Shown here piece after piece: positions 1 through 56,665 of a stretch of DNA of 56,665 bases. The stretch is taken from NCBI GenBank assembly GCA_001799995.1, contig MGUK01000006.1:1-56665 (forward strand), read 5' to 3'. The notes beneath the pieces were generated by a model. That model was given only the letters and a program-made list of their open reading frames with translations. It was not told where the DNA came from and did no database searches. How positions within the stretch are numbered: position 1 is the first letter of the stretch; each line of letters starts with the position of its first letter. The DNA comes from Elusimicrobia bacterium GWF2_62_30 (GTDB lineage: Bacteria; Elusimicrobiota; Elusimicrobia; Elusimicrobiales; UBA9959). Position numbers and translations under genes: made by a program.

Positions 1-794
<794 letters not shown>

Positions 795-812
795 TTTATC
801 TTGCTCCGTTAA

Positions 813-3293
<2,481 letters not shown>

Positions 3294-3304
3294 CTAACTC
3301 CTGT

Positions 3305-3613
3305 TTATATACTGGTGGCCGTCTTGATGGCCTTTATCCAGGGTCTCTTGAAATATTTGTTCAGGCTTTTGACCAGAACGGAACTGCGCAAAGCCAGTTC
3401 GCTGGCCGCCGCGGAAGAAGTCGGTTTGACCAGGATGAAACCTTTATCTACGCCCAGCAGCGAGCAGTGCGCGCCCAGCCGGCCTATTTCCTTGTTCCAG
3501 ACCGCGTCCAGCACCGCCAGCCTGTCGGGCGCGGTGCCGCCAAGGAATTTCCAGGAATTGGAGCAGACGTCCGACGCCTTGGTCCAGTTGGAGCTGCGCT
3601 TGGTCAGGAACAT
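3305..3613 (-). CDS. dciA: DUF721/DciA-like protein, probable replicative helicase loader or operator
   Basis: A 102-aa basic protein between dnaN (10 bp upstream) and gyrB. Its central pattern (RLAVLDAVWNKEIG, then a short beta segment, then SSAAASELALRSSVLVKSLN and IKAIK) resembles the DUF721 family. In many bacteria lacking DnaC or DnaI that family is DciA, which helps load or operate the DnaB helicase. The slot at the origin matches actinobacterial genomes, where a DUF721 gene lies between recF and gyrB. Here recF is missing and the DUF721 gene alone occupies the interval. The family call rests on pattern and context rather than strong catalytic motifs; an unrelated small basic protein is the alternative. 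Confidence 0.75.
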   Translation of the reverse strand: MFLTKRSSNWTKASDVCSNSWKFLGGTAPDRLAVLDAVWNKEIGRLGAHCSLLGVDKGFILVKPTSSAAASELALRSSVLVKSLNKYFKRPWIKAIKTATSI

Positions 3614-3623
3614 ATATTAAATC

Positions 3624-4739
3624 TTACTGGGTCCTCAGGGGCATGACTATATAGATCGTGTCCTCGCGGCCCTTCACGCGCAGCAGCGCCGGCGTGGCCG
3701 GGGAAGTGAATTCCGCGGAAATATCCTTGTCCCCGGCGGCCTTCAGGATGTCCATGATGAACTTCGGGTTGAAGCTGATCTGGAATTCCTTTCCTTTATA
3801 GCCTACCTCTATCTCGTCCTCGAAATCCATGCTGGAGGAGGAGGAGTTGACGACCAGCGCGTCCGGTTTGAAGGTATATTTCACGGAGCCGGAGCGCTCG
3901 TTGGAGCAGATGGCCGCGCGCTTGGTGACGGCCATCAGCGCCTCGGTCTTCATTTCCACGGTCATCTCGTGGCTCTTGGGGATGATCTGCTCGTAAGCGG
4001 GGAAGTTCCCTTCCACCAGGCGGGAGATAAAGACGGTCTTGCCGATCTTGAAGCCGATCTGGTTGGAGGAAAGCCCCACGGTCACCTCTTCCTTGTCGTC
4101 AATGCCCGCGCCCTTTATGAAGCGGGACAGCTCGCCCAGGATCTTGGACGGGACTATCACTTTAAAATCTTTCTTGGCCTTCACTTTTTTGGTGGCGGTT
4201 ATAGCCAGCCGCCGGCCGTCCGTGGCCACCAGGGAGAACTGGTCTTTCTCGTATTTCCAGAGCAGGCCGTTGAGGAAATGCCTGTCGTCCTCGGTGGAAG
4301 CGGAGAAGATGGTGCTGTTTATCATTTCGGCCAGGACCTTGGCCGGGATCTTGAAAGAATTGCTCTCGTCCAGGTCCGGGATCACCGGGTAATCGTTCTT
4401 GGGCGCACCGCCCATTTTAAAACGGGCCTTGCCGCTCAGGATGGAGATCCTGTTGCTTTCGTCCACGGTCACGTTGACCTCTGAGTCCCCGCCCAGGTTC
4501 TGGACTATCTCCATGAACTTCTTTATGGGCACGGTTATGCTGCCCTCGCTCTTCACCGTAAGAGGAATATAATGCTTTATAGCCATCTCCAGGTCCGTGA
4601 ACACGACCTTAACGCCCTTCTCTTCCGTTTCCATCAGGAAGTTCTGGAGTATCGGTATCGTCCCGGTTTTGGAGGAAACGCCGGCCTGTATGGTCTGAAT
4701 GCCTTTTATCAGGGTGTCTCTGTTACTTGATATTTTCAT
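3624..4739 (-). CDS. dnaN: DNA polymerase III beta subunit (sliding clamp)
   Basis: Ring-shaped processivity clamp for the replicative polymerase. The 371-aa length is normal for three tandem clamp domains. Visible family features are the N-terminal MKISSNRDTLIKGIQTIQAG, LSGKARFKMGG near residue 100, TDGRRLAI at the start of the middle domain, and the C-terminal YIVMPLRTQ, a version of the usual VMPMRL ending that forms part of the peptide-binding pocket. It starts at ATG with GAGGAG just upstream. It lies 123 bp downstream of dnaA, and that gap carries a DnaA-box-like sequence. Confidence 0.97.
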   Translation of the reverse strand: MKISSNRDTLIKGIQTIQAGVSSKTGTIPILQNFLMETEEKGVKVVFTDLEMAIKHYIPLTVKSEGSITVPIKKFMEIVQNLGGDSEVNVTVDESNRISILSGKARFKMGGAPKNDYPVIPDLDESNSFKIPAKVLAEMINSTIFSASTEDDRHFLNGLLWKYEKDQFSLVATDGRRLAITATKKVKAKKDFKVIVPSKILGELSRFIKGAGIDDKEEVTVGLSSNQIGFKIGKTVFISRLVEGNFPAYEQIIPKSHEMTVEMKTEALMAVTKRAAICSNERSGSVKYTFKPDALVVNSSSSSMDFEDEIEVGYKGKEFQISFNPKFIMDILKAAGDKDISAEFTSPATPALLRVKGREDTIYIVMPLRTQ

Positions 4740-4862
4740 CTTAGTACTCCTCTATAAGATAGGTGTTAGCGGTATCAGGGATGTTTAAATCATTGGGGAA
4801 AGTTATCAACAGGTTATTAGTTTTTACCGACACTGCCGACAAAACGCCAAGTTGCGGATACT
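4740..4862 (-). promoter_or_regulatory. dnaA-dnaN intergenic spacer with DnaA-box-like site
   Basis: A 123-bp spacer. It contains TTATCAACA at 4803-4811, one mismatch from the DnaA box TTATCCACA, and the GAGGAG ribosome-binding site of dnaN. A single degenerate box could bind DnaA weakly and tie dnaN expression to DnaA level. I see no clear sigma-70 promoter or hairpin here. Confidence 0.4.
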
Positions 4863-6224
4863 CTAAGCCGAGTTACTGACATTCTTTATCTTGGAAAGCA
4901 TCTGGTTGAGGGTCTCGTTGAAATAGGGGTCGGTCTGCAGCATCTGCCCTATTTTGTTCTTGGCGTACATCACCGTGGCGTGGTCGCGGCCGAAAGATTC
5001 GCCTATATCCTTAAGCGTCATTTCGGTCATGGTGCAGGCCAGGTACATGGCCACCTGGCGGGGGAAAGCCAGCGCCTCGCTTCTTTTCTTGGCGCTGAAA
5101 TCCTTCATCTCCAGGTTGTACTTTTCGGCCACCACGGTCTTTATAAGCTCTATCGTGACCTTCTTTTCGTCCTGTTCCGGGTCGTTGATGTGATCTTTGA
5201 TGATCTCTTTGACGGCGTCTATGGACGGCTGGATCTTCATGTTGGAGAAGAAATTGCCCACCGTGATAAGGCAGCCTTCCAGTTCGCGGATGCTCTTTTT
5301 CACGTTCTCGGCTATGAAGGTGACGATGTCGTCCGGGATGTCGTATTTGTGCTGGTCGCGCTTCTGGCGCAGGATGGCCACGCGGGTCTCGAAGTCGGGC
5401 AGCTTGATGTCGGCCACCACGCCCTGCAGGAAGCGCGAGATCAGGCGGTCGCCCATGGCCAGCTCGCGCGGCGGGCGGTCCGAAGTTATCACTACCTGCT
5501 TCTTCGATTCGAAAAGGGCGTTGAAAGTGTAGAAGAATTCTTCTTCGCTGCGGTCCTTGTCCACCAGGAACTGTATATCGTCCAGGAGCAGGCAGTCGAG
5601 CTTGCGGTACTTGCTGCGGAACTGGTCCGCGCCTTCGGCCTTGCCGCGCACCGCGTCGATGTACTCGTTGACGAAGTTCTCGCTGGCGGTGTAGAGGATG
5701 CGGGCCGCGGGGTTCGCCGTCAGGATGCCGTGGGCTATGGCGTGCAGCAAATGCGTCTTGCCGAGGCCGGGCGCGCTGTAGATGAAGAAAGGGTTCTGCC
5801 CGGGGTTCTTGGCCACGCCCTCCGCCGAAGCGTAAGCGAAGCGGTTGGACGCGCCCACGATAAAACTGTCGAAGGTGTAGTTCGGGTTGAAGGAAAAATA
5901 GTTGGCGGGGAGGGAGACCGGCGCGGGGGCCACTTTGGCCGGCTGCAGCGGCAGGGTGGCGGTCGGGGTAATGGACATCGAGTAATGGATCTTTATGTCT
6001 TCGCCGGCCAGCGGGCGCAGCCGGGAAAGCAGGCGCTCCTCGTAGCGTTCCTTGACGGTGTTATAAATAATGGAATCAGGAACTTCCAGCGTAAGGGTGC
6101 CGTTCTCGATGAAAAGAGGCTTTATAGGGCGTATCCACAGGGAGGTGGCGTCGGCCCCTATTTCAGTCTCCAGGTTCTTGACGGCTTCCAGCCAGATTTC
6201 CTTGATATTGGTTAAGTTATCCAC
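4863..6224 (-). CDS. dnaA: chromosomal replication initiator DnaA
   Basis: AAA+ initiator that binds DnaA boxes and unwinds the origin. Domain I occupies about residues 1-85, followed by a short Ala/Pro-rich linker. The AAA+ core has Walker A APGLGKTHLL, Walker B LLLDDIQFL and sensor/box VII around DRLISRFLQG. Domain IV ends with the DNA-binding signature FGRDHATVMYAKNKI. The start is GTG (6222-6224): an in-frame TAA lies just two codons upstream, so no longer N-terminus is possible. No Shine-Dalgarno sequence precedes it. The start codon sits inside a perfect DnaA box, which suggests autorepression. Confidence 0.97.
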   Translation of the reverse strand: MDNLTNIKEIWLEAVKNLETEIGADATSLWIRPIKPLFIENGTLTLEVPDSIIYNTVKERYEERLLSRLRPLAGEDIKIHYSMSITPTATLPLQPAKVAPAPVSLPANYFSFNPNYTFDSFIVGASNRFAYASAEGVAKNPGQNPFFIYSAPGLGKTHLLHAIAHGILTANPAARILYTASENFVNEYIDAVRGKAEGADQFRSKYRKLDCLLLDDIQFLVDKDRSEEEFFYTFNALFESKKQVVITSDRPPRELAMGDRLISRFLQGVVADIKLPDFETRVAILRQKRDQHKYDIPDDIVTFIAENVKKSIRELEGCLITVGNFFSNMKIQPSIDAVKEIIKDHINDPEQDEKKVTIELIKTVVAEKYNLEMKDFSAKKRSEALAFPRQVAMYLACTMTEMTLKDIGESFGRDHATVMYAKNKIGQMLQTDPYFNETLNQMLSKIKNVSNSA

Positions 6225-6522
6225 AAGTTATCCACAAGTGTTAGTAATTTTTTTCTAAACACAATAAAACCTTGTTTTCTAAGCGTTATTTGTGTTAGTA
6301 ACTTTGTATAAAAAACGTATAAACCGAGTCTTTGCTGCAAAATTTGTTACAAAAAGGCTACAGGCCCATCTCTATTAATATATGGTAATTAATTATAAAG
6401 AGTTAGTCAATGAAAAAAAGGCTGAAAAATACTTTGGGATATATGCCGTAAAAAGCGTGCTGCGCAAAGGAAAAAGCCTTGTGGCCGGCCTTTTTTGTTA
6501 GATCGAAGGGAGGAAGACCTTA
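6217..6522. other. candidate replication origin (oriC) next to dnaA
   Basis: Roughly 300 bp between dnaA and a divergent-side gene without coding sequence. Two perfect DnaA boxes TTATCCACA lie at 6217-6225 and 6228-6236, same orientation, 11 bp apart. After the second box come TTAGTAA and a T-rich tract, loosely like a DnaA-trio/unwinding element. The decamer GTGTTAGTAA occurs twice (6238-6247 and 6292-6301). The rest to about 6450 is strikingly AT-rich against the GC-rich flanks, as expected for a duplex unwinding element. Gene polarity flips around 7.3 kb, which also supports an origin here. A GC-skew plot would test it. Confidence 0.65.
6469..6496 (-). terminator. possible intrinsic terminator after the DUF2064-like gene
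   Basis: Read on the minus strand, AAAAAGGCC pairs with GGCTTTTT across a short loop with one bulged base, and the 3' arm ends in a T run. It begins 27 bp after the stop of the gene at 6523-7266. The stem is short and A/T-heavy, so the call is moderate. Confidence 0.45.
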
Positions 6523-7266
6523 CTATTGAGGAGTGTTCTCTTCCTGCGGCGGGCGCGGGGGTTCTTCGTGGACCTTCGTATGGCGCCGGTGCGGCCTTTT
6601 ATGTTCCGCGGAGGGCAGGTCCTGCTTTTCAGAGAAGAAATGCGGGGCTGTTTCCCGGCTCTCTATCCATTTGCGCAGGGTTTCCTCGCTGGTGACCGAA
6701 TAGGTCTCCGGGGTATTGAAAAGGGAAAGCTTTGCCTTCTTTACCCGTTCCGTCACGGTTTCCCCGCTTTTCCCGGAGGAGAAACCCGGGGCTTCCAGCA
6801 GTTTAAGGTTCTGCTGGGTGAACCCCAGCAGGTAGAAGGTCCCGTCCTGGTTCAGGCCCAGGGCGACGGTCTTGTCGTTAACGGCCTCGAAAGCCTGGGA
6901 AAGCCACTCTTCCTTTATTTCGGGGGAAAGGTGGTCTACGAGCACGGCTTTTTTCGCGCCGGTGAAGAAAGCCAGCTGGAACGCGTCGCGGATACGCTCT
7001 TCCACCGGCTTGTTCTTGTATTCCAGGAAGCCCGGGTCTTCCGGGTCCAGCCAGGTCAGGTCGGGGTGGTGCGGCGTCTTCTCGTAGGACAGGATAAGGA
7101 TGGCGTCGTTGAAATTTTTCAGCGTCTTGTACGCTTCGAGCAGCAGGTCGCTGTTGACGTGGGCGGCCCTTTCCGGGCCGAACGCCGTCTTTATCTCCCG
7201 GCAGATCTTTTCCTGCTCCGGAGGTTCCACAAGAAGGATGATGCAGTTGTTCCTGTTTTTTGCCAT
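6523..7266 (-). CDS. DUF2064-like (CofC/glycosyltransferase-like) protein, divergent
   Basis: A 247-aa protein resembling the TIGR04282/DUF2064 family, whose members have a nucleotidyltransferase/glycosyltransferase-A-like fold and mostly unknown roles. The match is in the middle: PVEERIRDAFQLAFFTGAKKAVLV parallels the family's ERM..AF..A...GA..VVLIGTD, and DGTFYLLGF parallels its EDGGYYLLGL. The usual GTD is here VDH, so the site may be altered. The C-terminal 40 residues are charged and Pro/His-rich, probably disordered. It starts at ATG, divergent from nadD with 74 bp between, and faces the origin region. The function is not known. Confidence 0.6.
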   Translation of the reverse strand: MAKNRNNCIILLVEPPEQEKICREIKTAFGPERAAHVNSDLLLEAYKTLKNFNDAILILSYEKTPHHPDLTWLDPEDPGFLEYKNKPVEERIRDAFQLAFFTGAKKAVLVDHLSPEIKEEWLSQAFEAVNDKTVALGLNQDGTFYLLGFTQQNLKLLEAPGFSSGKSGETVTERVKKAKLSLFNTPETYSVTSEETLRKWIESRETAPHFFSEKQDLPSAEHKRPHRRHTKVHEEPPRPPQEENTPQ

Positions 7267-7340
7267 ATTAAAAAAGCGTACCGATAAATTATATCATACT
7301 CGGGTGGAGGCCCCGGCCGCGGAAGGGGCTCCCGGAGCAT

Positions 7341-8498
7341 ATGGCCGAAGAAAAACCGGTGATAATTTACGGCGGGAGTTTCGATCCCCCGCACAAAGGG
7401 CACATAGCGCTGGCCGCGGCCGCGCTGCGCCAGCTGCGGCCCCGCGCCCTGTATTTCGTGCCCGGCTTCCGCACCCCGTTCAAGGACGCCCGGCCCGTTC
7501 CCTTCGCCGCCAGGCTGGCCCTGCTCAAAGAGGCGCTGCGCGGGTCCGCCCTCGACGGCCGGCCCGAAGTGAAGATAAGTTCTTTCGAGGCGGGCCTGAA
7601 GCGCGTCGTCTATACCCACGAAACGATCGCGCACTTTAAGCGCAGGCACCCGGGCTCGCGGCTGTATTTCCTGATGGGTTCGGATTGCCTCGCCTCTTTC
7701 GGGAAATGGAAGAATAGCGGCGAGATCCTGCGCGACGCCGCGCTGCTCGCCGGCCTGCGCCCCGGCTGCGCCCTGCAAAAAAGGGCGGCCGTCCCCTTCG
7801 TGCCTCTCGACGGTATTTTTCCCCGCGCGGCCTCCAGCGACCTGCGCGGGAGGCTTTTCCTCGGCGAAAGACCCCGGGAGATGCAGCGGCGGGTGCTGGC
7901 CCTTATAGACAGGAAAGGGCTTTACCTCTCCCGCGAGCGCGCGAGGCTTAAAAGAACCCTTTCCCCGCGGCGCTTCGCCCATTGCCTGGAAACGGCGCGC
8001 CTGGCGCAGGAGCTGGCGCCCGGGCTGGGCCTGCCGCCGCAGAAAGCGGCGCTGGCGGGCCTGCTGCACGACTGCGCCCGGGAGCTGCCGGCCCGGCGGC
8101 TGAGGAGCCTTGCGCTTAAATTCCGCACCCCGGGAATGGCGTACAAGACCATGGCGCGCGAGGCCCCCGTGCTGCTCCACGCCTGGGCCGGGGCCGCCGA
8201 GGCGCGCGGCGCGTTCGGCGTGCGCGACCGCGGGGTCCTGGAGGCGATAGCGCTGCACGCCACGGGGACGCCGGAGATGAGCCCGCTCGCCAGGCTGGTC
8301 TATGTCTGCGACCTGGCCGCGGAAGGGCGTGATTTCCCGGAGGCGGGGCTGGTGAGGGAGCTTTCCCGGCGCGATTTCGCGGCCGCTTTCCGCGAAACGA
8401 ATTATGTTAAACTTTCCTATGCGTTCTCGTGCGGAGGCTGGGTGCATCCGCTGAGCGTGTCACTATGGAACAGTCTTCAGGAAACAAAGCTAAAATAG
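7341..8498 (+). CDS. nadD: NadD-YqeK fusion: nicotinate-mononucleotide adenylyltransferase plus HD-domain phosphohydrolase
   Basis: Bifunctional 385-aa protein. Residues 1 to about 195 are NadD, which makes nicotinate adenine dinucleotide from NaMN and ATP: the nucleotide-binding GGSFDPPHKGH is at residues 11-21 and the ISSTxIR-type motif reads ASSDLRGR. Residues about 205-380 are an HD domain of the YqeK type (HCLETARLA, LLHDCAREL, a later H and D), a family that hydrolyses diadenosine tetraphosphate. In Firmicutes nadD, yqeK and rsfS are separate adjacent genes; here the first two are fused and rsfS lies 2.8 kb on. Start ATG with CGGAG upstream. The next gene overlaps by 34 nt. Confidence 0.92.
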   Translation: MAEEKPVIIYGGSFDPPHKGHIALAAAALRQLRPRALYFVPGFRTPFKDARPVPFAARLALLKEALRGSALDGRPEVKISSFEAGLKRVVYTHETIAHFKRRHPGSRLYFLMGSDCLASFGKWKNSGEILRDAALLAGLRPGCALQKRAAVPFVPLDGIFPRAASSDLRGRLFLGERPREMQRRVLALIDRKGLYLSRERARLKRTLSPRRFAHCLETARLAQELAPGLGLPPQKAALAGLLHDCARELPARRLRSLALKFRTPGMAYKTMAREAPVLLHAWAGAAEARGAFGVRDRGVLEAIALHATGTPEMSPLARLVYVCDLAAEGRDFPEAGLVRELSRRDFAAAFRETNYVKLSYAFSCGGWVHPLSVSLWNSLQETKLK

Positions 8499-9331
8499 TG
8501 CTGGCCGCGGGCCTGGCGGCCGCGCTGGCGCTGGCGGCCGCGCAGCGGTTCTCCCCGGCGGCCAGGGCCCTGGGCGAAGGGCGCGACCTGCGCATAGTGC
8601 TGCTCGGCGAACGTTCCCCCGTCATGCTGATCTATCACCCGCGCACCGCCACCGTCAACGAGGTGTCGTTCCCGCAGGCCAAGGCCCGCAAAGGCGTTAC
8701 CGGCTACCGGCGCGCCAGCGAGCTTTCCGCCCTGGCTTCGGGGCCGGGGCTCGAAACGCCGGGAGAGACCTTTTACATTTCGGTGTCCTCGGCCCCGGAC
8801 ATGGGCGCGCTCAAGGACGTCCTGAACACCTGGCGCTCTTCGCCCCGCAAGCTGGCCGCCGCGGCGGCCTGGGTCGCACGGCTGCGCGAAGAAGGCAACA
8901 CCAATATTTCCTCTTTCGACCTGTTCACCGTCTTTTCCGAATTCGCCCGGCTCAACTCCTCCGCCTTCATCCTCACCGAGATCACGCGCTCCGACGCCCC
9001 GGCCGAGAGCGGGACCGCGGAAGAGGCGGCGCCCCAGCCGGCGGTACGGGTGGAGGTCTTCAACGCCTCGGGCAGGAAGGACCTGGCCGGCCGCGCGGCG
9101 AAGCGGCTCAGGGCCGCGGGTTTTGACGTGCTGACCGCTTCTTCCTATGCTAGAATTGAAAAGCACACTATGATACATTGCTTTTCCAGCGATACGAAGC
9201 CCGCGCTCAGGCTGCGCGCCGCGCTGGGCCTGGAAGGGCTGGAGATACATGTGAAGGCGCCGCGCCGGAGCGTAGCCGCGGCCGCGGTGATACTGGGAGC
9301 CGACTTTAAAGACGGCATCCTGAAAGAGTAA
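8465..9331 (+). CDS. membrane-anchored protein with LytR C-terminal domain
   Basis: A 288-aa protein. A hydrophobic Ala/Leu-rich segment near residues 10-27 looks like a signal anchor, and the C-terminal part (about 200-270, beginning VRVEVFNASGRKDLAGRAAK) matches the LytR_C domain, often attached to envelope phosphotransferases. The catalytic LytR-CpsA-Psr domain itself is not recognisable; residues 40-190 are unassigned. I place the start at ATG 8465 (MEQSSGNK), because the longer reading from 8429 adds 12 residues deep inside nadD-yqeK. Its position mirrors the Firmicutes yqeK/LCP/rsfS neighbourhood. An envelope role is inferred. Confidence 0.7.
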   Translation: MEQSSGNKAKIVLAAGLAAALALAAAQRFSPAARALGEGRDLRIVLLGERSPVMLIYHPRTATVNEVSFPQAKARKGVTGYRRASELSALASGPGLETPGETFYISVSSAPDMGALKDVLNTWRSSPRKLAAAAAWVARLREEGNTNISSFDLFTVFSEFARLNSSAFILTEITRSDAPAESGTAEEAAPQPAVRVEVFNASGRKDLAGRAAKRLRAAGFDVLTASSYARIEKHTMIHCFSSDTKPALRLRAALGLEGLEIHVKAPRRSVAAAAVILGADFKDGILKE

Positions 9332-9350
9332 CGGGAGACCTGGAGGAAGT

Positions 9351-10421
<1,071 letters not shown>

Positions 10422-10432
10422 CAGGGGGGAAA

Positions 10433-11314
10433 ATGTCCAATATAGAGAAGCTTAAAAAAGTCACGCTGTTCCATAATCTTTCCGAAGGGATGCTGGCGGA
10501 GTTCGCCGGGTATTTCAAGGAGACCGCCTACGCCGCGGGGGACGTGGTGTTCAAGGAGAAGACCAAGGGCGATTCCCTTTATATAATCGTGGAGGGAGAG
10601 GTCACCATCGAGAAAGCGATGGACGACGAGGGCCGCGAGTTCAAGGCGCTCGCCATCCTCAGCGCCGGCGACTTCTTCGGCGAGATGGCCGTGATACAGG
10701 GCCAGGTGCGCTTCGCGCAGGCCCGCGCCACCAAAGATTCCGCGCTCTACGAGATAGACCGGGAAAAGCTTTTCAGCTTCATCAAGGAAAACCCCGCTAC
10801 GGGGATAAGCATCTTCCGCGAGATCATGAGCTCCCTGCTCAGGCGCCTGCAGCATACGTCCAACGAACTGACGATGCTCTTCGACCTGAGCCGCCACCTG
10901 CTGGCGCAGTATAAGTCCCCGGGCGAGTTCATCTCGGCCGTGATGGGCGAGATGCTGCACTACTTCGAAGGCTCGTGGAACGTGCACGCGTACGTGTTCA
11001 ACATGTTCAACGACGAGTACGAGCAGGTGTACTCCAAAGAGAGCTTCCTGCAGGACGAGGCCGCGCGCAAGCTCCCGGCGCGGCCCGAGAGCGGCTGGGT
11101 GAACGACTCCACCTACCTCATGGCGTGCTCGGCGGAAGGCCGGAAGCTGGCCTGCGCGCTGTTCTCGCGCTCCGCGGCGCTGGCGGCCCTGGAGAAGAAC
11201 AACCTCGCCACCATATTTAATACAATATCCTCCATACTCGGCTCCGCGGTGGTGAACATCGAACACCAGGCGGAAGCCGCCCTGATGGAAAAACTGAAAA
11301 AGGCCAAAATATAA
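10433..11314 (+). CDS. cyclic-nucleotide-binding-domain protein with C-terminal GAF-like region
   Basis: A 293-aa protein, 11 bp after pilT. Residues about 10-130 are a cNMP-binding beta barrel (GDSLYIIVEGEV, GDFFGEMAVI). In the phosphate-binding cassette the usual R-(T/S)-A is here RFA, so classical cAMP binding is doubtful. Residues about 150-290 look like a GAF-type sensory fold (LFDLSRHLL..., ending AVVNIEHQAEAA). No helix-turn-helix is visible, so this is not a CRP-type regulator. Being in an apparent operon with pilT, it may adjust pilus function; that is inference. The stop overlaps the rsfS start by 1 nt (TAATG). Confidence 0.75.
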   Translation: MSNIEKLKKVTLFHNLSEGMLAEFAGYFKETAYAAGDVVFKEKTKGDSLYIIVEGEVTIEKAMDDEGREFKALAILSAGDFFGEMAVIQGQVRFAQARATKDSALYEIDREKLFSFIKENPATGISIFREIMSSLLRRLQHTSNELTMLFDLSRHLLAQYKSPGEFISAVMGEMLHYFEGSWNVHAYVFNMFNDEYEQVYSKESFLQDEAARKLPARPESGWVNDSTYLMACSAEGRKLACALFSRSAALAALEKNNLATIFNTISSILGSAVVNIEHQAEAALMEKLKKAKI

Positions 11315-11847
11315 TGTCCAAGAAAGATTCCAGACAAACAGCGGTGACCGCCGCCCTCGCCTGCGCCGACAAGAAAGCCTCGCCGGTCAGGATCTACGAT
11401 CTTGGCTCCAAGTCCTCGCTGGCCGATTACGCCGTGCTGGCCACGGTGGATTCCCCGCCGCAGCTGGAGGCCGTGGAAGAAGAGGTGCTGATGCGCCTCA
11501 AGCACGACGGGGTGTTCTGCCTCTACAAGGACGGCGCCAAATCGAAGAACTGGAAGGTGCTGGACTACGGCGGCGTGCTGGTGCACGTCTTCGACGTAAA
11601 GACGGAGGAATTATTCGCCGTCGACCAGATCTACGAGAACTGCAAACGCCTGGAGTGGGAAGAAAAGCCCGCCGCCCCGGCCCCCGCGGCGAAGAAGCCG
11701 GCCGCTAAAAAAGCGCCCGCCAAAAAATCTCCCGTAAAAAAAGCGGCCGTGAAAAAGTTCGCCGCCAAAAAGCCGGCCGCGAAGAAAACGGTAAAACCCG
11801 CGAAGGCGAAAGCCGCCGCCAAAAAGCCCGCTAAAAAGAAAAAATAA
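11314..11847 (+). CDS. rsfS: ribosomal silencing factor RsfS with lysine/alanine-rich C-terminal tail
   Basis: RsfS (YbeB/YqeL) binds ribosomal protein L14 and blocks subunit joining under starvation. The first 110 residues hold the whole domain: VRIYDLGSKSSLADY-like strand region, LKHDGVFCLYKDG, and NWKVLDYGGVLVHVF followed by YENC. Normal family length is about 105-130 aa; here residues about 115-177 add a tail of repeated AAKK/PAKK units, like histone H1 C-terminal tails. The tail should be disordered and strongly positive. Translational coupling is seen on both sides: TAATG overlap with the gene before and with argS after. Confidence 0.92.
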   Translation: MSKKDSRQTAVTAALACADKKASPVRIYDLGSKSSLADYAVLATVDSPPQLEAVEEEVLMRLKHDGVFCLYKDGAKSKNWKVLDYGGVLVHVFDVKTEELFAVDQIYENCKRLEWEEKPAAPAPAAKKPAAKKAPAKKSPVKKAAVKKFAAKKPAAKKTVKPAKAKAAAKKPAKKKK

Positions 11848-13457
11848 TGAGACTATCACAGCTCGAAGCCGACCTTAAAAGCCGTGCGCGGGCGGCCTTT
11901 TCCCTGGACGAGGCCGCCATGGCGGGTTTTGCCCTGGCCGCGCCGCCGCCGCATATAACCGCCGACGCTTCCGTCGCCTGGCCCATCTCCGGCGCGAAGC
12001 TCCTCAGGAAGCCGCCGCTCAAGATAGCCGAGGAGCTCAAGAACGCCCTTTCCTCCGACGTCGAAGCCGAGGCCGTGCCGCCGGGCTTCGTCAACCTGAA
12101 GTTCCGCGACTCCTTCCTGTTCGCGGCGCTTAAAGAGCTGCTGGAAAGTCCCGATTGCTTCAAGCGCCCGGAATACGCCGGCGAGAAGATCAACCTGGAG
12201 TTCGTGTCGGCCAACCCGACGGGGCCGATGCACCTGGCCAGCGGCCGCGGGGCCACGCTGGGCGACAGCCTCGCGCGGATATTGAGGACGCTGGGGGCCG
12301 AAGTCTCCACCGAATTTTACGTCAACAACGTGGGCCGCCAGGTGGAGCTGCTCGGGCTTTCGCTGAAGGCCAGGTTCGAGAACAAAGAGCTGCCCGCCGA
12401 CGGCTACCAGGGCGAATATCTCAAGGACCTCGCCGCAACCCTGCCCAAAGAGGCCGCGGCCTGGTCTGAAAAACAATTTTCCGAGCATGCCGTGACGGAG
12501 ATGCTCAAGCTCCACCGCGCCGACATGAAGGCTTTCGGCGTGGACTTCGACCGCTGGTTCCTGGAGTCCGAGCTGCACGCCGCGGGCGGGCCGGCGAAGG
12601 CCCTGGCTACGCTCAAAGAGCGCGGCATGGTGTACGAAAAAGACAGCGCCGTCTGGTTCGGGGCGGCCACGGAGCTGGAGTCGGACGACAAGGACAGGGT
12701 GCTGGTTAAGTCCGACGGGCGCAATACCTATTTCCTCAACGATATCGCCTACCATCTGGACAAACTTTCGCGCGGCTTCACGCGCCTGATAGACATCTTG
12801 GGCGCGGACCATCACGGCTACGTGCCGCGCATGGAGGCGGCCGTGGGCGCCCTGGCCGCGAAGAAGGACGCTTTTAAAGTGATCATCCACCAGCAGGTGG
12901 CGCTGAAGCGCGGCACGGAGATAGTGAAGATGTCGAAGCGCGCAGGCGACTTTATACCTCTCAAGGAGCTGACCGAAGAGGTGGGCGCGGACGCCTGCCG
13001 GTTCTTCTTCGCTTCGCGCAGCCCGAACACGCACCTGAACTTCGATGTGGACCTGGCTAAGAAGAAGTCCAACGAGAACCCGGTGTACTACGTGCAGTAC
13101 GTGCACGCGCGGATCTGCTCCATTTTTGCGAACGCGGCCGAGAAGGGCGTGGACCCGGCGGCGGGTTTCGACGAGGCGAAGGTGGTCATCAACCCGGAAG
13201 AGCGGGCGCTGATGATGAAGCTGCTGTGGCTGGAGAAGACCCTGCTCGACTGCGCGCGGGACAATTCCCCCCACCACCTGACCACCTATCTTTCCGAGCT
13301 GTCGGCGCTGTTCCATTCTTTCTACGTGCAGCACAAGGTGCTGGTGCCGGAGAACAAAGAGGTTTCGGCTTACCGGCTGTTCCTGCTCAAGGCGGTGAAC
13401 AACGTGATCGCCCGCGGCCTGTTCCTGCTCGGCGTCTCGGCTCCCGAACGCATGTAG
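11847..13457 (+). CDS. argS: arginyl-tRNA synthetase
   Basis: Class I synthetase charging tRNA-Arg. 536 aa, normal length. The N-terminal Add1 domain (about 1-100) is followed by the catalytic core with FVSANPTGPMHLAS, KMSKRAGD (KMSKS motif, about residue 365) and NENPVYYVQYVHARICSI. The C-terminal anticodon-binding helices end in LFLLGVSAPERM, the typical DALRG-type ending. Unusual: the HIGH motif reads HLAS (residues 129-132), so its second histidine is missing. It starts at an ATG overlapping the rsfS stop (TAATG), so the two are probably co-translated. Confidence 0.95.
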   Translation: MRLSQLEADLKSRARAAFSLDEAAMAGFALAAPPPHITADASVAWPISGAKLLRKPPLKIAEELKNALSSDVEAEAVPPGFVNLKFRDSFLFAALKELLESPDCFKRPEYAGEKINLEFVSANPTGPMHLASGRGATLGDSLARILRTLGAEVSTEFYVNNVGRQVELLGLSLKARFENKELPADGYQGEYLKDLAATLPKEAAAWSEKQFSEHAVTEMLKLHRADMKAFGVDFDRWFLESELHAAGGPAKALATLKERGMVYEKDSAVWFGAATELESDDKDRVLVKSDGRNTYFLNDIAYHLDKLSRGFTRLIDILGADHHGYVPRMEAAVGALAAKKDAFKVIIHQQVALKRGTEIVKMSKRAGDFIPLKELTEEVGADACRFFFASRSPNTHLNFDVDLAKKKSNENPVYYVQYVHARICSIFANAAEKGVDPAAGFDEAKVVINPEERALMMKLLWLEKTLLDCARDNSPHHLTTYLSELSALFHSFYVQHKVLVPENKEVSAYRLFLLKAVNNVIARGLFLLGVSAPERM

Positions 13458-13469
13458 GGCGGAGGCTCG

Positions 13470-13602
13470 GCGTCCGCCGCGCGGAGAGGGTTATCAAAAC
13501 GCGGGTCTCGCACACCGTGCTCGCCCTCATCACTCAGCCTCGGCGCTTACGCAAGCCTCGGCTTCCGTGAAGGTTTTGCTAACCCTCTCCGCGCGTCGTC
13601 CG
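13470..13602. repeat. fold-back element, family 1, copy A
   Basis: A 112-bp core (13481-13592) bounded by inverted repeats: GCGGAGAGGGTTATCAAAAC on the left and its near-complement on the right (one mismatch). Outside the core the flanks also pair imperfectly (CGTCCGCCGC against GCGTCGTCCGCG). The interior, read in reverse, has the same plan as copy B at 39.9 kb, including a CACGGTGTG block. It sits between the convergent argS and pilin genes. Right after it, 13598-13631 repeats the end block CGGTGTGGCCTAGCGCGTTT, a second partial copy. Confidence 0.8.
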
Positions 13603-13683
13603 CGGTGTGGCCTAGCGCGTTTTGCGTTCCGGCCCCATCACGGCACACGCGCCGTCCTGTGCGACTTGAACAGGCAAATAAAA

Positions 13684-13714
13684 ACCCCCGCCGTGAAGCG
13701 GGGGTCTTTATTTT
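13684..13714 (-). terminator. intrinsic terminator of the pilin gene
   Basis: Stem ACCCCCGC/GCGGGGGT with a 6-nt loop, followed on the minus strand by a T-rich run (TTTTTATTT). It lies 18 bp beyond the pilin stop. On the plus strand the arm is followed by CTTTATTTT, so it may work both ways. Confidence 0.85.
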
Positions 13715-13731
13715 ACCGGGTCCGCTTTTCC

Positions 13732-14160
13732 TTAGAAAGTGGACCACTTACCGGCTGCTTTCAGGTCTTCGTGCGTGCAGTTGACGGCGAAGTTGCCCCA
13801 GGTGTTGGCCACGGCGGTGTCGTTGTTGTACATCCAGCCGCCGGCTTCGGACTGCGCGGCGGCTACCGCGGCGATGTCCGGGTGACCGGTCGCCGGCAGC
13901 TTGGCCACGGGTATCTCGTTGAGATACTTCGCGGCGGCCGTCAGGCAGGCCAGGTCGTCGGCCGGGAACCAGCCTTCGTTGTCGCCGTAGTACACCTGGA
14001 TGGCGCTGCGCACGCTGGAAAGAGAGCCCTTGGTGGCGCCCTCTTTCGACTTGTTGATGAGGTCGGCGAACTTCGGTATGGCTATCGCGGCCAGAATACC
14101 GATGATGGCGACCACTATCATGAGCTCTATCAGGGTGAAGCCCTGCTTTGTCATTTTCAT
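13732..14160 (-). CDS. type IV pilin / pseudopilin
   Basis: A 142-aa class III signal-peptide protein. The leader MKMTKQG is cut before Phe, giving a mature protein starting FTLIELMIVVAIIGILAAIA with the conserved Glu5 and the assembly helix. After the helix come a short globular domain and two cysteines (in DLACLTAA and AVNCTHED) that could pair as a disulfide. The family is either the major pilin retracted by PilT or a type II secretion pseudopilin; length and lack of a clear calcium-site motif leave this open. Strong start signal: AGGAGGAAG just before ATG. Monocistronic, with its own terminator. Confidence 0.9.
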   Translation of the reverse strand: MKMTKQGFTLIELMIVVAIIGILAAIAIPKFADLINKSKEGATKGSLSSVRSAIQVYYGDNEGWFPADDLACLTAAAKYLNEIPVAKLPATGHPDIAAVAAAQSEAGGWMYNNDTAVANTWGNFAVNCTHEDLKAAGKWSTF

Positions 14161-14289
14161 ACTTCCTCCTATTACCGTCTTTAGCGACGACCCTCGGCGG
14201 GGATAAGTTATAAGATAATGGCCCCGTTTCCGATCATCACGGTATAGTGTAGCTCCCGGCGGAGGCCGCCGCTATGGCTAAAGTGTACA

Positions 14290-14306
14290 TGTGACCGTTG
14301 GTCACA
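14290..14306. promoter_or_regulatory. perfect palindrome TGTGACC-N3-GGTCACA upstream of the pilin gene
   Basis: TGTGACCGTTGGTCACA, 130 bp upstream of the pilin start and 17 bp past the stop of the adenosyltransferase gene. It resembles a CRP/FNR-family half-site pair (TGTGA...TCACA) but with a 7-bp instead of 6-bp spacer. It could be an operator or a small hairpin; neither side has a T tract. The rest of the 160-bp spacer shows no gene. Confidence 0.35.
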
Positions 14307-14322
14307 AGGGGACAGCGGGGGG

Positions 14323-14811
14323 TTATTTGCGCGCGCACCTGAGCGCGGCGAGGAAGAGGTAGTCGGAGAGGCGGTTTAGGTAGACGGCGGGCGCTTTCGC
14401 CTTCAGTTCCCAGGCCAGGATCTCGCAGACGCGGGCCTTGGCCCTGGCGTAATGGGCCAGGGCCTCGGCCTCGTTGGCGCCTGGCAGCACGAATTTCTTC
14501 TGCGGCCTCAGCGTTTTTGCTATAGAGTCTATCAGCGTTTCCAGCGCCCGGGTCTCGGGCGCGAGGTCCGCCTTCGTTCCCGCCACTATGCCGGCGGCGG
14601 CTACCAGGGCTTTCTGGACCGAAACCAGTTCTTTTTTTACGGCGGCGGCCCGCACGCCGGTCCTGAGCAGGCCGAGCAGCGCGTTCAGGTCGTCGAGCAG
14701 GGCGTTGAGCTTTACGCGGCGGTCGGTTTTGGCAACGCGGCGCCCTCCGAACAGGTCCGTGAAGCCCTGGTCGCCTTTTCCCATTTCCGGTTTAAAATTT
14801 TTAGTCGCCAT
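14323..14811 (-). CDS. PduO-type ATP:cob(I)alamin adenosyltransferase
   Basis: Transfers the adenosyl group of ATP to cob(I)alamin to form coenzyme B12. 162 aa. The N-terminal GKGDQGFTDLFGG and RVAKTDRRVKLNALLDDLNALLG match the family's TG.GD.G.T.L..G.RV...........DELN..LG. The C-terminal region has FVLPGANEAEALAHYARAKARV (the family's FVLPGG...LH.AR) and YLNRLSDYLF. The family's DE/DELN position is DDLN here. It overlaps no neighbour but lies 2 bp from the next gene on the same strand. It implies B12-dependent enzymes elsewhere in the genome. Confidence 0.85.
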   Translation of the reverse strand: MATKNFKPEMGKGDQGFTDLFGGRRVAKTDRRVKLNALLDDLNALLGLLRTGVRAAAVKKELVSVQKALVAAAGIVAGTKADLAPETRALETLIDSIAKTLRPQKKFVLPGANEAEALAHYARAKARVCEILAWELKAKAPAVYLNRLSDYLFLAALRCARK

Positions 14812-14813
14812 GG

Positions 14814-15179
14814 TCAGAGCCTGAAGGTCTTTACTTTTTCCACCACGAAAGGGCCGAGCTCCGGCGGCAGGCCGCCCGAGGCCTCTTCCAGCCGGACCCC
14901 CGTGTTCTTCGTATCGAACAGGCCGTCCTCCACCAGCACGGGCGAGGACTGCGAAGACCCCCAGACATGCTCGCCGGTGTCTATGCCGGCATGTTTATAG
15001 CCGTAGGCTTTGGTCCAGGTGAGCGCGCGCGGCTTCTTCTCCCGGTCGTAGCAGAGCTGGAAGCCCCACACGGAGCCGTCTTTCTCCAGCCAGATTATCA
15101 GGTCAAAATAATCGTCCGAGAACCAGCGCCTGGGCGGCTCACCGGCGATCTGGCGTATGTTCTTTTCCTCGCGCAGCAT
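14814..15179 (-). CDS. conserved hypothetical protein
   Basis: A 121-aa soluble protein without signal peptide or membrane segment. The N-terminal motif IRQIAGEPPRRWFSDDYFDLIIW followed by FQLCYD and ALTW resembles a small family of uncharacterised bacterial proteins I have seen with RRWF(S/T)D-(D/E)-(Y/F)FDLI. I cannot assign a function. It is upstream of, and nearly touching, the cobalamin adenosyltransferase gene, so the two are probably co-transcribed. Confidence 0.7.
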   Translation of the reverse strand: MLREEKNIRQIAGEPPRRWFSDDYFDLIIWLEKDGSVWGFQLCYDREKKPRALTWTKAYGYKHAGIDTGEHVWGSSQSSPVLVEDGLFDTKNTGVRLEEASGGLPPELGPFVVEKVKTFRL

Positions 15180-15226
15180 AAAAAGATTCTACTAAATTCT
15201 CCTTTGAGCGGTATTTGACGGAGACT

Positions 15227-15255
15227 TGCTATAATTTATCATACTCGCTAAGGAG
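15227..15255 (+). promoter_or_regulatory. extended -10 promoter and ribosome-binding site for nfu
   Basis: TGCTATAAT at 15227-15235 is a perfect extended -10 element (TGnTATAAT). No good -35 sits at 17 bp, which extended -10 promoters tolerate. AAGGAG follows at 15250-15255, 8 nt before the nfu ATG at 15264. Confidence 0.6.
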
Positions 15256-15263
15256 TCCCGATC

Positions 15264-15488
15264 ATGAAAGATAAAGTTGCGAAAGTGGTAGAGAAAATAA
15301 AGCCCATGCTGGCCGCCGACGGCGGTTCGGTGGAGCTGATAGGCGTGGACGAGAAGAAAGGCGTGGTCACCGTGCGGCTCACCGGGGCCTGCGGCTGCTG
15401 CCCGCATGCCACCATGACGCTTAAGAACGTGGTGGAGCGCATGATAAAGGAAGAGGTTCCCGGGGTTAAAGAAGTAGCTGTCGGCTGA
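15264..15488 (+). CDS. NifU C-terminal-domain (Nfu) iron-sulfur scaffold/carrier
   Basis: A stand-alone 74-aa Nfu domain, which carries a [4Fe-4S] cluster bridged between two subunits and hands it to apo-proteins. The motif GACGCCPHATMTL contains the CxxC pair (CGCC context), preceded by ML.ADGGSVELI and followed by VERMIKEEVPGVKEV, all standard. Own extended -10 promoter and good ribosome-binding site. A possible client nearby is NadA, a [4Fe-4S] enzyme encoded 1.6 kb downstream; this is inference. Confidence 0.93.
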   Translation: MKDKVAKVVEKIKPMLAADGGSVELIGVDEKKGVVTVRLTGACGCCPHATMTLKNVVERMIKEEVPGVKEVAVG

Positions 15489-15543
15489 CCCCGAATACCC
15501 CGCTGGCGCGCAAGACCCAGGGCCGGAGGCGCGGCCGCGTCCT

Positions 15544-16353
15544 ATGGCTTTGATAAACCTCCACAACCATTCCACTTTTTCGGACGGCACCCTGGCGCCC
15601 GCGGCGCTGGCGCGCGCCGCCGCCCGCGCCGGCATCAAGTACTTTTCCCTGACCGACCACGACATGGTGGGCGGCTGGGAGGAGCTGGAGCCGGCGCTTA
15701 AAGAGGAAGGTATAAGCTATTGCCGCGGCGTCGAGATAAGCACCGGCCTTCACGAGAACCTGCATATCCTCGGCTACGGCATTAACACGGCCGATACCGC
15801 GCTCAGGGACCGCCTGGCGGAGTTCCGCTCCCGCAGGATAACCAGGATCAGGAAGATCCTCGGGCTTCTTAAAGGCCTGGGCATAGACATCCCCTTCGAG
15901 GAGCTCCCCGTGCCGGAAGGCCGGACGGTAGGCCGGCCGCATGTGGCCGACGTGATGAAGAGCCGCAAGCTGGTTTCCAGCCGCGCCCAGGCTTTTAAAA
16001 GGTACCTGGCCCCCGGCGGGCCCGCCTATGTGCCGCCCAACGGGCCGACGGTGGAAGAGGCCATCCGCGCGGTAAAAGAGGCGGGCGGCAAAGCCGTGCT
16101 GGCCCATCCCGGCGTGGTGGCCAAGATCATGGACCTCCCCGCCTGGAAAGCGGCCGGCCTCGACGGCATAGAGGCTTTCTATCCCGCCCACACCGGCGCG
16201 GCTACCAGGGAGTTCGTCACGCTGGCCGGGCGGCACGGCCTGTTCGTGACCGCCGGCGTGGATTTCCACGGGCCCGGCACGGAGCGCGACAAGATGACGG
16301 GCTTCGAGTACCAGGACGAATATTTCTCCGAGATAAAAAAACTGTTCATATGA
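15544..16353 (+). CDS. PHP-domain phosphoesterase (nucleoside 3',5'-bisphosphate phosphatase/RNase AM type)
   Basis: 269 aa. Polymerase-and-histidinol-phosphatase fold with metal ligands in LHNHSTFSDG (residues about 5-14), TDHDMVGGW, the Glu of GVEIS, GRPHVA, LAHPG and the C-terminal GVDFHG. The layout fits the YciV/TrpH group, which removes the 3' phosphate from nucleoside 3',5'-bisphosphates and trims RNA 5' ends. Substrate is inferred from family only. Its stop overlaps the next start (ATGA), so it is coupled with the GDPD gene. Confidence 0.88.
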   Translation: MALINLHNHSTFSDGTLAPAALARAAARAGIKYFSLTDHDMVGGWEELEPALKEEGISYCRGVEISTGLHENLHILGYGINTADTALRDRLAEFRSRRITRIRKILGLLKGLGIDIPFEELPVPEGRTVGRPHVADVMKSRKLVSSRAQAFKRYLAPGGPAYVPPNGPTVEEAIRAVKEAGGKAVLAHPGVVAKIMDLPAWKAAGLDGIEAFYPAHTGAATREFVTLAGRHGLFVTAGVDFHGPGTERDKMTGFEYQDEYFSEIKKLFI

Positions 16354-17084
16354 AAATAATATCGCACCGCGGCGCCTCCGGCTACGCGCCTGAAAATACG
16401 CTCAAAGCCTTCCGGCTCGCCGTGGAGATGGGGGCTGAAGATTTCGAGTTCGACGTGCACCAGACCAAAGACGGCATCCTGGTGGTGCACCACGACTTCG
16501 ACCTGAAGCATACCGCCCTGCGCAAGGAGCGGATAGCCGACCTGACCTGGGAGGAGCTTAAAAAGATCAACGTGGCGAAGCATTATAAAGCCGACGCGGC
16601 CTTTCAGCATGTGCCGCGGCTGGAGGAAGTGATAGACGTCATCGGCGGGGCGGCCTGGCTCAATTTCGAGGTGAAGAACGACAAGAACGTCTATCCCGGC
16701 ATCGAGGACAAGGTGCTGGCCTTTCTCAGGAGCAAGCCGGGGCTTTTCGAGAAAAGCGTGGTTTCCAGCTTCGACCATGGCACGCTCAAGCGCTTCCGCG
16801 AGCGCTCCCCCGAGCTGAAGCTGGCCTACCTGGGCCACGGGCTCAGCACGGTGCTGCTCCTGCCGGCGCTGAGAAAGGCGAAAGCCGTCGGCGCGGTTAA
16901 TTTCCATATAGCGCTGAGGATCGCGTTCGGGCTCAACGTTTCAAGGATAAAAAAAGCCGGCTTCAGGGTCTGCGTCTATACCGTGAACACGAAGAAGGAC
17001 GCCCTGCGCATGCGGCACATCGGCGTGGACGGCATCTTCACCAATTATCCCGACATCCAGGGCAAATGGGAGCTGAAAGGCTAG
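16350..17084 (+). CDS. glycerophosphodiester phosphodiesterase
   Basis: 244-aa cytoplasmic-type GDPD (UgpQ-like; no signal peptide). It hydrolyses glycerophosphodiesters to glycerol 3-phosphate and an alcohol. Catalytic TIM-barrel motifs are HRGASGYAPENTLKAF (His6, Arg7 and Glu15 metal/catalytic set), EFDVHQTKDG and VVHHD, with NFEVKN later and a final strand GVDGIFTNYPD. The start overlaps the previous stop by 4 nt (ATGA). Confidence 0.92.
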   Translation: MKIISHRGASGYAPENTLKAFRLAVEMGAEDFEFDVHQTKDGILVVHHDFDLKHTALRKERIADLTWEELKKINVAKHYKADAAFQHVPRLEEVIDVIGGAAWLNFEVKNDKNVYPGIEDKVLAFLRSKPGLFEKSVVSSFDHGTLKRFRERSPELKLAYLGHGLSTVLLLPALRKAKAVGAVNFHIALRIAFGLNVSRIKKAGFRVCVYTVNTKKDALRMRHIGVDGIFTNYPDIQGKWELKG

Positions 17085-17086
17085 GC

Positions 17087-18091
17087 ATGCCCGGGCTCGA
17101 GAACGAGATAAAGCGCCTTACGGCCCTCGGGCTGCACCGGCGCTGCGTCGAAGGGGACATCCCGCGCGTGGCCGCCCTTACCCTGGAGATCAACCGCCGG
17201 AAGAAAGAGCGCGGCGCCGTGATCTGCGCGCACGTGTACCAGACTCCGGACATCATCCTCGGCATCGGGGACCTTGTGGGCGATTCTTATAAACTGGCCG
17301 ACGACTGCCGCAAGTCGCCGGCCAAGACGATAATCTTCTGCGGCGTCCATTTCATGGCGGAGACCGCCAAGATCCTGAACCCTGAAAAGAAGGTGTACGT
17401 GCCTTCGGCCAACGCCGGCTGTTCGCTGAGCGAGGCCATTACCGCGGACGACGTTAAAAAGCTCAAGGCAGAACACCCCGGCCCGCCGGTGATCACCTAT
17501 ATCAACACCTCCGCCGAAGTGAAGGCCGAATCCGACTGCATAGTGACCAGCGCCAACGCGGAAAAGATCCTCCGGCGCATGTACGAGAAACACGAGAAGG
17601 TCATCTTTCTCCCCGACCGGTTCATGGGCGCCAACCTGGCCAAGGCGCTGGGCAAAACCCCGGGCAAGGATATCATCCTCTGGAACGGCTCCTGCGTGGT
17701 GCACGAGAAGTTCGACCCGGGCCTGATAAAGGTCTACCGCCAGCGCTACCCCGGCCTGGCCGTGCTCGCGCATGCGGAATGCCCAACGGAGCTTATCAGG
17801 GAAGTGGACTTCATGGGCGGCACGGGCGACATGATGCGCTACGTGGAAAGCACGAACGCCGCCGCCTACCTCCTGGTGACCGAATGCGGCTTCGGCGAGC
17901 TGGCGCGGCTGAAGTTCCCCGCCAAGAATTTCATCGCGATGTGCCGGCTCTGCCCCTATATGAAGTCCATCACGCTCGACAGCGTGCTTGCCCTGCTCCA
18001 AGACCCCGCCGCGCAGGAAGTGACCGTCCCCCCCGCCGTGGCCGCCCGGGCAAAAAAAGCCATAGAAAAGATGTTCGAACTGGCCGCCTGA
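17087..18091 (+). CDS. nadA: quinolinate synthase NadA
   Basis: Condenses iminoaspartate with dihydroxyacetone phosphate to quinolinate, the first ring of NAD. 334 aa. Three cluster cysteines are visible in the expected places: SANAGCSL, HAECPTEL and CRLCPYMK. Substrate-binding segments include HVYQTPDI, GDSYKLA, FCGVHFMAETAKIL and STNAAAYLLVTE. I prefer ATG 17087 (MPGLENEI) two bases after the preceding stop; ATG 17066 would add seven residues overlapping the GDPD gene. nadB is not in the window, while nadD is at 7.3 kb. Confidence 0.95.
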   Translation: MPGLENEIKRLTALGLHRRCVEGDIPRVAALTLEINRRKKERGAVICAHVYQTPDIILGIGDLVGDSYKLADDCRKSPAKTIIFCGVHFMAETAKILNPEKKVYVPSANAGCSLSEAITADDVKKLKAEHPGPPVITYINTSAEVKAESDCIVTSANAEKILRRMYEKHEKVIFLPDRFMGANLAKALGKTPGKDIILWNGSCVVHEKFDPGLIKVYRQRYPGLAVLAHAECPTELIREVDFMGGTGDMMRYVESTNAAAYLLVTECGFGELARLKFPAKNFIAMCRLCPYMKSITLDSVLALLQDPAAQEVTVPPAVAARAKKAIEKMFELAA

Positions 18092-18108
18092 ACCGGCAGC
18101 GCGGCATG

Positions 18109-18137
18109 TTGACCGCTCGGTCAGTATGCTGTATACT
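18109..18137 (+). promoter_or_regulatory. sigma-70-type promoter with overlapping TetR-type operator for the efflux operon
   Basis: TTGACC (18109-18114), 17-bp spacer, TATACT (18132-18137). The palindrome TGACCG-CT-CGGTCA (18110-18123) lies on the -35 box, the usual arrangement for repression by a TetR-family regulator. A second short palindrome AGTAT-N5-ATACT follows. The predicted transcript starts near 18144, leaving an 83-nt leader. A second TATACT at 18193-18198 has no convincing -35. No TetR gene is present in the window. Confidence 0.65.
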
Positions 18138-18226
18138 TACCGAGAGGTAGATTATTTGGTTTTTCCATGCAATAAAACCGGCCCGGGCGCGTTATACTGT
18201 AGAACACAGGCGGTTCCCACTATCTT

Positions 18227-19504
18227 ATGATCAATAAATACAAACTCCTTATACTGCCCCTGGTCCTGCTGCTGGCCGGCCGGGCGGCCGCGCAGCAGCA
18301 GCTTTCCCTGGACTGGGACGGCGCCCGGAAGCTGGCCGCGGCCAATAACCCTTCGGTCAAAGCGGCGCGCGCCTCCATGGAGCAGGCCGGTTACAATTAC
18401 CTGGCGGTGGCCGGGGTCAATTACTACATCTCCGACATCAGCCTGTCTCACGGCGTATCCCGCGGCGGCAAGGACAATCCCCTCACCGCCGCCTCTAACA
18501 GCTGGAGCGCCGGCATTTCGGCTTCCGAGAACCTGCTGAACCTGGCCAAGTTCTCCACCGTTAAGACCAGCCGCCTTTCCAAGGAAAAGGCGGAGGCCGA
18601 TTACCGGTCGGCTTCGGCGCTGGCGCGGCAGACCCTGGCGGCGGCTTTCGCGGACCTGCTTTTCGCCCAGAAAAGGATAGAGGTGCAGAAGAAGATCCTG
18701 GGTATCAGGCAGGAGAACGCCAGGCTTATCCGCCTCAAGTACGAAAGCGGCATGGAGTCCAAGGGCAACGCCCTCTATACCGAGGCGCTGGCGGAAAACT
18801 CCGTCGTTTCCGTGAAAAAGGCGGAGCGGCAGCTGGCTACGGCCCAGCGGTCGCTCCTCGAGGCCATCGGCCTGGAGGGTAACGCGCAGATAAAAGCCAG
18901 CGGCGATATCAGCGTGCCGCCCTTCGAACTGGGAGAGGAGCGCATTCTCGGGGCGCTCGAGACCTCCCCCGGGATCGTCTCCGCCAAAAAGACGCTTGAG
19001 TCCGCGAAAGAAAAGACCAGCGCCGCCCGTTTCGACGCCTATCCGACCCTTAGCGCCAGCCAGTCCTACAAATGGACCGGCGCCAGCGAATTCCCGCAGA
19101 ACAAGGCCTGGTCGCTGGCACTCAGCCTCAACATCCCCATCTTCTCCGGCGGCCCCACCGCTTACTTCAACAGCCTGGCCGCCGCTAAAAGCTCCCTGAG
19201 CGCCGCCGAGGAGAAGTTCAAGGCGGCGAAGATCTCCCTGGCCGCCTCCCTGCGCTCCGGCTACGACGATTACCAGAGCGCCGCCGAAACGGCGCAGGCC
19301 GGCGTCTCCCTGCTGAAGGCCAACGAGGAGCGCTTCAAGGAAGCCCAGATCAAATACATGGCCGGCAAGATCAGCTTTATAGACCTGGAGAACGTTGAGC
19401 AGAATTTTGTGGACTCGGACCTGAACCAGCTCGACTACGCCCGCACGGCCCACAGCCGCAAGCTGGCGCTGGAACAGCTGCTGGGCGTAGGCGTAGAGGA
19501 ATAA
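18227..19504 (+). CDS. TolC-family outer-membrane efflux protein
   Basis: 425 aa. Signal peptide of about 22 residues (MINKYKLLILPLVLLLAGRAAAQ), then two OEP repeats with long Ala/Glu/Lys-rich coiled-coil helices (for instance around residues 60-240 and 260-420). This is the trimeric outer-membrane channel of a tripartite pump. Typical features are WxxA..NP (ARKLAAANNPSVKAAR) near the N-terminus and ENVEQNFVDSDLNQLDYART toward the end. It is the first gene of the operon; the adaptor starts 8 bp after it. No Shine-Dalgarno is evident before ATG 18227. Confidence 0.9.
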   Translation: MINKYKLLILPLVLLLAGRAAAQQQLSLDWDGARKLAAANNPSVKAARASMEQAGYNYLAVAGVNYYISDISLSHGVSRGGKDNPLTAASNSWSAGISASENLLNLAKFSTVKTSRLSKEKAEADYRSASALARQTLAAAFADLLFAQKRIEVQKKILGIRQENARLIRLKYESGMESKGNALYTEALAENSVVSVKKAERQLATAQRSLLEAIGLEGNAQIKASGDISVPPFELGEERILGALETSPGIVSAKKTLESAKEKTSAARFDAYPTLSASQSYKWTGASEFPQNKAWSLALSLNIPIFSGGPTAYFNSLAAAKSSLSAAEEKFKAAKISLAASLRSGYDDYQSAAETAQAGVSLLKANEERFKEAQIKYMAGKISFIDLENVEQNFVDSDLNQLDYARTAHSRKLALEQLLGVGVEE

Positions 19505-19512
19505 GGAATATT

Positions 19513-20493
19513 ATGAAAAAGATCATCGTCGTCATCGTCATCGCGGCCCTGGCCGGCGGCGGCTGGTACGCTTTCAAGAACAAGAAAGCCAACGGCAAGC
19601 CGAAATATATCGCCGCGCAGGCCGAATTGAAAGACCTTTCCGAAGTGGTGGACACCACCGGCGTTATCGCCCCGGAGAACCGCGTGGAGATACAGCCCTC
19701 GGCGTCCGGCCGCATAGAAGAGATCCTGGCGGACGAAGGCGAGACGGTGCAGGCGGGCGAGGTCCTGGCGCTGATGAGTTCCTCGGACCGCGTAGCCATC
19801 CTCGACGCGGCCCGCGCCTCCGGCGACGACCAGTACAAGCAGTGGAAGGAGACCTACAAGCCCATAAAGGTCATCTCCCCGATAAGCGGCACGCTGATCC
19901 TCAAGAACGTGGTGGAGGGCCAGACCGTGGGCGCCTCCACGGTGCTTTTCGCGATGTCGGACAGGCTGATAATCCTGGCCAGCCTCGACGAGTCGGATAT
20001 CGGCCGCGTAAAGGTGGGCCAGCGGGCCACCATAGTGCTGGACGCCTACCCGGACAGGAAAGTGCACGGCACCGTCTTCAAGATCCTCGACGAGGGCACC
20101 ACCAAGAACAACGTGGTCACCTACACGGTGAAGATCCGGCCCGACCGCGTGCCGCCCTTTTTCCGCTCGCAGATGACCGCCAACCTGAAGATCAAGATCT
20201 CCGAGCGCAGGGACATCCTGCTGGTGCCGGGCATGGCCGTCACCACTAACGCGCAGGGTGAAACGGCGGTGATAACGGAACTAAAGGACGGGCAGCCGGT
20301 TTATGCCAAGGTAGTGACCGGGCAGAACGAGGGAGACCAGGTGGAGATCCTCTCCGGGCTCGAGCCCGGGGACAAGCTGATGTACCTGGAAAAAGCCTAT
20401 ACGGCGCAGGTGGACTCCGCCGGCAAGAACCCGCTGATGCCCACCCGGCCGGCCGTGAACAGGCGCCAGCAGCGGGCCATGGGCGGGCATTAA
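19513..20493 (+). CDS. periplasmic adaptor (HlyD/MacA-type membrane fusion protein)
   Basis: 326 aa with one N-terminal transmembrane anchor (residues 3-20). The lipoyl/biotinyl-like halves are GRIEEILADEGETVQAGEVLALM and PISGTLILKNVVEGQTVGASTVLF. They are separated by only a short helical segment, much shorter than the hairpin of MacA or AcrA. A beta-barrel domain (VGQRATIVLDAYP) and a C-terminal membrane-proximal domain (EGDQVEILSGLEPGD) follow. It links the TolC-like channel before it to the MacB-like ABC protein after it. AAGGA lies upstream of the ATG. Confidence 0.9.
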   Translation: MKKIIVVIVIAALAGGGWYAFKNKKANGKPKYIAAQAELKDLSEVVDTTGVIAPENRVEIQPSASGRIEEILADEGETVQAGEVLALMSSSDRVAILDAARASGDDQYKQWKETYKPIKVISPISGTLILKNVVEGQTVGASTVLFAMSDRLIILASLDESDIGRVKVGQRATIVLDAYPDRKVHGTVFKILDEGTTKNNVVTYTVKIRPDRVPPFFRSQMTANLKIKISERRDILLVPGMAVTTNAQGETAVITELKDGQPVYAKVVTGQNEGDQVEILSGLEPGDKLMYLEKAYTAQVDSAGKNPLMPTRPAVNRRQQRAMGGH

Positions 20494-20509
20494 AAAAAGA
20501 CTTTATTTT

Positions 20510-22462
<1,953 letters not shown>

Positions 22463-22537
22463 GCGATAATTTGATATATTATTACACTGCCTGGCGGTTC
22501 TGCGCCCGGCTAGCGGCCGATGTTTCCTGGAGGTCCT

Positions 22538-22939
22538 ATGTTAAGCGTAATAGTTAAATGTCCCCACTGCGGAAAATCCCTGATGAACGCGGGCAAAAAG
22601 CTCGACAACGTGGCCGCTATCGAGGTCAACCTGACCTATGCCGGCAAACACGCCCCCCTTTACCTCAGCTCCACCTATGGCAGCTACAAGGTTGAAACCG
22701 AACTGAATATGCCCCAGGGCAAGGTGGCGGGCTTCCGCTGCCCGCACTGCAAGGCCGACCTCAAGAGCACCCGCAAATGCGACGCCTGCAGCTCCCAGAT
22801 GATAGCTTTCGAACTGAAGGCCGGCGGCAAGGTGCAGATCTGCTCCCGCCGCGGTTGCAAGAAGCACGTGCTGGAATTCCAGGACCCCGACAGCGAACTG
22901 CAGGCCTTCTACAAGTCTTACCTGAAAGCGCTTAAGTAA
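22538..22939 (+). CDS. small zinc-ribbon protein, function unknown
   Basis: 133 aa from ATG 22538, chosen because GGAGG lies 5 nt upstream; ATG 22520 would add six residues. Cysteine pairs suggest zinc-ribbon knuckles: CPHCG near the N-terminus, CPHC then CDAC in the middle, and a final C-x4-C (CSRRGC). The pairs CPHC/CDAC could form one knuckle set. No enzyme motif or membrane segment. It lies 75 bp after macB and just before a membrane-anchored protein. I do not recognise a specific family. Confidence 0.7.
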   Translation: MLSVIVKCPHCGKSLMNAGKKLDNVAAIEVNLTYAGKHAPLYLSSTYGSYKVETELNMPQGKVAGFRCPHCKADLKSTRKCDACSSQMIAFELKAGGKVQICSRRGCKKHVLEFQDPDSELQAFYKSYLKALK

Positions 22940-23002
22940 GGCGGCTTGCCCCGCGCCGCCCGGAGCGTCCGGGCCGCGGGGCGCCTGCCTGTTTCCCGCT
23001 AT

Positions 23003-23743
23003 ATGACGGAAAAAGAACCCCAGCGCGGCTCGCACGCCGTAAAGGCGCTGGCCCTTCTGCCCCTGCTGCTGATGGGCGCGGGCGTGTGGTATTACCTCCG
23101 GCAGCATGCCGTTGTCGAGACGCCCTCCTCCTCCTCCGCTGCCTTTCCGGGCCAGAAGGCTCCCGGGGGAGAACCCGGGCCTGCCGCGAAAAAAACGGTG
23201 GTTCCCCCGGGCCTGGAGCCGGCCCCCCTGCTCGCGCTCGACATCCGCGGTTCCGAGGAGTTCAAAAGCCAGGTGACGCACGCCCTGAAGCTTATCTGGG
23301 CGGCCGACCGCGAGGATTTCCTCGCTATAAAGAACTCGCTCTCCGCCATCCGCAACGAAGACAAGACCGATTTTTACATGGACAACGGCAGGCCGGTGGC
23401 CGCTATCTCCAAGAAGCACGCCTTCAGGTCGCTGACCTGGTGCGCCGGCATCATCGCCCACCAGGCCTGGCACGCTTCCTATGCGATGACCACAAAAAAG
23501 AAGAACAAGCTTCCGCCGCCGCTGCCGGGACAGAAATACGAGCGCCAGTTCGACGCCAACCCGATGAAGGTAAATTACAAAGGCCTCGAGGATATCTTCG
23601 AGATGGAGAGCCGCGCTTCCGCTTTCCAGCTGAAGGTCCTTAAGCTGGTCGGCGCGCCGGCTTCGGAAACGGGGCCGGTCTTCCGCCGCGCCCCCCGCGA
23701 TTTCGACACCGCTCACGACGGGAATTACGCCCTCAAGCCCTAG
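23003..23743 (+). CDS. membrane-anchored protein with HQAWH motif (degenerate metallopeptidase-like)
   Basis: 246 aa from ATG 23003. A TTG 57 bp upstream is in frame, but the added residues are Arg-rich and look non-coding. A signal anchor covers about residues 14-32, followed by a Ser/Pro-rich linker and a globular domain facing the periplasm. Near residue 155 the sequence IIAHQAWHASYAM resembles a gluzincin HExxH helix, with Gln in place of the catalytic Glu. About 50 residues later EMESRASAFQ resembles the downstream glutamate helix of such peptidases. It may bind metal or peptide without cutting. The match is by pattern only. Confidence 0.55.
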   Translation: MTEKEPQRGSHAVKALALLPLLLMGAGVWYYLRQHAVVETPSSSSAAFPGQKAPGGEPGPAAKKTVVPPGLEPAPLLALDIRGSEEFKSQVTHALKLIWAADREDFLAIKNSLSAIRNEDKTDFYMDNGRPVAAISKKHAFRSLTWCAGIIAHQAWHASYAMTTKKKNKLPPPLPGQKYERQFDANPMKVNYKGLEDIFEMESRASAFQLKVLKLVGAPASETGPVFRRAPRDFDTAHDGNYALKP

Positions 23744-23750
23744 GCCCATA

Positions 23751-24725
23751 ATGTCATCCCCACTTCTGCGCCCGCTTTCTATAGGGACGGTACGGCTCAA
23801 GAACAACCTTGCGCTGGCCCCTATGGCCGGGATCACCAACGCCGCGTTCCGCATCCTGGCGGCCTCCGGCGGCGCCGGGCTGGTGGTCACCGAGATGGTG
23901 TCGGCCGACAGCATCAAGTACGGCAACAAAAAATCAGCGAAAATGCTGGAGCTTTTCCCCGGCGAGCACCCAGCGGCCATACAGCTCTTCGGGGCAGACC
24001 CCTCTTCCATGGCGCTGGCCGCGCAGGCCGCCGAGCGCGCGGGGGCGGACATCGTGGACGTGAACGCGGGCTGCCCGGTGAGAAAAGTGCTCCGTTCGGG
24101 AGCGGGCTCGGGCCTGATGAAGACGCCCCAGCTGCTGGCCGATATAATTTCCCGCATGGTTAAGAGCGTTAAGATCCCGGTTACGGTCAAGTTCCGCATC
24201 GGCCTTTCGGCCGGAGAGAACATAGGGCCGCTGCTGGCCCGGGTCTGCGAGGAAGCCGGGGCGGCGGCCATCACCCTGCACGGGCGCCCCGCGTCCCAGT
24301 TCCATACCGGGCCGGTGGACCTGGAGGCCATGGCGCTGACCGCGGCGGCGGTGAAGATCCCCGTTTTCGGCAACGGGGGCGTGAACGGCGCTGAGGAGGC
24401 CCGGGCCATCCTGGCCGCCGGCTGCGCCGGCGTGGCCATCGGGCGCGCGGCCGTGTTCAACCCCGCAGTTTTCTCCGAGATCTCCTCCGCCCTTTCCGGC
24501 GGCTCCCCGGACCCGGCCGCCCCTGCGGCGCGGATAAAGCTGTTTTTGAAGTTCCTGGAGCTGAACGCCGGCATCTACGGCGAAGAGCATGGCCTGGCCC
24601 GCGCCAGGAAGCTGGTGGGCTACTGGCTTAAAGGCCTGCCGGGAGCCGCCGGCGCCCGCGCCGCCTTCATGAAGCTGAAAACCCTTAAAGAAGCCGAAGA
24701 GCTTTTGATACAATATACCGAATAG
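23751..24725 (+). CDS. dus: tRNA-dihydrouridine synthase
   Basis: FMN enzyme that reduces uridine to dihydrouridine in tRNA D-loops. 324 aa, DusB-like. Motifs: LAPMAGITNAAFR at the FMN site, TEMVSAD, IQLFGADP, the catalytic-cysteine loop VNAGCPVRKV, SGAGSGLMKTP, VKFRIGL, ITLHGRPASQFHTG and FGNGGVNGAEEA...GVAIGRAA. It starts 7 bp after the preceding gene and precedes mutS by 28 bp, so it is probably part of one long transcript. Confidence 0.95.
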   Translation: MSSPLLRPLSIGTVRLKNNLALAPMAGITNAAFRILAASGGAGLVVTEMVSADSIKYGNKKSAKMLELFPGEHPAAIQLFGADPSSMALAAQAAERAGADIVDVNAGCPVRKVLRSGAGSGLMKTPQLLADIISRMVKSVKIPVTVKFRIGLSAGENIGPLLARVCEEAGAAAITLHGRPASQFHTGPVDLEAMALTAAAVKIPVFGNGGVNGAEEARAILAAGCAGVAIGRAAVFNPAVFSEISSALSGGSPDPAAPAARIKLFLKFLELNAGIYGEEHGLARARKLVGYWLKGLPGAAGARAAFMKLKTLKEAEELLIQYTE

Positions 24726-24753
24726 CCGGCCGCCCGGCAGTTCCCCTAATTTT

Positions 24754-27411
24754 ATGCCCTCACAAGTAGAAACACCCGAAACACCGCTCATGCAGCAGTA
24801 CCAGGCGCTCAAGCGCTCCTATCCCCACGCTTTGCTTTTCTTCCGCCTGGGCGATTTCTACGAAATGTTCTTCGACGACGCGAAAACGGCCAGCGCCGAG
24901 CTGGGCCTGACGCTTACCGCCCGCCAGACCGTGCCCATGTGCGGCGTGCCGCACCATTCCGCCTCCACTTATATAGCCAGGCTGCTGGCGGCCGGGCACA
25001 AGGTGGCCATCTGCGAGCAGACGGGCCAGCCGGACGCCGACGCCAAGAAGACCAAACTTTTCAAGCGCGAAGTAGTAAGGCTCATCACCCCGGGCACCGT
25101 GGTGGAGGACGAATTGCTGCGGCCGCGCGCCTCCAATTACCTGGTGGCGCTCGACATCGACATAGTGGGCTGGGGCCTGGCCTCCTTCGACGCCTCCACC
25201 GGCGACTTCATCGCCACGCAGAATCTTAACGATCCCGACCTGTACCAGCTCCTGTCCTTCGTTTCCAAAACCGGCCCGGCCGAGATCCTGGCCGACCCCA
25301 GGACCGTGAAGGAAATAAAAAAGCGCGGCCTGGACTTCGGCCCGGCCGTGCTGACCGAATACCTGAAGACCGAGGCCGCGGCGCCCGCCTGGGCGGCGCA
25401 GGCCGTCTGGCAGAACCACAAGCTGGCCATGAAGACGGCGCTGAAGGTCACCTCTTACGTGCGCCAGACCCAGCCGGGCCTTAAAGAAGTTTTTTCCCCG
25501 TCGTATTATGAGCCGTCCAACCGCCTGCAGCTGGACGAATCCGCCATCAAGACGCTGGAACTGGTAACCTCGCCCGACGGCGACGATGCCAAGACCCTGT
25601 GGGGCGTGCTCGACCTTTCCAAGACCTCGATGGGCTCGCGGCTGCTGCGCCGCTGGATCCTGGAGCCGCTCTCCGACATCCGCGAGATCCAGTCGCGCCA
25701 GGCCTTTACCGCTTTCCTCGCCGAGAACCGCGAAGCCCGCGAACAGCTGGGCGAGATCATGGCCCAGGTGCCGGACATCGAGCGTCTGCTGGGCCGCGTG
25801 ATAAATCTCAGCGCGTCACCGCGCGACCTGGCCGCCGTAAGAAAGGCCATGGTCCAGCTGCCGCGCCTGAAGCTGCTCCTCAGCTCCGGGGGCTTCTTCG
25901 AACGCGCCCCCGAACTGGCGTCCCGCCTGGACGGCGTCTCCCACGCCCTGAACGCGCTGCGCGCCGCGCTGGAAAAGGCGCTGGCGGAAACCCCGCCCGC
26001 GAGATTATCCGACGGCGGCGTGATCCGCGAGGGCTACAGCGCCGAACTCGACGAGCTCCGCTCGGTGCGGCGCAACAGCCAGCAGCTGCTGGCCGACATA
26101 GAGCTGCGCGAGCGCGAAAAGACGCAGATCCCCACCCTGAAGGTGGGCTATAACAGCGTCTTCGGCTATTATATCGAGGTTTCCAAGGCCCAGTCGCCCA
26201 AGGTCCCCCACTATTTCGTGCGCAAGCAGACGCTGGTCAACGCCGAGCGCTATATCACCGAGGAGCTGAAGGTCCTGGAGAACAAGATCCTCGGCGCCGA
26301 AGAGCGCATGTCCAAGCTGGAGAACCACCTGTTCGGCGAGCTGCGCGAGAAGGTGCGCGGCAGCCTCGGCGAGATCAAGACCTTCGCCTCCGGCGCGGCC
26401 GAGCTCGACGTGTTCTACGCCCTGGCCGAGGCGGCCGTGCGCTATGAATACGTAAGGCCCGTGATCAATTCCGGCGACGTGCTGCGCGTGGAGGAGGGCC
26501 GCCACCCCGCCGTGGAACGCTTCCTGCCGGCGGGCACCTTCGTGCCCAACGACCTGGCCGTGGGCGGCGAAGAGGCGCGGGTGGTGATCCTCACCGGCCC
26601 GAACATGAGCGGCAAAAGCGTTTACCTGCGGCAGGCGGCCGTGGCCGTGATCATGGCCCAGCTGGGCTCCTTCGTGCCGGCCCGCGCGGCCGAGGTGGGC
26701 ATAGTGGACCGCATCATGACGCGCATTGGCGCCCAGGACCGCATGGCCCGCGGCGAATCCACCTTCATGGTGGAGATGCGCGAGACCTCGGCCATCATGC
26801 GCCTGGCCACGCCCAAAAGCCTGATCCTGCTCGACGAAGTGGGCCGCGGCACTTCCACTTTCGACGGCATTTCCATAGCCTGGGCGGTGGTGGAGCACCT
26901 CTACAAGCCCATGGCGGTGCCGTATAAGCGGGCCCATTCGCTGGACCTGGACAATACGCTCCACCCCGGGCGGCAGGCCGACAGGCCCGAAGGCGGCCCC
27001 AAGGTGCTGTTCGCCACGCATTATTTCGAACTGACCGAACTGCCGGAGAAGTTCGCCGGCATCAAGAACTGCAACATCGCCGTGAAGGAATGGACCAATT
27101 CCGTGGGCAAGACCGAGGTGGTCTTCCTGCATAAGATAGCCTCCGGCCCCGCCGATAAATCCTACGGCATCCACGTGGCCCAGCTGGCCGGCCTGCCCGA
27201 TTCCGCCATCCAGCGCGCCCGGGAGATCCTCAATACCCTTGAAACCAAGGGCGATATACATGTAGACTCGAAAGATGAGGAGCAGACGCCGCTGTTCCCC
27301 ATTTTTTCCAGCCACCCGGTGCTGGACGAAGTGAAGATGTGCGATACGGACAATATGACGCCCATCCAGGCGCTGGCGGCCGTAGCGGACTGGAAGAAGA
27401 GACTGAAGTAA
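24754..27411 (+). CDS. mutS: DNA mismatch repair protein MutS
   Basis: 885-aa MutS1. The mismatch-recognition motif is FYE in RLGDFYEMFFDDA (about residues 35-40). The clamp and core domains include FGYYIEVSKAQ. The ATPase has Walker A GPNMSGKSVYLRQ (about residue 618), DEVGRGTSTFDGISIAWAVV (Walker B) and FATHYFELTEL. Between the last two motifs an extra stretch of about 25-30 residues (near 717-748, Pro/Arg/Asp-rich) interrupts what is usually a short loop. The C-terminal dimerisation region ends in ALAAVADWKKRLK. The next gene begins 17 bp later and mutL follows 1.8 kb on. Confidence 0.97.
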   Translation: MPSQVETPETPLMQQYQALKRSYPHALLFFRLGDFYEMFFDDAKTASAELGLTLTARQTVPMCGVPHHSASTYIARLLAAGHKVAICEQTGQPDADAKKTKLFKREVVRLITPGTVVEDELLRPRASNYLVALDIDIVGWGLASFDASTGDFIATQNLNDPDLYQLLSFVSKTGPAEILADPRTVKEIKKRGLDFGPAVLTEYLKTEAAAPAWAAQAVWQNHKLAMKTALKVTSYVRQTQPGLKEVFSPSYYEPSNRLQLDESAIKTLELVTSPDGDDAKTLWGVLDLSKTSMGSRLLRRWILEPLSDIREIQSRQAFTAFLAENREAREQLGEIMAQVPDIERLLGRVINLSASPRDLAAVRKAMVQLPRLKLLLSSGGFFERAPELASRLDGVSHALNALRAALEKALAETPPARLSDGGVIREGYSAELDELRSVRRNSQQLLADIELREREKTQIPTLKVGYNSVFGYYIEVSKAQSPKVPHYFVRKQTLVNAERYITEELKVLENKILGAEERMSKLENHLFGELREKVRGSLGEIKTFASGAAELDVFYALAEAAVRYEYVRPVINSGDVLRVEEGRHPAVERFLPAGTFVPNDLAVGGEEARVVILTGPNMSGKSVYLRQAAVAVIMAQLGSFVPARAAEVGIVDRIMTRIGAQDRMARGESTFMVEMRETSAIMRLATPKSLILLDEVGRGTSTFDGISIAWAVVEHLYKPMAVPYKRAHSLDLDNTLHPGRQADRPEGGPKVLFATHYFELTELPEKFAGIKNCNIAVKEWTNSVGKTEVVFLHKIASGPADKSYGIHVAQLAGLPDSAIQRAREILNTLETKGDIHVDSKDEEQTPLFPIFSSHPVLDEVKMCDTDNMTPIQALAAVADWKKRLK

Positions 27412-27428
27412 CCACGGAGGTCCTTGTT

Positions 27429-28886
27429 ATGAAGAAAACGTTAAGCGCGCTGTTGTTCGTCCTGCTGTTCTCTGCCCCGCTGACTTCGGCCCTGGCCGGG
27501 GACGGCCTGGCCCCCATAAAAGCTTCCGATGTTACTGGCGCGGCCCCCGCCCCGCGGGCTCCCCGCGCGGCCCCCAGGGCCCCGCTGGCCCCCAAGAACT
27601 GGACCGTGCTCTATTACTCCACCACCAAGGACGCGCTGCGCTACTCCCTGATCTGGCAGCTCCTGGAGATGAAGAAGACCGGCTCCACCGCCAAGGTGAA
27701 CGTGGTGGTGCAGGCCGCTTTCCCCGTTAAGCACGCCGACGGCTCCATCTCCACTACCACCTACCGCCTGGCGCTGGGCGCCCCCGGCAATTCCGACCAG
27801 CTCGACGCCAAAATAGAGGCCATGTTCAAGGCGGGCGGCGCCATAGACGAAAGCGTGGTGGCCGAGCTCAAGGACGATATCATCTGGCAGCAGGAGTCCA
27901 CCGACACCGGCGACTGGCGCGCGGCCGCGGATTTTACGAAATGGGCCAAGACCTATTACCCGGCCAGCCGCTACGTGTTCCTGATCTACGGGCACGGCAA
28001 CGGCATCTTCGACCAGAAGAAAAAGCCCACCGAGAAGGGCACCCTGATGGACGTGGAGACCGGCAATTACGTGACGCTGCCGGAGATGCGCCTGCTGATG
28101 GCCGAGACCGGCCGGGTGGACGCCTTCGTGATGACCTCCTGCATCATGCAGATGGGCGAGGTGGCCTGGCAGATAAAAGATTATACCGACGTGGTGGTGG
28201 GCTCGAGCGAGCTGATGTGGTCGGTGGGCTACGACGTGGGCGGGATGCTGAAAACGCTCAACAAGTCGGCTTCCGTGCCTTCGGAGCAGCTGGGTTCGCT
28301 GATAGCCGGCAGCTACGTGGACATGGCCAAGCAGTTCAAGCTTAAGGGCGCGCACGCCTCTGTGATCCGCACGGCGCAGCTTTCCGCCTTCGGCAAAAAG
28401 CTGGACGCCTGGGTGGACGCGCAGCTGGCGCTCAACGACCGCACGGCCATCGACAAGGCCATCCCGCTGGTGTCCCGCTTCGATATCTTCGGGGTTACGC
28501 TGTCCTCCACGGGGGCGGCGGCCAGCCGCATTTCCATCTCCGGCGACCTGTACGACTTCGTGAGCCTGACGCTGGAGAACACGCCGCAGGACACGCCCGC
28601 GCAGCAGGCGGTGCACAAGACCGGCCGCGAGCTGATGGATTTCATAGCGAAGAACCTCATCTACAAGTACTATTCCACGGGCATGTCCAACTCGGGTTTT
28701 GATTTCACCCGCGCGCACGGCCTGTCGGTGCATGTGCCGCCGGTGCGGATGATAGGCGGCTCCTGGGACGCGTTCTCGCAGTACCTGGAGACGGACTACT
28801 GGACGCTGCCTTTCGCCAAAGAAACGAAGTGGGGCGCCTTCCTCAACTACCTCTACGGCCGCACCCCCGCCCCCGTCCGCAGATAA
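27429..28886 (+). CDS. secreted C11 (clostripain-family) cysteine peptidase
   Basis: 485 aa from ATG 27429, preceded by GGAGG; an upstream in-frame ATG inside mutS is rejected because the peptide from 27429 is a clean signal sequence (to about residue 23, ALAG). An Ala/Pro/Arg-rich linker follows. The caspase-like core has the catalytic His in LIYGHGNG and the catalytic Cys in MTSCIMQMGEVAW. The family cleaves after basic residues and often self-processes; specificity here is inference. It sits between mutS and mutL, ends with a strong terminator, and has no evident link to mismatch repair. Confidence 0.88.
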   Translation: MKKTLSALLFVLLFSAPLTSALAGDGLAPIKASDVTGAAPAPRAPRAAPRAPLAPKNWTVLYYSTTKDALRYSLIWQLLEMKKTGSTAKVNVVVQAAFPVKHADGSISTTTYRLALGAPGNSDQLDAKIEAMFKAGGAIDESVVAELKDDIIWQQESTDTGDWRAAADFTKWAKTYYPASRYVFLIYGHGNGIFDQKKKPTEKGTLMDVETGNYVTLPEMRLLMAETGRVDAFVMTSCIMQMGEVAWQIKDYTDVVVGSSELMWSVGYDVGGMLKTLNKSASVPSEQLGSLIAGSYVDMAKQFKLKGAHASVIRTAQLSAFGKKLDAWVDAQLALNDRTAIDKAIPLVSRFDIFGVTLSSTGAAASRISISGDLYDFVSLTLENTPQDTPAQQAVHKTGRELMDFIAKNLIYKYYSTGMSNSGFDFTRAHGLSVHVPPVRMIGGSWDAFSQYLETDYWTLPFAKETKWGAFLNYLYGRTPAPVRR

Positions 28887-28901
28887 AGGGCCGCTAACAC
28901 C

Positions 28902-28941
28902 AAAAAGAAGCGCCGCCTCCCCAGGCGGCGCTTCTTTTTTT
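28902..28941 (+). terminator. strong intrinsic terminator after the C11 peptidase gene
   Basis: Perfect stem AAGAAGCGCCGCCT/AGGCGGCGCTTCTT with a 4-nt loop and a run of seven T. It lies 15 bp after the stop codon. The A-rich 5' arm means it could also stop transcription on the other strand. Confidence 0.95.
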
Positions 28942-28999
28942 ATCCGCTCGTGCTATTGCTTACAGCTGTGCGGGCGCGGGTTCGGGGTCCTGCCGCCCA

Positions 29000-29094
29000 G
29001 GCCCGATGTGAAAAATTCGCTCCACCCATCCCCTGCTAGGAAGGCGAGATGTTACACTGCCGTTCACCTTACGCGAATTTTTTACATCAGGCCC
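29000..29094. repeat. imperfect palindromic element
   Basis: Left arm 29000-29020 (GGCCCGATGTGAAAAATTCGC) pairs with right arm 29073-29094 with two or three mismatches, around a 52-nt loop. It lies between the terminator at 28.9 kb and mutL. There is no T tract, so it is not a plain terminator. I found no second copy in the window. The rest of this 280-bp spacer shows no gene. Confidence 0.65.
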
Positions 29095-29166
29095 GTGCGT
29101 CACCCCTCCAACTGATATCCTGCTTTCCTATTGTCCCCCTGGAACCGCAAATTGATAGAATGGCGT

Positions 29167-30936
29167 ATGGCTGAAATAAAAGTCCTGCCCGAAGAGGTGG
29201 TGGCCAAGATTGCCGCCGGCGAGGTCATTGAGCGGCCGGCTTCCGTGCTTAAGGAGCTGATAGAGAATTCGCTCGACGCCGGCGCCGCTAAGATAGATAT
29301 CGAGATAAAGAAGGCGGGCCGCGGGCTGATACGGGTGCACGACGACGGGCGCGGCATGGCGCGCGAGGACCTGCGGCTGGCGCTCGGCCGCCACGCCACC
29401 AGCAAGCTCAACACTTTCGAGGATATCTATTCCCTGGCCACCTTCGGCTTCCGGGGCGAGGCGCTTTATTCCATTTTCGCGGTGTCGCGCCTTAAAATGG
29501 CCTCTTTCGTGCACGGCGCGCCTTCCGGTTACGAAATAGAGGGCGAAGGCGGGCACGTCACGGCCGAGATCCCCGCCGCGCCGGTCAAAGGCACCACCAT
29601 AGAGGCCGCCGACCTGTTCTTCAACACGCCCGCGCGCGCCAAGTTCATGAAAAGCGACACAGCCGAGCGCGCCCAGCTTATCCGCACCGTAGAGGAGGCC
29701 GCCCTGGCTAACCTCGGCACCGCTTTCCGGCTGGTGATAGACGACAAAGAGATACTTTCTCTGCCCGTGCATCCGGGCGGCCTGTGGGAGAACCTCAAGG
29801 ACCGCGCCGCGGCCATCTTCGGCAAGAATATTTACGCGGGGCTGGTGCGCATCGAAAGCAAAGCGCCGGGTATGGCCGTGTACGGCCTGTTCTCGCGGCC
29901 CGACGCGCTCAGCGCCACCCGGGTTAACCAGCATTTCTTCGTCAACCGCCGCCCGGTCTCCTCCGCGCTGCTGCGGCAGGCGCTTTACCGCGGCTACGGC
30001 CACATGCTTACCGGCCGCCACCCGGCCTGCGCCCTGTTCCTGGAGCTGGCCCCAGACACTTTCGACGCGAACATCCATCCGCAGAAGCGGGACGTGAAGT
30101 TCTCCGGCGAGAACGAGATCTTCAAGACCATCTCCAACACGGTTTTCACCGAACTGCTTTCCAAGCAGACGGCCGCTTCCCCCCTGCCCGCGGTGGAAGG
30201 CGGGAAGAAAGAAATTTTTGACGTTCCCTCTTTCCGCAATAGTCCGGACGCCGCCGCGCCTTCGGCGGCAGCTGAAACGCCGAGCCTGTTCGGCGGAAAT
30301 GAAGCGCTCACCCCGGTCTCGGCTGCGGCGCCGGTGCCGGACTGGAGCGCAGGCGACCTGAAATACCTGGGCCAGCTGGCCAAGAGCTATCTCCTGTTCG
30401 ACAGCGGCTCCGGCCTGCTGGTGGTGGACCAGCACGCGGCGCAGGAGAGGATCCTTTTCGAGAAATACCTGGGGGAGTTCTCCGGCGGCGCGATAAAGGT
30501 GCAGCCGCTGATCATTCCGTTGGAGACGGAGCTTTCGCGCTCGCAGATGGAGACGGTGCTGAAGTGGCGCGACTGGATGAAGACGGCCGGTTTCGAGATA
30601 GACCAGCGCGGCCCGGGCACGGCGCTCTTGCGCGCGGCGCCGGCTTTGTTCTATTTCACGCAGCCGGCCTTCGCGGATTTCCTGGGCTATTTATCCGAGG
30701 TGCTCGGCGAGCCGCAGAAGGCGGCCGAGGATATGAAGCGCAGCATCATCGCCACCATGGCCTGCAAGAAGTCCATTAAGGCGCACGATTTTGTGAAACC
30801 CCAGGAAGCGCTGCGGCTGATGGAAGACCTGAAGAAGACGAAGGACAGCTACCACTGCCCGCACGGCCGCCCCACGCTTTTCCACCTGTCCGGCCAGGAC
30901 ATAGCCCGCCGCTTCCAGCGTTCTGCTTCAGTGTAG
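29167..30936 (+). CDS. mutL: DNA mismatch repair protein MutL (endonuclease type)
   Basis: 589 aa from ATG 29167 (MAEIKVLPEEV); an in-frame ATG 36 bp upstream lacks family similarity. The GHKL ATPase domain shows IAAGEVIERPASVLKELIENSLDAGA..., DDGRGM, LGRHATSKL and the FGFRGEAL motif. After a variable Ala/Pro linker, the C-terminal domain has DQHAAQERILFE, an exact fit to the metal-dependent endonuclease motif DQHA-x2-E-x4-E, plus ACKKSIKAHD and CPHGRP. The protein therefore nicks DNA itself, as in bacteria without MutH. Confidence 0.96.
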   Translation: MAEIKVLPEEVVAKIAAGEVIERPASVLKELIENSLDAGAAKIDIEIKKAGRGLIRVHDDGRGMAREDLRLALGRHATSKLNTFEDIYSLATFGFRGEALYSIFAVSRLKMASFVHGAPSGYEIEGEGGHVTAEIPAAPVKGTTIEAADLFFNTPARAKFMKSDTAERAQLIRTVEEAALANLGTAFRLVIDDKEILSLPVHPGGLWENLKDRAAAIFGKNIYAGLVRIESKAPGMAVYGLFSRPDALSATRVNQHFFVNRRPVSSALLRQALYRGYGHMLTGRHPACALFLELAPDTFDANIHPQKRDVKFSGENEIFKTISNTVFTELLSKQTAASPLPAVEGGKKEIFDVPSFRNSPDAAAPSAAAETPSLFGGNEALTPVSAAAPVPDWSAGDLKYLGQLAKSYLLFDSGSGLLVVDQHAAQERILFEKYLGEFSGGAIKVQPLIIPLETELSRSQMETVLKWRDWMKTAGFEIDQRGPGTALLRAAPALFYFTQPAFADFLGYLSEVLGEPQKAAEDMKRSIIATMACKKSIKAHDFVKPQEALRLMEDLKKTKDSYHCPHGRPTLFHLSGQDIARRFQRSASV

Positions 30937-31016
30937 GTGCCCGGCAAGGCGCACAGGGGACACAAACTTTCTGTTTGTGATCGCGCAGGGTAGATTCGTG
31001 GTTTTTTGGGGGATCC

Positions 31017-33341
31017 GTGGGAAATTACAAACATCTATCGCTGGCGACTGCTATAGCTATCATGCTTGGCGGCTGCGCTACGCTACCCGTAAAAATGTCG
31101 TGGAGCGAAGGCGAGGCATTTGATGACTTTTCAAAGTTGGACGCGCAAAAACAGGCGGAAGTTCTTGGCAGCCTGGCAGATAAACTAAAAAATGGCGACG
31201 AGACAACAAAGTGCAAAGCGCTGTATGTTCTTGGTAAGGCGGGTAGCGGCGCGGAAACGACCGTGCCGGATATTTTAAATGCTTTCCAGAAGAAAAAAGC
31301 CACCTGTAAGACGAACGCGGCCTATGCTTTGATAAAGATCGGCAGTGCCGCTGTTTCCGGGCTAATTGGCGCAACGGCAAATAAGTATCCTGACGTAAGA
31401 GCTAACGCCGCCTGGGCTTTGGGTGAAATCGGGACGGTCTCTACCGCAACAGTCCCGAGTCTGGTCGTGTTGCTGCGGGACAAAGATCCTTACGTCAGAT
31501 ATTATGCTGCGGAAGCACTTGGGAAAATAAAAGGGCCGGTTGTGCCGGACCTTATGTATGCGCTGGGAGATAATAACCCGGAGGTCTGTAAATCTGTTAT
31601 CAGGGCCTTGGTCGCGATAGGCTCGCCGGCCGTTCCGGAACTGCTTAAGATCTTAAAGGGCCGCGGGTCAGCCGCAAAGACCAATGCCGCGTTTGTGCTG
31701 GTCGATATCCAGGTTAATGACTCGGTCCCTGCCATAGCTGAGGCATTTGATGCGCTGGATGATGAAGGAAAGTTAGCGGCATTGATCTCCTTGATCAAGG
31801 CCGGCGTTAATGTCGAAAGGTATTTGCCGGTTATTGTAAAGGGATTGGAAAGAAACGGTTTTTTCTCGATGATGCTCGAAAAAGCGCTGGAAAGAGGAGG
31901 CACAGCGGCAGTGCCTCTGTTTGCGGAACTGGCAAAGAGCAGAAGCCCAAAGATCCGGTCCACAGCGGTCTGGGGCCTTGGGGCGCTGGCACCAATGGAG
32001 AAGGGAACGGAGACTGTTCTTCTTGCCGCATTGGCTGATGAAAATGCGCAGGTCAGGGGTATGGCGGTCCTGGTGCTGGGCTATCCAAGAGGAGATTCTC
32101 AAAAATATATTCCTGCCCTTCTCAAAACAATGGAAGATAAGGACTATTTGATAAGAAAAAGGTCTGCGGATGCATTAGCTAAGATCGGCGCACCGGCTAT
32201 TCCTGCTATTTTCCAATTGGTGCGGGACGAAAGCAGAACTTCTCATTTCTCCGCGATTGGTAAAGATGCGTGGCTTCCTCCCGGGCAAAAAGTTTCAAAA
32301 GTGGAGTTGGTTTCGAAAATGGGCGCCCCGGCCGTGCCCTTGCTTATTGAGGGGTTAAAAGACAAAGACCAGGCCGTGAGAGACCTATCTTCACGTGCCC
32401 TGGCGGCGATAGGGTCTTCCGCCAAAGCGGCCGTGCCGGTGCTTGTTGAAATAGTTAAGAGCGGGAATCACCGGGACAAAGTTAATGCCGCCGAGGCGCT
32501 GAAGGAAATAGGCCCCGGCGCCGTACAAGCGGTTCCTGTTCTGGTGGGGTTGTTGCTCAACAATGAGCCGAATGTTAAAGAAACCGCTATCGAAGCCCTG
32601 GGCAAAATAGGCCTGGCAGCAAGAATGGCCGTGCCTGAATTGAAGGAAAGCCTGAACGGCAGGCCCTGGGTAAGGATTAATTCCGCTCTGGCATTGTGGA
32701 GAATATCAAGATCAACAGAAGGCATGTCGGTGCTGTTTTCCGGCCTGCAAAGTGGGGACCTGTGGATAAGAGATCTCTCTTTGCAAAAATTGGGGGAGAT
32801 CGGCCCGCTGGCGGCTGAAGGAACGGTGCCGTATATCCGTAAACTTCTGTCTGAAAATAACCAGCAATTAAAGAGAGCCGCTTTGCAGGTGCTGCGGAAA
32901 ATGGGGGATGGCGGGAAGGCCGCGGTTCCGGAATTGATAGGGGTTCTGAAAACCAATAACTTAGATACAGATGTTCGCGATATCGCTACGGAGATACTGG
33001 GTTCGTTCGGCCCTGCCGCTACGGACGCCGTTCCTGTTCTTGCTGAAGCTTTGAACTCTAAATTCGCGAATTACCAGGAGCCGGCCGGGACCACGCTGGC
33101 GGCAATAGGCTTGCCCGCTGTTCCTGCGCTTATCGAAGCGCTGAAAAGCGGGAACAGCGGCACACGCGCCTCTGCGGCAAAAGCTTTGGGAAAGATAGGC
33201 CCCGCCGCCAAAGAAGCGATGCCGGCGCTTATTAGCCTTTTAAAAAGCAAAGATTCCCGGTATTTCCAGCAGCCGTTGCGGGATGTCTTAAATACAATTG
33301 ATCCAGCAGTGAAACCCACTGACGGAGTTGGTAATAATTAA
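31017..33341 (+). CDS. HEAT-repeat lipoprotein
   Basis: 774 aa from GTG 31017 with GGGGGA upstream. The N-terminus is a lipoprotein signal with lipobox LGGC (Cys at about residue 19), so it should be membrane-anchored outside the cytoplasm. The rest is about 20 HEAT/PBS-lyase-like units of 30-40 residues, with the recurring pattern (K/E)IGxxAxxAVPxLxxxL and Arg-x-x-A-x-x-A-L-G. Such solenoids bind proteins and carry no catalysis. Base composition and codon choice are visibly more AT-rich than the flanking genes. The next gene is also an exported HEAT protein. The function is unknown; a surface scaffold is a guess. Confidence 0.85.
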   Translation: MGNYKHLSLATAIAIMLGGCATLPVKMSWSEGEAFDDFSKLDAQKQAEVLGSLADKLKNGDETTKCKALYVLGKAGSGAETTVPDILNAFQKKKATCKTNAAYALIKIGSAAVSGLIGATANKYPDVRANAAWALGEIGTVSTATVPSLVVLLRDKDPYVRYYAAEALGKIKGPVVPDLMYALGDNNPEVCKSVIRALVAIGSPAVPELLKILKGRGSAAKTNAAFVLVDIQVNDSVPAIAEAFDALDDEGKLAALISLIKAGVNVERYLPVIVKGLERNGFFSMMLEKALERGGTAAVPLFAELAKSRSPKIRSTAVWGLGALAPMEKGTETVLLAALADENAQVRGMAVLVLGYPRGDSQKYIPALLKTMEDKDYLIRKRSADALAKIGAPAIPAIFQLVRDESRTSHFSAIGKDAWLPPGQKVSKVELVSKMGAPAVPLLIEGLKDKDQAVRDLSSRALAAIGSSAKAAVPVLVEIVKSGNHRDKVNAAEALKEIGPGAVQAVPVLVGLLLNNEPNVKETAIEALGKIGLAARMAVPELKESLNGRPWVRINSALALWRISRSTEGMSVLFSGLQSGDLWIRDLSLQKLGEIGPLAAEGTVPYIRKLLSENNQQLKRAALQVLRKMGDGGKAAVPELIGVLKTNNLDTDVRDIATEILGSFGPAATDAVPVLAEALNSKFANYQEPAGTTLAAIGLPAVPALIEALKSGNSGTRASAAKALGKIGPAAKEAMPALISLLKSKDSRYFQQPLRDVLNTIDPAVKPTDGVGNN

Positions 33342-33428
33342 ACAGCCCTGCCCGGGCAATCCGCTCAGCGCAAATCGTTGTTCTGTGAGTGTTTGTTGAT
33401 GTCGTTCTGTCCAGTGCCGGGGTAGATT

Positions 33429-35372
33429 ATGAGAAACCGATCTTCTTTTATAAAAATTCTGATATTCGCCTGTTTCATTCTGATCCAGCTCCGCGGAAAG
33501 GCTTTTTCTGATGTGCATGTAAGGCCGGGAGATATAAGGGCGTTATCGTTTACCCTGAAGAATCCAGCGGACAGCGCTGCAGCGTTGGACAAGCCGCATA
33601 TCGTATGGAAAAACAAGCCGTGGTGGGTTAATATGGGCGGGAATTTATCATACGACTCCGTTCTTCCCGGTGAAAGCCGAGAAATTGTTCTTAAGTATAC
33701 TATCGCAAAAGATGCCCCTTCGGGAGCGGTTCCTTTTGATTTCAGGGTCGTTTTCGCAAACACAAACGTCTTCCCCCCATTTTGGGAGCCGACCGGGGGC
33801 GAGATGCTTATAGTTGAGGGCGGGACAGCCGTGCCGCCGGAGTTGCGGGCAAAACAAATTGCTCCGTTAGCGACAGCAAGCATGAAGTCTTCAAGTATCG
33901 TCCCCAAAACAGCAGGTGTGTCCAATCGGTCAAACTGGCCAGATATTAACTATGGAAATAAATGCCATAGCGTTAAGATATTCCCTAAAAGCTCGATGGT
34001 GGGAGATATCAGATCTGACACTGGCGGTGTGAAAATACGTCTCAAGATGTTCGCAAATGAGGCGCCACCGTGCAGTGCTGGCGCCCAGTGCAAGATTTTG
34101 GACTGTCAATATTTTAAGAGCATTATCAAAAGCGAAGTTCCATGTGTTTCTGATGGTTCAAAAGTTTATATCTCCCCCTGTGAGTTTATAAACCCCAAAT
34201 ATCCACAGGATGTCACATTAAGTTCCCCAGAAATAAAAGATTTGAATTCGAAAGCTAGAGAAAACATTGTTGATACCGTGGACATTTTTACCAGTGGCGG
34301 TTTCGCCCTAGCGTTAGCTGGTTTATCCGATCCGTCCCCGGATGTAAGGCTGATGGCCGTGCTTAAACTTGATGAGATTGACGGGGACCTTGTCGCGAAG
34401 CAACTGTGTGAGGCATCAAAAGATAAAAATGCGGGAGTAGCCTATTATGCCGTAAAAGCCCTGGGGGTCATAGATTCTTCTGGTACCGCAAAGTGCCTGC
34501 TGGAGGCGCTTAAGTATCCGAATCCGGAGGTAAAAAGAGAGGCTGCATTCTGGCTTGGCGCGCATTATTGCGGCGGCGGATCTGCCGCAGTGCTGTCCAA
34601 GGACGATTGTGGCGACGCATTGTCCTTGTATGAGAACAGTGACCTGAACCGTTCCAGGTCCTTTAAGGAACCTTTTGAGAAGGTACAGCAATACATAACC
34701 GCATTACAATCGAACGAGGATCCGGAGGCTTTAACGCCGATGGGGTTTAGCGTTCTTCAATCTAAATATAATGCATTGGCGCTAGGCGGAAACTTAAATA
34801 CCTGCAATAGCCGCGTGGCGGTAAAACAATTGATAGTATCCATGACGGATAGCGATGCTGCGGTTGCCTGGGGCGCCGCCATGGACTTGGCGCATTTCGA
34901 CGACCCGAGAAGCATTGAGCCTTTCATAAACGGCCTGAGATCAACAGATCAGGAGATGCGGATGCATTCCTCTATCGGGCTGATGACAATACTGGAGCAC
35001 ATGAAAGTTTATGAAGCCTATTCTCCGCTTTTTAAACTGGCAAAAGACCCAAATAAGCGGACACAGCCTTATGCCGTTAAAGCTTTGGGGAAATTTAAGG
35101 CCGAAGATTCTGCTGCCTTGTTTGCGGAACTCGCAGTGAAAAGCGGCGTCGACTATTGGACGAACCGGAATGCTATTGAAGCGCTTGCGGAGATAAAAAG
35201 TGAAAAAACCAGGAACCTTCTTGTGGGCTTATTTGAAAAACATGATAAAAGAACCAAGTGCGATGCCGCGACAGCGCTGAGAGATGATTTCTACCTTTCC
35301 AAGTTGAGTCCTGAAAAACAAAAACGTGTGACTGCTGTAGCTTTTGGTGATGATTGCCGCAGGGGCGACTAG
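33429..35372 (+). CDS. exported protein with Ig-like N-domain and C-terminal HEAT repeats
   Basis: 647 aa. Signal peptide of about 27 residues. Residues about 28-135 read like a beta-sandwich of the NEW3/alpha-galactosidase-associated kind (DIRALSFTLKNPAD, LPGESREIVLKYTI). Residues about 140-265 hold six cysteines, likely disulfides outside the cytoplasm. From about 285 to the end are HEAT-like units (PDVRLMAVLKLDEI, NAGVAYYAVKALGVI, NPEVKREAAFWLGA and others). Like its upstream partner it is AT-rich relative to the window and has no enzymatic motif. The pair is 87 bp apart and probably co-transcribed. The function is unknown. Confidence 0.8.
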   Translation: MRNRSSFIKILIFACFILIQLRGKAFSDVHVRPGDIRALSFTLKNPADSAAALDKPHIVWKNKPWWVNMGGNLSYDSVLPGESREIVLKYTIAKDAPSGAVPFDFRVVFANTNVFPPFWEPTGGEMLIVEGGTAVPPELRAKQIAPLATASMKSSSIVPKTAGVSNRSNWPDINYGNKCHSVKIFPKSSMVGDIRSDTGGVKIRLKMFANEAPPCSAGAQCKILDCQYFKSIIKSEVPCVSDGSKVYISPCEFINPKYPQDVTLSSPEIKDLNSKARENIVDTVDIFTSGGFALALAGLSDPSPDVRLMAVLKLDEIDGDLVAKQLCEASKDKNAGVAYYAVKALGVIDSSGTAKCLLEALKYPNPEVKREAAFWLGAHYCGGGSAAVLSKDDCGDALSLYENSDLNRSRSFKEPFEKVQQYITALQSNEDPEALTPMGFSVLQSKYNALALGGNLNTCNSRVAVKQLIVSMTDSDAAVAWGAAMDLAHFDDPRSIEPFINGLRSTDQEMRMHSSIGLMTILEHMKVYEAYSPLFKLAKDPNKRTQPYAVKALGKFKAEDSAALFAELAVKSGVDYWTNRNAIEALAEIKSEKTRNLLVGLFEKHDKRTKCDAATALRDDFYLSKLSPEKQKRVTAVAFGDDCRRGD

Positions 35373-35409
35373 TACCGTTGTTGTTTCCTGCGTTGCCCTG
35401 TGCTTAAAT

Positions 35410-35745
35410 TTACTTCCTGACAAAGTGGGGCATTGAGGCGGGGAGCTCGAGGGAGAGCTCTACCAGGCCGGCGGGTTGGCCGTCCTTGTACCAGGGGGTC
35501 TGGTAGATGAGTTTCTTCACGCCGTTCTTTTCTATGGTGTAGGCGTTGGTGTACGGGGCTTCCAACATCTTTTTTACTTTGCTTTTTGACGGTTCCGGGT
35601 GGCAGTCTACCAGGTTGGCGCCGACAAGCTCTTTGCCGCCGTTCTTTTTGAAGGTGGCGCCGGCTTTTTCGTTCATTTTCAGGATCTTGCCTTCCCCGTC
35701 GCAGACGGTGACGGCAAAATTGACGTTCTCTTCCCAGTTTTCCAT
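35410..35745 (-). CDS. single PAS-domain protein
   Basis: 111 aa from ATG 35743-35745, chosen because it starts the recognisable domain (MENWEENVNFAVTVCDGEG) and follows AAGGA; longer readings enter the divergent promoter region. The whole protein is one PAS fold: FAVTVCDGEGKILKMNEKAGATF, GANLVDCHPEPS, then the beta sheet ending VELSLELP. No output domain is present. Stand-alone PAS proteins can bind small ligands or partner proteins. It is divergent from the nitroreductase gene by 52 bp, which suggests a shared control region. Confidence 0.75.
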   Translation of the reverse strand: MENWEENVNFAVTVCDGEGKILKMNEKAGATFKKNGGKELVGANLVDCHPEPSKSKVKKMLEAPYTNAYTIEKNGVKKLIYQTPWYKDGQPAGLVELSLELPASMPHFVRK

Positions 35746-35797
35746 AAATAGGTCCTTCCGGCTCAGGTTACAACTGCTTCTTTCTATATTATAAAAT

Positions 35798-36355
35798 ATG
35801 GCTATGCCAGCTTCACACATACTCGAGGTAGCCTCAGCGCGCCGCAGCATCCGCAAATACAAAGATATTCCCGTAGAACGGGAGAAGCTGGAGCTCTGTC
35901 TTGAGGCCGCGCGCCTGGCGCCTTCGGCCTGCAACGCCCAGCCCTACAGGTTCATAGTGCTCGACGAGCCGGCACTGAAGAAGAAATTCTGCGACGCGGC
36001 TTTTTCCGGAGTGCATTCCGCCTGTGCCTTCGCGGCGGCGGCCCCGGTAATGGTGCTGGTGGTGGCCGACACGGGCAAGCTTACCGCCTGGCTGGGCAAC
36101 CAGGTGCAGGGGACCAATTTCAGGCTGATGGACATAGGCATAGCCGCTGAGCATTTGGTGCTGGCCGCGGCCGAACAGGGCCTGGGCACCTGCTGGCTGG
36201 GCTGGTTCAACGCCAAGGCCGGCGCGAAGGCCATCGGCCTCGGGGCCGGGAAGAAGATCGAGATACTCATTTCCGTAGGCTATCCTGCCGAAGCCCCGGC
36301 GCAAAGGCCGCGCAAGCCGAAAGAAGAGATGATCACCTACAATAAGGCCATATGA
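35798..36355 (+). CDS. nitroreductase-family FMN oxidoreductase
   Basis: 185 aa. The family signature ARRSIRKYKDIPV (FMN phosphate contacts) is near residue 14, followed by LAPSACNAQPYRFIVL and the C-terminal GLGTCWLGWFN...ISVGYP. The family uses NAD(P)H and FMN to reduce nitroaromatics, quinones, flavins or enones; the true substrate cannot be read from sequence. Start ATG 35798 or 35804. The stop overlaps the next start (ATGA), placing it at the head of a tightly packed run that reaches pyrC. Confidence 0.88.
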   Translation: MAMPASHILEVASARRSIRKYKDIPVEREKLELCLEAARLAPSACNAQPYRFIVLDEPALKKKFCDAAFSGVHSACAFAAAAPVMVLVVADTGKLTAWLGNQVQGTNFRLMDIGIAAEHLVLAAAEQGLGTCWLGWFNAKAGAKAIGLGAGKKIEILISVGYPAEAPAQRPRKPKEEMITYNKAI

Positions 36356-36717
36356 GACACGCATTATACTTCCTGCTAGCCTCAGCTTTCTTCTGCGTCC
36401 CGTCTTCCGCGCAGGAATGTTCCAAGAATTCCGACGCCTGCGCTGCCGCTCCCGCGCCGCGCTCTCCTTTCCTGGAGGCTTCGTCCAAACCGGCAAGCGC
36501 CCCGGCCCCGGCCAGGAAAAAGCCCGCCGCTAAAAAAGTTTCCGCCCCGGCCGTTCCCGCCGCCCCGGCAGCCTCTACCGCCGCCGCGACCGCCGCTCCC
36601 GCTGAGGCAGCCGCGCCGGAGCCTTTGTCCAGCCCACTCTGGCTCTTTTTCGTGTTAGGAGGACTTGCCCTCCTTTATCTTTACCTGGCCAACGGCAAGA
36701 AAGGGAAACGCAAATGA
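36352..36717 (+). CDS. small exported membrane protein with Ala/Pro/Lys-rich stalk
   Basis: 121 aa. Signal peptide to about residue 20 (PSSAQ), two nearby cysteines (ECSKNSDAC), a stalk of about 60 residues dominated by Ala, Pro and Lys, then one transmembrane helix (about residues 93-112) and a basic tail GKKGKRK. This fits a type I membrane protein with a short external region. No family recognised. It overlaps its neighbours on both sides by 4 nt (ATGA), so translation is coupled. Confidence 0.65.
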   Translation: MRHALYFLLASAFFCVPSSAQECSKNSDACAAAPAPRSPFLEASSKPASAPAPARKKPAAKKVSAPAVPAAPAASTAAATAAPAEAAAPEPLSSPLWLFFVLGGLALLYLYLANGKKGKRK

Positions 36718-37418
36718 CGATAGACTACGAAAGCTTCATGCGGGCTTCTACGCTCAGCCATTCCGTACAGGGTGCTTCTCTGCTGCTGCTGGGACTGGCT
36801 GAAATCTATACGCGGGACAATCCCGGGCATAAGGCCGGGCTTGCCGGCGCCATCGGGCTCATGCTCGGGGGCGCCGCCTCCTTTATCATCCTCCTGGTCC
36901 TTCCGGGTTCCGGTAGTTTTAACGGGCTGCTGGAGGCCTTGGCGGCGCGCAAAGGTTTTTATATCTTCGTATCTTTCTCCTGCCTCTTCACCGCCATGGG
37001 GCTTAGCCGCCTCATGCAGCAGTTGACCGGCGGGAAAGGCCGGGCCTGGCAGGCGGTCTTCCTGCTGCTCCTGGCCGCCACCGGCGTGGTCTACCTGCTG
37101 ATGGGCGGGCGCGTGAACGAAGAGGTGGCCCGACAGGTGATGAAGCAGCATCTGACCATCGGCGTTATGCTCCTTTTGGCGGTGCTGGTCAAGGCCGTGA
37201 ACCTGTTCTCCGGCTCCAGGCTGCTTAACAGGGCCTGGGCCATTCTGCTCATCGCGGTCTCCGTGCAGCTTCTGGCGTACCGGGAGAAGCCCGGCGCCTT
37301 CGCGGTACATACCGTCACCATACAAACCGGCCCCGTGCTGCCTGCGGCTGCGGGCATAGCGCTGCCGGTGGACCTGAAAAATGCGGCGCCTCCTCTTAAA
37401 AAACGGCCTGGTAATTGA
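36714..37418 (+). CDS. integral membrane protein, function unknown
   Basis: 234 aa with about six hydrophobic helices (about residues 17-27, 41-64, 80-98, 108-125, 143-162, 170-186). A hydrophilic C-terminal part follows. No transport or enzyme motif is recognised. It overlaps the previous gene by 4 nt and pyrC by 38 nt. The pyrC overlap is real rather than a start-site error, because the pyrC N-terminus is conserved from the internal ATG. Confidence 0.65.
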   Translation: MTIDYESFMRASTLSHSVQGASLLLLGLAEIYTRDNPGHKAGLAGAIGLMLGGAASFIILLVLPGSGSFNGLLEALAARKGFYIFVSFSCLFTAMGLSRLMQQLTGGKGRAWQAVFLLLLAATGVVYLLMGGRVNEEVARQVMKQHLTIGVMLLLAVLVKAVNLFSGSRLLNRAWAILLIAVSVQLLAYREKPGAFAVHTVTIQTGPVLPAAAGIALPVDLKNAAPPLKKRPGN

Positions 37419-38667
37419 TCCCTTCTCCGGTACGGAGACGAAAAATGACCTCCTTATCGAAGGCGGCAGGATCGCGCGCGTTGGATCGGCGCTGAAGGCG
37501 CCCGCCGGGTGCGAGAGCTTCGACGCCGGCGGCCTGTGGGTGTTCCCCGGCTTTGTCGACGCGCACGTGCACGCCCGCGAACCCGGCTCCGCCGCCGAAA
37601 CCCTTCTCACCGCGGCCAGGGCGGCCGCGGCCGGCGGCGTGACCTCCCTGCTGCTGATGCCGAACACCGATCCGCCGATGGCTACGGCGGCGCTGCTCCG
37701 GAAATATTCGAAGCGCGCGGCCCTCCTGCCGGTGAACGTTTACCTGTCGGCGGCCATAACGGCCGGGCGCGCCGGAAAAAAGCTGGCCGCCTTCGCGGCG
37801 CTTAAAAAAGCCGGCGCGAAGGCGTTCACCGACGACGGTACCTGTCCCGAGGACCCCGGTCTTTTCGCCGCCGCGGTCAGGGCGGCGGCCGCCGCCGGCC
37901 TGCCCCTGCTGGACCATCCCGAATTCTTTTCCATAACCGGCGCCGGCGTGGTCAACGCCGGTTCCCCCGTCTCGCGCCGCCTGCCCGCTATCGCCCCCGA
38001 GGCCGAATACTTCGCGGTGCTGCGCGATATCGCCGCGGCCGCGGCTTCCGGCCCGGTGCATTTGCAGCATCTGAGCCTGGCCGCTTCCGTGGACGCGCTG
38101 CGCGCGGCCAAGGCCTGCGGCCTGCCCGTTACCGGCGAGACCTGCCCGCATTATTTTACGCTCACCGACCGGGACATCAACCCGGCCAACGCGGATTTCA
38201 AGATGAAGCCGCCGCTGCGCTCCCCCGCCGACCGGGAGGCCGTGCTGGCGGCCGTGGCGGACGGCACCATCGACATTATCGCTACGGACCATGCCCCGCA
38301 TGAGCGCCGCCTCAAGGAAAAAGGTTTTCTTGCCGCGCCTTTCGGTATAACCGGCCTGGAAACCCTGGCGCCGCTTTGCGTAACGGAGCTGGCGCTTAAG
38401 CGCGGGCTTTCCAAACTGCTTTTGGCGCGGCTCCTGTCCGCCAACCCCGCGCGCCTGCTGGGTCTGCCGCGCAAGGGCGGCCTGGCGCCCGGCTTCGACG
38501 CCGATATTACGGTGCTGGACCCGCGCCGCTCCCGGCGCGTGCCCCAAAAGTTCTTTTCGCTTTCGGACAATTCCCCGTTCAAGGGCCGCAGCCTTAAAGG
38601 CTGGCCCGTTGCCGTCATCGCGCGCGGGCTTTTTGTTTTCCGCTACGGCAGGCCGCAGTTTTGCTAA
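37381..38667 (+). CDS. pyrC: dihydroorotase (class I)
   Basis: Cyclises carbamoyl aspartate to dihydroorotate in pyrimidine synthesis. 428 aa, the class I (multidomain-type) length. Metal ligands: DAHVHAREPG (His-x-His), AKAFTDDG with the Asp that replaces the carbamylated lysine of other classes, DHPE, HLQHLS and the catalytic ATDHAPH. N-terminal LLLKNGLVIDPFSGTE and C-terminal GFDADITVLDP are typical of amidohydrolases. It starts inside the previous gene and is followed 33 bp later by pyrD. Confidence 0.95.
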   Translation: MRRLLLKNGLVIDPFSGTETKNDLLIEGGRIARVGSALKAPAGCESFDAGGLWVFPGFVDAHVHAREPGSAAETLLTAARAAAAGGVTSLLLMPNTDPPMATAALLRKYSKRAALLPVNVYLSAAITAGRAGKKLAAFAALKKAGAKAFTDDGTCPEDPGLFAAAVRAAAAAGLPLLDHPEFFSITGAGVVNAGSPVSRRLPAIAPEAEYFAVLRDIAAAAASGPVHLQHLSLAASVDALRAAKACGLPVTGETCPHYFTLTDRDINPANADFKMKPPLRSPADREAVLAAVADGTIDIIATDHAPHERRLKEKGFLAAPFGITGLETLAPLCVTELALKRGLSKLLLARLLSANPARLLGLPRKGGLAPGFDADITVLDPRRSRRVPQKFFSLSDNSPFKGRSLKGWPVAVIARGLFVFRYGRPQFC

Positions 38668-38700
38668 ACTTACCGGGTACGTAAAGTAATTAAGGCAACT

Positions 38701-39750
38701 ATGGGCTTCCTCTACCGCAAACTGATACGCCGTATCCTTTTTAATTTCAATCCCGAGCTGGTGCATGACGCCGTCATTAAGGGCGCGCGCGCCGCGCAGG
38801 GCCTGGAGGTCGTAAACTCCCTGGTAGCCCTGCTGGCCCGGGCCAGAAATTTTCCCGTCACCACGGCCGGTTTGAAGTTCAGGAACCCGGTGGGGCTGGC
38901 GGCCGGCTTTGACAAGAACTGCGAGGCGGCGCGCATCCTGGCCGGGCTGGGCTTCGGCTACCTCGAGCTGGGCACGGTGACGCTGCGCCCGCAGCCGGGT
39001 AATCCCAAGCCGCGCGTGTTCCGCCTGCGCGAGAACAAGGCCATCATCAACCGGATGGGTTTTAACAATGTCGGGGCCTGGGACGCCGCGCGCTCCCTGG
39101 AAAAAATGCTGCCGCTCAGCATCCCCATAGGCATCAGCATCGGCAAGAACGCGGACTGTTCCATGGAGCAGGCGCCGCAGAATTACCTGGATGCCCTGAA
39201 GATCATGTACCCGTTCGGGGATTACTTCGCGATAAATATCAGCTCGCCCAACACTTTGCAGCTGCGGACGCTGCACGGCGAGGAAAAGCTGCGCCGCCTG
39301 GTGGAGCCTATGCTCTCCTTCGCGGCCGGGCAGAAGCAGGTAAAGCCCTTCTTCGTGAAAATGGCGCCGGACCTGGACGAAGCCGCTATCGATACCGTGG
39401 TAGAGCTGGCCGTGGCCATGGGTTTCGGGCTGATCACCACCAATACCACCATCAAGCGCGACGCGGTGCCGGAATACTGGCGCTCTTACGAGGGCGGGCT
39501 GAGCGGGCTGCCGCTGAAGGCTCCGTCCAACGCCGTGCTGGCGCGCGTGGTCTCCCTGGCCAAGGGCCGGGTGCCTATCATCGGCTCGGGCGGTATCTTC
39601 GACGGCGCGGGCGCGCTGGAGAAGCTGGAGCTGGGCGCCGACCTGGTGCAGCTTTATTCGGGCCTCATCTATGAAGGCCCGTTCCTCGTCAAAGAGATCC
39701 TCAAATACCTGGAACGCTCCAACTGGCGCTCCCCCTCCTCGGTGAAGTAA
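38701..39750 (+). CDS. pyrD: dihydroorotate dehydrogenase, class 2 (quinone-linked)
   Basis: Oxidises dihydroorotate to orotate, passing electrons to membrane quinone. 349 aa with the class 2 amphipathic N-terminal helices (LYRKLIRRILFNFNPELVHD) that dock on the membrane. FMN and substrate motifs: NPVGLAAGFDKN, LGTVTLRPQPGNPKPR, NRMGFNN and NISSPNT. Ser in the catalytic loop and C-terminal IIGSGGI with LVQLYSG are also present. It implies a quinone pool. Between it and pyrF lie 416 bp holding two fold-back elements. Confidence 0.96.
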   Translation: MGFLYRKLIRRILFNFNPELVHDAVIKGARAAQGLEVVNSLVALLARARNFPVTTAGLKFRNPVGLAAGFDKNCEAARILAGLGFGYLELGTVTLRPQPGNPKPRVFRLRENKAIINRMGFNNVGAWDAARSLEKMLPLSIPIGISIGKNADCSMEQAPQNYLDALKIMYPFGDYFAINISSPNTLQLRTLHGEEKLRRLVEPMLSFAAGQKQVKPFFVKMAPDLDEAAIDTVVELAVAMGFGLITTNTTIKRDAVPEYWRSYEGGLSGLPLKAPSNAVLARVVSLAKGRVPIIGSGGIFDGAGALEKLELGADLVQLYSGLIYEGPFLVKEILKYLERSNWRSPSSVK

Positions 39751-39782
39751 TAATAATCTTGCTTGCTTGATGTCGCGGGTTC

Positions 39783-39913
39783 GGGCCTGCCCGCCCGGGA
39801 CCTCTGCAAACCCGGAAGAGGAACCCCTTACGTGGGTTCCCCCCGCCTTTCGGAAATTATGGCGGGGCCCCCCTCCTGCAACGGGTTTGCCAAGGTCCCG
39901 GGCGGGCAGGCCC
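39783..39913. repeat. nested palindromic element (cloverleaf-like), family 2
   Basis: Arms of 32 bp (39783-39814 and 39882-39913) pair with about three mismatches in the middle. Inside are two perfect 7-bp hairpins: GGAACCC/GGGTTCC around 39820-39840 and CCCCGCC/GGCGGGG around 39841-39867. Folded, this gives one long stem carrying two side stem-loops. There is no T tract and no coding potential. It sits 23 bp before the family 1 element in the pyrD-pyrF spacer. No second copy was seen in the window. Confidence 0.75.
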
Positions 39914-39936
39914 TCCAGAGACTACTGCGCAAGCCT

Positions 39937-40068
39937 GCGTCCGTAGAGCGGAGAGGGTTAGCAAAACCTTCCGACGACCGAGCCTTGCGCAGCGGCGAGG
40001 GAGGAGGATGAGCGACGGCCACGGTGTGGCCTAGCGCGTTTTGATAACCCTCTCCGCTCTACGGACGC
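39937..40068. repeat. fold-back element, family 1, copy B
   Basis: The most perfect copy. The 24-bp arms 39937-39960 and 40045-40068 are exact reverse complements. Inside them CAAAAC/GTTTTG continues the pairing after one mismatch, making 30 of 31 pairs. The 110-bp core (39948-40057) matches copy A in layout and sequence at both ends. Its interior (39965-40044) closely matches, inverted, the segment at the window's right edge. It lies between pyrD and pyrF; the remaining 98 bp to pyrF show no clear promoter. Confidence 0.88.
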
Positions 40069-40166
40069 CGGATGGAGCGCGGTGGGCGTTCCGGTCACTG
40101 TGATAGGCCACTGCAAACCCGGTAGTTACTTCAACTATCCAAAACAGTTATAATTTCCGTATAACT

Positions 40167-40844
40167 ATGCATAAAACGGAACTGATAGTGGCTTTGGATA
40201 CGCCCAGCCTGGCTTCCGCGCGCGCCCTGATGGAAAAGATCGGCGGCGGCGTGAAATACTACAAAGTGGGCTCCGCCCTTTTTACCGCCGAGGGGCCAGC
40301 CGCGGTGGACCTGGTCCACAAGCACGGCGCCAAAGTGTTCCTCGACCTGAAGTTCCACGACATCCCAAACACCGTAAAGAGCGCCGTGAAGAACGCCGGC
40401 AAGATGGGCGTCTATTCCGTTTCCCTGCACCTCTCCGGCGGGGCGGACATGTTCAAGGCCTGCGCGGAGCTGGCGGACCGGCCAAAGCTCTGGGGCATAA
40501 CCGTGCTTACCAGCTTCAATGAATACACTCTTTTCCGGTCGGGCTTCCGCGGCGGCATAGACAAGACGGTGAAGCTGCTGGCCGCCATGGGCCTTGAGAA
40601 CGGCGCCGACGGCGTGGTCTGCTCGCCGCTGGAAGTGCACCGCCTAAAGGCCGTGCACGGCGCAAAGCTTAAGCTTATCACCCCCGGCATCAGGCCGGTG
40701 TCGCTGGGCGACGACCAGAAGCGCGCGGTCACCCCGGCCGAGGCCAGGAAGGCCGGCTCCGATTTTATCGTGGTGGGCAGGCCGATAATAGCGGCCGAAG
40801 ACCCTGCCGCGGCCGCGGCGGCGATACTTGAGGACCTGAAATGA
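40167..40844 (+). CDS. pyrF: orotidine 5'-phosphate decarboxylase
   Basis: Final step to UMP. 225 aa, class I OMP decarboxylase. Key motifs: IVALDTPSL at the N-terminus, the catalytic DLKFHDIPNTV (about residues 62-72, Asp-Lys-Asp array), GVVCSPLE, TPGIRPVS and VVGRPII phosphate-binding loops. Its stop overlaps the pyrE start by 4 nt (ATGA). Confidence 0.96.
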   Translation: MHKTELIVALDTPSLASARALMEKIGGGVKYYKVGSALFTAEGPAAVDLVHKHGAKVFLDLKFHDIPNTVKSAVKNAGKMGVYSVSLHLSGGADMFKACAELADRPKLWGITVLTSFNEYTLFRSGFRGGIDKTVKLLAAMGLENGADGVVCSPLEVHRLKAVHGAKLKLITPGIRPVSLGDDQKRAVTPAEARKAGSDFIVVGRPIIAAEDPAAAAAAILEDLK

Positions 40845-41416
40845 TAAAGGAAGAAGAACTGAGGGCTTACCTTTCCGAATCCGGGGCCCTGCTCGACGGG
40901 CATTTCCTCCTGTCTTCCGGGCTGCACAGCCCGAATTACGTGCAATGCGCGCAGGCGCTGAAGAACCCTTTCTGGGCGGGCGAGATGGGCGCGGCCCTGG
41001 CGGCCATGTGGCACGACGCGGAGCCGGAGGTGGTCCTTTCGCCCGCCATGGGCGGGCTTATCATCGGCCACGAGGCGGCGCGCGCGCTGGGCGTTAATTT
41101 TCTTTTTACCGAGCGCGAGAACAACGAGATGGTGCTGCGGCGCGGCTTCGCGCTTAAGCCCGGCCAGCAGGTGATCATCGTCGAGGATGTCTTTACCACC
41201 GGCAAGTCAACGCTGGAGACGGCCGAAGTTGTGAAGTCTTACGGCGCGGAGGTCATCGGCGCCATGTCGGTGATAAACCGCATGGGCGATAAAACCCTGC
41301 CTTTCCCGGCGGTGAGCCTGGTGAAGATGGACCTGACCACCTACAAGCCGGAAGACTGCCCGCTCTGCAGGTCTGGCCTCCCTGTAGTAAAACCCGGTTC
41401 CCGCAAGATTAAATAA
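40841..41416 (+). CDS. pyrE: orotate phosphoribosyltransferase
   Basis: Joins orotate and PRPP to give OMP, the substrate of PyrF. 191 aa, the longer PyrE type. N-terminal LLDGHFLLSSGLHSPNYVQC (orotate site), SPAMGGLIIGHEAA, the flexible loop region FTERENNEMVLRRGF and the PRPP motif IIVEDVFTTGKST. A C-terminal CPLCRSGLPVVKPGSR resembles the extension seen in this PyrE subgroup. Last gene of the pyr cluster; no simple terminator follows, but a 185-bp palindrome does. Confidence 0.96.
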   Translation: MIKEEELRAYLSESGALLDGHFLLSSGLHSPNYVQCAQALKNPFWAGEMGAALAAMWHDAEPEVVLSPAMGGLIIGHEAARALGVNFLFTERENNEMVLRRGFALKPGQQVIIVEDVFTTGKSTLETAEVVKSYGAEVIGAMSVINRMGDKTLPFPAVSLVKMDLTTYKPEDCPLCRSGLPVVKPGSRKIK

Positions 41417-41462
41417 TCAGATAAGGAAAGTCCCGGTCCGACCGAGTGTTCCCAAAGGGCGA

Positions 41463-41647
41463 CGGCAGGTTCCGTTTTTGCTCCATTCTAGGGTTTTAAG
41501 CGCGGGGGCTGGAGCGTACCGCTATCATTAGCGGCGGCGAGGAATGTCTGAGGCGAGCACTGTGTGCGAGCCGAGTTCCGCAGCCGGCGGAAGCCCCCGC
41601 GCTTCTTCCGCCAAAACCCGGTCCCGGAGCAAAAATGGAACCTGCCG
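41463..41647. repeat. 185-bp palindromic element between convergent genes
   Basis: Arms of 22 bp (41463-41484 and 41626-41647) pair with one G-T-type mismatch (CGGCAGGTTCCGTTTTTGCT on the left). A second perfect 11-bp stem GCGCGGGGGCT/AGCCCCCGCGC lies inside (41500-41510 and 41592-41602), and the 80-nt apex can fold again. It fills the gap between pyrE and ccdA and could serve as a two-way transcription stop or be a mobile palindrome. The sequence before it (41417-41462) shows nothing else definite. Confidence 0.75.
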
Positions 41648-41675
41648 GCGACCAGGGGATGAAGTGTCTTTTCGG

Positions 41676-42359
41676 TTACCCAACGAACATGAGCTTGTCG
41701 AGGAAGAGGAGGATGCCGACGACGATGAGGATTACGCCGGCGGAGAGTTCTACCCAGCGCATGGCGCTTTTGAAGCGGGCCAGCAGGATGAAGAAGCGCG
41801 CCGTCAGCAGCGCGGCGGCCAGCAGCGGCACCGCCAGGCCGGCCGAATAAGCCAGCAGCAGCAGCACGCCTTTCGTCGCGGTGCCCGACACCGCGGCCAT
41901 GCCCAGGATCGCGCCCAGTATCGGCCCTATGCACGGCGACCAGCCAAGCGCGAAGGCGAAACCCATCAGGAAAGCCCCCCACGGCCCGCCAGCCAGACCG
42001 CGCATGGAGATGCGCTTTTCGTAATTAAGAAAATTCAGGTTGAGCAGGGCAGTCATGTGCAGGCCCAGCAGCACCAGGATTACGCCGAAGACCTTCATCA
42101 GCAGGTCTTTGTGCGCGAACAGCAGCCCGCCCAGCGACGAGGCCGCCGCGCCCATCAGGGCGAAGGCGATGGTAAAGCCCGCGATAAAGATGGAGGCCCG
42201 GCCCACTACCCGCCGGGTGTCCACGCCCGCCTCTCCCTTCATTATCTCCCCGGCTGAGAAGCCGGAGAGCATGGAAAGGTAGCCGGGCAGCAGCGGCAGG
42301 ATGCAGGGCGAGAAGAACGACATCACCCCTGCGCCGAAAGCCGTGAATAATTGTCCCAT
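41676..42359 (-). CDS. ccdA: CcdA/DsbD-type thiol-disulfide transmembrane transporter
   Basis: 227 aa, six membrane helices. It moves reducing power from cytoplasmic thioredoxin to the outside for cytochrome c maturation or disulfide reduction. The two active cysteines are in the pseudo-symmetric motifs SPCILPLLPGY (helix 1) and SPCIGPILG (helix 4). No periplasmic thioredoxin domain is attached and no partner gene is adjacent. It is the last gene of a four-gene minus-strand cluster (18 bp after the exported protein gene). Confidence 0.93.
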   Translation of the reverse strand: MGQLFTAFGAGVMSFFSPCILPLLPGYLSMLSGFSAGEIMKGEAGVDTRRVVGRASIFIAGFTIAFALMGAAASSLGGLLFAHKDLLMKVFGVILVLLGLHMTALLNLNFLNYEKRISMRGLAGGPWGAFLMGFAFALGWSPCIGPILGAILGMAAVSGTATKGVLLLLAYSAGLAVPLLAAALLTARFFILLARFKSAMRWVELSAGVILIVVGILLFLDKLMFVG

Positions 42360-42377
42360 ATATGTCGGTTCGGAAAG

Positions 42378-42821
42378 CTACGGTTTTTTCTTTTTCTCCG
42401 GGGCCGGCGCTTTCTTCACTTCTATCTTGAAGATGTCCAGGCCGCCCCAGCTGCCGTTCTGTACGTAAAAGGTGACGAGGTGTTTCTGCGAGGAAGCGTC
42501 CTGGAAGACCGCGTCGACGGTCCTGGTGCCGTTGCCGGTGGACTTGGCCTTGGTATCGGCGGAGATCAGGTTCAGCTTGAGTATCTTCTTCGAGGCCTTG
42601 TCCTCCATCAGGAAGGCGCCTTTAAGCTGAATGTCCCGGCGCAGGTAGTCCATAACGAAGTCGGCCAGATCCTCGTCGCTTTCCATTATCATCGGCTGGG
42701 CGTCGTCCTCTTCCTTGGCCGTGTCGGTGGAGATGATGGCCTCGGAAAGGCCTTCTTCTTCATAGGCCGCGGTCACGGAGAGCGGCACCAGCATCAGAGC
42801 GGTCCAGAGCAGGTATTTCAT
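42378..42821 (-). CDS. exported protein, function unknown
   Basis: 147 aa. Signal peptide of about 18 residues (LSVTAA), an acidic stretch with ESDEDLADF, and a mixed alpha/beta C-terminal part ending in a Pro/Lys tail. No family recognised. It overlaps the kdsC stop by 4 nt and precedes ccdA by 18 bp, so all three are probably co-transcribed. Whether its folding depends on CcdA is doubtful, since it has no cysteine. Confidence 0.65.
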   Translation of the reverse strand: MKYLLWTALMLVPLSVTAAYEEEGLSEAIISTDTAKEEDDAQPMIMESDEDLADFVMDYLRRDIQLKGAFLMEDKASKKILKLNLISADTKAKSTGNGTRTVDAVFQDASSQKHLVTFYVQNGSWGGLDIFKIEVKKAPAPEKKKKP

Positions 42822-43429
42822 TTTCCCCCCTTCAGCGCTGACTTGCGCACTATCTTCATGGGGGCTTTCTTTATGGGCGGCCAGTGCGCGTTCTCCACGC
42901 AGTCCATCATTTCCCCCCAGCGCCCCTGGCTTTTAAGTATGAAATCGCAGACCTCGCGCACCGCGCCTTCGCCGCCGTCCTTGGCGGTCACGAAATGGGA
43001 GACCTTCTTTACTTCGGGCAGGGCATTGGCCGGCGCGCAGGCGAAGCCGGCTTGTTTCAGCACCGGGATGTCGGTCCAGTCGTCGCCCATGTAGGCCAGG
43101 TTCTCCGGCTTCAGGCCGGTGTCTTCCAGGATGCGCCGCAGCGGCTCCAGCTTGGAGAGGAAGCCCTGGTACGCGTAGCTCATGCCCAGCCCCTTAGCCC
43201 GCTCCTCCGTCCCCGGCGATTCGCGGCCGGTTATCACGCCGGTGGCCACGCCGAACTGGTTGAGCAGGCGCAGGCCGATCCCGTCCAGCGAATGAAAGGC
43301 TTTTACCTCGACGAGCTCTTTGCCTTTGCCTGGCAGGTAGTACATCTTGCCGTCGGTGAGCACGCCGTCCACGTCCATGAGGAAGAGCTTTATCTTTTTG
43401 GCGCGGGCGGTATTGTGGGGGTTGTTCAT
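42818..43429 (-). CDS. kdsC: 3-deoxy-D-manno-octulosonate 8-phosphate phosphatase (KdsC-like HAD)
   Basis: Removes phosphate from Kdo-8-phosphate on the way to lipopolysaccharide. 203 aa from ATG 43427-43429, chosen because it overlaps the upstream stop (ATGA); an ATG 15 bp earlier is possible. HAD motif I is LFLMDVDGVLTDG, with the KdsC-type KAFHSLDGIGLRLL, motif II ITGRES and motif IV MGDDWTDIPVL. The C-terminal 35 residues extend beyond the usual KdsC end. Its presence argues for an outer membrane with LPS. Confidence 0.88.
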   Translation of the reverse strand: MNNPHNTARAKKIKLFLMDVDGVLTDGKMYYLPGKGKELVEVKAFHSLDGIGLRLLNQFGVATGVITGRESPGTEERAKGLGMSYAYQGFLSKLEPLRRILEDTGLKPENLAYMGDDWTDIPVLKQAGFACAPANALPEVKKVSHFVTAKDGGEGAVREVCDFILKSQGRWGEMMDCVENAHWPPIKKAPMKIVRKSALKGGK

Positions 43430-44418
43430 TTTTTCAGTATCCATTTTTGCGCCAGTTCAAGCTCGCTCTTCCTGGCCGAATAGTTGGGCGGCGTCGGCCC
43501 GGTATATTTGAAAAGGTACCAGTTTATCGTCTCTTCCATCCAGGCGGCGGCCGGGGTGGAGGTCCAGCCCAGGCCGTTCTCGGCCTTGGCTATGTCCAGC
43601 ACGAAATCCCCCCCCATCGAGAAGGGCGTGGCTTCAAAATTGAAGCCGTTCTCTTTCAGCCAGGAATATTCCGGGTAGAGGAGCTTCGCGTCGTGGTGCA
43701 TTATGCGGGAGGAGAGCTTTACGAAATCGTCGAGGGTCATCGGCTGGGAATCCCCGATATTGTAAGCCTGGCCGCATACGTCTTCCGCCTGTATCAGCAG
43801 TTCGAAGAACCGCGCCAGGTCTCTGGAAAATATAAAGCGGTTCCTGAAGGAGGAGCCGGTGAGGAACAGCGGCCCGCCGTCGGCCAGCCGCAGCCAGTAG
43901 GAATAGGCGCGCAGGGTATTGTCGTTGGGGCCGATCACCACCGGCGGCCTTACAATAACGGCCGGGAAGCTCTTTTCCGCGAAAGCTGCCAGGAATTCGT
44001 TCTCCGCGCCGTATTTGCCCAGGCCGTAGGCGTATTTTTCCTTTAGCTCCGGTTTGAGGTGAAGCAGTTTTGTCTGGCTTTCGCGGAAGGGCGAGGTGGC
44101 CCCCTCCAATAGCGGGTAGACGGAGGCCGAAGAGGTAAAGATGTAGAGGCCGGTACGGCCGTTGAAGACGCGGATGGCCTTCTGCGCGTCCTCCGCCGTG
44201 TAGCAGATATTGTCTATTATTACATCCCAGGGTTCGGTGGCCATGCGGGTCAGGTCCATTTCCACCGTGCGCTCGCCGCGGGCCTGGCGTATATCCAGCG
44301 GCAGGCCGTCCACCGGGGCGCGGCGCGAGAACACGGTAACCTCGTTGCCGGCTGCTAAAAGCCGGATCGCGGTTTCCATTCCAAAAAAGCGGGTGCCGCC
44401 CAGTATCAGTATTCTCAT
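43426..44418 (-). CDS. NAD-dependent epimerase/dehydratase (extended SDR)
   Basis: 330 aa from ATG 44416-44418; an in-frame ATG 33 bp upstream would add residues before the Rossmann motif. The nucleotide-binding motif is LILGGTRFFG (GxxxFxG). The active-site region is YAYGLGKYGAENEF, where YGLGK fits the Tyr-x3-Lys pair. The pattern GGTRFFG...GNEVTVFSRR resembles the CSP41-like atypical SDR group, which often acts on nucleotide sugars or RNA. Adjacent kdsC suggests surface polysaccharide work, but the substrate is unknown. Confidence 0.85.
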   Translation of the reverse strand: MRILILGGTRFFGMETAIRLLAAGNEVTVFSRRAPVDGLPLDIRQARGERTVEMDLTRMATEPWDVIIDNICYTAEDAQKAIRVFNGRTGLYIFTSSASVYPLLEGATSPFRESQTKLLHLKPELKEKYAYGLGKYGAENEFLAAFAEKSFPAVIVRPPVVIGPNDNTLRAYSYWLRLADGGPLFLTGSSFRNRFIFSRDLARFFELLIQAEDVCGQAYNIGDSQPMTLDDFVKLSSRIMHHDAKLLYPEYSWLKENGFNFEATPFSMGGDFVLDIAKAENGLGWTSTPAAAWMEETINWYLFKYTGPTPPNYSARKSELELAQKWILKK

Positions 44419-44606
44419 TATATGCCGCGCTCTCCCCTGGGTTAACCACAACAGTATATAAATTTAACGGCGGCTTGTTAAAAGCGCGCATTCCTTATAT
44501 ATAGGCGGATAGCGGACTGATGTTTGCGGCCTGGTTTGGCAGGCTGTTTGATTTTAGCCCTTTTTGTGGCTAAATATTTTATGGTTCGGTGGCATGTTTT
44601 GCCAAG

Positions 44607-44716
44607 GTTAACAAGAGTTAACTATATTGCTTGGTGCTTCGCTTGAAAACACCAACAAGTCTAAGATAGGCTGTTTTATCTGGTAATATTGCAATATCAG
44701 GTTAACATGGGTTAAT
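44607..44716. promoter_or_regulatory. paired GTTAAC motifs in a long AT-rich intergenic region
   Basis: The 442-bp gap 44419-44860 separates divergent genes and is AT-rich. GTTAAC occurs at 44607-44612 and again at 44617-44622, exactly 10 bp apart; GTTAAC at 44701-44706 is followed by GTTAAT at 44711-44716, the same spacing. A lone GTTAAC is at 44441-44446. One-turn spacing suggests a cooperative regulator. A stem TTGGTG/CACCAA also lies near 44632-44657. I see no gene in this gap. Confidence 0.4.
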
Positions 44717-44860
44717 TTAGGCAACTTTTGTGGCTCCTCCTTTAGCGGGCAAAACTTTTATAATCTGCCTGATATCGTTTAAATCCGCCGGCCGGCCCAA
44801 TATTTCTAAATTTGGATTGTTTTTTTTTCTTGCGAGCCTATATAAGGTATAATTTCGCCT

Positions 44861-45733
44861 ATGGAAAACTCATTCTTTGAAGACCTGAAAGAGTTGTTCG
44901 ATTCCCTGAAGAAAGAAACCCCCGGAGGCAAAATGGAAAAAGACTTTACTGGAAAACTTTTGGTGCCCGTCATCGTCGTGGCGCTGGTGCTGATGTCGCT
45001 CTCGTCCTTCTTTATAATTTCCCCCGGCGAAGTCGCTATTAAGACGCGGTTGGGCGGCATTGTGGACTCCTATAGCGAAGGAATGCATTTTAAGCTTCCC
45101 CTCATCGAGGGCATAACCAAGTTCTCCATACAGATACAGCGCGCGGATATTAAGACCCAGGCCTTCTCCAAGGACCTGCAGACCATGAACGCGCACCTTG
45201 TGGTCAATCACCGCATACAGAAGCAGACGGTTGTAAGCATTTACCGTAACCTGGGCCCTGGCTATGTGGCAAATATCGTGGATCCGGCCGTGCAGGAGGT
45301 TTTTAAGGCCATCGCGGCCCGGTATTCAGCCGAAAAGATAATTTCGGACCGCAATCAGCTCGTTGAGGAGCTGAATGTGGCGGTAAAAGACCGCCTGAGC
45401 AAGAACGAGATCATAGTTACGGACATTTCCGTGACCGACCTGGACTTCACGGACCAGTTCCTGAAGGCCGTCGAGGATAAGCAGGTGGCCGAGCAGCAGG
45501 CCAAAATGTCGGAAAAGCTCGTCGAGAAAGCCAAAAGGGACGCGGAATCTCAGATAGCTAAATCGCGCGGCGAAGCGGAAGCCCTGCGCATGCAGCGCGA
45601 GCAGGTTACCCCCTCCCTTATCGAACTGCGCAAGGTGGACGCGCAGCTTAAGGCTATCGAGAAATGGAACGGCGTCCTCCCCGGTTATGTAGGCGGCGGG
45701 CTTCCTTTCATCTCTATTGAAAAAGGAAGATAG
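44861..45733 (+). CDS. SPFH/prohibitin-family membrane protein
   Basis: 290 aa. A short amphipathic N-terminus is followed by one membrane helix (about residues 33-54), then the SPFH domain (ISPGEVAIKTRLGGIVDSY through about residue 220) and a Glu/Ala/Lys-rich coiled coil (AEQQAKMSEKLVEKAKRDAE). Such proteins form large membrane rings and often guard membrane proteases; no partner protease gene is adjacent. TATAAT at 44848-44853 would start transcription almost on ATG 44861, so that start would be leaderless. ATG 44933, with GGAGG upstream, is an alternative start giving 266 aa. Own terminator follows. Confidence 0.88.
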   Translation: MENSFFEDLKELFDSLKKETPGGKMEKDFTGKLLVPVIVVALVLMSLSSFFIISPGEVAIKTRLGGIVDSYSEGMHFKLPLIEGITKFSIQIQRADIKTQAFSKDLQTMNAHLVVNHRIQKQTVVSIYRNLGPGYVANIVDPAVQEVFKAIAARYSAEKIISDRNQLVEELNVAVKDRLSKNEIIVTDISVTDLDFTDQFLKAVEDKQVAEQQAKMSEKLVEKAKRDAESQIAKSRGEAEALRMQREQVTPSLIELRKVDAQLKAIEKWNGVLPGYVGGGLPFISIEKGR

Positions 45734-45754
45734 CCCCCCTCCTTTCCTTAATAT

Positions 45755-45786
45755 AAAAAAGGCCCGGCTACCCGGGCCTTTTTTAT
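45755..45786 (+). terminator. intrinsic terminator after the SPFH gene
   Basis: Perfect stem AAAAAAGGCCCGG/CCGGGCCTTTTTT with a 4-to-6-nt loop, 21 bp after the stop. It is symmetric in A and T runs, so it can act on both strands. Confidence 0.95.
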
Positions 45787-45849
45787 TTGCCGCAAAGGTA
45801 CTGGCTGGAAACTTTTGTTATATAAGTTGTCGGCCGGTTTTAATTGGGG

Positions 45850-45914
45850 TTTACAATATTGATTATATGTGCTATGCTATGCTTATCGTGAACATTGACA
45901 TTGATAAAATCAAT
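45850..45914 (+). promoter_or_regulatory. promoter and possible operator of the DUF2089 operon
   Basis: TTTACA (45850-45855), 17-bp spacer, TATGCT (45873-45878): a fair sigma-70 promoter. Downstream, ATTGAT-AAA-ATCAAT (45900-45914) is a perfect palindrome, placed where a repressor would block elongation or the start. The DUF2089 start at 45930 has no Shine-Dalgarno. Confidence 0.55.
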
Positions 45915-45929
45915 TAACAAATTAATAAT

Positions 45930-46298
45930 ATGAATATTCCTAATAAATGCCCTTCTTGCGACGGAAAGCTTACAATTACAGAACTTTGTTGCTCTGATTG
46001 CAAAACAACGATACGCGGCGATTATTCGCTGCCTATCTTTTCGTTGTTGAGCCAGGAGGAAGAAAATTTTCTCCGGGTTTTTTTGGCGGCGCGCGGCAGC
46101 ATCAAAGAGGTGGAGCGGCAGTTGGGTATTTCATACCCTACGGTGAAGGCGAAGTTGGACGCGATGCTGAACCGCCTGGGCTTGGGCAGCCTTCAGGCCG
46201 AGGCGAAGAAGCGCCGGCTTGAAGTCGTTGAAAGGCTGGAGCGGGGGGAGATCACGGCCGCGGAGGCAGTGGCGATACTGCGGAATTTTGAGGGATAA
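45930..46298 (+). CDS. DUF2089-family zinc-ribbon/HTH protein
   Basis: 122 aa. The N-terminal zinc ribbon has CPSCDG and CCSDC (two Cys pairs). A helix-turn-helix follows at about residues 55-90 (GSIKEVERQLGISYPTVKAKLD, with the turn at LGIS). The C-terminal helices (RLERGEITAAEAVAILRNF) form a SHOCT-like motif. DUF2089 proteins are probably transcription regulators, often of the operon they head. The palindrome just upstream could be its own operator (inference). Confidence 0.85.
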   Translation: MNIPNKCPSCDGKLTITELCCSDCKTTIRGDYSLPIFSLLSQEEENFLRVFLAARGSIKEVERQLGISYPTVKAKLDAMLNRLGLGSLQAEAKKRRLEVVERLERGEITAAEAVAILRNFEG

Positions 46299-46307
46299 GG
46301 AGGGACA

Positions 46308-46673
46308 ATGAGCGACGAAAAAATGCGGATCCTGAAATTGCTGGAGGATAAAAAAATATCTTCCGCGGAGGCCATGGCGCTGCTGGAGGCGCTGGACAAG
46401 TCGGGCGGCGCGGCGGCGCCGGGCAGCGCCAGGGTGCTGCGCATACGCGTGTATGAAGGGGGGGCGAAGGAGCCAAAGGTTAATGTGAATGTGCCGCTGG
46501 GGTGGGCCAAATTCATGGCCCCCTTCATTGAAGGCAAGATAAAGGCCAAGCTTGCCGACAAAGGCTATAACGTGGACCTGGCGAAAATACAAGAAGCCAT
46601 TGAGGCCCAGGAGCCAATGAAGATAGTGGACGTGCAGGACGGTAACGACAAGGTCGAGATATATATAGAGTGA
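46308..46673 (+). CDS. SHOCT-like-domain protein
   Basis: 121 aa, 9 bp after the DUF2089 gene with AAGGAGG before the ATG. The N-terminal 30 residues (MRILKLLEDKKISSAEAMALLEALDK) are a SHOCT-like two-helix motif. A Gly/Ala linker and a second domain follow (VLRIRVYEGG..., NVNVPLGWAKFMAPFIEGKI), as seen in small proteins that go with DUF2089 and DUF4097/LiaF-type genes. No enzyme motif. Probably cytoplasmic and involved in the same envelope-linked regulatory set. Confidence 0.75.
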   Translation: MSDEKMRILKLLEDKKISSAEAMALLEALDKSGGAAAPGSARVLRIRVYEGGAKEPKVNVNVPLGWAKFMAPFIEGKIKAKLADKGYNVDLAKIQEAIEAQEPMKIVDVQDGNDKVEIYIE

Positions 46674-46700
46674 CCGTCGTATAGTATATAGGAGGTTAAT

Positions 46701-47003
46701 ATGTTGGCATTCAGTATGAGGAAGTTTTTCTGGGGTTTGGCTATTGCGGGCTTTGGGGGCCTGGTCTGGGCCAGTAATCTTGGAATGATAAATATTTCCT
46801 TCCGGTTTGGCCGGGATTGGCCCATTATCATAGTGGCTCTGGGGTTGATGTATGTGTGGGACGCTATTTTCGGAAAACACTGGTGGTCCCATTGCTGCGG
46901 GAAGAAGCAGGACAAGAAGGAAGATATCTTCAAGGCTCTTGAGGATCTGGAGAAGGGGAAGATAACCCCCGAAGAGGCTATTAAGAGGATGAGCGGCAAG
47001 TAA
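46701..47003 (+). CDS. LiaF-type transmembrane-domain protein with SHOCT-like tail
   Basis: 100 aa with AGGAGG before ATG. Two hydrophobic helices (about residues 8-25 and 38-54) with the connecting RFGRDWPIIIVALGL match the small two-helix LiaF/LiaI transmembrane family (DUF5668-like). A Cys pair (HCCGKK) follows, then a charged tail with LEKGKITPEEAIKRM, another SHOCT-like motif. It is the last gene of the three-gene operon; a strong terminator follows at 47.05 kb. By family it is linked to cell-envelope stress sensing. Confidence 0.78.
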   Translation: MLAFSMRKFFWGLAIAGFGGLVWASNLGMINISFRFGRDWPIIIVALGLMYVWDAIFGKHWWSHCCGKKQDKKEDIFKALEDLEKGKITPEEAIKRMSGK

Positions 47004-47005
47004 TT

Positions 47006-47023
47006 GTTTCCACGTGAAAACAA
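47006..47023. promoter_or_regulatory. variant parS-like site 1
   Basis: GTTTCCACGTGAAAACAA, directly after the stop codon of the preceding gene. With two flanking T it forms a 20-bp near-palindrome centred on CACGTG with one mismatch. Canonical parS is TGTTTCACGTGAAACA; here each arm is one base further from the centre. The same 18 bases recur at 47175-47192 before parA, which supports a ParB-binding role. Confidence 0.65.
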
Positions 47024-47046
47024 AGTAGCGCAAAAACATTGTCATT

Positions 47047-47092
47047 GCCCCGCTTCCGGAGAAGTAGTCCGGAAGCGGGGCTGTTCTTTTTT
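47047..47092 (+). terminator. intrinsic terminator of the DUF2089 operon
   Basis: Perfect 14-bp stem GCCCCGCTTCCGGA/TCCGGAAGCGGGGC with a 7-nt loop, followed by TGTTCTTTTTT. It insulates parAB from the operon upstream. Confidence 0.95.
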
Positions 47093-47122
47093 GGGGTATG
47101 TGCGGCGCAGCGTTTACGGGTG

Positions 47123-47151
47123 TTGACTTGAGCAGCCTAAATCTGTAATAA
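47123..47151 (+). promoter_or_regulatory. promoter for parAB
   Basis: TTGACT (47123-47128) with an A/T-rich -10 region TAATAATAAT starting 17 bp later. Transcription would begin just upstream of the second parS-like site, so ParB bound there could influence the operon. Confidence 0.55.
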
Positions 47152-47174
47152 TAATACCCGAAGATAAGGGGCCA

Positions 47175-47192
47175 GTTTCCACGTGAAAACAA
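47175..47192. promoter_or_regulatory. variant parS-like site 2
   Basis: The same 18 bases as at 47006-47023, 169 bp away, same orientation, 34 bp before the parA start. It lies in the likely 5' leader of parAB. Confidence 0.65.
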
Positions 47193-47227
47193 TTTTGGAT
47201 ACCCTTGCGGCGTTCCAGGAGAACATA
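47192..47227 (+). other. boundary note: parA leader
   Basis: The 34 bp between the second parS-like site and the parA ATG (47193-47226) hold only a GGAG-containing ribosome-binding region; nothing else is seen. Confidence 0.2.
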
Positions 47228-48066
47228 TGGCTGAAATAGTGGCAATAGCAAATCAGAAGGGGGGAGTGGGGAAAACCACTACCGCTATTAACCTGGCGGT
47301 AGCCCTTGCGGCTTTCGACTATGAGACTCTGCTTATAGATTTCGATCCGCAGAGCAATTCCACCTCCGGTCTGGGCGTGAACATTACCAAGGACCACAAG
47401 AACATCTATGACGTGCTGTGCGGTAAGGCCCCCATAGAGGCCGCCATACACCAGACTTCCGTGGATTGGCTGGACATTGTGCCTACCAGCCACAATTTAG
47501 CCGGCGCGGAAATAGAGCTTGTAAGCGAATTCTCCCGGGAGTCGGTGCTTAAAAGGGCGCTGGATAAGGCCCGCGGTATGTACAAGTTCATTATCATCGA
47601 CTGTCCGCCTTCTCTGGGGCTTCTTACCATTAACGCTCTGAATGCCTCCGATTCTGTGATAACCCCGGTCCAGTGCGAGTTCTACGCCATGGAGGGACTT
47701 GCCTACTTCATGAACACCGTGGAGAAGATCAAGCAGGCTATTAACCCCGGTCTTAAAATAGACGGCGGGATAATCACCATGTATGACTCCCGCATCAACC
47801 TTGCCAACCAGGTGAGGGGGGAGATAGGGAAATATTACGGCGACCGTCTTTACAAGACCGTCATCCCGCGCAATGTGCGCCTGGCCGAGGCTCCCAGTTT
47901 TGGTCAGTCTATCTTCGTCTATGATCCCAGCTCCCGCGGCGCTCTTGCCTACAAGGAACTGGCCCTGGAGTTCCTGGCGCGGCGCGGCGTGGATGTTTCC
48001 TCTTACCGCAACTCCGACCTTTATGTGACCGAAGACGCGGCGCTTGAATATGACATGGGTGGCTGA
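47227..48066 (+). CDS. parA: chromosome-partitioning ATPase ParA (Soj)
   Basis: 279 aa. Deviant Walker A KGGVGKTTTAINL (residues about 11-23), Walker A' DFDPQSNSTSGLG, Walker B FIIIDCPPSLGLL. No N-terminal DNA-binding domain, so it is the chromosomal Soj type. It forms ATP-dependent gradients on the nucleoid that move ParB-parS complexes. It is followed 46 bp later by parB, with two variant parS-like sites upstream. A C-terminal acidic tail is unremarkable. Confidence 0.96.
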   Translation: MAEIVAIANQKGGVGKTTTAINLAVALAAFDYETLLIDFDPQSNSTSGLGVNITKDHKNIYDVLCGKAPIEAAIHQTSVDWLDIVPTSHNLAGAEIELVSEFSRESVLKRALDKARGMYKFIIIDCPPSLGLLTINALNASDSVITPVQCEFYAMEGLAYFMNTVEKIKQAINPGLKIDGGIITMYDSRINLANQVRGEIGKYYGDRLYKTVIPRNVRLAEAPSFGQSIFVYDPSSRGALAYKELALEFLARRGVDVSSYRNSDLYVTEDAALEYDMGG

Positions 48067-48112
48067 GCTGCCGCTGCTTGTTGAAATTTAGCTTATTTAT
48101 TAAGGAGAATAT

Positions 48113-48982
48113 ATGCGTAAGGCTTTAGGCAGAGGTATAGACTCACTCATCACCAAGGTGCAGAATAACGACATTTCCGGGGACATGGTGCAGCGGATCC
48201 CGTTGAGCATGATAAAGCCCAACCCCTTCCAGCCCCGCCGCAACTTCGACGAAAAATCACTTGCCGAGCTGTCCGACTCCATAAAGGAGCGCGGCCTCAT
48301 CCAGCCCATAAGCGTGTGGAAGGATTCCGCTTCCGACCAGCATTTTATACTTGCCGGCGAGCGCCGCTGGCGCGCCTCCAAACTGGCGGGCCTGGTGGAG
48401 ATAGACGTTATAGTAAAGAAAGACCTCACCGAGGAGCAGAAGCTCGGCCTTTCACTGCTGGAGAATATCCAGCGCGAAGATCTCAACGCCATCGATACGG
48501 CGCTGGCCTATCAGAAGCTGATGCTGGAGTTCGGCGCCACGCAGGCCGACATCGCGCAACGCGTGCACAAATCGCGCGCCGCCGTTTCCAATACCCTGCG
48601 CCTGCTCGAGCTCGACGAGGATATCCTCCAGGGCATACAGGCCGGCAAGATAGACGCCGGGCATGCCCGGGCGCTCATTTCCATCCCGGACCTGGCCAAA
48701 CGCCGCGAAGCCTACCATCGCATAGTGGCGGAGAACCTTTCCGTGCGCGACGTGGAAAGCATCGCCCAGGGTTTCCACGCCGACCGCCCTAAAACGGCCC
48801 GTAAGCCGCGCGCCGGCTCGCACAAGACCCCCGAGGCTGCGCAGCTCGAGTCCGAACTGGAACGGCACCTGGGGACCAAGGTGGAGATCTGTCCCGGCCC
48901 CGGCCCCGAGAATGGTAAAATACTGATACATTATTTCTCGCTGGACGATCTGGACCGGGTAACACAAATTCTTAAAAGGTAA
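48113..48982 (+). CDS. parB: chromosome-partitioning protein ParB (Spo0J)
   Basis: 289 aa. CTP-dependent DNA clamp that loads at parS. The N-terminal domain has NPFQPRRNF, box I/II GERRWRASKLAG with the conserved ENIQREDLN, then a helix-turn-helix (TQADIAQRVHKSRAAVSNTLRLLEL, about residues 140-165), a linker rich in Arg/Lys, and a C-terminal dimer domain ending LDRVTQILKR. Start ATG with AAGGAG. Its recognition helix would have to accept the widened parS arms seen upstream. Confidence 0.96.
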   Translation: MRKALGRGIDSLITKVQNNDISGDMVQRIPLSMIKPNPFQPRRNFDEKSLAELSDSIKERGLIQPISVWKDSASDQHFILAGERRWRASKLAGLVEIDVIVKKDLTEEQKLGLSLLENIQREDLNAIDTALAYQKLMLEFGATQADIAQRVHKSRAAVSNTLRLLELDEDILQGIQAGKIDAGHARALISIPDLAKRREAYHRIVAENLSVRDVESIAQGFHADRPKTARKPRAGSHKTPEAAQLESELERHLGTKVEICPGPGPENGKILIHYFSLDDLDRVTQILKR

Positions 48983-48985
48983 CAC

Positions 48986-50023
48986 ATGCGCGAACTAAAA
49001 CTCCTCGCGGTCCTGGCCTGCCTGGCCGCGCCGGCCGCCGCGCAGACCGCTAAGCCCGCCGAGGGGGACAAGCCGACGGCCTTCGCCGCCAAGTCCCCGG
49101 TGCCTTCTTATATCGCCGCCGAGAGCAACCTGGGCAAATATTATCTTTACGCCGACGGCGGCTTCAACGCGGACTGGTACGTGGGCTACAATAATTGCTG
49201 GGTGATAAAGCTGCCGCCCGTGGCCGCCGGCGCCTACGCCAAGGCCTTTATCGGCGCCAAGCTGGGCCGCGCCAAGATAATGTCCTGGCCGATGTCCTGG
49301 GACCCGGCGCCCATCCCCGGCAAGATCTACCTGGCGATAAACAACGCCCCTTCCTTCAATTCCGACCACACTTATTTCCTGGTGGACGCGGCCGACCTGC
49401 CGCGCGAGCCCCTGCCGAACGATTATCTCGACGGGGTGGATTCGGCCCGCTGGCTCTGGACCGAGATCCCGCTTTCCAGGATCTCGTCGGAGAAGCCCAA
49501 CTATATGGCGCTCTGGTCCTCTTCCCGGTATTTCGTCTCTTCCTCGAGCGCGCCTATCATCGCCGCCGCGAAGTCCGACAGCACGGAGGATGATGTGTGG
49601 TTGTCGCGCTCCATAAGGGGCAACCCGCCCTCGGGCGACAGCGCCTTCGAGATCCCGATCTCGGGCATTAAGCCGGCCATCGCCATCAAGCTGGTACCGG
49701 CCAACGAGTACAAAGTTTTCATAAAGGGCTTTTCGGCCGAGGTGGGACCGGACGACATAATGGTATCTTTCGCCGCCATCGGCGAGGATATCCGCGCGGC
49801 CTGGCTGGAAGTGTCCTACGACAAGTTCGACTGGCAGCGCGTCACGCGCTACCTTTTCAAGGCCCCTTATTTCTGGAGCTTCGGCCGCGACGAGATCTCG
49901 AAAGAGATGTTCTACCTGCGCGCGGCTGCGGTGGACAACCTGGAGAATACCGGGTACTCGAAGGAGATCGTGATACCGGCCATGGGCCGGGCGGCGCTGC
50001 CGGCGCCGGCGGAAGCTAACTAA
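48986..50023 (+). CDS. exported protein, function unknown
   Basis: 345 aa, starting 3 bp after parB. Signal peptide of about 19 residues (APAAAQ). The mature part is rich in Trp, Tyr and Ser and looks mostly beta-sheet (repeated strands such as KYYLYADGGFNADWYVGYNNCWVIKLP and AAWLEVSYDKFDWQRVTRYLF). No catalytic motif; a carbohydrate-binding or surface beta-sandwich fold is a guess. A role in partitioning is unlikely in spite of the neighbour, because it is exported. Confidence 0.7.
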   Translation: MRELKLLAVLACLAAPAAAQTAKPAEGDKPTAFAAKSPVPSYIAAESNLGKYYLYADGGFNADWYVGYNNCWVIKLPPVAAGAYAKAFIGAKLGRAKIMSWPMSWDPAPIPGKIYLAINNAPSFNSDHTYFLVDAADLPREPLPNDYLDGVDSARWLWTEIPLSRISSEKPNYMALWSSSRYFVSSSSAPIIAAAKSDSTEDDVWLSRSIRGNPPSGDSAFEIPISGIKPAIAIKLVPANEYKVFIKGFSAEVGPDDIMVSFAAIGEDIRAAWLEVSYDKFDWQRVTRYLFKAPYFWSFGRDEISKEMFYLRAAAVDNLENTGYSKEIVIPAMGRAALPAPAEAN

Positions 50024-50052
50024 CCGCGGGCCTGTGTGCCCGCTATTTTATC

Positions 50053-51060
50053 ATGGCGAAAAAATTCAATGTGGCGGTAGTGGGAGCTTCGGGGATGGTG
50101 GGCGGGGAACTGCTCGGCCTGTTGGAAAGCAGGCGCTTCCCCGTAGGGGACTTCTACCCCTTCAATTCCGGCAGAAAGCCCGCCTCGGTGCGGTTTCACG
50201 GTAAGAGCTATGCCTGCCTTAAACCGTCCTTCGCGGCGCTTAAACAAGCGGACATGGTCTTCTTCGTCTCCACCGACGAGGTTTCCGCCCGGTTCGCGCC
50301 TAAGCTGGCCGCCGCCGGCGTCTGGTGTATCGACGACTCCTCCAAATTCCGTTTGGCCGCGGGCGTGCCGCTGGTCATCCCCGAAGTGAACGGCGGCGAG
50401 ATCCGCCCGGCGAAGAAACTGGTGGCCGGCCCGAACTGCACCCTGACGGGCGCGGCCGTGGCGCTGGCCGACATACACCGCCGGCTCCGCGTGACCGAGC
50501 TGCGCCTGGCCACTTACCAGGCGGTCTCCGGCGCCGGCAAATCCGCCATGCTGCAGCTGGAAGAAGAGCTGAAAACCTATTTTAAGAAGGGCGCCGTGCC
50601 GGAGGGCTCCGGCCGGTTCCCGCGGCCCATAGCTTTCAACCTTTTTCCGCAGGTGGGCGGTTTCGACCGCGACGGGCATTCCGCCGAGGAGAACAAGGTG
50701 GAGGGGGAGCTCAGGAAGATCTGGAACGCGCCCGGCCTGAAGATCAGCTCCACCGCCGTGCGCGTGCCGGTGCTGCGCGGGCATTCGCTGGCCATCTGGG
50801 CCCGCACCGCCAAACCGTGGACCCTTGGCGCCCTCAAAAAAATACTCGCGCGCACGCCGGGCCTCAAGTTCGCCGCGGACCCGTACAACTATCCCGCGCC
50901 GCTCAGTCACGGCAACAGGACTTTCGTGGTTTACGCCGGACGCCTGCGCAAGGCCAAGACCGCCGCTAACGAGTTCCAGCTCTGGGTCGTGTCCGATAAC
51001 CTTTACAAGGGCGCCGCGCTTAACTCCATGCAGATAGCCGAACGCATCGCGGGGTTCTAG
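50053..51060 (+). CDS. asd: aspartate-semialdehyde dehydrogenase
   Basis: Makes aspartate semialdehyde, precursor of lysine/diaminopimelate, threonine and methionine. 335 aa. NADP-binding VVGASGMVGGELLGLLESRRFP at the N-terminus, FVSTDEVSARFAP, DDSSKFR, the nucleophile Cys129 in AGPNCTLTG, and the catalytic His in VPVLRGHS. The motif around the Cys (GPNCTLT) differs from the common NPNCSTIQ, so it belongs to a less common subgroup. Single gene with its own neighbours unrelated. Confidence 0.92.
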   Translation: MAKKFNVAVVGASGMVGGELLGLLESRRFPVGDFYPFNSGRKPASVRFHGKSYACLKPSFAALKQADMVFFVSTDEVSARFAPKLAAAGVWCIDDSSKFRLAAGVPLVIPEVNGGEIRPAKKLVAGPNCTLTGAAVALADIHRRLRVTELRLATYQAVSGAGKSAMLQLEEELKTYFKKGAVPEGSGRFPRPIAFNLFPQVGGFDRDGHSAEENKVEGELRKIWNAPGLKISSTAVRVPVLRGHSLAIWARTAKPWTLGALKKILARTPGLKFAADPYNYPAPLSHGNRTFVVYAGRLRKAKTAANEFQLWVVSDNLYKGAALNSMQIAERIAGF

Positions 51061-51075
51061 TTCTCAGGGGGGAAA

Positions 51076-51363
51076 ATGAAAAAAACAGCCATATTGTTCC
51101 CGGTACTGCTGGCGGCTATGGCCGCCGGCTGCAAACAGAAAGCACCCGACCAGCCGCCCGTGCCGAAAACTACGGACCAGGTGCAGGACGCGGCCACGCA
51201 GGTGGGCGTTTCCACCGGCGGCGCGATCGGGACCATGCTTAACGCCCCCGGCAACTACATGAAGGGCATGGTCGGCAACGTGGACAAAGCCAAGGCCGCG
51301 GCCGCCCAATACAACAAGATCGCCGAAGACCGGATGAAAATGGACCCGGAAACCGGGAAATAG
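51076..51363 (+). CDS. small lipoprotein
   Basis: 95 aa. Signal peptide with lipobox MAAGC (Cys at about residue 19), then a short Pro-rich linker and an Ala-rich helical region (VDKAKAAAAQYNKIAED). No family recognised. It begins 15 bp after asd with GGGGGAAAA upstream. A GC hairpin without T tract (51388-51405) separates it from the next gene. Confidence 0.7.
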   Translation: MKKTAILFPVLLAAMAAGCKQKAPDQPPVPKTTDQVQDAATQVGVSTGGAIGTMLNAPGNYMKGMVGNVDKAKAAAAQYNKIAEDRMKMDPETGK

Positions 51364-51430
51364 GCGGCTGTAAAAACCGCGCATAAACCGGGGCGCTGGC
51401 CCCGGATACCAGGCAGAACAGGGGGGAAAC

Positions 51431-52084
51431 ATGTGGATGGCTATTATTGCGGGAATAGCGGCGGTCGCGCTGCTCATCGCGTTCCTGACCAGCCGTAACC
51501 GCCGCGCGAAGACGCGGCATAAAAGCGTTTCGGAAGTGGGCCTGATGTTCAGTATTTATGTCGAGCCCTTCGGCCCGGACCCTAAAGTTCTCGAGGGCAC
51601 CGGCCTGCCGCTGTTCATTGAAGGCCTCAGGGGCGTGGCCAGGAACATGATACGCTTCCAGCCCGAAGACGGGGTTGAAGCCTGTTTCTTCGATTATATC
51701 TGCGAGACCGGCGCGCCGGGCAGCGAGGTGGCGGTGGAAAGAACGGTGGCGCTGTTCGACTACGGCAAAGACATGTTCTCTCCTTTCTACCTTTCGGCCG
51801 ACGGTACCGGCGTCCAGCCGGAGATCCCGGGCTACGGGGCCGCCGACGCCGGGAAGTTCCCCGGCCTGCCTGCCGGCGCCAAAGTGTATTCGGACGCCCT
51901 GGACAAGCTTGGGGCGCTGCTGAATTCCGGCAAAACGGAACTGTTCCAGAAAGAGCCTGACTGGAACGTGCAGGGCGCAGGACAGTACCTGCTTCTTTAC
52001 GGGCGGAGCTCGCTGGTGGCGCAGGGCGGGTACCAGGATTTTGTGAAAGCGGCCAAACTGCTGGCGCTGCGGCTCACGGCCTGA
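51431..52084 (+). CDS. membrane-anchored protein, function unknown
   Basis: 217 aa. One N-terminal transmembrane helix (residues about 4-20), a basic stretch (RNRRAKTRHK) and a cytoplasmic domain (FSIYVEPFGPDP, GLPLFIEGLRGVARNMIRF, VACFFDYI, then VALFDYGKD). The domain resembles proteins of unknown function that follow a TM helix in bacteria; I cannot name it with certainty. Its stop nearly meets that of the convergent gene, and the two stops lie in a short CTGACGG/CCGTCAG palindrome. Confidence 0.6.
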   Translation: MWMAIIAGIAAVALLIAFLTSRNRRAKTRHKSVSEVGLMFSIYVEPFGPDPKVLEGTGLPLFIEGLRGVARNMIRFQPEDGVEACFFDYICETGAPGSEVAVERTVALFDYGKDMFSPFYLSADGTGVQPEIPGYGAADAGKFPGLPAGAKVYSDALDKLGALLNSGKTELFQKEPDWNVQGAGQYLLLYGRSSLVAQGGYQDFVKAAKLLALRLTA

Positions 52085-52091
52085 CGGGCCG

Positions 52092-52829
52092 TCAGTCCTT
52101 GTCGAACTCCGGCATATTGGAACGGTATTTGAGCGGAACGAACCCCTGCTGCAGGCGGGGGTTCGTTCTTTCTTTTATAGCCACCGCGTTGAAGAAGGCC
52201 CGCCATAGGCCCACGGCTTCCTTTTCCCCGTCGGAAAAAGGCGGCGGCTGGGTCTTGTCCAGCTCGGCGACGCGCAGCCGGCCGCCGAAATAAAGCGCCG
52301 CCAGGTTGCGGGCGGTGTCGTGAATGACCCAGTCCGAGGAGGCCATTCGCCGTTTGAAGTGCCCCGCTATCAGCGGAAGCACGTTGTGGTCGGGTTCCAT
52401 TTTGGCGTAAAGCGTGCGGTCCTGCAGTTCGCTAAAGCGCAGGAACCCCTTAAGGCGGTGAGCCTCGCGCAGCACCGCGGCCGCGGCTTTGTGCACCCTG
52501 GCCACCACCGGGTCCGCCAGCATGTTGTTCAATTCTTTTCCCCGGGAAAATGCCATCCGCGCGTAAGCCAGCAGCAGGCTCTCTTTCTCCGGCCCGTTCC
52601 AGAGAAAACAGAGCTTCATCTTTTCCGGGGTTTCCACGTCTGAAAGCGAGTCCAGCTGGCGCAGGAAGGCCGAGCTTTCCTGCTGGGAGGCTTCAACTTC
52701 CACCGCGCGGCTGAAAAGCCCTTCCTGCGGCGGGGAGGTCCGGGTTATCTCGGCCGCGGGGTCGCCGGCCGCGGCCTTCACCGCGCAGATAAGCCCGTCG
52801 AAAGAGCCGTCGTAAACATAAGCTCCCAT
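52092..52829 (-). CDS. TIGR03915-type protein, partner of a DNA-repair radical SAM protein
   Basis: 245 aa. The N-terminus MGAYVYDGSFDGLICAV and the middle LKGFLRFSELQDRTLYAKMEPDHNVLPLI match the TIGR03915/DUF4130 family, whose members are always next to, or fused with, the radical SAM protein of TIGR03916, and sometimes with a uracil-DNA glycosylase-like domain. The biochemical role is unknown; DNA modification or repair is assumed. Its start overlaps the upstream stop (TAATG), so it is co-translated with that gene. Confidence 0.88.
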   Translation of the reverse strand: MGAYVYDGSFDGLICAVKAAAGDPAAEITRTSPPQEGLFSRAVEVEASQQESSAFLRQLDSLSDVETPEKMKLCFLWNGPEKESLLLAYARMAFSRGKELNNMLADPVVARVHKAAAAVLREAHRLKGFLRFSELQDRTLYAKMEPDHNVLPLIAGHFKRRMASSDWVIHDTARNLAALYFGGRLRVAELDKTQPPPFSDGEKEAVGLWRAFFNAVAIKERTNPRLQQGFVPLKYRSNMPEFDKD

Positions 52830-54079
52830 TAAAGTTCTCCCTGCGCCGCCGCCGTCCCGAAAAGAGGCAACTGCTGCGCGGCCGGTTCTTTTTTCTCCAG
52901 CAGCCGCACCTTTATGGCTTCTGCGGAATCCCGCTTCAAGCCGTTATACTTCCCGCCGGCGGTCACGAAATAGACCGCGCGCTTCATAACCACGCCCAGC
53001 CGGCCCAGGTCTTCCAGGCTCAGGCGCCCCGCCCTGCGGGCGCGCAGGATCTTCTTCGCCGAGACCACGCCTATGCCCGGCACGCGCAGCAGCTCGGAGT
53101 AGTCGGCGGCGTTCACTTCCAGCGGAAACTTTTCCAGGTTGTTCAGAGCCCACATGGTCTTGGGGTCGAAGGTGAGGTCCAGGCAGGGGCATTTCTCGTT
53201 GAGCAGCTCGTCCACGGAGAAGCCGTAGAAGCGCAGCAGCCAGTCGGCCTGGTAAAGCCGGTGTTCGCGCTTGAGCGGCGGCTCGAGCAGCGCCGGCAGG
53301 CGGTTGTCCGGGCTTACCGGCACGAAAGCCGAATAATAAACGCGCTTCAAAGACATCTTTTTATAGAGGGCGTCGCTGAGGCGCATTATCTGCAGGTCTG
53401 TTTCCGGGGTTGCGCCCACTATCAGCTGGGTGCTCTGCCCGGCGGGGGCGTAGGCCGGGGAGCTTTTTATGGTCCTTCTCTCGTCGCGGCTGGCGCTTAT
53501 CTTCTCGGCCAGGCGGCTCATGGGCCTGAGTATCCCTTCTTTCGTTTTGCCCGGGGCGAGCAGCGCCAGGCTGCCCGAGGTCGGGAGCTCGATATTGACG
53601 CTGACCCGGTCGGCGTAGAGCCCGGCCTGGTCTATAAGTTCGCGGCTGGCGCCGGGGATCACCTTCATGTGTATGTAACCCGTGAAACGTTTTTCCTGGC
53701 GCAGTTTGCGCACGGCCTCCAGCATCAGCTCCATGGTGCGGTCCGGTGAAACCACTACGCCTGAGCTGAGGAACAGGCCTTCGATGTAATTGCGCCGGTA
53801 GAATTCGAAGGTGAGGCTGGCTATCTCGTCGGGCGTGAGGGCCGCGCGCGGGGTGTCAGCGGAGCTGCGGTTGACGCAGTAGGCGCAGTCGTAAACGCAG
53901 GCGTTGGTCATCAGGATCTTCAAAAGCGAAATACAGCGCCCGTCGGCCGCCCAGGTGTGGCAGATGCCGCTGGCGACGTTGGCCCCATGGCCCCCGGCCC
54001 GGTCGGAGCCGGAGGAGGCGCACGAGGCGTCGTACTTGGCGCCCGCAGAAAGAATTTCTATGCGTTGTTCAAGGTCCAT
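52829..54079 (-). CDS. putative DNA modification/repair radical SAM protein (TIGR03916 type)
   Basis: 416 aa from ATG 54077-54079, matching the family N-terminus MDLEQRIEILSAGAKYDASCASSG; the longer reading runs into a repeat region and is rejected. Cluster cysteines are in NACVYDCAYC (Cys-x3-Cys-x2-Cys). A CPCLDLTFDPKTMWALNN segment follows. The C-terminal helix-hairpin-helix (LLRVPGIGVVSAKKILRARR, about residues 325-345) suggests DNA binding. The family is widespread and uncharacterised. The next gene is its obligate partner. Confidence 0.92.
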   Translation of the reverse strand: MDLEQRIEILSAGAKYDASCASSGSDRAGGHGANVASGICHTWAADGRCISLLKILMTNACVYDCAYCVNRSSADTPRAALTPDEIASLTFEFYRRNYIEGLFLSSGVVVSPDRTMELMLEAVRKLRQEKRFTGYIHMKVIPGASRELIDQAGLYADRVSVNIELPTSGSLALLAPGKTKEGILRPMSRLAEKISASRDERRTIKSSPAYAPAGQSTQLIVGATPETDLQIMRLSDALYKKMSLKRVYYSAFVPVSPDNRLPALLEPPLKREHRLYQADWLLRFYGFSVDELLNEKCPCLDLTFDPKTMWALNNLEKFPLEVNAADYSELLRVPGIGVVSAKKILRARRAGRLSLEDLGRLGVVMKRAVYFVTAGGKYNGLKRDSAEAIKVRLLEKKEPAAQQLPLFGTAAAQGEL

Positions 54080-54154
54080 ACATTTCCCGACCCTATAGCA
54101 TACCACATGAAGCCGAGAGGTCAATGACCCTGCCGTATCAAGCGCTATGCGCAT

Positions 54155-54188
54155 CAGACGGCCAGACGGCCAGACGGCCAGACGGCCA
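54155..54188. repeat. tandem 8-bp repeat (CAGACGGC) x4
   Basis: Four exact copies of CAGACGGC from 54155 to 54186, upstream of the radical SAM gene. A short microsatellite of this kind could vary in copy number. The surrounding 213-bp gap otherwise contains GTGTCAGGCACC and no gene. Confidence 0.8.
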
Positions 54189-54245
54189 AAGGCCTGTCGC
54201 GTTTTAATAATTATGTTAACTAGTGTCAGGCACCAGGTCAAAATA

Positions 54246-54281
54246 AAGGCCCCGGGTGTTTGCCGGAGCCTTTTTTTCTTT
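54246..54281 (-). terminator. intrinsic terminator of the five-repeat protein gene (bidirectional)
   Basis: On the minus strand, AAAGGC-t-CCGG pairs with CCGG-g-GCCTTT around a 7-nt loop, then ATTTT. The stem has one internal mismatch. On the plus strand it is followed by TTTTTTT, so it works in both directions. Confidence 0.8.
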
Positions 54282-54292
54282 GGCGGAAAGAG

Positions 54293-55444
54293 CTAGCGGA
54301 GGGGGGCGTTGGCGCCGGCTTTGGCGATGTAGTCCACCGAGTAGGTGTAGCTGCCGATGGAGCCGGTGACGGCGGAGCCGATCACGCCCAGGCCGGCGGC
54401 GTTGAAGGCGGCGGCTTTCTCGGCCATGGCCTTCCTGGCTTCGGAATCGAACGTGAAGGTTTCGGGGGCCTGGTAGGTTTCCACCGCGGCCGACGGGATG
54501 ACCCCGCCCTGCTGGTAGATATTGACTACGAGGAAATCCACGCCGAAGGAATAATCGTTGCCTTCTTTGCGGGCAAAATTGCTGAGCGGCGGGACCCCGG
54601 CCGCGGCGAAGGCGGGCAGGCGCGCCTGCGAGGCGGCCTGGGCGTCCTTTTCGAAAGTGAAGACCTCGCGCGAGTCGTAGCGGGTAACGGAGTATTGCGG
54701 GCGCGGGCCGAAGCTGTTAGTTTTAACTACGTATTCCACCTGCACCGCGTAATCCCCGTCGGCGCGTTTCACGGCCTTGCCGCGCAGCGCCGGCACGCCG
54801 GCCTGCTTGAGCAGGGCGAGGTAGGCGGGGATATTCTTGACCGCTTCGCTTTCGAAGGTGAACTTGCCGCCGGTGTAGGTCTCGAACTTCACGGCGTATT
54901 CCTGGGTGGGGCGCAGCAGGCTTTTCTGCAGGTAGTCCACGGAGAAAGAGGTGTCGCTGCCGGCGTCGATCAGCGAGGAGCCCAGCACCGCGAGCTTGGC
55001 CGCGCGGAAATTGGCGACGCAGGCTTTCATGGCCGCTTCGGCGGCCCGCTCGGGCCAGTACGCGGCGCCGTTATTGTAGGTGTCCACGATGACCGCGGGC
55101 GGCAGGGCCGCGCCGTTCTTGACCGTGGGGATATAATCTATCGCGAAGCTGTAGTCGTTGCCGGCGGGCACCGCGCGGCCGCCCAGCGTGGTGAGGCCCG
55201 CGGCCTTAAGCGCCGCTATGCGCGCGTCCAGGGCCGGCTTGACCTCGCTTTCGAAGGTGAAGGTTTCGTCGGTGGTGTACACTGCGATGGTAACACCGGG
55301 AGGGGTGACGGGCGGGGCGGGGGGCTTCACGCCGTGCGCGGCCGGTATGCCCGCGGCTCTGACCGAACCCAGCGTGAAATCCTGGGCGAAAGCAGCCGCG
55401 ACAAAGAAGAATTGAAGAACCAGAACGGTTATAATTTTTAACAT
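54293..55444 (-). CDS. secreted protein with five ~65-residue internal repeats
   Basis: 383 aa. Signal peptide of about 20 residues (AAAFAQ). After a Pro-rich linker come five similar units of about 65 residues. Each unit has an edge strand (VETY or similar), ETFTFESEA-like motif, an alpha helix with Ala-rich R/K spacing, a turn with AAGLxxLG and an ending GNDYSFxVDY. Unit 2 is the most diverged. No known family is recognised; the pattern suggests a repeated alpha/beta secreted domain. It lies 150 bp downstream of a trypsin-like protease on the same strand, with a terminator between. The function is unknown. Confidence 0.75.
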   Translation of the reverse strand: MLKIITVLVLQFFFVAAAFAQDFTLGSVRAAGIPAAHGVKPPAPPVTPPGVTIAVYTTDETFTFESEVKPALDARIAALKAAGLTTLGGRAVPAGNDYSFAIDYIPTVKNGAALPPAVIVDTYNNGAAYWPERAAEAAMKACVANFRAAKLAVLGSSLIDAGSDTSFSVDYLQKSLLRPTQEYAVKFETYTGGKFTFESEAVKNIPAYLALLKQAGVPALRGKAVKRADGDYAVQVEYVVKTNSFGPRPQYSVTRYDSREVFTFEKDAQAASQARLPAFAAAGVPPLSNFARKEGNDYSFGVDFLVVNIYQQGGVIPSAAVETYQAPETFTFDSEARKAMAEKAAAFNAAGLGVIGSAVTGSIGSYTYSVDYIAKAGANAPLR

Positions 55445-55543
55445 AGGGTCTCCCTCTGCGCCCTTAATTATATTAATATCCGCGCAAAGCCAGATGAGCC
55501 AAAGGACCCTTTATTTTATAGGCTCACGGGCACATGGGGGGGC

Positions 55544-55580
55544 AAAAAAATAGCCCGGCTTTAAGGGCCGGGCTATTTTT
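55544..55580 (-). terminator. intrinsic terminator of the trypsin-like protease gene
   Basis: Stem AAAATAGCCCGGC/GCCGGGCTATTTTT with a 6-nt loop and T runs on both sides. It lies 14 bp after the protease stop, and before the repeat-protein gene. Confidence 0.93.
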
Positions 55581-55593
55581 GTAGAACGGTATC

Positions 55594-56439
55594 TTATTTC
55601 GTGGTCGTATTGATCCAGTCAAGCGCGCCGTTCACTTTGGAGTAAACGCCGTACTTGTTGGGTCTGGCGCAGCCTTCGCCCCAGCTTACCACGCCGGCCA
55701 GCTTCATGGAGGCGCCGGAGCCCATTATGAGCGGGCCGCCGCTGTCGCCCTGGCAGGAATCTTTTCCGCCCTCGGCATAGCCGGCGCACAGCATGCTGTC
55801 GGTAATGCCTTCATAGGCCGCGGAGCAGGTTTCCTTGCTGACGAAGGGCACGGAGACCTTCATCAGGATCTTGGAGATCGAGCTGGCGCCCTCGCTGGTG
55901 GTGCCCCAGCCGGCGGTTACGAAGTCGGCCTTGGTGATCTCTTTGGTGTTGAGCGCAATGGGCGCGAACTTGGAGTCGCCGGAGAGCTGTACCAGCGCGA
56001 AGTCGTTGGTCATCGTATTGGTGTCCCAGCCGGGATGCTTTACTATCTGCAGCACGGTGAACTTTTCCACGCCGACGGTGTCAGCCTGGTTGTGCAGGCC
56101 GATGGTGACGCCCTTGAGGTAGCCGCCCTCGACGCAATGCGCCGCGGTGAGCACCCAGTTCTTCTTTATCAGCGAGCCGCCGCAGAAGTGGCTGCCGTAG
56201 GAGGATTTCAGGGAGACGAGGAAAGGGAATTCGCCCTTGGTGGCCTGTACGCCGCCTACTATCTTCTCGGCGCTGAAGCGCTCCATGGGATTAACAGCCT
56301 GGGGGAACCGGGCCTGGGGAACGTCCATCTTGGTTATTGCGGGCAGCATGCTGAGCCCGTGGGTGTCGAAAGTAACGTTAGCCGCATTCGCGGGTACCAT
56401 GGCCAGGGCCAGGACCAGTGTCGCTATCATCTTTATCAT
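55594..56439 (-). CDS. secreted trypsin-like serine protease (S1)
   Basis: 281 aa. Signal peptide (about 19 residues), pro-region to about residue 60, then the mature protease beginning IVGGV after Lys, so activation by trypsin-type cutting or by itself is possible. Catalytic triad: His in TAAHC, Asp in TNDFALVQL, Ser in CQGDSGGPL. The pocket residue equivalent to Asp189 is the Asp of GGKDSCQGDSGG, and SWGEGCARPNKYGVYSKV matches Gly216/Gly226, so Lys/Arg specificity is expected. Several Cys pairs match trypsin disulfides. Start ATG with GGAGG. Such close likeness to animal trypsins is less common in bacteria. Confidence 0.94.
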   Translation of the reverse strand: MIKMIATLVLALAMVPANAANVTFDTHGLSMLPAITKMDVPQARFPQAVNPMERFSAEKIVGGVQATKGEFPFLVSLKSSYGSHFCGGSLIKKNWVLTAAHCVEGGYLKGVTIGLHNQADTVGVEKFTVLQIVKHPGWDTNTMTNDFALVQLSGDSKFAPIALNTKEITKADFVTAGWGTTSEGASSISKILMKVSVPFVSKETCSAAYEGITDSMLCAGYAEGGKDSCQGDSGGPLIMGSGASMKLAGVVSWGEGCARPNKYGVYSKVNGALDWINTTTK

Positions 56440-56522
56440 GCAAACCTCCGCTGCAGGGATTAACTTCTATAGGGCAATTGTGCAAAATCAATTGACGAGT
56501 GTCAACGATAATTTTCCCTTAA

Positions 56523-56542
56523 GGCCTACGCCCACGTAGGCC
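56523..56542. repeat. perfect 8-bp hairpin
   Basis: GGCCTACG-CCCA-CGTAGGCC, 84 bp upstream of the trypsin-like gene start. The AT-rich 56440-56520 between them probably holds that gene's promoter; I do not see clear -35/-10 boxes. Confidence 0.6.
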
Positions 56543-56583
56543 CTAGAGCCTGGGTGGCGGGGGCGCGAGCCGGGGGAGAGGAA

Positions 56584-56665
56584 CGCAAAACGCGCTAGGG
56601 CACACCGTGCCCGTCGCTCATCCTCCTCCTTCGCCGCTTACGCAAGGCTCAGTCGTCGGAAGGTT
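56584..56665. repeat. partial fold-back element, family 1, copy C (runs off window)
   Basis: In reverse it matches the interior of copy B (39965-40044) with few differences: CTTCCGACGAC, GAGCCTTGCG, GGAGGAGGATGAGCGACGG and CACGGTGTG blocks in order. It ends at GCGTTTTGCGTTCC, the same ending as the partial copy at 13.6 kb, rather than the GTTTTGATAACCC of copy B. The other terminal arm lies beyond the window edge. Confidence 0.8.

Follow-up and report, generated by a model that had tools for sequence, protein, structure and literature searches.

Correia, ERIC and RUP are bacterial MITEs of about 100-200 bp that fold back on themselves and are dispersed between genes. Nezha and others, which PMC3733652 names, are further bacterial MITEs, and the family described here is like MITEs in size range, in folding back and in intergenic dispersal. 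Unlike MITEs, however, it has no family-wide terminal inverted repeats, and no parent element was found. The other close relatives are the REP, BIME and REPIN repeats, which, in the sections of PMC3116915, PMC8266576 and PMC3686654 that describe them, share with our family a high copy number, an extragenic position, a palindromic structure, head-on doublets and classes that diversify between related genomes. TnpA-REP cleaves single-stranded REP hairpins with strand transfer in vitro, according to the experiments outlined in PMC8266576, and hairpin exchange by such an enzyme is therefore conceivable. In its passages on CGTC-tagged REPs, PMC3733652 reports such repeats without a dedicated transposase, some REPs inserted within palindromes, and a location mostly downstream of genes; our copies share the downstream location, but CGTC REPs are only 20-40 bp long.

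The differences from REP and REPIN repeats, as these are characterised in the same sections of PMC3116915, PMC8266576 and PMC3686654, lie in a unit of 110-170 nt whose stem opens at a three-way junction into two hairpins, and in a conserved interior combined with a variable outer stem. Furthermore, copies at shared chromosomal addresses differ in content and may be inverted, and, unlike in REP/RAYT systems, no copy was found beside the RAYT genes of its own genome. REPs are also recognised by a unit of 20-40 nt with an unpaired GTAG/CGTC foot tag, whereas here the units are several times longer and GTCGG plus CCTCC feet occur in 22/148 copies. The family is ordinary in habit; what is unusual is its anatomy, and that its addresses are shared between species although what they contain changes. 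Searches of the open-access literature for palindromic or miniature inverted-repeat families of Elusimicrobia showed no such family among the titles and abstract openings listed, and searches that combined REP elements with concerted evolution, or with gene conversion and orthology, gave no related paper.

Copies in the window and the fold of their core

The window, meaning the whole stretch of DNA that was analysed, is an entire contig (G000:C6, 1-56665), one of 99 that make up a draft genome of 2.91 Mb. It contains the following features:

13470..13603, plus strand: full copy 1 (folds; match to covariance model R1 at 13483-13592)
13478..13493, plus strand: 5' arm of copy 1, which pairs over 16 bp without mismatch with 13580-13595 (sequence, DNA fold)
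13495-13500 / 13573-13578, plus strand: inner CAAAAC/GTTTTG stem of copy 1 (folds)
13503-13526, plus strand: hairpin 1 of copy 1 (folds)
13530-13570, plus strand: hairpin 2 of copy 1 (folds)
13580..13595, plus strand: 3' arm of copy 1 (sequence, DNA fold)
13604..13636 (about), minus strand: remnant abutting copy 1, a portion of one half of a different copy (sequence; the same stretch matches other places in the genome)
39937..40068, minus strand: full copy 2, with perfect 24-bp arms (folds; R1 match at 39948-40055, minus strand)
39937..39960, minus strand: outer arm of copy 2, low-coordinate side (sequence, DNA fold)
40045..40068, minus strand: outer arm of copy 2, high-coordinate side (sequence, DNA fold)
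56574..56665 (start near 56574), plus strand: copy 3, cut by the contig end (R1 match)

A first-pass annotation had described fold-back copies at 13.5 and 39.9 kb with a partial third, and had given the 39.9-kb copy perfect 24-bp outer arms (39937-39960 / 40045-40068); arms, folds and R1 matches bear out both statements. Copy 1 lies directly after an arginyl-tRNA synthetase gene and carries GCGGAGAGGGTTA at 13481-13493 with its reverse complement at 13580-13592, and its stem, mismatches included, extends to 13470-13603. Copy 2 is flanked by dihydroorotate dehydrogenase and orotidine decarboxylase genes, and copy 3 adjoins a gene for a trypsin-like protease. What had looked like a second end type at 13.6 kb, GCGTTTTGCGTTCC, is part of the opposite-orientation remnant abutting copy 1, and the arm type to which this remnant end belongs, GGAACGCAAAAC, is common among family copies. 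Copy 2 has another inverted repeat next to it, formed by GTTTGCCAAGGTCCCGGGCGG and the reverse complement of that sequence (about 39784-39816 and 39884-39940), and by eye a similar sequence adjoins other copies in the same genome, for example at L018, L028 and L035.

Each copy folds into a Y shape, in which a long stem ends at a three-way junction from which two small hairpins branch; the small hairpins carry the CACACCGTG and GCTTACGCAAG motifs, and the folded unit measures 110-170 nt. When copies 1 and 2 were folded as RNA, z was -5.65 and -9.36, with 0/200 shuffles as low, and DNA folding of both strands of each gave z from -6.1 to -9.4 (0/200 shuffles each). Among six copies folded as RNA, four had z between -5.65 and -10.51 and one -3.09, while a last one, given without its 5' arm, had -0.24.

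For alignment A1, 128 copies were found, 85 were kept once weak, edge and near-identical ones had been dropped, and 79 were aligned, six with rearranged interiors being left out. Of its 1480 cells, 94.7% pair, and 15/19 core pairs show changes on both sides among the 79 sequences. Double-change cells numbered 200, compared with 57.7 +/- 5.5 in shuffles (0/500 as high), for a structure predicted from the same alignment, which is a bias in its favour. The pairing score of 0.348 fell to 0.024-0.075 when partners were slid by 1-3 columns; the number of pair types was not above shuffles (27 vs 26.3; 232/500 as high). The most conserved stretches are ACACCGTG and the GCTTACGCAAG region. The core fold is kept by strong compensatory change, in agreement with the earlier suggestion that structure is maintained. 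By eye, several copies, some of them in other species, have a core broken at varying points by small extra segments, often with GTCGCTTCGCTCCA (L052:1492-1623, L026:1101-1196, L269:6063-6189 and L300:12671-12798).

Such copies could be structured RNAs, terminators or 3'-end stabilisers that are selected site by site because the neighbouring genes need the hairpin. The folds are indeed very stable, yet only 13/1480 core cells are G-U or U-G, which speaks against this explanation.

Distribution, gene context and candidate enzymes

A 163-base query found 63 matches in the genome of the window, and R1, built from 79 copies, found 104 among 150 candidates scored in this 2.9-Mb genome, so the family is dispersed and present in both orientations, as first proposed. 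A chance segmental duplication of three copies was rejected on the basis of these matches. In a DNA search 33/61 genomes matched, namely this one, 31 others of its genus and one of another genus. The R1 search of the phylum, in which 15 candidates were scored per genome, so that per-genome copy counts are lower bounds, gave matches in 32/247 genomes: 16 belong to the genus and 13 to its sister genera within the family, while 3 lie outside the family and have 1-3 weak matches each. At least seven genomes of the same family had no R1 match among the 15 candidates scored in each. The named hosts of a core pattern (46 stretches) are Elusimicrobia/Elusimicrobiota assemblies or assemblies titled only 'bacterium'. 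The repeats are thus largely confined to a single family of Elusimicrobiota. Five G000 contigs (C1, C28, C38, C40 and C6) have copies some 200 bases or less from an end, so the repeat family probably breaks assemblies and its copy number is probably underestimated. Rfam 15 gave 0 matches in the window above gathering score and, at a permissive threshold around the 39.9-kb copy, five (four miRNA models and one VA RNA), all far below their gathering scores. The 39.9-kb copy had no match in plasmid and phage collections, and one 24-base pattern had none in viral contigs.

Out of 158 profile hits in three genomes, 156 entered the analysis of gene context and 148 the analyses of arms. With a hexamer-based gene caller, 155/156 copies lie outside called genes. 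The 140 copies with both neighbours called occupy 94 tandem, 38 convergent and 8 divergent gaps, whereas 58/231 gaps of at least 150 nt are divergent in a background drawn from just two genomes, G005 and G014, in which the gaps that hold copies are counted too. The median distance from a copy to a gene 3' end is 56.5 nt, and neighbouring copies closer than 300 bp are arranged head-on in 25/26 cases. This location between genes, mostly at gene 3' ends and often in head-on doublets, is a REP-like habit of the kind that PMC3733652 describes. In tandem contexts, 52 copies run with the gene direction and 42 against it, which is near random and argues against a strand-specific RNA role.

These data bear on the RNA or terminator explanation in both directions. 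The avoidance of divergent gaps and the proximity to gene 3' ends are what it would predict, but the use of both orientations in tandem contexts is not, and a scan of 39700-40200 for terminators, which finds loops of 3-8 bases only, returned no T-tract terminator. A functional need at each site would also leave unexplained the identical cores with different arms described below. We therefore consider a selected RNA function unlikely.

The first-pass annotation had proposed a MITE-like or REP-like non-autonomous family. The REP-like part of this proposal agrees with the copy number, intergenic location and doublets, whereas the arms are too copy-specific for a strict MITE. It also had us look for a REP-associated transposase or an IS with the same ends, and none could be linked to the family in its own genome. 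Y1 transposase (Y1_Tnp) genes occur in 19/32 genomes searched and in 18/20 of the genus; G003 and G015, drafts of 93% and 91% completeness, have no Y1_Tnp match, yet each holds at least 15 copies. The 3.3-3.5 kb fetched around each of the two Y1_Tnp (RAYT-type) genes of the window's genome (L056, L057) contained no copy. Other repeats, of the GGGTCTGACCCC and AGTATACTTAA types, were seen by eye near these genes, at L017 (C94) and L016 (C70); they are perhaps the own REPs of the two Y1 transposase genes. A single arm sequence gave 15 near-exact hits in the genome of the window, of which ten form 5 pairs spaced by roughly 100 bases and the other 5 stand alone, with no IS-sized pair that would mark an autonomous parent with GCGGAGAGGGTTA ends, though with arms this variable the test is a weak one. 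Hairpin cleavage by SbcCD as a trigger is unsupported; the SbcD cut-off was reached in 0/32 genomes, 18 of which had weak partial matches, in a search that detected SbcD in 13/14 named genomes and placed it above cut-off in 8.

Copy-specific arms

Terminal inverted repeats had initially been taken as common ends of the family, a claim that does not survive comparison of copies with the same core. In each of the seven identical-core groups listed (3 to 6 copies each) the distal left arms all differ, and in all seven a copy's own arms pair better than swapped arms, by a mean of 6.8 to 19.8 kcal/mol. For example, five G000 copies with a common 63-nt core have -64.3 kcal/mol with their own arms and -44.5 kcal/mol with swapped ones. 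Across 148 copies in three genomes, the median arm duplex is -51.2 kcal/mol for own arms vs -35.1 for swapped arms; the own partner beats all 147 others in 41/148 copies and is among the best five in 84/148. The distal arms are thus copy-specific, rather than terminal inverted repeats common to the family. Unchanged cores with wholly changed arms are not readily produced by gradual compensatory drift, and we read these data to mean that the arms are made or kept at each site.

Mismatches and short motifs in the arms are unevenly distributed. On the CACACCGTG strand, distal arms have 94 A-C vs 32 G-T mismatches (61 vs 24 in unique contexts). This excess is driven by the related genomes G005 (35:7) and G014 (36:7), and is hardly present in G000 (23:18). 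The complementary strand may be the one that folds, or mutation may be strand-biased; we build nothing on this bias. YGTC is found in 72/148 right arms vs 37/148 left arms, and is therefore enriched without being diagnostic.

Shared positions with different contents in related species

The comparison of orthologous sites covered roughly 0.79 Mb in G005 and 0.86 Mb in G014, in stretches mostly chosen around known copies. Both flanks could be mapped for 29/56 G005 copies (15 had no match, 10 were at edges and 2 were one-sided), with flank identity at mapped sites of 82-97%, typically near 92%. At 27/29 of these sites, a copy is present in G014. In the reverse direction, 30/47 G014 copies could be placed (9 lacked a match, 7 were one-sided and 1 lay at an edge), and 29/30 have a G005 copy; at the single unshared site G005 seems, by eye, to hold a degraded remnant (L279). 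In stretches that were not chosen around copies, 3/4 G005 and 2/2 G014 copies were shared, the two G014 copies at sites already among the G005 ones, so these numbers are small. As a control, 55 G005 gaps of 80-400 nt that hold no element were matched to their counterparts in G014; a copy is present in only 1/55 of the latter, and the remaining 54 have a median identity of 0.84. Copies of the window's own genome could be mapped onto G005/G014 stretches at 3 loci only, 1 of which was shared.

What occupies these shared positions is often different. Sixteen of the 27 shared sites have a single copy on each side, the 11 with neighbouring copies being left out, and among these sixteen the orientation is inverted at 7. 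Orthologous cores are 0.54-0.92 identical, and at 15/16 sites each of the two cores finds a better match elsewhere in its own genome than in its ortholog. At the sixteenth, this is true of the G014 core only; for the G005 core, none of the own-genome copies fetched is as close as the ortholog. By eye, swapped cores at orthologous sites fall in different subfamilies. At L259:6928 / L232:5159 arm identity is 0.89 and 0.85 and core identity 0.79, so that the same arms enclose another core. Thus, related species share positions while core, orientation and arms differ.

A closer pair of genomes, G002 and G010, has flank identities of 91-99%, mostly 93-96%. Here 11/18 G002 copies have a counterpart copy within the G010 stretches that were fetched, and 7 had no match within those stretches. 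Seven of the 11 pairs have the same orientation, 3 are inverted, and 1 was scored as inverted but is ambiguous, with two copies on different sides of the shared stretch; the arms of this pair were left unscored, as were those of two further pairs in which an arm is missing at a contig end. Both copies have a better core match inside their own genome in 8/11 pairs, and in 3/11 the cores are nearly unchanged (1.00, 0.99, 0.95). The arms of the remaining 8 pairs comprise 197 unchanged base pairs, 12 compensated doubles, 3 uncompensated doubles, 20 singles and 15 gaps. The stem of L317/L329 alone has five compensated double changes and three singles. At L315/L336 the core is identical and the right arm nearly the same in the two genomes, while the left arm is an exact complement of the right arm in G010 (-80.3), and not in G002 (-47.8). 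Such clustered, mirrored arm changes at the G002/G010 divergence suggest templating from one arm to the other, where we infer the direction of change.

Draft genomes were compared throughout and several copies sit at contig ends, so short-read metagenome assembly could in principle have swapped cores or orientations between copies. Chimeric joins, however, would destroy the pairing of arms, and arms from one locus pair far better than arms from different loci; the swapped cores moreover come, by eye, from different subfamilies. We regard an assembly artefact as highly improbable.

Transposition of the REP/RAYT or another type deserves more weight. Whole elements would excise and reinsert at preferred intergenic sites, orthologous gaps being refilled independently, by different subfamilies and in random orientation, and repeated insertion at hot spots would also produce shared addresses with different content. 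The head-on arrangement of close neighbours is that of REPINs, Y1_Tnp genes are widespread in the genus, a minority of copies has GTCGG and CCTCC feet, and some sites have no recognisable copy in relatives; the few sites without a copy in the relative had no alignable intergenic flanks. Yet the Y1_Tnp genes of the window's genome have other hairpins nearby and no family copy in the DNA fetched around them, and G003 and G015 carry the family with no Y1_Tnp match. In addition, the same arms around another core at L259/L232 require replacement inside the arms, and it is not evident why 27/29 sites should be hot while 54/55 gaps stay cold. On balance we think transposition a rather improbable account of these sites, although less so than a selected RNA.

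We instead favor, at about even confidence, a model in which REP-like palindromic repeats stay where they are, other copies supply the sequence that overwrites their cores, and hairpin templating repairs their arms. Old copies would keep their address, and a core would now and then be overwritten by the core of another copy, through ectopic gene conversion or single-stranded hairpin exchange; because the flanking arms are palindromic, the replacement could occur in either orientation. With the strand folded back on itself, a mutated arm would be repaired with its partner arm as the template (quasi-palindrome templating), so that arms would stay paired while their sequence drifts and becomes copy-specific. 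A new address would be gained now and then. We take the hairpin in DNA, and not an RNA function, to be what is maintained. We infer this whole mechanism from comparisons of one genome per species. The 3/11 nearly unchanged G002/G010 cores, together with the one G005 core of 16 that is closest to its ortholog, indicate that overwriting is not universal. Among the arm changes scored, uncompensated singles are more frequent than compensated doubles (20 vs 12), and the A-C mismatch bias hints at a strand-specific constraint or a mutation bias in G005 and G014; both points count against the model. In a stronger form of it, the repeats would be a class of fixed chromosomal addresses between which cores move by replacement in place, in either orientation, and each of which writes its own arms through hairpin templating, perhaps by means of a dedicated enzyme of the lineage; this form is more doubtful and we offer it tentatively.

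The family provides orthologous sites in species pairs at graded distances, so that one can measure how fast positions turn over relative to how fast cores are replaced, copies inverted and arms rewritten. If rewriting in place does occur, then a conserved position with compensatory change need not mean selection on an RNA, which is the usual inference. These sites also bear on the persistence of dispersed palindromic repeats for which no transposase is evident. At one further locus, L302:9178-9341, the G005 copy follows a stretch resembling a tRNA gene and G014 has, by eye, an unrelated long palindrome (GGGGACGCTGCTTCCTATCTTCCT) in its place; it looks as if one hairpin family had replaced another there.
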